Below, piece by piece: positions 1 through 25,496 of a stretch of DNA of 25,496 bases. Source of the stretch: a virus; the IMG/VR virus record IMGVR_UViG_3300029349_000009, positions 1,151-26,646 of that record; one strand, written 5' to 3'. Each line of letters starts with the position of its first letter. Position 1 is the first letter of the stretch. Made by a program: the position numbers and the translations under genes. The notes beneath the pieces are model-generated. The model saw only the letters and a program-made list of their open reading frames with translations, was not told where the DNA came from and ran no database searches.

Positions 1-287
1 TCAATTACAATACTTAAATGCTTATCTGTCTCAGCAGCTTCTTTTCTACATATTGCCGCACACTCTTTACGTACTTTGGCTTCAAAAGTTTTTTCGCGCT
101 CATCATGCGAAGTCTGGTCAGACATCACTGCTCTAGCTAATGCTTCACAAGTTGTCAGCTTATTTTTCAGCTTGTCGTGCAACGGTTCCCAGTACTCCAT
201 GTCAGCGGGAGTTGCCTCAAAGTTTGGGTTTTCTACTAGCTGCTCAATTAGTCGCAGCTTTATTTCAAGCCTGTCGTCTTTAGTCAT
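1..287 (-). CDS. Hypothetical early protein, 3' end beyond the window
   Basis: An open frame reads leftwards from ATG at 287 to the window edge with no stop, giving at least 95 residues beginning MTKDDRLEIKLRLIEQLVEN. The start is supported by a strong SD (GAGGTGA, 3 bases upstream of the ATG). The visible product is hydrophilic, charged and probably mostly helical (rich in K, E, L, A), with no membrane segment and no motif I recognise. It is the last visible gene of the leftward early operon and follows the 42-aa membrane ORF by about 12 bases. The plus-strand frame covering 76-303 is its shadow: it has no SD and a Ser-rich, non-natural composition. That this is a gene is quite sure; its function is unknown. 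Confidence 0.75.
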   Translation of the reverse strand, partial: MTKDDRLEIKLRLIEQLVENPNFEATPADMEYWEPLHDKLKNKLTTCEALARAVMSDQTSHDEREKTFEAKVRKECAAICRKEAAETDKHLSIVI

Positions 288-299
288 TTCTCACCTCTT

Positions 300-428
300 C
301 TAAAATAGCCACCACCCCACTAAAAGCGTGGGGAGCCAGTACAATGCCGTTAATGCACCACCAATTAAAATTACAGCAAGCAAGATCAAACAGGCCAGCG
401 CACAATTTACAATGTTGTCTTTAGTCAT
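300..428 (-). CDS. 42-aa membrane protein
   Basis: ATG at 428 overlaps the TGA of the upstream gene (ATGA), and a stop follows at 300, giving MTKDNIVNCALACLILLAVI and then a second hydrophobic stretch ending LVGWWLF. Almost the whole protein is hydrophobic, compatible with one long or two short membrane helices with a short charged N-terminus. Purine-rich GAGGGA and GAAAAG upstream could act as SD, and translational coupling is likely. The C-terminal codons contain a perfect GC-rich inverted repeat (CCCCAC at 315-320 with GTGGGG at 328-333). The N-terminus MTKDN resembles MTKDD of the next gene downstream. A small phage inner-membrane protein is the best description; no specific role such as holin or host-takeover factor can be assigned. 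Confidence 0.55.
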   Translation of the reverse strand: MTKDNIVNCALACLILLAVILIGGALTALYWLPTLLVGWWLF

Positions 429-820
429 CTTTTCATTTCCCTCATTTCTAGCATAGCGTCGGCCATTGCGTAAGAATCAAGCGCGACACCCATGCGCCAA
501 TGCTCGTCGGGAAAGCATTCGCACTTATTAAGATTAACTTCCATCGCCCTCGCTGCGAAGTAGTCGCGCATGGTTATGCCAACTTCACGAACGTCTTGCA
601 ACTGTCCGATAATTGGAAACGCTGTCTTACCATTGTTAATCACATTAGTCATATCTTTCTCGCTCTCTTTTTGACGTGCTTTATACAGTCTTTCTAATGC
701 AGCCTCGACTGCGATCACTTCACACGTAGTAGCCATAAATGCGGAGTTGTTGCAATAATCAACTAGCGTTTCTACTACAAGCTCTAGCTCTTTATACTTG
801 TCTAGCTCTTCTTTATTCAT
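425..820 (-). CDS. Conserved phage hypothetical with GITMRDYFAA motif
   Basis: 131 residues. The ATG at 820 overlaps the preceding TGA (ATGA) and has an SD (GGAGA about 8 bases upstream). Residues 1-58 look helical and charged. Residues 81-93 read GITMRDYFAARAM, a signature I recognise from many small uncharacterised proteins of tailed phages, and the C-terminus (about 115-131) is a Met/Ala/Glu-rich helix. No catalytic motif, signal peptide or membrane segment is seen. It sits inside the early operon between two other small uncharacterised genes, suggesting an accessory early function. Family membership is recalled rather than searched; the gene call is firm, the function unknown. Confidence 0.8.
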   Translation of the reverse strand: MNKEELDKYKELELVVETLVDYCNNSAFMATTCEVIAVEAALERLYKARQKESEKDMTNVINNGKTAFPIIGQLQDVREVGITMRDYFAARAMEVNLNKCECFPDEHWRMGVALDSYAMADAMLEMREMKR

Positions 821-1050
821 TTGTAGTTCTCCAATAAGTATCCATATATCTCATCATTGTCTGCTTGTGTAACTTTCTTTTCTAACCACTTGGCTTTGTA
901 TCCTTTTCTGTCTAATAGTTCCCAATTAAGTTGTGCTGAATAACCTGAATGTTCCCATGTGGATTCTTCTTCAGGCTCATACATTGTAATGCCTATCTGA
1001 CACGGAATGCCGTGTAACCTGTAGTCAACAATGTCTATGTAGCTAGTCAT
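817..1050 (-). CDS. Conserved small phage hypothetical (IDYRLHGIPCQI)
   Basis: 77 residues starting MTSYIDIVDYRLHGIPCQIG. ATG at 1050 is preferred because a near-perfect SD (GAGGTGA) lies 5 bases before it. A GTG at 1059 in the same frame would overlap the upstream stop but lacks an SD. Its elements resemble a phage hypothetical family I recall: a DxxxHGIPCxI N-terminus, a Tyr/Trp-rich middle, and WELLDRKGYKAKWLEKK at about residues 46-62, which looks like a small alpha/beta fold. It stops by an ATGA overlap with the 131-aa gene. It has no membrane segment and no assigned role. Confidence 0.75.
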   Translation of the reverse strand: MTSYIDIVDYRLHGIPCQIGITMYEPEEESTWEHSGYSAQLNWELLDRKGYKAKWLEKKVTQADNDEIYGYLLENYK

Positions 1051-1055
1051 TTTAC

Positions 1056-1394
1056 TCACCTCACTTTGGGGCAGAATTTATCTACCAATTCTACGCTTGT
1101 TTTAACGGTCTCAAAAAACTCAGGTGACAATTCGCCAATCTCATGGAATACACGGCGCTCAACTGATTTCAAATCAGCAAGAAATTCTCGCAACAAGCCT
1201 TGCCTTCGTTGTGCCTCTTCTTTAATGAACGGCATAAGCGTATTTACTAATGCACTGGCTTCAGCCATAGTTAGTGCTAAATAGGCCGCTGAATCATCGT
1301 TTTTACTTATTTGCACACACACACCACGTCCATTACCGCCCCAAAATTTGCAAGCAGTATGTTCAGTCATTTCGGTTTCTATTTGCGTACTCAT
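1056..1394 (-). CDS. Conserved phage hypothetical (KFWGGNGRGVCVQI)
   Basis: 112 residues. Residues 16-29 (KFWGGNGRGVCVQI) begin a short beta-rich region, followed by a helical part with ALTMAEASALVNTLMPFIKE and a charged region (EEAQRRQGLLREFLADLK). The protein ends in FCPKVR. I recognise the layout as a common uncharacterised protein of phage early regions but know no function. The ATG overlaps the upstream stop (ATGA) and AAGGA lies about 9 bases upstream. A second ATG at codon 9 (MTEHTACKFWGG) is a possible alternative start but has no SD. It is part of the densely overlapped early operon. Confidence 0.75.
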   Translation of the reverse strand: MSTQIETEMTEHTACKFWGGNGRGVCVQISKNDDSAAYLALTMAEASALVNTLMPFIKEEAQRRQGLLREFLADLKSVERRVFHEIGELSPEFFETVKTSVELVDKFCPKVR

Positions 1395-1906
1395 GTGTTT
1401 TTTTCCTTTAGTTTAGCTTCGACTGCGCGTATCAAGTCAAAAACGCCACTCAACTCATACGATTCAATTTGATATTTTAAGTGTTCGTCAGCAAGTGCCC
1501 GCATTTCCTCATTCGTCAGCCCTTGCCATTCGCGCTTTGGCGGAACGGTGTAAAGCGGAACAATCTCAGCAATACCGTTCTGTACCCAAGGATCGGCGCG
1601 TAACTTCTCAATCTTGCTTTCAAACGTTGACCATCCCGTAGGCGCAATTTCGTCGCTGATTGACTTGCTATTTATTGCACGAATTACATACGCCACCGGG
1701 TCTTGCTCTGGCGTTAATGCGGCCTCTATCTCTTGCTGCACGTCAGTAAAACGCTGCGGTGGCTCTGGCTGCGCCAGCCTCTCGCCTAGTGCGGCGATGG
1801 CTTCGCTGTGTCCATCCAAGTCTTTGTTTGAGTTTGAATATGGATGTGCTTTTATCAGCGCCTCCAGCGCTTGCTGCATCAGTTTACGGTCAATTTTTTC
1901 GTTCAT
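1391..1906 (-). CDS. Conserved phage hypothetical (VPLYTVPPKREWQGLTNEEM)
   Basis: 171 residues. The N-terminal third is helical (LMQQALEALIKAHPYSN, then AIAALGERLAQPEPPQRF). A Pro/Gln-rich linker at about 45-72 contains PEQDPVAYVIRA, then come a middle region and the signature PLYTVPPKREWQGLTNEEMR at about residues 116-135, ending in a helical tail. The combination of LAQPEQ-type linkers, 'PVAY' and 'PLYT.PP.REW.GLT.EE' is very common in uncharacterised proteins of phages and prophages of Burkholderiales-like hosts (recalled, not searched). The linker is probably flexible and variable in length. It has ATGA coupling to the upstream PAPS-reductase-like gene and an SD (AGAG) 6 bases upstream. 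No enzymatic motif is seen. Confidence 0.75.
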   Translation of the reverse strand: MNEKIDRKLMQQALEALIKAHPYSNSNKDLDGHSEAIAALGERLAQPEPPQRFTDVQQEIEAALTPEQDPVAYVIRAINSKSISDEIAPTGWSTFESKIEKLRADPWVQNGIAEIVPLYTVPPKREWQGLTNEEMRALADEHLKYQIESYELSGVFDLIRAVEAKLKEKNT

Positions 1907-2688
1907 GTGTTCTCTTTAATTTCGTTGTTTGCCATTTCGCAGAAAATTCCGCACTGAATTTCTGGTTCATCTTGATAGCGTCCGATGCCGACAGGAAGCT
2001 CATCAAGATAAATGCGCGTAGATTCGCTGCGAGTCATCTTTACACCAAGCGCCCTAGATGCTCCAGCCATCATCCAGAAACGCTCAGGAAAGTCCTGCCT
2101 GATCTTGTTCCAGTAACCAGCACCAGATGCTTTAACGCATCCTATGCAGTTGTTATGCTTGTACCCTAGACGGTACATTTCGGGGAGTTTTATCCCTGCG
2201 GTTTGTAGCATAGATAAACAATCGGCGTGACTTAAACCCCGATCAATCAGCGGAACGATGCAATCAATATTGTTGGCGTCTAGAAACGAGTCGTAGCGCT
2301 CTTGTTCCTCCGAGCAGTAGCCAAACACATGGCGATCCGTTGGCCTCTGAAATGCCAAGCGCACTTCTTTTTTTAGCAACATGGTGCAGGGTGCGCCATC
2401 AACTCCACTGATGTATTTGCGCTTTGTGATGACATTAAACACAGAGCCGTCATACTCCTTAGCGATAAGTTTGACGATGGGCTGGCCAAACCAGCGTTCG
2501 CAGTCAGCCGCAAAGCGGTCATTGTCCAAGTGTTCTTCGCGCACTATGCAACGTGCTATGACAACTTCCTGATTTGCAAACTGACTCAGCACCAGTTTGG
2601 TTGCGACGGCGCTTGCTGCACCGCATGAAAACCAGCACACAATGCGCTTTTTTTGGGTGTCGTATGCTCGGTCAGTTTTGTCAGTCAT
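1903..2688 (-). CDS. PAPS-reductase-family (adenine nucleotide alpha-hydrolase-like) protein
   Basis: 261 residues from ATG at 2688, which overlaps the primase-helicase stop with GAGGTG upstream; GTG at 2691 would add one residue. Residues 16-30 form a beta strand followed by the pyrophosphate-binding loop SCGAAS (21-26), the phage variant of the SGGxDS loop of the PAPS reductase / N-type ATP pyrophosphatase fold. Further cysteines lie at 101, 125, 143 and 157, a CxxC (CIGC, residues 181-184) precedes KASGAGYWNKIR, and Cys246/Cys250 are near the end, so a metal or Fe-S site is plausible. The fold activates a substrate by adenylation or cleaves an adenylyl-sulfate. Such genes are common in phages, but whether they act in sulfur metabolism, nucleic-acid modification or elsewhere is unsettled. 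The next upstream gene, which it overlaps, is the replicative primase-helicase. Confidence 0.8.
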   Translation of the reverse strand: MTDKTDRAYDTQKKRIVCWFSCGAASAVATKLVLSQFANQEVVIARCIVREEHLDNDRFAADCERWFGQPIVKLIAKEYDGSVFNVITKRKYISGVDGAPCTMLLKKEVRLAFQRPTDRHVFGYCSEEQERYDSFLDANNIDCIVPLIDRGLSHADCLSMLQTAGIKLPEMYRLGYKHNNCIGCVKASGAGYWNKIRQDFPERFWMMAGASRALGVKMTRSESTRIYLDELPVGIGRYQDEPEIQCGIFCEMANNEIKENT

Positions 2689-4268
2689 CACAACACCTCA
2701 CTTTCATCAGAATAAGAGCATTCCTGTAACATACCCGACTTCGGGCAATATGTCAAGCCAAACGATTCACCAGTTGCTTGTCCGGTGTATCTGTCTTTAA
2801 TAACACGAAACAAGCGCTTGTTCCTTTGCTCTTTGTCATCAGCGTTCTTGTTGCCTTCTATGCCAAACATGAAATGGCTCCAGCGTGCTATAGCCCTGCT
2901 GCCAGTGAAGTCACGCTCACGTACTCTAGCACCTTCCTCGTGGCTATCCCCGCCTGGTGGCGTGGTCAAATGAGACACAAAATGTATGCAATTTTTGTTA
3001 CGTTGCGCAACACTAGCCATATCAGACATAATGCTGTCTAACGCTCTACGCTCATCTTTCTCATCAGCCACCAATGCTGTCAAGTGGTCTAGATAAATCA
3101 TCTTTACGTCATAGGCTTTAGCTAGGAAAACAATCTTTTGTTTAATTGTTTCCCAATCTTTGCTACCAAAATGATTAAAAAGAAACAGTGGCTTACCTGA
3201 TAATCTATTCAGGCTTTCTTCGTAGTGTTCCTTTGTTGTTTTGGTGTGGTATATCTTGCCATCACTCTTACCAGCAATGCGTAGCGCGGTTTCTTTAATA
3301 GGCTGCTCAAGGTAAAACACCCCCACTGGCAAGCCTTGTTCAAGGTCATAGGCTATGCTTTGTGTAAATATGTCTGTCTTACCCATGCCGACACCAGCAC
3401 CAAAGCCATACAATTCCCCTTCACGTCTGCCATGTGTCAGCTTTGTCAATGTAGGAAACACCCACGGAATACCGTCTTTTTCATCAGCCAATAGGCTATC
3501 TAATATGTCAGCAAGCTGGACAATTCCCTCAGGCTTATACTGTTCTGCATTTTTATATGCGGCTAACCAGCCACTAACATCCCCATATAACAAATAGTCA
3601 TTAGCATCCTTGAAAAACCCCCCGCTATGTAATATGTAGGTTTTGTGGGGAATCACATCAGCGCATTCTTTAGCTGCTTTCTTTCCGGGTTCATCACCAT
3701 CAAACGCTATAACAATCTTGTCAAAGCTATCCAGATATTCATATTGCCTCTTAAACGAATCTAAAGCCCCATTAGCGCCGTTTTCTACGCTCACACATGC
3801 TACCGTACCTGCAAGCATCTGGAACGCAGCCAAAGCGTCATATTCGCCTTCTGTGACAATTATGGTTTTGCTGCTGCCAATGGGGAATTTATCTTGACCG
3901 AATAAGCCTACGGTTTTAGAATAACCAGACCAATTAAATTCCTTCTCAGGTGTGCGGTATTTCTTGGCTTTCTTGTACTGAAAGACAACATCGCCATTCT
4001 CAAGACACTCTACCCCATAATGAGAACAAGTTTCTTTTGTTAGCTTGCGAGTTTCCAAAAGGTCTATCACTTTTCTCTCCTGCGGCTGTTGCCGCTGTAT
4101 GTTTTCAAATTGCTGTTGCCGCTGTACGCCTGTTGCCGCTGGTTGGTAGGCATCCTCTGGTGAACACGCGAAGCAATACGAATGACCGTCGCTGTATACG
4201 GCTCTTGCATCGCTGCTACCACACCAGTCACATGCCACATGCTCGACAAACTCGCTGACCTCATTCAT
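2688..4268 (-). CDS. T7 gp4-like DNA primase-helicase
   Basis: 526 residues (T7 gp4 is 566). An N-terminal zinc-binding primase domain has Cys13, Cys16, Cys32 and Cys35. A TOPRIM catalytic domain follows with TEGEYDA (139-145, Glu140) and FDGDEPG (189-195). The RecA-like DnaB-family helicase domain has Walker A GAGVGMGKT (290-298), Walker B MIYLDH (390-395), and a C-terminal DFTGSRAIARWSHFMFGIEG segment (453-472) matching the sensor/arginine-finger region of this family. Together these predict a hexameric 5'-3' helicase that also makes RNA primers at the fork. The start is supported by GAGG 8 bases upstream of ATG 4268. It overlaps the upstream gene by 8 bases and the PAPS-reductase-like gene downstream. 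All key motifs are intact. Confidence 0.95.
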   Translation of the reverse strand: MNEVSEFVEHVACDWCGSSDARAVYSDGHSYCFACSPEDAYQPAATGVQRQQQFENIQRQQPQERKVIDLLETRKLTKETCSHYGVECLENGDVVFQYKKAKKYRTPEKEFNWSGYSKTVGLFGQDKFPIGSSKTIIVTEGEYDALAAFQMLAGTVACVSVENGANGALDSFKRQYEYLDSFDKIVIAFDGDEPGKKAAKECADVIPHKTYILHSGGFFKDANDYLLYGDVSGWLAAYKNAEQYKPEGIVQLADILDSLLADEKDGIPWVFPTLTKLTHGRREGELYGFGAGVGMGKTDIFTQSIAYDLEQGLPVGVFYLEQPIKETALRIAGKSDGKIYHTKTTKEHYEESLNRLSGKPLFLFNHFGSKDWETIKQKIVFLAKAYDVKMIYLDHLTALVADEKDERRALDSIMSDMASVAQRNKNCIHFVSHLTTPPGGDSHEEGARVRERDFTGSRAIARWSHFMFGIEGNKNADDKEQRNKRLFRVIKDRYTGQATGESFGLTYCPKSGMLQECSYSDESEVL

Positions 4269-4485
4269 TGTAAAACCTCATCAAATTAGCCCAAGGATGA
4301 AACACTCCCCCTATTTTTCTGTAGCCCGGTACGTGATCGGGGGAGTATACATTAAACCTCGCATCAAATAAATGCAGCGCGTCAATTTTCTTTATCAGGT
4401 TTCTGTATTTTGATTCATCGCCACTCTGAATTAAAGATTCCCTAATCTCACAAAGTAAGCCCCTATATTCTCTGGCTGCTGTCAT
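4261..4485 (-). CDS. Hypothetical protein, 74 aa
   Basis: 74 residues starting MTAAREYRGLLCEIRESLIQ and ending in an aromatic-rich tail (GVFHPWANLMRFYNE). The N-terminal half is predicted helical and charged, and the rest is mixed. I recognise no family. The ATG overlaps the upstream stop (ATGA) and GAGAG lies about 7 bases upstream; its own stop falls inside the primase-helicase start region (8-base overlap). Position and coupling suggest a replication-accessory or other early protein, but nothing in the sequence proves it. Confidence 0.7.
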   Translation of the reverse strand: MTAAREYRGLLCEIRESLIQSGDESKYRNLIKKIDALHLFDARFNVYSPDHVPGYRKIGGVFHPWANLMRFYNE

Positions 4486-4667
4486 AGCTTGCTCTCTTTA
4501 TCTATAGCCATAACGACTTGTGCAGCTTGATTATACAGCGGTTTATACACCTGATGCTCTTGATTTACGCATACATGCCCCAATAGCTGCATGTACGGGA
4601 TTAACGCATCCCGCGCCTGTAGCAATAGCGTTCTTAGTCGTCTTAGCTCTTCCAATTGCTCATCCAT
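4482..4667 (-). CDS. Hypothetical protein, 61 aa, helical
   Basis: 61 residues: MDEQLEELRRLRTLLLQARD is a strongly amphipathic Leu/Arg heptad-like segment that could form a coiled coil, followed by LIPYMQLLGHV and a second helix (YKPLYNQAAQVVMAIDKES). It has no membrane segment and no recognisable family. AGGAG lies 8 bases upstream of the ATG, just after the stop of the exported-protein gene, and the end overlaps the next gene by ATGA. It is a real gene by SD, spacing and coupling; its function is unknown and a small dimeric protein is the most one can infer. Confidence 0.65.
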   Translation of the reverse strand: MDEQLEELRRLRTLLLQARDALIPYMQLLGHVCVNQEHQVYKPLYNQAAQVVMAIDKESKL

Positions 4668-4670
4668 TTT

Positions 4671-4955
4671 TTATGCTCCTTTATGTTTCTTTCCGTCAAC
4701 GATTAAACAAGCGAGATCATCCTTAGGCACAAACTCCATAATGACAATCTCACCCTTCGGGGTTTCCGCGACTAGCGCAAAGCCTAGCTCAGTTTCAAAA
4801 GAGATTATGCGCTCGGCCTGATGTTGTTTCAGTATTTGCGCCGCCTGTGCTATTGTCATGCACGCCACTTCTTTATAAGCCTGTTCTGCAAATGCTGGCG
4901 CATAAGTACAGGATGCTGCCAGTGTTGTTAGCGCTGCTGCTATATAGTGTTTCAT
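4671..4955 (-). CDS. Predicted exported (periplasmic) protein, 94 aa
   Basis: The N-terminus MKHYIAAALTTLAASCTYAP followed by AFA-EQ is a classic Sec signal peptide: Lys2, a hydrophobic core of about 13 residues, and an AxA signal peptidase I site after residue 23. An 'AASC' at 13-16 is a weak lipobox alternative. The mature part (about 71 residues) has an alpha/beta look, with MTIAQAAQILKQHQ and then strands FALVAETPKGEIVIMEF. It has one Cys in the mature N-terminal region and one near the C-terminus. An exported protein inside an early/replication operon is unusual and could act on the host envelope (for example superinfection exclusion), which is inference. Its mRNA leader holds an intrinsic-terminator-like hairpin (4968-4995). 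It has no strong SD, only AAGAG before the ATG. Confidence 0.7.
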   Translation of the reverse strand: MKHYIAAALTTLAASCTYAPAFAEQAYKEVACMTIAQAAQILKQHQAERIISFETELGFALVAETPKGEIVIMEFVPKDDLACLIVDGKKHKGA

Positions 4956-4967
4956 GTGTACTCTTTC

Positions 4968-4995
4968 AAGAAAGATAGGCGACCCGTAGGCCGCC
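4968..4995 (-). terminator. Intrinsic terminator or attenuator before the exported-protein gene
   Basis: Read on the minus strand, GGCGGCC and GGTCGCC (plus 4978-4984 and 4989-4995) form a 7-bp GC-rich stem with one G-U pair, closed by a C(UACG)G tetraloop of the stable UNCG type. It is followed by the U-rich run TATCTTTCTT. This is a convincing intrinsic terminator 13 bases before the ATG of the exported-protein gene. It could lower expression of everything downstream, including primase-helicase, or act as an attenuator. A TATAAT hexamer at 5050-5055 (minus) lies upstream but has no good -35. Confidence 0.6.
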
Positions 4996-5059
4996 CCTAA
5001 TTATCTTCGGAAAACCCGGGAAAGTAAAGCTAAGAGAGAAGAAAATATCATTATAACGA

Positions 5060-5221
5060 TCAAGCCCCCTCCCATTTTTCTAGCGTCTTGATTACTTCCC
5101 ATACTCTAACCGATACGCTTTCACCCACTCGCTTGCCTCGCACTCTTTCCTCGAATTGCTCGCCCCCTTGCACGTATGGTAGCACGTCATAGAGTAAATC
5201 AATCAGCTTTGCTTTGTCCAT
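5060..5221 (-). CDS. Hypothetical protein, 53 aa
   Basis: ATG at 5221 starts MDKAKLIDLLYDVLPYVQGG, continues through EERVRGKRVGESVSVRVWEV and ends KWEGA at a TGA (5060-5062): 53 residues, charged and mostly helical. An excellent SD (GGGGGGAG, 3 bases before the ATG) supports it. It overlaps the preceding gene by 23 bases, in keeping with the packing of this operon. No family is recognised. It is the last gene before the terminator at 4968-4995. Confidence 0.65.
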   Translation of the reverse strand: MDKAKLIDLLYDVLPYVQGGEQFEERVRGKRVGESVSVRVWEVIKTLEKWEGA

Positions 5222-5360
5222 TGCTCCCCCCTCTCTTTATGAGTTTACAATCTTTTTCTGACAATAGCTCGACCTCTTCCGGCTCTTCAATGAACCTTAC
5301 AAAATCCCTGTCAGTGATATGCTCAAAAACAGACTCGTATAATTTTTCAAGTGTCAACAT
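5199..5360 (-). CDS. Hypothetical acidic protein, 53 aa
   Basis: ATG at 5360 starts MLTLEKLYESVFEHITDRDF and continues through FIEEPEEVELLSEKDCK to a TGA at 5199-5201. The central part is strongly acidic. The gene begins 1 base after the stop of the upstream gene, with GAGG 7 bases before the ATG. The last 8 codons overlap the start and SD of the next gene in another frame, which may explain the low-complexity tail (RGGSNGQSKAD). No family or membrane segment is recognised. The small size and overlap leave some doubt, but SD and spacing favour a real gene. Confidence 0.55.
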   Translation of the reverse strand: MLTLEKLYESVFEHITDRDFVRFIEEPEEVELLSEKDCKLIKRGGSNGQSKAD

Positions 5361-5361
5361 T

Positions 5362-5634
5362 CTATGCCTCGCATATGTCGTAGTCGTTGTCCTGCTCGTA
5401 ATTTAATAAATCGTCATACTCTTTTCGCCATTCTAGGTATTCATAAAAGGCAGCGTCATACGTGCTATCTTCTACAGCTTGCGCCCAGTTTGCCACTTTA
5501 ACAGGGGTAAATTGAAAACCAAACTTAAGCAGAATTTGATACATTTTTTCTTTACAGTGGTCTTTAGCCTTCTCTACTTTGTCGTGCTTTGTGCCGTCGC
5601 GTAAAACAAAAGTTACAGAGTAAATCCGTTGCAT
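5362..5634 (-). CDS. Hypothetical protein, 90 aa
   Basis: Begins MQRIYSVTFVLRDGTKHDKV, a beta-hairpin-like start. A Lys-rich helix (EKAKDHCKEKMYQILLKFGF) follows, then an acidic, Tyr-rich C-terminal half (YEYLEWRKEYDDLLNYEQDN). ATG 5634 is chosen over the in-frame ATG at 5706 because GGAG lies 8 bases before it and because it starts 14 bases after the upstream gene's stop rather than overlapping it by 58 bases. No family is recognised. The high acidity (many D/E at the C-terminus) is a feature seen in small host-takeover proteins, but this is only suggestive. Confidence 0.65.
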   Translation of the reverse strand: MQRIYSVTFVLRDGTKHDKVEKAKDHCKEKMYQILLKFGFQFTPVKVANWAQAVEDSTYDAAFYEYLEWRKEYDDLLNYEQDNDYDICEA

Positions 5635-5648
5635 TTTATAAGCTCCAA

Positions 5649-5840
5649 TTAAAAAGGGTTTGTCCATGTGCTGTAGGCTCTGGCAGATATGCGCCCCTCT
5701 TTGCACAATGCATCAGTGTAATCGTTCCACGCCTCACACTTTGCTACAGTGTCCCCATGTAGCCTTGGATTGCTTGCCAAGGCTTCGCGCCATTGTTCCC
5801 TAAATTCGCGTAAGGCTTCGGCCTTTGTAATTTTACTCAT
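5649..5840 (-). CDS. Conserved phage hypothetical, 63 aa (AWNDYTDALCKEGRIS)
   Basis: 63 residues from MSKITKAEALREFREQWREA, through CEAWNDYTDALCKEGRIS, to the C-terminus YSTWTNPF. The 'NDYTD.L...G.I....Y..WTNPF' ending is a motif I recall from many small phage proteins of unknown function. ATG 5840 is preferred over the in-frame ATG at 5879: GGGG lies 6 bases upstream, and homologues as I remember them begin near here. It overlaps the upstream gene's stop by 8 bases. Predicted helical, soluble, no enzymatic motif. Confidence 0.7.
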   Translation of the reverse strand: MSKITKAEALREFREQWREALASNPRLHGDTVAKCEAWNDYTDALCKEGRISARAYSTWTNPF

Positions 5841-6210
5841 AAGAAACCCCGCTTTCTTCGGGTGCTGGCAGCTCGTCAAGTCTGCCTAGGTTTTTTGCAA
5901 TGTCCCTTAACCATTCCTGATCTTCATGATGCATGCACGAATACTGCTCGACAAGACCATCAAAAAACCCTTCGATTCCTTCGTATGGCGAATAATAAAA
6001 AGACTCTAACTTACCATCGACTACCATGCAGCATTGATAATCACTATTAACTAAAAACACGTAACCGCTTTGCTTATTAAATCCAATTTTTACGCCGTCA
6101 TCATCAAAATCAATAGGCAAGCCGTGAGACCCCCATGCGTTCAGGATGTCGCGCACCATTTCGCGCTCTCGTGCGAATCCTAGTATTTCGCTCAAGTTTT
6201 CAGTGTACAT
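5833..6210 (-). CDS. Conserved phage hypothetical, 125 aa (SGYVFLVNSDYQ)
   Basis: 125 residues. Residues 1-30 are helical (EILGFAREREMVRDILNAWG), then a beta-rich middle has DFDDDGVKIGFNKQSGYVFL and NSDYQCCMVVDGKLESFYYS, and PYEGIEGFFDGLVEQY leads into a C-terminal helix ending in Pro/Glu-rich sequence. The 'SGYVFL.NSDYQ..M' and 'SPYEG.EGFFDEL' signatures are familiar from phage hypotheticals of unknown function. The start has GGGG 6 bases upstream. It is separated from the clamp-like gene only by the 22-aa ORF and a short spacer. Confidence 0.75.
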   Translation of the reverse strand: MYTENLSEILGFAREREMVRDILNAWGSHGLPIDFDDDGVKIGFNKQSGYVFLVNSDYQCCMVVDGKLESFYYSPYEGIEGFFDGLVEQYSCMHHEDQEWLRDIAKNLGRLDELPAPEESGVSYE

Positions 6211-6222
6211 AATAAACCCCTT

Positions 6223-6291
6223 TCAAATAAGACAAACAAACAGCAAAACAGATATAAATGATAGACCTGCTAGGATGTCGTCGGCGCTCAT
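6223..6291 (-). CDS. Putative 22-aa membrane peptide
   Basis: ATG at 6291 overlaps the TGA of the clamp-like gene (ATGA) and is preceded by AAGGTG at a 5-base spacing. It encodes MSADDILAGLSFISVLLF plus VCLI, then TGA at 6223-6225. The product is a short polar N-terminus followed by a single hydrophobic helix of about 15 residues. The only evidence is the SD, the ATGA coupling and the coherent hydrophobicity. It could be a chance ORF in the 77-base gap. Confidence 0.4.
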   Translation of the reverse strand: MSADDILAGLSFISVLLFVCLI

Positions 6292-6878
6292 GCTTGCACC
6301 TTAGCCAATCCGCGCTCGAATTCTGATGATTCTGGTACTTTGTGGCGCACTGGCATAATTACAGCATAGAACGATTTTTCATTAGAAACATATACGCCGC
6401 TACTTCCTTGCTGTGCAAGATAGCCGTGCTGCTGTGCTGTGCCTAGTATTTTCTGTGCTTTTGCTAGATCAACGAGATATTCAGGCGTATAGTGTGCCAC
6501 TTCAACCTGCTGTAACTTAGTTGGTATAACGCGCCGATAGTCTGGGTATTTCCCAACTACCTCTGGCACTGTAATAAATCCCGCGCCTGTTCTAATTTTA
6601 ATCTGACGAGTTGCGCCTGGAATAATCTCAATCTCGAACGTCTGCGGTTTCAGTTTGCATAGCTGCTTTACTGTATCACTAGGCATAATGACAGAATCTA
6701 CTGCTTGTGATTTGCGCTTACAAACGATGTGCATTCTGTGGCCGTCAGTACCGACAAGCCTATATCCCCCATCGTTGTCAAGCTCGAATAATACGCCGTT
6801 TAAGTAGTAGCGAATGTCTTTATTAGCCATTGCTAACGCTACTGCTTGTAAGTCTTTTGTTGCGATAGTGTAAATCAT
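6288..6878 (-). CDS. Shortened DnaN-like sliding clamp (beta-clamp) protein
   Basis: 196 residues. Residues 20-48 (KDIRYYLNGVLFE...LVGTDGHR) and 101-120 (FITVPEVVGKYPDYRRVIPT) match, as I remember it, the second domain of bacterial DNA polymerase III beta (E. coli: DVRYYLNGMLFE, ATDGHRLA, FPDYRRVLP). Residues 171-178 (YAVIMPVR) match the extreme C-terminus (YVVMPMR). The protein is about half the length of bacterial DnaN (366 residues): domain 1 and most of domain 3 are missing. A ring would therefore need a higher oligomer, or the protein may instead mimic or bind the host clamp. Role: polymerase processivity or host-replisome interference (inference). AAGGAG lies 7 bases before the ATG. It sits upstream of the primase-helicase in the early operon. 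Confidence 0.8.
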   Translation of the reverse strand: MIYTIATKDLQAVALAMANKDIRYYLNGVLFELDNDGGYRLVGTDGHRMHIVCKRKSQAVDSVIMPSDTVKQLCKLKPQTFEIEIIPGATRQIKIRTGAGFITVPEVVGKYPDYRRVIPTKLQQVEVAHYTPEYLVDLAKAQKILGTAQQHGYLAQQGSSGVYVSNEKSFYAVIMPVRHKVPESSEFERGLAKVQA

Positions 6879-6896
6879 GGTGATGCTCCTTCTTGG

Positions 6897-7205
6897 TTAT
6901 TGATTGACTTCAGTCTGTGAAATGTGGAATACATAAGTAGCCTTTGGGCGCATTGCTTCCTCGCCTGCCTTAGTAGTGTATTTTACCCAAGTTAGAACCT
7001 GTACGCCTTTTTCACCTTTTTTTACGTGCCTGTTAAGCGCTTTCCATGCGTGAAAAGTAAAGACATTCTCTCTAGGTTTAATGTCTTGAACCGGGATTCC
7101 CATTTGTGATAGACCTTCGATAATTGCGAAGTAGTTGGTTGTGCTCTGGTTTGTGGTGGCATTGTGTAATGCCTGGTGCGCTATCTCTTGCTGTTTCATT
7201 TTCAT
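6897..7205 (-). CDS. ArdC N-terminal-domain-like (ssDNA-binding) protein
   Basis: 102 residues. Residues 50-71 (TFHAWKALNRHVKKGEKGVQ, then VL) and the C-terminal YVFHISQTEV (91-100) match the ArdC N-terminal domain signature (aromatic-x-A...L...VKKGEKG, then VF..SQT). In ArdC antirestriction proteins this domain binds single-stranded DNA and is followed by a zinc-metalloprotease-like domain, which is absent here. A role in protecting or handling ssDNA during entry or replication is plausible. Two ATGs, at 7205 and 7199, share one SD (AAGGA); the second has the more usual spacing. It sits between the 68-aa gene and the clamp-like gene, with a GAAA-loop hairpin just upstream. Confidence 0.65.
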   Translation of the reverse strand: MKMKQQEIAHQALHNATTNQSTTNYFAIIEGLSQMGIPVQDIKPRENVFTFHAWKALNRHVKKGEKGVQVLTWVKYTTKAGEEAMRPKATYVFHISQTEVNQ

Positions 7206-7225
7206 TTTCCTTCGTGATACACCTT

Positions 7226-7247
7226 AAAAGCTACGCTTTCGCGTAGC
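7226..7247 (-). terminator. GAAA-tetraloop hairpin with U-run, possible attenuator
   Basis: On the minus strand GCTACGC-GAAA-GCGTAGC is followed by TTTT. It is a perfect 7-bp stem (plus 7230-7236 and 7241-7247) with a GNRA-type loop, in the 52-base gap between the first and second early genes. The U-run is short (TTTTAAGG), so it may be a leaky terminator that sets a first-gene to rest-of-operon ratio, or a processing/stability hairpin. Confidence 0.5.
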
Positions 7248-7257
7248 GCTGATATTG

Positions 7258-7464
7258 TTACCAGTTGAAATACTGCCAAACTTCTAAAGGCGTTTCGACT
7301 TTGACGCACCCTTGCTGGCATTCCAATGTGACATCATCAGGATGATATACATCGCCCAGACCAGACCCGATGCTCTCTATTGCGTCATTCATTGCGCGAT
7401 CATAGGACTCAGACTCGCCGTACCCAATTTCAGACCCTAGACAAACAGCTGTTACTTGATACAT
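7258..7464 (-). CDS. Hypothetical protein, 68 aa, first gene of the early operon
   Basis: 68 residues from MYQVTAVCLGSEIGYGESES to WQYFNW. It looks like a small alpha/beta protein (strand, Ser/Gly loop, helix YDRAMNDAIESIGSG, strands DVTLECQQGCVKVE). ATG 7464 is chosen over the in-frame ATG at 7500: AGAGGTC lies 4 bases upstream, and the predicted promoter (-10 at 7499-7504) would start the mRNA downstream of 7500. As the first leftward gene it should be the earliest and most strongly expressed, which in many phages means a host-takeover factor (inference). No family is recognised. Confidence 0.7.
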   Translation of the reverse strand: MYQVTAVCLGSEIGYGESESYDRAMNDAIESIGSGLGDVYHPDDVTLECQQGCVKVETPLEVWQYFNW

Positions 7465-7498
7465 ATTTGACCTCTCATGGAATTGTTTCGATGTAGAC

Positions 7499-7526
7499 AT
7501 CTTATCATGCTGATTCTACATGTCAA
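7499..7526 (-). promoter_or_regulatory. Leftward sigma70-like promoter of the early operon
   Basis: On the minus strand TTGACA (plus 7521-7526) is followed after 16 bases by TAAGAT (plus 7499-7504). The -35 is a perfect consensus and the -10 matches 4 of 6. Transcription would begin near 7492, giving a leader of about 28 bases with SD AGAGGTC before ATG 7464. It drives all the minus-strand genes using host RNA polymerase. Confidence 0.6.
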
Positions 7527-7569
7527 CTCATAAACCCCATTTCTTACAATTTGTTACAACTTTGTTATG

Positions 7570-7587
7570 TGTTGTATAAAAACAACA
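7570..7587. promoter_or_regulatory. TGTTGT-N6-ACAACA dyad between divergent promoters
   Basis: TGTTGT (7570-7575), ATAAAA, ACAACA (7582-7587) is a perfect 6-bp inverted repeat with an AT spacer, and a further ACAACA follows at 7596-7601. It lies between the leftward promoter (7499-7526) and the rightward promoter (7635-7663), where a shared operator would be expected. It could equally be a small hairpin. No binding protein is identified in the window. Confidence 0.35.
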
Positions 7588-7634
7588 TATAAGACACAAC
7601 ATTATTGCATTATCTTATTAGACATGCTAGGCAT

Positions 7635-7663
7635 TTGACAAGCATAAAAAAAGTCTGTATAGT
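7635..7663 (+). promoter_or_regulatory. Strong rightward sigma70 promoter
   Basis: TTGACA (7635-7640), a 17-base spacer, and TATAGT (7658-7663): 11 of 12 consensus positions at optimal spacing, the best promoter seen in the window. Transcription should start near 7669-7671, exactly where the first inverted-repeat arm of the candidate non-coding RNA begins. No ORF of more than 30 codons with an SD follows for about 700 bases. Confidence 0.75.
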
Positions 7664-7668
7664 GTGAA

Positions 7669-8003
7669 TTACAAGCTGTATGAGGGTTAAGTGAAGATGC
7701 GTGCATCCTAAGACCAAGCTGGCTTGTAAGCGCTTAGAGGACGGCGCTATCTGGACTTGTTAGGGTATCAGAGAAAACGGCTTACTGCTCAGAAGACACA
7801 ATCAACATTAATAGCCGACAGAAATAACTAACTGCACATTGTACGTTATCTAATACGCTTGAGGGCATCAATAAACTCAAGGAACAAGGTAACACGCTGG
7901 TAAGAATGAAGTAATGAATCATTCTTGTGGGCAAGCTAAAAGACCGCTAATTACTGTCTTCTAGCATGTCCTCGCTTTGCCTAATGAAACACATTAGGTC
8001 TTT
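7669..8003 (+). ncRNA. Candidate structured non-coding RNA, about 330 nt
   Basis: This gene-free stretch lies between the strong promoter at 7635-7663 and a terminator-like hairpin. It contains a series of perfect inverted repeats: TTACAAGC 7669-7676 with GCTTGTAA 7722-7729, enclosing GATGC/GCATC at 7696-7707; AGCGC 7729-7733 with 7744-7748; CGGCT 7778-7782 with 7813-7817; ATAAC 7824-7828 with 7845-7849; CTTGAG 7858-7863 with 7876-7881; AAGAATGA 7902-7909 with TCATTCTT 7919-7926; GCTA..AGAC 7935-7944 with GTCT..TAGC 7956-7965; CCTAATG 7980-7986 with CATTAGG 7992-7998. Every frame is short. I cannot match it to tRNA, tmRNA, 6S, RNase P or a group I intron core. A regulatory, packaging (phi29 pRNA-like in concept only) or replication-priming RNA are possible roles. 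Confidence 0.5.
7980..8003 (+). terminator. Terminator-like hairpin ending the candidate RNA
   Basis: CCTAATG-AAACA-CATTAGG (7980-7998) is a perfect 7-bp stem followed by TCTTT and then an AT-rich tract. The U-run is interrupted by one C, so termination may be partial. It falls about 330 bases after the predicted transcription start and before the AT-rich segment. Confidence 0.5.
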
Positions 8004-8140
8004 AGTGTCTTATAGTCTTAAGTTATTGTTTTATTTTAACTTATAGATTTACTTTATGGGCTTTAATGGAAAGCTTAAAGACTATAAGTATGGCTTAAGA
8101 TGCTATCACTTATGTACTATCATAAACGAGAATCATTCTC
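8004..8140. other. AT-rich segment with an 11-bp inverted repeat and a palindrome
   Basis: No gene is visible. 8004-8100 is strongly AT-rich. CTTATAGTCTT (8009-8019) pairs with AAGACTATAAG (8078-8088), an 11-bp perfect inverted repeat spanning 80 bases with AT-rich sequence between. The perfect odd palindrome GAGAAT-C-ATTCTC follows at 8128-8140. An AT-rich unwinding-like stretch next to the phased repeats at 8157-8255 resembles the layout of a replication origin, but it would equally fit a late-promoter control region. Confidence 0.5.
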
Positions 8141-8141
8141 A
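8127..8141. promoter_or_regulatory. Fur-box-like palindrome
   Basis: CGAGAATCATTCTCA matches the 7-1-7 Fur box pattern TGATAATnATTATCA at 12 of 15 positions, and its core GAGAATCATTCTC is a perfect 13-base palindrome. Fur is the host iron-responsive repressor. A phage site could link expression from the hub to host iron state, or the palindrome may bind a phage protein instead. Single occurrence, so moderate to low confidence. Confidence 0.35.
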
Positions 8142-8156
8142 TTTAAGTACCATAAA

Positions 8157-8255
8157 TGTATCACAATGTAACCAAATGCACCATAAATGTAACCAAATGT
8201 AACACAAAAGGTCTATCATAGCGCACACACAGCCACAAGTGTAACATTTTGTAAC
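8157..8255 (+). repeat. Three helically phased pairs of TGTAAC direct repeats
   Basis: TGTATC at 8157 and TGTAAC at 8167, 8188, 8198, 8240 and 8250 (start positions) form three pairs. Members of each pair are exactly 10 bases apart, and the pairs are 31 and 52 bases apart, close to 3 and 5 turns of B-DNA. All six therefore face the same side of the helix. Flanks are also partly repeated (ACCATAAATGTA at 8149-8160, CACCATAAATGTA at 8179-8191). The array suggests cooperative binding of a dimeric activator or a replication initiator. It ends about 54 bases before the predicted late transcription start. Confidence 0.65.
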
Positions 8256-8296
8256 TTGAGGTGGTCACATAGGGGGCTGGGGGTGCTGAGGACTTT

Positions 8297-8302
8297 TATG
8301 AT
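8297..8302 (+). promoter_or_regulatory. Candidate weak late promoter -10 element (TATGAT)
   Basis: TATGAT (5 of 6 matches to TATAAT) lies 71 bases before the tail-spike gene with only G-rich sequence at the -35 position (GGGGG at 8272-8276 and 8279-8283). A promoter without a -35 just downstream of phased direct repeats fits activator-dependent late transcription: the nearest TGTAAC would centre near -57. This is inference from layout only. Confidence 0.3.
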
Positions 8303-8373
8303 GACACTCAAGAAAATCCCACAAAAATTATCAAGTTTCAGAGAAATGCCACAAATGACAGGAAACCATCTAA

Positions 8374-10599
8374 ATGCCTAAAGTACCGTTAAGCTCAATA
8401 ACATCAGGATATGGAACAGTTGATGCTCTCAATGCCAATTTTGATGCTATTGAGGCTGCGTTTGACAATACGTTGTCTAGGGATGGGGACACTCCTAATC
8501 AAATGACAGCCAATTTAGACATGAATGGCTTTAGCATTCTTAACCAAAAAAACCCCATAACAGTGAAAGGGTTTAATTGGGAGGGACAATGGCTTACAGC
8601 TACAGCATATCAGGTAGGGGATGTCATACAGCAAAGCGGGTCTGCATACATTTGTGTCATAGCACATACCTCTGGGACGTTTGCTACGGATTTAGCGGCT
8701 CTTAGGTGGCAGCTTGTAGTACAAGCTAACTTTCCTACACAAACAGGTAACAACGGAAAATATCTCACCACTAACGGCACTTCAGTTAGTTGGGATGATG
8801 TCAAATACACGCCTTTAGGTACAGGGGCTGTACAGCGCCCAGTAACAGGTAAGCTGCAAGAATTTGTGTCTGTTAAAGATTTTGGGGCTGTGGGTGATGG
8901 TGTCACTAATGACGCTGCTGCAATTCAGGCTGCAATCGACTATGCTTCAAGCATTGGAGGGCAAACGGTTACTGGTGGTGGGCTGACGTATAGAACAACT
9001 AGTCCAATCATTGTTAAAGATGATGTTACGCTTGATTTGCAAGGAGGAAAGATTCTTTCAGTTTTGTCAGGAACAAATGACTATGGTGTAAGATTGAGAA
9101 ATCGTAGTCAAGTGTGCAATGGGGAAATTGAAGTTCAATCTAGTGGCACACCAGGAAGTCAGGCTGGTATTCATGCCCCGCTTTTAATTGGCCCTTTGTA
9201 TGGAGACGGTGGCACGGTTTCTAGTCCTAGTATTGATGAAGGTGTTACAGGATGGTCAGCAAAAAATCTAAAACTGTTGACTAACAGAGATGGAAAAGTG
9301 TGCATTCAAATAATTGGAGGCGCAAATAACGGACTAATTGAAAATATCGAGGCCCCTGACTCATCTACTTTGTTTGGTGTTGTGCATTTAGACTGGGGTT
9401 TTGTTGGGACCATTACATCAAGCAACATTTCAACATCACGCGCTAACTTTGACGCAGGGACCGCATACACCACGCACCCACATAATATCATCATACGCAA
9501 CATCAAGGCAGGAGCGTTGTCGCGCACAAAAACAGGTGTTGATACCGGTTCGCATGTTGTACGGCTGTCAGGCATCTACAATATTCGCGTTGAGAATGTC
9601 CGCGCAAAGCAATGCACATACGCAGGCATCAGAGTAACGGCTGGCGATGTTGGGTTTGAGTTTGCCCCTGCGGCCATAAAACATCTGCGCATGAAGGGTA
9701 TCGTGGTGGATGGGGTTTCCCTTGAAAACACTACTGACTCATGGGCTGTTTACGCTGACAGCTACGCCGACAACGTGGCTTCAACTGGAGGCTATACGCC
9801 ACTTATTGACCCGTTACACGAAACAGATTTAGATGTTAGACATGTTGTTGCAAAGGGTTCTGGCGGGGCATCAGTCACGCCGGGGCTTTACGTCATTCAA
9901 CTGCGGGGTGGTCGTTTCATGGACATGGACATGACTGGTTATTTACATGGTTGTCTTGTAGATGAGCTGGTTTATGGCACACATATACACGGTAGGTTTT
10001 GGGCTAACCGTGGACATGGTATTTATATTCATCATGGCATTAACAAGCCGGAAGATGTAATGGTTCTTCCGGGAACTCATTGCTTTAGAAACGGTCAAGA
10101 CGCAGGGTTTTCAACACCTTCTGGCATTGCCATTGAAGGCAGTATTCGATGCAGAGTAGATGGTGCATTTCTTGGACACCGTACAGCAGCTAGTGAGACA
10201 ACTCAAGAACGTGGGTTAAGAGTCGTTAGTACGAGTGCTGTCGATGTTGAGATCGAAAACTGCCACGTATTTAGCGTAGAATCTGGAGGCACTGCGTATT
10301 CTCTCCTTACAACAACAGATTATGGTTACGTAAAACTGTTTCGTAACAACACCGTCGCGTCAGCAATTACAAACAAATACGGCGGCTTAAACATCATCCC
10401 AATCAATCGGTTCCTAGCGTCTGATGGGTCTGAGGTGGCGCATTTCACTGCCTCGCGTTTTTCTTTGTCCTCCGACATTACTCCGACTGCTGGCACTTGG
10501 GTAACTGGGGACACCATTTTTCACAGTAATCCGACTGGTGGAAACACGGGAACGCGCTGCACAACAAGCGGAACTCCGGGTACGTGGGGATTGTTTTAA
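8374..10599 (+). CDS. Tail spike/fiber with pectate-lyase-like beta-helix (putative depolymerase)
   Basis: 741 residues. Residues 1-60 form a tail-fiber N-terminus (ALNANFDAIEAAFDNTLSRD, then MTANLDMNGFSILN) that probably anchors to the virion. Residues 68-115 (WEGQWLTATAYQVGDVI... ICVIAHTSGTFATDL... RWQL) look like the small carbohydrate-binding-type module common in phage fibers, and a GKYLTTNGTSVSWDDV linker follows. VSVKDFGAVGDGVTNDAAAI (165-184) is the hallmark entry of the Pectate_lyase_3 beta-helix superfamily, which should run to about residue 640. A compact C-terminal domain follows. Such spikes bind and often cleave host capsule or O-antigen. The SD is AGGA 10 bases before the ATG. 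It is the first gene of the late operon, right after the regulatory hub. Confidence 0.88.
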   Translation: MPKVPLSSITSGYGTVDALNANFDAIEAAFDNTLSRDGDTPNQMTANLDMNGFSILNQKNPITVKGFNWEGQWLTATAYQVGDVIQQSGSAYICVIAHTSGTFATDLAALRWQLVVQANFPTQTGNNGKYLTTNGTSVSWDDVKYTPLGTGAVQRPVTGKLQEFVSVKDFGAVGDGVTNDAAAIQAAIDYASSIGGQTVTGGGLTYRTTSPIIVKDDVTLDLQGGKILSVLSGTNDYGVRLRNRSQVCNGEIEVQSSGTPGSQAGIHAPLLIGPLYGDGGTVSSPSIDEGVTGWSAKNLKLLTNRDGKVCIQIIGGANNGLIENIEAPDSSTLFGVVHLDWGFVGTITSSNISTSRANFDAGTAYTTHPHNIIIRNIKAGALSRTKTGVDTGSHVVRLSGIYNIRVENVRAKQCTYAGIRVTAGDVGFEFAPAAIKHLRMKGIVVDGVSLENTTDSWAVYADSYADNVASTGGYTPLIDPLHETDLDVRHVVAKGSGGASVTPGLYVIQLRGGRFMDMDMTGYLHGCLVDELVYGTHIHGRFWANRGHGIYIHHGINKPEDVMVLPGTHCFRNGQDAGFSTPSGIAIEGSIRCRVDGAFLGHRTAASETTQERGLRVVSTSAVDVEIENCHVFSVESGGTAYSLLTTTDYGYVKLFRNNTVASAITNKYGGLNIIPINRFLASDGSEVAHFTASRFSLSSDITPTAGTWVTGDTIFHSNPTGGNTGTRCTTSGTPGTWGLF

Positions 10600-10664
10600 T
10601 GCTCAATTTAACTACATTCAATGGCGCTGATAATTTATCAGTTGATTGGTTTGCAACAACTTAA
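10599..10664 (+). CDS. Possible 21-aa peptide coupled to the tail spike
   Basis: ATG at 10599 overlaps the spike stop (TAATG) and encodes MLNLTTFNGADNLSVDWFAT plus a final T before TAA. No SD of its own is seen beyond coupling. It may be a remnant of a tail-fiber assembly gene or simply spacer. The same stretch carries the perfect palindrome CTGATAA-T-TTATCAG (10627-10641), which may be the more meaningful element. Confidence 0.2.
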   Translation: MLNLTTFNGADNLSVDWFATT

Positions 10665-10680
10665 ATAATAAGCGCTAAAC

Positions 10681-10884
10681 ATGACTAACCCTATTGACCC
10701 TCGTGAGTTTGGACGTTTAGAAGCAGAAGTTGACCTGCTAAAGCAAGAAGTACATTTACTTCGTAATGACATTAAAAGCCTATTAGAGCTTGCCAATAAG
10801 TCTAAAGGGGGCTTCTGGGTAGGAATGGGTGTAGCGTCGATTGTTGGTGGTATTGTGTCTTTTCTAGTGGATAAGATAGCATGA
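10681..10884 (+). CDS. Coiled-coil, single-TM holin-like protein
   Basis: 67 residues: a charged N-terminal coiled coil (GRLEAEVDLLKQEVHLLRND, residues 11-30, extending to about 40), then a Gly-rich transmembrane helix (about 44-63, GFWVGMGVASIVGGIVSFLV) and a short DKIA tail. This layout resembles small XhlA-like holin/hemolysin-associated phage proteins. Its position right after the tail spike and before the terminase genes matches the class II holin gene 17.5 of T7 in location, though not in sequence. A holin role is likely but unproven, and no endolysin gene is visible in the window. The SD is weak. The 3' end overlaps the next gene by ATGA. Confidence 0.65.
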   Translation: MTNPIDPREFGRLEAEVDLLKQEVHLLRNDIKSLLELANKSKGGFWVGMGVASIVGGIVSFLVDKIA

Positions 10885-11099
10885 AGAAACAAAAGCAAGT
10901 TGACTTTATGGTTCCCGTATGTGGCAATTGTCGCTTTTACAAGCCACAAGAATCTGAAGGAAACATGAATGAACCTTATGGAGCTTGTTTTGCTATGCCT
11001 CCTGTTCCTCATGTGAATGAAGATGGGGTTGCTTCTTTAAGACCGTTGGTAGAAATAGATGAGCCTCCTTGTGCTTTTCATCAAATGGTAGCTCAATGA
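10881..11099 (+). CDS. Small Cys-rich (zinc-binding-like) phage protein
   Basis: 72 residues with CGNC (Cys14, Cys17), GACFAMPP (Cys36) and PPCAFH (Cys64, His67). The 'CxxCRFY ... C...PP ... RP.V..D..C..' layout is one I recall from small uncharacterised phage proteins, and four Cys could bind one zinc. ATGA overlaps join it to both neighbours, so it is translated with the holin-like and small-terminase genes. No function is known. The minus-strand frames across here are shadows. Confidence 0.7.
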   Translation: MKKQKQVDFMVPVCGNCRFYKPQESEGNMNEPYGACFAMPPVPHVNEDGVASLRPLVEIDEPPCAFHQMVAQ

Positions 11100-11602
11100 A
11101 GAAAATTAAGTATGACAAGTCTGTTTTTTGTGACAGCCAGAACAGGCCGCTAATAACAGGATTGTTTAAGGAAACTTCTGCACAGCACGTAGATAAAAAA
11201 TATGCAGTGTTTTCCTTAGATGACTGGCGTGAAGTGTATTTGGAGTGCCGTGATGTCACTGACTACAAGCCTGCTATGGCTTTGGTGGGTGATTGGAAAC
11301 ACTGGTGTATGCTACGTAACAATGAGAAGTTAAAACCTTATTTTGATGCGTGGCGTGATGAAGTAGAAACTCAGCTTAAAATGGAAGCCATAGAGCTTCT
11401 AAAACAACATGCAGCGGGTCAGGGAGGCACTGCTGCTGCTAAATGGCTTGCAGAAGGTCAATATAAGGAAATGAAAGCTAAAGTGGCTAAAAATTCCGTA
11501 GGAAGGCCTGTAAAAGAAGAAGAAGATACAAGCGAACAAGACAACAAGAAAATAGAGAAAGACATAGGTAGGCTTGGGCTAGTGATGGGAGGTAGAAAGT
11601 AA
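11096..11602 (+). CDS. Probable terminase small subunit
   Basis: 168 residues from MKKIKYDKSVFCDSQNRPLI; this start (ATGA overlap) is preferred over an upstream in-frame ATG at 11069 deep inside the previous gene. The middle is helical (SLDDWREVYLECRDVTDYKP, then WKHWCMLRNNEKLKPYFDAW). Then come EAIELLKQHAAGQGGTAAAK and WLAEGQY, which with the later VGRPVKEEED resembles the C-terminal part of phage small terminases ('AAKWLA....', 'GRP.K.E'). The product would recognise phage DNA and regulate the large terminase. It lies close upstream of the large terminase (13189), separated by the HNH insertion and a virion-protein gene. The assignment rests on C-terminal motifs and context. Confidence 0.65.
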   Translation: MKKIKYDKSVFCDSQNRPLITGLFKETSAQHVDKKYAVFSLDDWREVYLECRDVTDYKPAMALVGDWKHWCMLRNNEKLKPYFDAWRDEVETQLKMEAIELLKQHAAGQGGTAAAKWLAEGQYKEMKAKVAKNSVGRPVKEEEDTSEQDNKKIEKDIGRLGLVMGGRK

Positions 11603-11922
11603 TGCCTTATATGAAAAAAGATAAGAACGGAAATTCTGTACGCGATTATGAAAAAGAATACAATGAGTATCACGCAGACGACAAGCAAAAAAAGCGTAGA
11701 GCAAAAAGAAACTCTGCAAGACGTGAGCTAGAAAAAGAAGGTGTAGTGCGTAAGGGGGACGGCAAGGACGTTGCACATAAACACGCACTAAGTAAAGGTG
11801 GCAGTAATCATAGAAGTAATCTAAAAATAGAGGACAAATCTGCAAATAGGTCGTTCAAAAGAAATGCGGATGGTTCTATGAAATCTGAAACTTCAAAAAG
11901 AGAAAAAAAACGTGGAAGGTAA
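11602..11922 (+). CDS. Small basic HNH-like phage protein
   Basis: 106 residues, very rich in Lys and Arg. It starts MPYMKKDKNGNSVRDYEKEY; a basic helix (KKRRAKRNSARRELEKEG) leads to GDGKDVAHKHALSKGGSN (52-69), then HRSNLKIEDK and SANRSF. I recall this family from T7-like and other podoviruses as 'GKEVDHK.PL..GGSN..SNLR', an HNH-like fold. Here the usual Asp of the DH pair is Ala (VAH), so nuclease activity may be lost. A role in DNA packaging or binding is possible. TAATG coupling joins it to the small terminase, with GGGAGG upstream. Its C-terminal half is duplicated as a fragment at 12432-12539, after the HNH endonuclease gene. Confidence 0.65.
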   Translation: MPYMKKDKNGNSVRDYEKEYNEYHADDKQKKRRAKRNSARRELEKEGVVRKGDGKDVAHKHALSKGGSNHRSNLKIEDKSANRSFKRNADGSMKSETSKREKKRGR

Positions 11923-12433
11923 TTGTTCTATTTGTTTACAGTTTTCTTTACTAGCTTCTGCAAACATCTCAAAAAAAACAGGAAAGCGTCTTTATAGGTC
12001 TTGGTGTGAAAAGTGTGAAAAAGATCGCAAAACAAAATGGCGATTAAATAATAAAGATAAGTGGAATAAAAAAAGCAAAGAATGGTCAGAGAAAAACAAA
12101 GGTAAATCCAAAGAAATAAAGAAAAAGTGGAGAGACGCCAATAAAGACAAAATGAAACTTGCTAAAAGAAAATGGGGAATAGGTAATAAAGAAAAACTAA
12201 AAGCATATGTAAACATGCGTAAAAAAAGAGTAAAACAAGCAACGCCAAAGTGGTTAAGCGAATTTCACAAGTTATGGTTGTTTGAAATTTATCATTTAGC
12301 TCAAATTACACATATGCAAGTAGATCACATTGTTCCAATAAACAACAAAGATGTTTGCGGGCTGCACGTTCCGTGGAATTTACAATTACTGACTGCTAAA
12401 GAAAACTATGCAAAATCAAACAAATTGCAGTAA
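11912..12433 (+). CDS. HNH homing-type endonuclease (inserted)
   Basis: 173 residues from a GTG at 11912, the only plausible start because an in-frame stop lies just upstream. N-terminal Cys5/Cys8 and Cys32/Cys35 make a zinc-finger-like pair. A long Lys-rich linker with Trp repeats (KWRLNNKDKWNKKSKEWSE, KKWRDANKDK, KRKWGIGNKEK) probably contacts DNA, like the NUMOD-type repeats of homing enzymes. The C-terminal HNH has VDHIVP (137-142), GLHVPWNLQLL (150-160) and ENYAKSN (164-170). It is very AT-rich. Free-standing HNH genes in phages spread by cutting DNA lacking them. Its insertion site is marked by a displaced gene fragment right after its stop. Confidence 0.85.
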   Translation: MEGNCSICLQFSLLASANISKKTGKRLYRSWCEKCEKDRKTKWRLNNKDKWNKKSKEWSEKNKGKSKEIKKKWRDANKDKMKLAKRKWGIGNKEKLKAYVNMRKKRVKQATPKWLSEFHKLWLFEIYHLAQITHMQVDHIVPINNKDVCGLHVPWNLQLLTAKENYAKSNKLQ

Positions 12434-12539
12434 GCGCCCATTAAGTAAAGGTGGGGGCAATCATAGGTCTAATTTACGTGCTGTACCTGCTTCTAAAAAT
12501 AGGTCGTTTGCTCGTACTAAAAACGGAAAAATGAAATAA
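12432..12539 (+). pseudogene. Displaced 3' fragment of the basic HNH-like gene
   Basis: In a frame different from the HNH gene, 35 codons read KRPLSKGGGNHRSNL, then RAVPASKNRSFARTKNGKMK and TAA. It lines up with residues 60-95 of the 106-aa protein (KHALSKGGSNHRSNL... NRSF), 12 of 15 identical over the first block, and shares DNA such as TAAGTAAAGGTGG. It has no start codon or SD and begins within 2 bases of the end of the HNH gene. The simplest reading is a remnant of the original gene's 3' end left behind when the HNH gene arrived together with a new copy of that gene. Confidence 0.75.
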
Positions 12540-12586
12540 TGGCTAAAATGAGTGCTGCGTATTGGGCTGATAAAGTTAAGTGGTGA
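12539..12586 (+). CDS. Possible 15-aa peptide
   Basis: ATG overlaps the stop of the displaced fragment (TAATG) and encodes MAKMSAAYWADKVKW, then TGA. The TAATG arrangement suggests that before the HNH insertion a short coupled gene, or a now-truncated longer one, followed the basic HNH-like gene. No SD of its own and no similarity is recognised. Low confidence. Confidence 0.2.
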   Translation: MAKMSAAYWADKVKW

Positions 12587-12607
12587 TTTAACAAAAAAGG
12601 ATATAAA

Positions 12608-13036
12608 ATGAGTGTAAGACTTGTAGGGATTGATGTTTTGAGTGGCGCAGAAAACCAAGTACGCGTTCACGGCAACGCATTAAACGTAGCAGTCACTGGC
12701 GCTACTTCTTTAACAAATGCCTTGTGTCCAGCCACTCCCGCAGCACAACAAATTAAAGGCGCTGCTGGACGGTTATTTGGGCTTACTTTAGCTAATAACT
12801 CGGCTACAACTAAATGGGTTAAGATTTTTAACTCTTTAAGTGCTTCTGTTGTTCCGGGCACTACTGCTGCTCTCACTGAGATTGACATTCCCCCTAACCA
12901 AGTTTTAGAATGTAGGTGGGAAGGCGGTATTGCTTTTAGCACTGGTATTACAATAATGATTACAGGCGGTTTAGGTTTAACTAATAATACAGCAGTGACG
13001 TTAGGTGACGTTACTGGATTCACCACCTTCGCATAA
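12608..13036 (+). CDS. Putative virion (decoration-like) protein, 142 aa
   Basis: 142 residues, mostly beta with Ala/Thr/Gly-rich segments and no charged helices. Residues about 52-75 (AAGRLFGLTLANNSATTKWV) and 105-120 (GGIAFSTGITIMITGG), ending in a DVTG-type C-terminus, match a family of small phage proteins I recall ('NSSAT.R.VK.Y... P.G.....GIAFSTGI...ITGG..D.D'). These are found among virion proteins and probably form a jelly-roll or Ig-like fold. AGGA lies 7 bases upstream of the ATG. Lying immediately before the large terminase, it could be a capsid decoration or head-fiber component. The family recall is moderate and the virion role is inferred. Confidence 0.6.
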   Translation: MSVRLVGIDVLSGAENQVRVHGNALNVAVTGATSLTNALCPATPAAQQIKGAAGRLFGLTLANNSATTKWVKIFNSLSASVVPGTTAALTEIDIPPNQVLECRWEGGIAFSTGITIMITGGLGLTNNTAVTLGDVTGFTTFA

Positions 13037-13044
13037 GAGGATAT

Positions 13045-13125
13045 GTGACAATAGAGAAGTTAATTGATCTAGAGCTTGCAACTACGCAAAAAACTTTCAA
13101 TGCGCTCAACTCTATAAACATTTAA
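13045..13125 (+). CDS. Possible 26-aa peptide with GTG start
   Basis: GTG at 13045 is preceded by GAGG at a 4-base spacing and reads MTIEKLIDLELATTQKTFNA, then LNSINI and TAA. It is amphipathic and helical. It fills half of the 152-base gap before the large terminase. Support is limited to the SD and coherent composition, so it could be chance or a translated leader. Confidence 0.25.
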   Translation: MTIEKLIDLELATTQKTFNALNSINI

Positions 13126-13149
13126 TAAACGTAGTGATACATAAAACAA

Positions 13150-13168
13150 AGGGGTAGATTTTACCTCT
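13150..13168 (+). promoter_or_regulatory. Hairpin 20 bases before the large terminase start
   Basis: AGGGGTA (13150-13156), GATTT, TACCTCT (13162-13168) is a 7-bp stem with one G-U pair and no U-run. It contains the only SD-like GGGG near the large-terminase start, about 33 bases from ATG 13189, which otherwise has no SD. It may control or bring ribosomes to the start, or mark an RNA processing site. Confidence 0.3.
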
Positions 13169-13188
13169 GCCTATACAACCAAGCCCAC

Positions 13189-14733
13189 ATGGTCGTTAAA
13201 AAGAAACAATTAGACAAACAAGCCATACGTGAGGCTGCTGAGGCTGATTTAGAGACTTTTATTCGTCTTATAGCGCCCCATCGTGTATTAGGAGACATTC
13301 ATTCTGAACTTTGCCGCTGGTGGACTAGAGATGACGCAAAAGATAACCAACTTCTTTTATTGCCGCGTGATCATGGCAAAAGTGCTATGGTTGCCTATCG
13401 TGTGGCATGGTGGATTACAAAGCATCCTGATACCACTGTCTTATATGTATCTGCAACAGCTAACTTAGCAGAAAAACAATTAAAGTTTATTAAGGACATT
13501 TTTACTAGCGACACTTATAAGTTTTATTGGCCTGAAATGGTTAATGAGCAAGAAGGTCGCAGAGAAAAGTGGACTGAGGGTGAAATTGCTATTGACCACC
13601 CTAAAAGGAAAGAAGAGGGTGTACGTGACCCAACTATTAAAGCTGCTGGTATTGGTGCTAACGTCACTGGTATGCACTGTAGTTTGGCTGTTTTGGATGA
13701 CGTTGTTGTTCCCGATAATGCTTATACTGAAAAGGGAAGGGACGATGTTAAGTCGTACTACTCGCAGCTATCGTCTATTGAGACAACGGGGTCTAAAGAG
13801 TGGGTCGTAGGTACTCGATACCATCCGGGTGATTTGTATAAAGACTTGATGGAAATGACAGAAACCTATTATGACGCTGAAAAAGATGAAGATGTGGAAG
13901 TGCCTGTCTATGAAGTGTTTGAGCGTGTTGTAGAAACTGATGGTGAGTTTCTATGGCCTAAACAACGTAGAGCAGATGGAAAGACATTTGGGTTTGACGA
14001 AAAAGAATTAGCGCGTAAAAAAGCAAAATACTTAGACATTACGCAATTCTTTGCTCAATACTACAATAACCCCAATGCGTCTGAAAATGCCATTATAGAC
14101 AGAAGCAGGTTTAATTATTATGAGCGAGAATCGGTAACTAACGTAAGTGGTGCGTGGTACATAGGCGATAAACTTATCAATGTGTTTGCCGCTATGGACT
14201 TTGCGTACACAATAAATACAGGTTCAGATTTTACCGTGATTCTGATACTAGGCGTAGATGAGGATAATTATTTGTATGTCTTAGACATTGAAAGATTTAA
14301 GACAAACAAGATTAGCGTCATGTATGACAAAGTAGAAAGAATGTATCGTAAATGGCGCTTTAGAAAAATACGGTGCGAAGTGTCAGGGATGCAAAAGATT
14401 ATTGTGTCTCAATTCAAAGATTACATGAGAAGTCAGAACATAGTGTTTTCTATTGATGAGTACACCCCACCTAGAAACGTAAAAAAAGAAGAACGTATTT
14501 CAGCTATTTTGGAGCCACGTTATCAACATGGGTTTGTCTTTCATTACAAAGGCGGAAACTGTTCTCTGTTGGAAGAAGAACTCATAATGAATCATCCTGA
14601 GCATGACGACATAAAAGACGCTTTAGCATCGTGTGTTGAAATAGCTAAACCGCCCATTTCTTCACGTAGGTCTAAAGATAAAAGCAATGTAATAGAATTT
14701 TCTTCGCGCTTTGGAGGCGTTAGATTTCGATGA
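13189..14733 (+). CDS. Terminase large subunit
   Basis: 514 residues, normal size. The ATPase domain has Walker A LPRDHGKS (58-65), a TVLYVSATANLAEKQ segment after it, and Walker B SLAVLDDVV (165-173). The RNase H-like nuclease domain has FAAMDFAYT (333-341, Asp337), CEVSG (396-400) and EHDDIKDALA (471-480), which supply the acidic metal-binding residues. The enzyme cuts concatemeric phage DNA and drives it into the prohead through the portal encoded next (ATGA overlap). The start lacks a normal SD; a hairpin lies just upstream. All catalytic motifs are intact. Confidence 0.93.
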   Translation: MVVKKKQLDKQAIREAAEADLETFIRLIAPHRVLGDIHSELCRWWTRDDAKDNQLLLLPRDHGKSAMVAYRVAWWITKHPDTTVLYVSATANLAEKQLKFIKDIFTSDTYKFYWPEMVNEQEGRREKWTEGEIAIDHPKRKEEGVRDPTIKAAGIGANVTGMHCSLAVLDDVVVPDNAYTEKGRDDVKSYYSQLSSIETTGSKEWVVGTRYHPGDLYKDLMEMTETYYDAEKDEDVEVPVYEVFERVVETDGEFLWPKQRRADGKTFGFDEKELARKKAKYLDITQFFAQYYNNPNASENAIIDRSRFNYYERESVTNVSGAWYIGDKLINVFAAMDFAYTINTGSDFTVILILGVDEDNYLYVLDIERFKTNKISVMYDKVERMYRKWRFRKIRCEVSGMQKIIVSQFKDYMRSQNIVFSIDEYTPPRNVKKEERISAILEPRYQHGFVFHYKGGNCSLLEEELIMNHPEHDDIKDALASCVEIAKPPISSRRSKDKSNVIEFSSRFGGVRFR

Positions 14734-16481
14734 ATGATAACATTGAAGTAGATAGTTTTGATGCAGACCATCTAGCCACAAAGATTGCTGATATGTGGCA
14801 GAGATGGGATTCTGATAGGTTAGAGTGGAAAACAGACAAACAAGAACTACGTCAATACTTGTTTGCTACGGATACTCGTAAAACCTCTAATGGTGCTGTC
14901 ACTAGCTGGAATAACTCTACAGTGTCGCCTAAACTAACGCAGATACGAGACAATCTCCATGCTAACTACATGGCAGCCTTGTTTCCATCTCAGGATTGGT
15001 TTTTTTGGCAGTCGGATGACAAGTCAGCCTCTATGATGAGCAAACGTCAGGCTATTGAAGCCTACATGCGTAAAAAACTCAAAGAAGATAGGTTTGATTT
15101 GTTGGTTGAACAACTTGTATTGGACTATATTGACTATGGCAATGTTATCGTTACTTATGATTTTGTTCGGGATATTTACTCTGGCGCTAATGCCAACATT
15201 GTAAAAAAATATGTAGGCCCACGCGCCTATCGTGTTTCTCCTAACGATGTTGTCTTTAATCCGGTAGCTTCCTCGTTTTCTCAAACCCCGTTAATTCGCC
15301 GTATGTTAAAAAGCATTGGCGATGTAATGCAAGATATTGATACAAAGCCAAATTTAGGATATAATAAAAATATCTTAAAAAAGGCTCTTAAATTACGTTC
15401 AAGAATAATAGATGACCCTGAAATCAAAAAAGAAATCAATCTGAACATTGAAGGCTTTGGTAGTTTAGAAGAATACCTTAGTTCTGATATGGTGGAATTG
15501 CTAGAGTTTTGGGGTGACATTTACGACACTAAGACTCAAAAACTACACAAAAACAAAGTAATCACTGTTATTGACCGTCGCTGGATTATTCGCAATGAGG
15601 ATAACCCGCTATGGACAGCACATAAGCCATTCTACCATTGTGGCTGGCGTGTTCGGTCAGATAACTTATGGGCGCAAGGACCACTAGACCAGCTAGTAGG
15701 TTTGCAGTACCGTATAGACCATTTAGAGAACCTTAAAGCCGATGTTTTTGATTTAATAGCCTACCCTATTATCAAGCGAAAAGGAACGACTGTAGAGGAT
15801 TTTGAGTACCATCCCGGTGCTGAAATCAATTGTGGTGACGAGGGTGACGTAGAGTTTATGCGTCCAGACACTACAGCGCTAAATGCAGACATTCAGATTC
15901 AAGAACTTATGAATCGAATGGAAGAATTAGCTGGCGCACCTAAGCAAGCAATGGGTATCCGTACTCCCGGTGAAAAAACCAAATATGAAGTACAAGCACT
16001 AGAAAACGCAGCAGGTCGCATATTCCAACATAAAGTGGCTTGGTTTGAAAAGAATGTAATAGAGCCTTTGTTGAATGGTATGTTGGCAGAAGCGGCTAGA
16101 AACTTTGACACTGTAGAGCAGATAAAGGTACTAGACGATGAAACAGGAGCAGAAATCTTTTTGGAAGTCACTAAAGAGGATTTGCAAGCGTCTGGCAAGC
16201 TGTATCCTATTGGCGCTCGTCATTTTGCACAGCAAGCTAAGTTTGTCCAAGAACTCGCCCAAACAATAGCGACTATTCAAGCATGGCCTGAATTAAAAGT
16301 ACACATGAGTGCTAAGAATGCAGCTAAAGCGCTAGATGAGAATTTAGGATGGAGCAACTACGGTTTATTCAGAGACCACGCAATGATATTTGAACAAGCG
16401 CAGACACAACGCTTAATAAACCAACAGCAAGAAGATTTACAAACAGAACAGCAATTACCAGTGGAGCAACCTGAACAATGA
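14730..16481 (+). CDS. Portal (head-tail connector) protein
   Basis: 583 residues, in the range of podovirus portals. The N-terminal part is helical (ADHLATKIADMWQRWDSDRL) with NLHANYMAALFPSQDWFFW at about 79-97. A central wing/clip region follows with LWAQGPLDQLVGLQYRIDHL, then the signature QIQELMNRMEELAGAPKQAM and GIRTPGEKTKYEVQAL. This matches portal proteins where this helix lines the channel, and a helical barrel-like, Gln-rich C-terminus ends QQQEDLQTEQQLPVEQPEQ. The product forms a ring of 12 at one capsid vertex for DNA entry and tail attachment. It overlaps the large terminase (ATGA) and the next gene (ATGA). Confidence 0.88.
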   Translation: MNDNIEVDSFDADHLATKIADMWQRWDSDRLEWKTDKQELRQYLFATDTRKTSNGAVTSWNNSTVSPKLTQIRDNLHANYMAALFPSQDWFFWQSDDKSASMMSKRQAIEAYMRKKLKEDRFDLLVEQLVLDYIDYGNVIVTYDFVRDIYSGANANIVKKYVGPRAYRVSPNDVVFNPVASSFSQTPLIRRMLKSIGDVMQDIDTKPNLGYNKNILKKALKLRSRIIDDPEIKKEINLNIEGFGSLEEYLSSDMVELLEFWGDIYDTKTQKLHKNKVITVIDRRWIIRNEDNPLWTAHKPFYHCGWRVRSDNLWAQGPLDQLVGLQYRIDHLENLKADVFDLIAYPIIKRKGTTVEDFEYHPGAEINCGDEGDVEFMRPDTTALNADIQIQELMNRMEELAGAPKQAMGIRTPGEKTKYEVQALENAAGRIFQHKVAWFEKNVIEPLLNGMLAEAARNFDTVEQIKVLDDETGAEIFLEVTKEDLQASGKLYPIGARHFAQQAKFVQELAQTIATIQAWPELKVHMSAKNAAKALDENLGWSNYGLFRDHAMIFEQAQTQRLINQQQEDLQTEQQLPVEQPEQ

Positions 16482-16729
16482 ATACTCTTTTGATGAAGCA
16501 TAAACCAGAGGATGTCTCAAAAGAAGATTTTGAAGGTTTGTGGGCTAATGCGGGTTATACGCTTAGACCGCTTTACAACGTAGTTTTAGAACTCAAGAAA
16601 AATTCTCAAGGCATTAAGCGTGAGGATTTTGATTGCCCAAACCATTACGCAAAACTCGCTTATGAAGGTGGTTTGTGTAATGCTTATGACAAAATCTTGG
16701 CTTTGTTACCCGATTCAGCTAAGAACTAA
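16478..16729 (+). CDS. Conserved small phage hypothetical, 83 aa
   Basis: 83 residues, with EDFEGLWANAGYTLRPLYNV and then DFDCPNHYAKLAYEGGLCNA as a conserved-looking core, predicted helical. I recall 'CPNHY.KLAYE.G...AY..IL.LLP' from small proteins encoded between portal and scaffold genes in podoviruses, function unknown. It has ATGA coupling to the portal gene and ends 16 bases before the scaffold start. A virion or assembly role is inferred only from position. Confidence 0.7.
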   Translation: MNTLLMKHKPEDVSKEDFEGLWANAGYTLRPLYNVVLELKKNSQGIKREDFDCPNHYAKLAYEGGLCNAYDKILALLPDSAKN

Positions 16730-16745
16730 CTTTTAGGAGACTTCC

Positions 16746-17483
16746 TTGACCGAGGAAACCATTTTTTCCGCTGAAAGTACCAACAATCAGCAAGCCGTTG
16801 CAACTACCCAAGAGCAACAAAACTATCTAACCTCATTGGTTGGAGACACACAAAAATACAAGACACCCGAAGAATTAGCTAAGGCTTATGTCAACGCTGA
16901 CCAGCATATCTTAGAGTTAAAAGAGAAGCTACGTCAAGCAGAAGCTAAAGCAGTAGAAGCTAAAACTATTGATGATGTCTTGGAGCGTATTACGTCTAAC
17001 AAGGATACTTCAACAGAAGAAACCCCTTCTGCTGTTCAGTCGATTAACCCCGAAGAACTAGAAGTCCTAGTAGAGAAAACGCTTAAAAAGAAACAGCAAA
17101 CGGACACCCGTGAAGCAAATCTTTTAGCGGCTGATAAAGCCATGAAAGAAAAGTTTGGTGAAAAAGCAGTGGAAGTGTTTAAGCAAGAAGCTGACACCCC
17201 TGAAAAAGCCAAAGTGCTGATGGAACTGGCTGCTGTTGACCCTAATAAGTTTGTGGCTATTTTTGCTAGTGGCTCTATTGTCACTAACACTATGGACACT
17301 GGTTCTTCTGTTACTACAAGTGTTAAAGACATAGCAAGAGGAAACCGCGAGAACATTGAAGGTACTAAGGAATGGGCGGCTAAACTCCGCAAAGAAAACC
17401 CTAGCTACTATTGGTCTAGCAATTTTCAAGCTAAGTTTCAAAACATGGTAACTAAGAATCCTTCTCTCTATTTTGGAAATTAA
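16746..17483 (+). CDS. Capsid scaffolding protein (TTG start)
   Basis: 245 residues, acidic and highly helical: a Gln/Thr-rich disordered N-terminus, a coiled-coil segment (HILELKEKLRQAEAKAVEAK), a linker with EETPSAV, another helical stretch (VEKTLKKKQQTDTREANLLA), and a C-terminal part ending WSSNFQAKFQNMVTKNPSLYFGN. The size, composition and position between portal and major capsid are those of podovirus scaffolds, whose C-terminus binds the coat. The start is an unusual TTG at 16746, chosen because AGGAG lies 7 bases upstream and no ATG or GTG fits. TTG may reduce expression relative to the coat protein. Confidence 0.85.
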   Translation: MTEETIFSAESTNNQQAVATTQEQQNYLTSLVGDTQKYKTPEELAKAYVNADQHILELKEKLRQAEAKAVEAKTIDDVLERITSNKDTSTEETPSAVQSINPEELEVLVEKTLKKKQQTDTREANLLAADKAMKEKFGEKAVEVFKQEADTPEKAKVLMELAAVDPNKFVAIFASGSIVTNTMDTGSSVTTSVKDIARGNRENIEGTKEWAAKLRKENPSYYWSSNFQAKFQNMVTKNPSLYFGN

Positions 17484-17495
17484 GGAGCATTTACT

Positions 17496-18464
17496 ATGGC
17501 TGGTTTTGATTATGCAAAGGTAAATGAGCATCTAGTACGGACAGAAGTTTGGTCAAACGAACTGAAAGAAGTCCTGCAAGAGATGCTCATTGGTACTAAA
17601 TATGTGCGTTTTTTGGAAGGTTTTGGCGATGGCAACCAATTAACCATTCCTTCTCTTGGTGAATTGCCTGTACGTCAAGCAGACGAAGATAGCCCTGCTG
17701 CTTACGATTCTGCTGACACTGGTGAGTTTACTTTCTCAATTGATCGTTATCCTGAAGTTGCTACGTTCATTACTGATCGCGCAAAACAAGATAGCTTTTA
17801 TTACCAACAATTGATTGGTAGCTTCCCCGGCAAGATGCGTCGCGCCATTGACGAAAACCTTGAAACTGGTGTAATGTCTTTGGCTAACACCCAAACGCTG
17901 AACGATGCTAACAGCATTAACGGCGCACCACATCGCTTTATTGCTTCGGGTACTACTAACACTACGTTGTCGTTAGATGATTTTGCTAAAGCTAAGTTTT
18001 CTTTGGACAAAGCATCTGCTTATGGCGCTCGTGTTGCTATTATTGACCCGTCGCAAGAGTATGTTTTGAATACTTTGACCAATTTGGTTCAGGTTCAGAA
18101 CAACCCGCAATTTGAAGGCATTGTTACTTCTGGCATGACTGCTACGGGTTCTATGCGCTTTATCCGCAACATCTATGGCTTTGATGTGTACGTTAGCAAC
18201 TTCCTTGCTACGCCCACTGACACTGCTATTAACGCAGATGCTCGTGGTAGCATTAGTACCCCTGCTAACCCACGTACCAACATCTTTATGGCTGTTGGCG
18301 GCGATTTGACCCCGTTTGTAGGCGCTTGGAGACAAATGCCACGCATCGAGTATGAACGCAATAAAGATATGCGTCGTGATGAATATGTCATGAACGCACG
18401 TTACGGCTTAAAGCTGTATCGTCCAGAATGCTTGGTATCTGTTATTTCTCGTTCAACCATTTAA
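17496..18464 (+). CDS. Major capsid protein (HK97 fold)
   Basis: 322 residues. The N-terminal arm (MAGFDYAKVNEHLVRTEVWS) is followed by the E-loop region with strands (TFSIDRYPEVATFITDRAKQ), a long spine helix (YYQQLIGSFPGKMRRAIDEN) and the P-domain. The A-domain has ARVAIIDPSQEYVLNTL and IRNIYGFDVYVSNFL, and the end is EYVMNARYGLKLYRPECLVS. This order and the 'Y.P...AI....G..V..P.....R..A...G' features fit T7-like and related HK97-fold coat proteins. TAAGGAG lies 8 bases upstream of the ATG, the strongest SD among the late genes. It is followed by a decoration-like gene and then a strong terminator. Confidence 0.92.
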   Translation: MAGFDYAKVNEHLVRTEVWSNELKEVLQEMLIGTKYVRFLEGFGDGNQLTIPSLGELPVRQADEDSPAAYDSADTGEFTFSIDRYPEVATFITDRAKQDSFYYQQLIGSFPGKMRRAIDENLETGVMSLANTQTLNDANSINGAPHRFIASGTTNTTLSLDDFAKAKFSLDKASAYGARVAIIDPSQEYVLNTLTNLVQVQNNPQFEGIVTSGMTATGSMRFIRNIYGFDVYVSNFLATPTDTAINADARGSISTPANPRTNIFMAVGGDLTPFVGAWRQMPRIEYERNKDMRRDEYVMNARYGLKLYRPECLVSVISRSTI

Positions 18465-18480
18465 TTGAAAGGATAATAAC

Positions 18481-18963
18481 ATGACTCGTGCATCTACTTG
18501 GACTAACGCCGATGGCTTGATTGTCGGCTTTGGTCCTAATGCTATTGACTTTGACAGTGTAGGCGCTGTGTTGACTGACAGCAACGAAAAAGAACTCACT
18601 TTTGTTCTCGACGGTGAAAAGTTTTCTGGTGGTGTGTATCAGTTTGTAACCACTGAAGCCTTGCCTGTTGGTGCTTCTCCTGTTTCTGCTTCGGTGCGTG
18701 TAAGTGAAGTGTTTGTATTAGGCGGCACTACTCCCACGATTCAGATTGGTACTTCTGGTACTGGTGCTGCTGCTGTGTTTGGTGCTCTTTCTGAGGCTAA
18801 CGCAGAAGCACTTGGCACTTACCTGCTGTCTCCTACGACTACGCCGTTGACTTCTACCACTGCTGGTAACTTGCGTGTATCGCTTGGCGGTACTACGCCT
18901 ACCGTTACTGCTGCTGGTCGTGCAACTGTAACCGTCACTTATCGTATTAACCCCGCTAAGTAA
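18481..18963 (+). CDS. Putative capsid decoration or minor head protein
   Basis: 160 residues starting MTRASTWTNADGLIVGFGPN, Thr/Ala/Gly/Val-rich and almost entirely beta. It has Pro-Thr repeats (GGTTPTIQIGTSGTGAAA; GGTTPTVTAAGRATVTVTYR) suggesting a duplicated beta motif: GGTTPT occurs at about residues 81-86 and 136-141. Small beta-rich proteins beginning 'RASTWTNADGL.VGFG' are, as I recall, found next to coat genes of podoviruses and are probably virion proteins that decorate the capsid. The SD is AAGGA 7 bases upstream. It lies 16 bases after the coat gene and just before the terminator at 18972, so it should be made at a similar level to the coat. Confidence 0.65.
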   Translation: MTRASTWTNADGLIVGFGPNAIDFDSVGAVLTDSNEKELTFVLDGEKFSGGVYQFVTTEALPVGASPVSASVRVSEVFVLGGTTPTIQIGTSGTGAAAVFGALSEANAEALGTYLLSPTTTPLTSTTAGNLRVSLGGTTPTVTAAGRATVTVTYRINPAK

Positions 18964-18971
18964 TAGGAGCT

Positions 18972-19000
18972 AGGGGCGGGGGAAACCTCGCCTCTTTTTA
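18972..19000 (+). terminator. Intrinsic terminator after the capsid genes
   Basis: AGGGGCGGGG (18972-18981), GAAA loop, CCTCGCCTCT (18986-18995): a 10-bp GC-rich stem with two G-U pairs and a stable tetraloop, followed by TTTT(ATA). This is the strongest intrinsic terminator in the window. Its place, after the coat genes and before the tail-tube genes, is the same as Tphi after gene 10 in T7, where partial read-through sets high coat and lower tail expression. Confidence 0.8.
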
Positions 19001-19001
19001 T

Positions 19002-19634
19002 ATGCCTAATATACAACATTCTGCTATTGCAGACCCCAACATACATGAGCCTAAAGGCATTACAACGGCTTCCAATAGACAAGTGTATAAAGCTAATGGG
19101 AGTGGTTCAGGTGGGTGGACGCGCTTAACTGAAGCCGATTTAGACTTTTCTAGCGCCTCTAATAACCTATTTGGTTGGAATGACATTCACGATAGCCTAT
19201 ACACTTCTGGTTCACCTCGTGCTATTAGTTCTGGCTCTCGCACACAACTTACTAACAATTCTCTTGACGCATCTACTGATGTTACTCGATTGGGCGCTAT
19301 TTGGTCAACTGTAAACAATAACTTTCTAATAAATGACCTTAACGCTCTTTACATTATTCGCGTGAATTGCCGTATTACCGCTGCTGCCGCTGCCAGCTCA
19401 CCTTATATTTGTCTATTTGAATTGCAAAGCGCTGCTGGTCCCACTGTTGTTGCTGGTCAAACAGTGTTTATTAAAGGTGGTAGTAATGTCAATCAAGTGT
19501 CATTTCCTTTTGTCATTCCAATGAAGTCTGCTATTAACAACCAGACATTGACGATTTTTGTTACTCCAGACACTAACATTAACTTATACGACACTGAATT
19601 TTTAATTCAGCGTAATTATAGGGAATCTAACTAA
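19002..19634 (+). CDS. Virion structural protein (head or tail fiber-like), 210 aa
   Basis: 210 residues. The N-terminus MPNIQHSAIADPNIHEPKGI is a signature I know from phage virion proteins ('HEPKG..TA....VYVA.G.GSG.W'), followed by a GSGSGGWTRL turn. The rest is a beta-rich C-terminal domain (LYIIRVNCRITAAAA, ICLFELQSAAG, FPFVIPMKSAI, LYDTEFLIQRN) like a small jelly-roll found in phage fibers. It starts 2 bases after the terminator U-run with no SD of its own, so translation may depend on read-through RNA folding or a leaderless-like start. The product probably joins head or tail decoration. The exact place in the virion is unknown. Confidence 0.65.
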   Translation: MPNIQHSAIADPNIHEPKGITTASNRQVYKANGSGSGGWTRLTEADLDFSSASNNLFGWNDIHDSLYTSGSPRAISSGSRTQLTNNSLDASTDVTRLGAIWSTVNNNFLINDLNALYIIRVNCRITAAAAASSPYICLFELQSAAGPTVVAGQTVFIKGGSNVNQVSFPFVIPMKSAINNQTLTIFVTPDTNINLYDTEFLIQRNYRESN

Positions 19635-20341
19635 TGCCTAAACTTACGTTGCTAGACATGACGCAATCCATTTTGTCTGCAATGGATAGCGACGATGTTA
19701 ATGACATTGATGACACTGTTGAATCTATCCAAGTGGCTGACTTGGTACGTGAGGCTTTTTATGAACTTATGACTGAGCGTGACTGGCCTTTTCTGCAACA
19801 ACTGACTACATTCAATAGCCTAGCAGACCCTAATAACCCCACTAAGATGGAAATGCCTGAAAATCTGAATAAGGTTTTATGGGTAAAATACAACAAAAAA
19901 GAAGTGCGTTACTTGTCACCTAGCGACTTTGACGATTTGCTTTCTAAAAGAGAAGTGTTAGCTAATGTGGTGAACAGTAACGGAATCATTATGAACCGTG
20001 ACCCTCAATACTATACTTCTTATGACGAAAAATACATCTTCTTTGACAGCTACGAAGCAACGGTGGATAGTGTATTGCAGTCTGCTAAGTGTAAAGTTTT
20101 TGGTGTTGTCTCTCCTCAATGGCAACATCAAAATAACTTTATTCCTGACATACCTGAAAAATTCTTTACCACTCTTTTAGCTGAAGCTAAGAGCCAAGCA
20201 TTTGTAAACTTAAAACAACAAGTTAATGCTAGGGAAGAACGTAAGGCACAAAAGGGTAGAATAAGACTACAAAGCGAATCCTACAAAATAAACGATGGTG
20301 AGTTTAGATTTAATGGAAAGGTAAATTATGGCAGAAGATAA
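19634..20341 (+). CDS. Tail tubular protein A-like (head-tail adaptor)
   Basis: 235 residues. The helical N-terminus (LTLLDMTQSILSAMDSDDVN, then VADLVREAFYELMTERDWPF) is typical of T7 gp11/tail tubular A and related adaptor proteins ('L.E.LN..R..IG..PV..L......A..A..IL......VQ..GW.FN'-type layout). A beta-rich middle (LWVKYNKKEVRYLSPSDFDD, KYIFFDSYE) and a C-terminal helical arm (AKSQAFVNLKQQVNAREERK) follow. Such proteins form the ring below the portal on which tail tubular B assembles, and it is encoded before the tube B-like gene as in T7. Start by TAATG overlap. Confidence 0.75.
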   Translation: MPKLTLLDMTQSILSAMDSDDVNDIDDTVESIQVADLVREAFYELMTERDWPFLQQLTTFNSLADPNNPTKMEMPENLNKVLWVKYNKKEVRYLSPSDFDDLLSKREVLANVVNSNGIIMNRDPQYYTSYDEKYIFFDSYEATVDSVLQSAKCKVFGVVSPQWQHQNNFIPDIPEKFFTTLLAEAKSQAFVNLKQQVNAREERKAQKGRIRLQSESYKINDGEFRFNGKVNYGRR

Positions 20342-20591
20342 AAAATATGATTCAGTTAGCGACTTGTTGCGTAAGAAAGCAGAAAAAAAAGCGGCAGCTA
20401 TAGAGCGTAAAGAAGAACGTGAAGCTACGGGTAACGTCAACAAACTTATTATTGAGCGTGATTCGTCTGGTCTTTACTATTGCCGTTATTCTTTTTCTGG
20501 TCGTGTTCCTGATGCGCTTATGGGTAAATTTACTCATAAACAGAAAATCTTAGATATTGTAAATCTTAAACAAATTCCTTTGGAAGAATAA
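20328..20591 (+). CDS. Hypothetical protein, 87 aa
   Basis: 87 residues. The N-terminal half is a strongly charged Lys/Glu/Arg-rich helix (LLRKKAEKKAAAIERKEERE), and the C-terminal half is beta-like (KLIIERDSSGLYYCRYSFSG) and ends in KQIPLEE. It overlaps the preceding gene by 14 bases with AAGG upstream, and is joined to the tube B-like gene by TAATG. No family is recognised. Its place between the two tail-tube genes suggests a tail assembly or virion accessory role (inference). Confidence 0.65.
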   Translation: MAEDKKYDSVSDLLRKKAEKKAAAIERKEEREATGNVNKLIIERDSSGLYYCRYSFSGRVPDALMGKFTHKQKILDIVNLKQIPLEE

Positions 20592-23035
20592 TGGCTGTTA
20601 CCGCTACCGTAGAAGATAATTTTAATTTTGTAGGTGGGTTAAACACTGAAGGGGGTTTTTTTGTCACTCCTAAAAATTCTTGGGTAGAAGGTACTAATGT
20701 TATTCCTCAAACGGATGGCAGCACTAAGATACGTGAAGCGTTAGAATTAGAAAACGGGGCTATTAATTTATCATACACAAATGGTAGTTTTTCTAGTTAT
20801 TTGCCAACAGACAATAATGGCAATGTGTTTTCTACTGCTTACATTGTGCATAAATGGGAAAATGTAAATAGCAAGCCAACTGTTAATTTTTTTGTTGTTC
20901 AAGCAGGTAACATTATCCATTTTTATGATGCCGATAAAGCTATAACGTCAAACAACAAACGCCTGTTTACTGTTGATTTGTTGTCTTATAAAATAGCGCA
21001 AGTAACCCAATTAGATGCGTTTTCAGCTATTCAGGTAACATCTTTTTATGGTAACTTACTTGTTACTCATAAACACATTGACCCGTTAATCTTAGCGTTT
21101 AGAGAAGATACTAATACGCTAGAAGTGTCGCAGCTAAAGCTACGCATACGCGATTTCAAAGGTATTTTTACAGGCTATCCAGACAATGTAGAAAAGTCTG
21201 ATGCTGAGTGGACTTCTTTAGGTCTAAAAGAAGCTGTTATTTACAACTTGTTAAATCAAGGGTGGAATGGGCAACAATTAAGCAATTACCAATCTGCTAC
21301 TGGTAGATGGCCTTCTAACACAAAACAATGGATATTTGGTAAAGATTCTAACGATGACTTTTCTACTGCTACGTTAAACAAACAAGAGTTTGGTTCAAGC
21401 CCTGCTCCTAGAGGTAGAAACATTATTGAGGCTTTCGACCAAGCACGTTCATACCCTAATGACTATTTTGGTAGTTTGAATGCTGTTGTTCCTGCTGTTC
21501 CTGCTTCACAAGAAAAAAGGTGGAACGAGGAATTAGGGGAATACCAATATGTTGACATTCCCGGTTATCAGCCAGACCCACAACAAATTGTAGCTAATGG
21601 GGAGTTTTTAAGAGAATCTTATGCTTCTCGCCCATCGTGTTGTGCTTTCTTTGCAGGTAGGTCTTTCTATGCTGGCGCTACGTCTAATGTAGTTAATTCG
21701 TGGGTTTTGTATTCACAAATATCAGAAAATTATTCAAAGTTAGGCGAGTGCTATCAAAAGAATGACCCAACAGCAGAGGTGGTAGCTGATTTAGTAGATG
21801 ATGACGGTGGTGTCATTATTTTACAAAACTCAGGACAAGTATATGCTATCAAAGCAGTAGGTAACGCTGTTATCGTATTTGCTGCTAATGGTGTATGGTC
21901 AATCTATGGCGGCGATAGTGGTTTCAAAGCAACAAGTTACATTGTAGATAAAGTAACTGATGTAGGTTGCATCAATGGTTTAAGTGTTGTTGTTGTTGAA
22001 AACTCTGCTTTTTATTGGTCAGACGAAGGCATTTACAGCGTTACAGTGGATTCTACTGGCTTGTCTAAAGCAGAAAACATTTCAAACGCTAAAATAAAAA
22101 CATTGTATAATGCTATTCCATACATATCTAAACAAAAATGCAATGGTATTTATGACAATGTAAACAAAATTGTATATTGGCTTTATGGGACAAACCTTGA
22201 TAAAATAGCATTTAAGGATACAATTCTTGCAGCCGATTTACAAATTGGTTGTTTTTATACTTGGTCTTTTCCTAAAACATCAGGCTTTCGTATTCCTGCT
22301 GTACTAGGTTTCAATTTCACTGAGCCATTGTCTGCTATTGAACAAGAAGCTGAAGTTGTTATTGGCAGTGACCCGGTTGTTATTGGGAGCGACCCTGTTG
22401 TAGTTACGCTACAAACAGCAGATAATAACCTTCCTATATTAAAGTTTTTTGTTACTTATTCGGATTATTTGGTTAGTGCTACTAACACTGAAAGAGTAAA
22501 CTACACTTTTGCTGATTTACAAAAAACCAATCAGGTTGCTAACATAACTTTCCAAGACTTTAGTAGCTTTGTGCCTAGCACAAACACATTAAGCATTCTA
22601 GCGCCTATATGGGAATCTAGTGCAGTTGTGTATCCACGTAAGTATTTTATTACGTCTTACTCATTTGGCAACAATGGTCCCGCTAGGGCTAAGACAGCGC
22701 AATATCTAACAGTGTTTTGTAAGCGTTCTGAAACTGCTTTAGATGCACTAGGACAAGAAGTTAATCCTTCTTCGTGTCTGCTACAAACTCGTTGGGATTT
22801 TACTGACAATAGTAACACTGGTAAATGGTCAGATGAGCAACAAGTGTATCGTTATAACAGAGTGTTTCTTACAAACAACAATCAAGCATTAAACACTGGC
22901 TATCCTTTAATTATCACTAAAAACAAAATTAGGGGGCGTGGCAAGGCTTTACAAATGAAGTTTGAAGCTGAATCCGCTAAGAATATGCACATTTATGGGT
23001 GGTCTATAAACTATACGGGGAACACTAATGTATGA
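20591..23035 (+). CDS. Tail tubular protein B-like (tail nozzle)
   Basis: 814 residues (T7 gp12 is 794). The N-terminus DNFNFVGGLNTEGGFFVTPK followed by a GTNVIPQTDGSTKIREALE segment is typical of this nozzle/tube family ('F..G....P...L....... N....P..G...R.G'). Long beta-rich regions include the repeated-type segments VYAIKAVGNAVIVFAANGVW and GINGLS-like turns, as expected for the beta-propeller core. Residues 589-602 carry a duplicated 7-residue unit (VVIGSDP twice). The product forms the tail tube tip through which DNA exits and holds spikes. It overlaps its neighbours by TAATG at the start and 8 bases at the end. Confidence 0.8.
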   Translation: MAVTATVEDNFNFVGGLNTEGGFFVTPKNSWVEGTNVIPQTDGSTKIREALELENGAINLSYTNGSFSSYLPTDNNGNVFSTAYIVHKWENVNSKPTVNFFVVQAGNIIHFYDADKAITSNNKRLFTVDLLSYKIAQVTQLDAFSAIQVTSFYGNLLVTHKHIDPLILAFREDTNTLEVSQLKLRIRDFKGIFTGYPDNVEKSDAEWTSLGLKEAVIYNLLNQGWNGQQLSNYQSATGRWPSNTKQWIFGKDSNDDFSTATLNKQEFGSSPAPRGRNIIEAFDQARSYPNDYFGSLNAVVPAVPASQEKRWNEELGEYQYVDIPGYQPDPQQIVANGEFLRESYASRPSCCAFFAGRSFYAGATSNVVNSWVLYSQISENYSKLGECYQKNDPTAEVVADLVDDDGGVIILQNSGQVYAIKAVGNAVIVFAANGVWSIYGGDSGFKATSYIVDKVTDVGCINGLSVVVVENSAFYWSDEGIYSVTVDSTGLSKAENISNAKIKTLYNAIPYISKQKCNGIYDNVNKIVYWLYGTNLDKIAFKDTILAADLQIGCFYTWSFPKTSGFRIPAVLGFNFTEPLSAIEQEAEVVIGSDPVVIGSDPVVVTLQTADNNLPILKFFVTYSDYLVSATNTERVNYTFADLQKTNQVANITFQDFSSFVPSTNTLSILAPIWESSAVVYPRKYFITSYSFGNNGPARAKTAQYLTVFCKRSETALDALGQEVNPSSCLLQTRWDFTDNSNTGKWSDEQQVYRYNRVFLTNNNQALNTGYPLIITKNKIRGRGKALQMKFEAESAKNMHIYGWSINYTGNTNV

Positions 23036-23327
23036 AGTGTTTTGGTCAGACGAAGATGGTCACTTGTATTTTGTGACAGACAAAGAAGGTACTGTTTGGG
23101 CGCATGCTGAAATACATAATTGGAGTAAAAGTTCTTATTACAAAGCTAAAGCAATATGGCTAGAAGCATTAGAATCGTTTAATAAAAGAGGAATTGAAAT
23201 TGTTTGTGTCGCTATTCCAGACAATGACCCTAAATTAAAAAAGTTTGAAAAGATGTTTGGATTTGAAGAAGTAGAAAGCATAGAAATTCCTAATGTAAAA
23301 ATAATGTATTGTGAAACTGAGGTATAA
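23028..23327 (+). CDS. T7 gp13-like internal virion protein (GNAT-like)
   Basis: 99 residues. Residues 4-33 contain strands and 'VWAHAEIHNWSKS'. Then a helix (YKAKAIWLEALESFNKRG), a strand (IEIVCVAIPDND), and a helix plus GFEEVE follow the order of the second half of a GNAT acetyltransferase fold ('A.V...N.K..KF...FGF...'). The acetyl-CoA loop (R/Q-x-x-G-x-G/A) is missing, so catalysis is unlikely. Proteins of this kind with this position, between tail tubular B and gp14, are annotated as internal virion protein A in T7-like phages. GGGGA lies 6 bases upstream. Confidence 0.6.
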   Translation: MYEVFWSDEDGHLYFVTDKEGTVWAHAEIHNWSKSSYYKAKAIWLEALESFNKRGIEIVCVAIPDNDPKLKKFEKMFGFEEVESIEIPNVKIMYCETEV

Positions 23328-23329
23328 TT

Positions 23330-23800
23330 ATGGGAATTGTTGAAGGTATTATTGCATCTGCTGTTATTGGCGCTGGTTCGGCTGCTATGCAACAACGTGA
23401 AGCTAAAAAAACCGCTTCTGCTCAACGTGAGGGACAAGCGCGTATTTTAGCAGAGGAACGTAAAAGAGCAGAAGTGGAAAATGTACGCAAGCTACGTCAA
23501 CAAGTACGAGAGCAACGCATAGCACAAGCATCGCTAACTAGTCAAGCTGCTTTAACAGGCGGTATAGGAGGTTCTGCTGTTGCTGGTGCGTCTGCTAGTG
23601 CTGCTTCTCAAGCTGCTGGCAATGTGTCTTTCATGCAAGACATTTCAGAAATTAACACAAACATTGGAAACATTCAAATGGAGACAGCACAAAGGGTTGG
23701 GTCTGCTCAAGCAAGGGGAGCCACTTATGGCGCTATTGGTAAGCTTTCCGGCACTATTTTCAGTGACATGGGTGGATGGAAGAAAGTCTTTAGTGGCTGA
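23330..23800 (+). CDS. T7 gp14-like internal virion (ejection) protein
   Basis: 156 residues. A hydrophobic, Gly/Ala-rich N-terminal segment (MGIVEGIIASAVIGAGSAAM) is followed by a long charged helix (REAKKTASAQREGQ to RKLRQQVREQ) and then a Ser/Ala/Gly-rich region with conserved-type features (LTSQAALTGGIGGSAVAGAS; NINTNIG-like SEINTNIGNIQ). It ends with a second Gly-rich stretch. T7 gp14 and its relatives have this layout and after infection form a pore in the outer membrane for DNA ejection. GAGG lies 7 bases upstream of the ATG. It starts 3 bases after the gp13-like gene. Confidence 0.75.
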   Translation: MGIVEGIIASAVIGAGSAAMQQREAKKTASAQREGQARILAEERKRAEVENVRKLRQQVREQRIAQASLTSQAALTGGIGGSAVAGASASAASQAAGNVSFMQDISEINTNIGNIQMETAQRVGSAQARGATYGAIGKLSGTIFSDMGGWKKVFSG

Positions 23801-23895
23801 ATGCCTCTAGGAAGCCTTAAAACACCCCTAGAATCGTTTATTTTTGAAAATAGGTATCTGACTAGCTACCCCTTAAAAATAATGGCTTAAATCGC

Positions 23896-23945
23896 TTATT
23901 TTACTTTTTGGCAGAAAAAGAAAAGAAAGAAAAAAAGTAAGATAA
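23896..23945 (+). repeat. 14-bp hairpin plus long purine tract before the giant virion gene
   Basis: TTATTTTACTTTTT (23896-23909) pairs with AAAAAGTAAGATAA (23932-23945): 14 pairs with one G-U and a 22-base purine-rich loop. From 23911 to 23964 the strand is almost entirely A and G, interrupted by few T or C. No gene lies in 23801-23967. The TCTAGG/CCTAGA inverted repeat at 23806-23834 is also present. Not a classic terminator, since there is no U-run after the stem. Confidence 0.5.
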
Positions 23946-23967
23946 AAAAAGAAAGAAAAGAAAACTA

Positions 23968-25496
23968 ATGCAACCTATGGACATAAATGACACTAATGCC
24001 ACTAATGAGAGCATTCCATTAGAGCCATTAGAGAATCCTTTATATCAAGATGTATCCAATGATATAGAGAATCCATTATACTCTAATGACATTAAACAAG
24101 AGAGTATTTATAATAAACCTATTATGAATACTACTATGTCTTATATAAAGAGTATAAACGATGATTTGTCTCTTGTCAATTATTGGGATAATGTGTCTAA
24201 ATCCGCTGCTTCTGGTCTAGCGCCAATGGCTGCTGAACAAGCACAAAAGACACGACAAGAACTTGAGGAGATTTATAGGACTTCGCTCACTGACTTTGCA
24301 AGACAAGGGGCATTGGATTCTGTCAATAGGTCTCTGGAGCAATTACAGGCTGTTAGAGCCGATATTAACACTCAGGAGCCATCTACCTACCTTGACGTAA
24401 AAGAAAGCGCTCAAAAGGCTTCTGAATCGGTTTTAATGTTACAGGAGCTTTCTAAGAAAACAGGCAAGTCACCTGAAGAACTTTATACACTTGCTAAACA
24501 ATTCTCAAAGAATTTAGCAATTCGTTCTACGCTTGAGAATTTTCTAAACACTTTAGAAGAACGTAGCTTCGCTGTTCAGTTTTTACAAGAAGTAATCCCA
24601 TTACAAACACTAGAGGACATAACACGTTTATTGCCAACTGTCAATAAAAAGCTAGAAGATTACGGATTTACTGAGAGTGTCTTAACAAACGCTTCAGCGC
24701 AAAACGCTATTCAACAATTGCTGCGTGACTTACCTGAAAACGACGCTGTTCAATTTTTATATGACTTAAAAGGTTCATTAGTAGATGCTGTAGATGAAAA
24801 GGATGCTAGGAAGTTTTTAGCTACGCTGTTGGAAGAAAGAAAAACCACTAGCGACATAGCAGTAGAATCTGTGTTTAGGGCTATAGATGTTGTGTCTGTT
24901 GTCGAAATAGCGTCTTTAATTAGGGGAATTATCCGTGGTGGGTCTAAAATGGTTAGTCCGTCTAAAGCTGCCATTGCCACTGGCAACGCTGATGCTGCTG
25001 CGGCTGATGTTGCAGCTACCATTGCTAAAGGCAAGCCTAGCATTTTAGGGCATCCAGAGCCATTAGATGAAGCTAGTGCATTAAACCCTAGTATTGTTCC
25101 TAATGCTTACCACCAGTTAAGCCGCAATGTACAAGACAAACTACGTCAAGCATACGAAGAAGTACGTAATGCTTTAATGACTGCTTTGCCTACAAGCGGG
25201 GTAAACAAGTCTGATGTATCGCGTACGACTGACGCATTAAAGACACGCTTTGACCCTACTACCAATAAAAGTATTCGTGCCGCTGACATTACCCCTGACT
25301 TAGACAAAATGAGGGTAGGTCTAAGTGTTACTTACGACAACAAAGGTATTCTATTTGACACTAAAGAAGCTGCTGAAGAAGCCTATAAAGGCAAGTTAGT
25401 AGGTCAAGTAACTGTTGTGGAAATGTCACAACAAACAGAAGATGTTGTAAAAGCGCTACAACAAGACCTTAAAAGACAAATGGCAGACTTAGAAAA
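23968..25496 (+). CDS. Large virion (internal/ejection) protein, 5' part only
   Basis: An open frame from ATG at 23968 to the window edge encodes at least 509 residues without a stop. The first about 60 residues are polar with a repeated ENPLY motif (LENPLYQD and IENPLYSND), probably disordered. The rest is helical, with LAPMAAEQAQKTRQELEEIY, SESVLMLQELSKKTGKSPEE and a hydrophobic SVVEIASLIRGIIRGG at about 307-322, followed by an Ala-rich helix. It follows the gp13- and gp14-like genes, where T7 has gp15/gp16 and many other podoviruses encode one giant multi-domain ejection protein. The lytic transglycosylase or other domains would lie beyond the window. No clear SD other than purines. Confidence 0.75.
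   Translation, partial: MQPMDINDTNATNESIPLEPLENPLYQDVSNDIENPLYSNDIKQESIYNKPIMNTTMSYIKSINDDLSLVNYWDNVSKSAASGLAPMAAEQAQKTRQELEEIYRTSLTDFARQGALDSVNRSLEQLQAVRADINTQEPSTYLDVKESAQKASESVLMLQELSKKTGKSPEELYTLAKQFSKNLAIRSTLENFLNTLEERSFAVQFLQEVIPLQTLEDITRLLPTVNKKLEDYGFTESVLTNASAQNAIQQLLRDLPENDAVQFLYDLKGSLVDAVDEKDARKFLATLLEERKTTSDIAVESVFRAIDVVSVVEIASLIRGIIRGGSKMVSPSKAAIATGNADAAAADVAATIAKGKPSILGHPEPLDEASALNPSIVPNAYHQLSRNVQDKLRQAYEEVRNALMTALPTSGVNKSDVSRTTDALKTRFDPTTNKSIRAADITPDLDKMRVGLSVTYDNKGILFDTKEAAEEAYKGKLVGQVTVVEMSQQTEDVVKALQQDLKRQMADLE

Follow-up and report, generated by a model that had tools for sequence, protein, structure and literature searches.

A previously uncatalogued structured RNA close to the probable genome terminus in a small Zobellviridae-related podovirus group

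The window analyzed here (the whole stretch of DNA, 25,496 nt) corresponds to positions 1151 to 26646 of the 26,646-base IMG/VR record IMGVR_UViG_3300029349_000009. As seen from its gene content, it is organized in two divergent arms, a leftward one carrying genes for a primase/helicase and a beta-clamp-like protein, and a rightward one with tail spike, terminase, portal, and capsid genes. The beta-clamp-like protein of the early arm (positions 6288 to 6878) is short and corresponds to the central domain of DNA polymerase III beta; it is adjoined by an ArdC N-terminal-domain fragment (6897 to 7205). The large terminase matched an unclassified Manatee Spring podovirus at 56%, Methylophilales phage MEP402 and Celeribacter phage P12053L at 54%, and Vibrio phage ICP2 at 52%; at the DNA level, no named phage matched the window. 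The terminase relatives, the divergent arms, and a G-tract terminus element described below were all found as in Zobellviridae, and by its terminase relatives and genome layout, the phage is a distant relative of that family.

Between the two arms lies a transcription unit that recurs at the same genome place in three other IMG/VR phages (L002, L003, and L039) and in a fragment of a fifth (L041). The first two were found by protein search, and L039 and the fragment were found by a search with the tail gene. Four full RNA sequences were therefore compared, three of which are close to each other. Each of the four complete copies of the RNA is flanked by the two divergent arms, so the preliminary description, which had been made from the window alone, was right to place it between early and late operons. 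What that description overlooked is that the same junction is the place of the terminal repeat in related phages. The RNA gene of L039 (L039:565-894) is a mosaic: compared with the window, its core is 95% identical in the 5' part and 78% in the 3' part, but the long-range helices bridging the two are preserved.

A promoter search placed a sigma-70-like promoter for the leftward early operon (TTGACA-16-TAAGAT) on the minus strand at positions 7499 to 7526, and a TTGACA early-arm promoter scoring 10 to 11 of 12 occupies the same place in L002, L003, and L039. On the plus strand, the RNA promoter (TTGACA-17-TATAGT, 7635 to 7663) agrees with the sigma-70 consensus at 11 of 12 positions. This near-consensus promoter, already proposed from the window, is conserved in the relatives: the four complete copies score 11 to 12 of 12, with a 17-nt spacer in all, and the -10 hexamer reads TATAGT in L002, TATAAT in L003 (12/12), and TACAAT in L039. 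Upstream of it, positions 7572 to 7617 hold conserved palindromes, TGTTGTATAAAAACAACA and an inverted repeat around TAAGACA, which are possible operator or hairpin sites. Transcription is predicted to start at about 7669 to 7671, and the structured RNA, supported by covariation, spans 7669 to 8003 on the plus strand, its 3' end being doubtful. The claim that the unit holds no gene stands, since open stretches of the sense strand in 7669 to 8003 reach 33 codons at most and none of the frames stays open across the region in all four copies.

All helices described here lie on the plus strand. The RNA begins with P1, in which TTACAAGC (7669 to 7676) pairs with GCTTGTAA (7722 to 7729); the L002 counterpart, TACATTC/GAATGTA, differs by two compensatory pairs. 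This 8-bp helix had been described as the outer helix of the unit. It does lie at the predicted first base and is also present in L002, but it bounds a local 61-nt 5' domain (7669 to 7729) and does not close the structure. The core is closed instead by P3, a long-range pseudoknot (7737 to 7742 with 7968 to 7973; GAGGAC/GTCCTC in the window, GAGGCC/GGCCTC in L002), whose 5' strand lies in the loop of the covarying hairpin P2 (7730 to 7734 with 7743 to 7747). The hairpin P4 (7750 to 7754 with 7768 to 7772) has three pairs changed on both sides, and its loop (7759 to 7763) forms a second pseudoknot, P12, with a linker at 7828 to 7832 (GTTAG/CTAAC; TCTAG/CTAGA in L002). The third pseudoknot, P6, is again long range: its 5' strand lies in the loop of the covarying hairpin P5 (7778 to 7782 with 7813 to 7817), and this loop is paired to a stretch about 160 bases downstream (7791 to 7798 with 7955 to 7962), also with covariation and with a possible extension (7786 to 7789 with 7963 to 7966).

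The remaining helices of the core are more conventional. P13 is a small covarying hairpin (7833 to 7836 with 7840 to 7843). P7, P8, and P9 are ordinary stems: P7 (7845 to 7850 with 7888 to 7893) encloses the P8 hairpin (7858 to 7863 with 7876 to 7881), the two having seven pairs changed on both sides, and P9 (7902 to 7909 with 7919 to 7926) has four such pairs and a conserved loop with TAATGA. The conserved unpaired stretches are CTAATA, AT-AA-AAA, GAACAAG, and TAATGA. A further pairing, P10 (7935 to 7938 with 7962 to 7965), competes with the P6 extension; the TAGC/TAGG at 7962 to 7965 has these two possible partners, and all three sites changed together in L002, so the alternative pairing could be a switch. 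The topology of a group I intron was considered and rejected: the order of P5 and P6 resembles the P3/P7 pseudoknot of such introns, but nothing corresponds to their P4-P6 domain.

The evidence for this fold comes from an alignment of the four copies over 270 columns, in which a structure of eleven helices, pseudoknots included, with 69 core pairs was tested. Covariation in relatives, which the preliminary description had proposed as a check, was found: 26 of the 69 core pairs differed at both positions while remaining paired, against a mean of 7.9 in shuffled alignments, and none of 500 shuffles reached 26. Overall, 97.4% of cells were paired in the core structure, and sliding the helix partners by 1 to 3 columns lowered this value to 32 to 42%, a control that leans in favor of the structure because the latter was partly derived from the same four sequences. 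A scan of all possible helices under column permutation, which is independent of any chosen structure, gave nine helices of at least 5 bp with compensation, compared to 0.69 on average and at most 3 in 100 permutations; it also turned up P12, P13, and the P6 extension, previously undrawn by eye. The sample of four sequences is small, and most of the compensations were contributed by L002, with further, independent ones from L039 in the stems P7, P8, and P9. The compensations of P1, which is not covered by the 270 columns, were counted by hand. As judged from the four aligned copies, some 12 helices, three of them long-range pseudoknots, are supported. The chain of successive inverted repeats noticed initially therefore reflects a real structure, although not one of simple successive hairpins.

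Excess folding stability over shuffled sequence was not observed. Folding of the single sequence gave z = -0.69, with 21 of 100 shuffles folding at least as well, an outcome that the preliminary description had itself named as grounds for refutation, and single-sequence folding was rejected as evidence for the RNA. We attribute this result to the pseudoknots, which are invisible to plain folding. Since sequence covariation by itself cannot separate RNA from DNA, the pairing might in principle belong to folded single-stranded DNA, such as a single-strand initiation site. This we consider very improbable, given that the promoter is aligned with the first helix and that G-U pairs are retained in the sense orientation: in the promoter's reading direction, 12 G-U cells were counted versus one A-C cell, and on the opposite strand those G-U pairs would be mismatches.

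A search of the window with the Rfam 15 covariance models gave no match at the gathering threshold and none at E values up to 10. In L002 and L039, the matches were at chance level and far below gathering; the best of them by E value, a tmRNA fragment in L039 (8.6 bits against a gathering score of 47; E = 0.41), was dismissed as noise. ARAGORN recognized no tRNA-like domain, either tmRNA or tRNA. DNA-pattern scans of the viral collection returned only the known members of the RNA family, as did two covariance models, the first run over loci totaling about 1.7 Mb and the second (R2) over a smaller part of them. In the bacterial and archaeal genome collection, the RNA pattern scan returned nothing and a primase scan returned no relatives. 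A 17.5-bit match in MW202697 was rejected, lying inside a DNA polymerase gene. At the same place, related Zobellviridae have ORF-free regions whose conserved content is different and does not match the RNA models, so the RNA appears to be group specific in the searched collections. Thus, the initial impression that the sequence resembles no RNA family agrees with the lack of a credible Rfam match, and this, together with the covariation, bears out its description as a candidate new structured phage RNA. We are almost certain that the RNA is genuine and that, as a structured RNA not catalogued before, it belongs to a small group of uncultured, Zobellviridae-related podoviruses. It is the fold and the family that are new; structured phage RNAs as such are already known.

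The 3' boundary fared differently. P11 (7980 to 7998, plus strand), the CCTAATG/CATTAGG hairpin that had been read as a terminator, is weakly supported: 81.5% of its cells are paired, it has no compensatory change, and it is broken in part of the copies. It is indeed a hairpin followed by a U-rich tail in the window, but that tail is present in the window only among the four copies, and no intrinsic terminator (hairpin and U-tract) was found in the three relatives scanned. Hence, of the promoter-to-terminator unit, the promoter is conserved and the terminator is not, the label is unwarranted, and the transcript may run on past 8003.

About 300 bp downstream of the RNA, a G-tract element together with CCCACAAAAATTAT (8263 to 8335, plus strand) matches the boundary of the cobavirus terminal repeat. 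Such a terminus-like element adjoins the RNA in four phages, and the three G-tracts between early and late arms are also found in ICP2, P12053L, ICBM1, ICBM2, SIO1, CVT22, PP21, VP41s3, and the Manatee Spring phage; the first G-tract is shorter in the window. Copies of the element were located at L138:13690-13765, L133:9378-9450, L137:62-130, L210:299-400, L212:5517-5610, and L209:2171-2075, and the DNA element seen across Zobellviridae between the arms consists of the G-tracts, about 40 bases, and then a CACAAAAATTAT-like motif. A conserved G+C-rich region has been described at the 5' end of cobavirus terminal repeats (PMC6775973), and in ICBM1 and ICBM2, the last G-tract is found some 20 bases inward of the boundary annotated for the direct terminal repeat. 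By analogy with these other genera, the genome of the window phage would end near 8303. Because the downstream element marks the end of the direct terminal repeat in cobaviruses, the RNA gene is probably located at the genome end and transcribed towards that end. The terminal repeat is 172 bp in ICBM1 and 711 bp as annotated for Klebsiella phage Klyazma, and that of the window phage may be short as in the former or long as in the latter; if long, the RNA gene would lie inside the repeat. Between the RNA and the terminus element, TGTAAC/TGTACC repeats spaced by about 10 to 11 bp occupy positions 8149 to 8255 (plus strand). Copies in reverse orientation lie upstream of the RNA promoter, and at L022:10131-10281, the repeats are expanded to 13.9 tandem copies of CTAATGTACCT.

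This location, with the gene next to a terminus element, would fit a role in packaging or concatemer processing at the terminal repeat, as a positional analogue of phi29 pRNA. The latter is likewise a stand-alone structured RNA near a genome end, encoded at positions 147 to 320 in an operon read to the left end (PMC11476376). However, pRNA has been described as unique to phi29-like phages (PMC11476376); it is 174 nt long and belongs to protein-primed phages with a reduced terminase, whereas the present phage has ordinary terminase genes, encoding the large subunit and a probable small one. No match to a phi29-type pRNA family was found in the window with Rfam, and the related cobaviruses and ICP2 have the terminus element with no match to the RNA. 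A packaging function is therefore unlikely. We give a similarly low standing to a replication primer or origin RNA, in which a structured transcript would run into the G-tracts and repeats following the logic of ColE1 RNA II. The G-tracts lie downstream on the transcribed sense strand, along with the 10- to 11-bp repeats, and the minimum of the cumulative GC skew falls at about 8000; yet gene direction confounds the skew, the terminal-repeat boundary already accounts for the G-tracts, and the phage has its own primase/helicase.

The reading that we tentatively place first is that of a structured leader that acts on the host RNA polymerase in late-gene transcription. Host sigma-70 RNA polymerase would start at about 7670, and the RNA would fold while emerging; no RNA polymerase gene was seen in the examined part of these phages' genomes. 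On the infecting linear genome, the transcript would soon run off the end near 8303. Once replication has joined genome ends, the same transcript would continue past the joint into the late genes; the folded leader would act in cis on the polymerase so that the long late operon is read through. A leader acting on polymerase is favored because in none of the four copies is the RNA separated from the tail gene by another late-sense promoter scoring at least 10/12, and its position upstream of the late operon and the lack of a terminator in three relatives are in keeping with it. The closest precedent would be the put RNA of phage HK022, also a folded, sigma-70-transcribed leader placed just after the promoter at the head of an operon, which acts on polymerase as nascent RNA (PMC9378689). 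Nevertheless, put RNA is about 70 nt with two stem-loops (PMC9378689) and comes from another phage family, a size and shape that the present fold of about 330 nt with three pseudoknots far exceeds, and a late promoter of a non-sigma-70 type could lie between 8003 and 8374.

Nearly as likely as this leader is an early, stable RNA acting in trans, which would bind or titrate a host protein or form a particle of its own in the manner of GOLLD and ROOL. The elaborate pseudoknotted fold and the strong promoter of early type, which is arranged back to back with that of the early arm, point in this direction, and large phage RNAs can be abundant: the most abundant ICP1 transcript is a large noncoding RNA likened to GOLLD/ROOL-type RNAs (PMC7567579), and ROOL can match 16S rRNA in abundance (PMC12286853). 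GOLLD, ROOL, and OLE are, like the present RNA, phage or bacterial RNAs with a large, elaborate secondary structure found by covariation. In contrast, they range from about 580 to more than 800 nt, GOLLD and ROOL often lie near tRNA genes whereas our RNA lies by a probable genome end, and none of the three has a sequence-structure match in the window according to Rfam. The lack of a conserved terminator also argues against a stable trans-acting RNA, as does the fact that in the searched collections, the RNA was never found away from its present genome position.

Returning to the leader and its link with the genome end, it is conceivable, though we would doubt it sooner than believe it, that the RNA times late transcription or joins in packaging only once the ends are joined, which would make it either an antiterminator resembling put but with a new architecture, or an RNA of the packaging type from outside the phi29 group. 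The family combines three covariation-supported pseudoknots in only about 330 nt near a probable genome end, and it gives a defined locus at which to study how late genes are turned on, or genome ends processed, in such phages. Its case also illustrates that a screen by folding energy may overlook a genuine pseudoknotted RNA that a comparison of four sequences reveals at once.

Finally, the neighboring groups carry their own ORF-free regions at this junction. The cobaviruses ICBM1, ICBM2, and SIO1 share the genome position and the G-tract boundary element with the window phage, but their region holds another conserved noncoding block, without a match to the RNA. In ICBM1, this block lies at L196:285-444, adjoining the cobavirus terminal repeat; it is common to ICBM2, SIO1, and CRP-4. 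A family-wide RNA was considered and rejected; the cobavirus block aligns poorly across genera. In ICP2, a 1.75-kb ORF-free region lies between the arms (L138:12406-14160), with 83 to 100% identity in ICP2-type phages. Its early-sense strand has a few covarying helices, and its late-sense strand has 16, compared to 2 to 15 in five permutations, which represents at most a marginal covariation excess.
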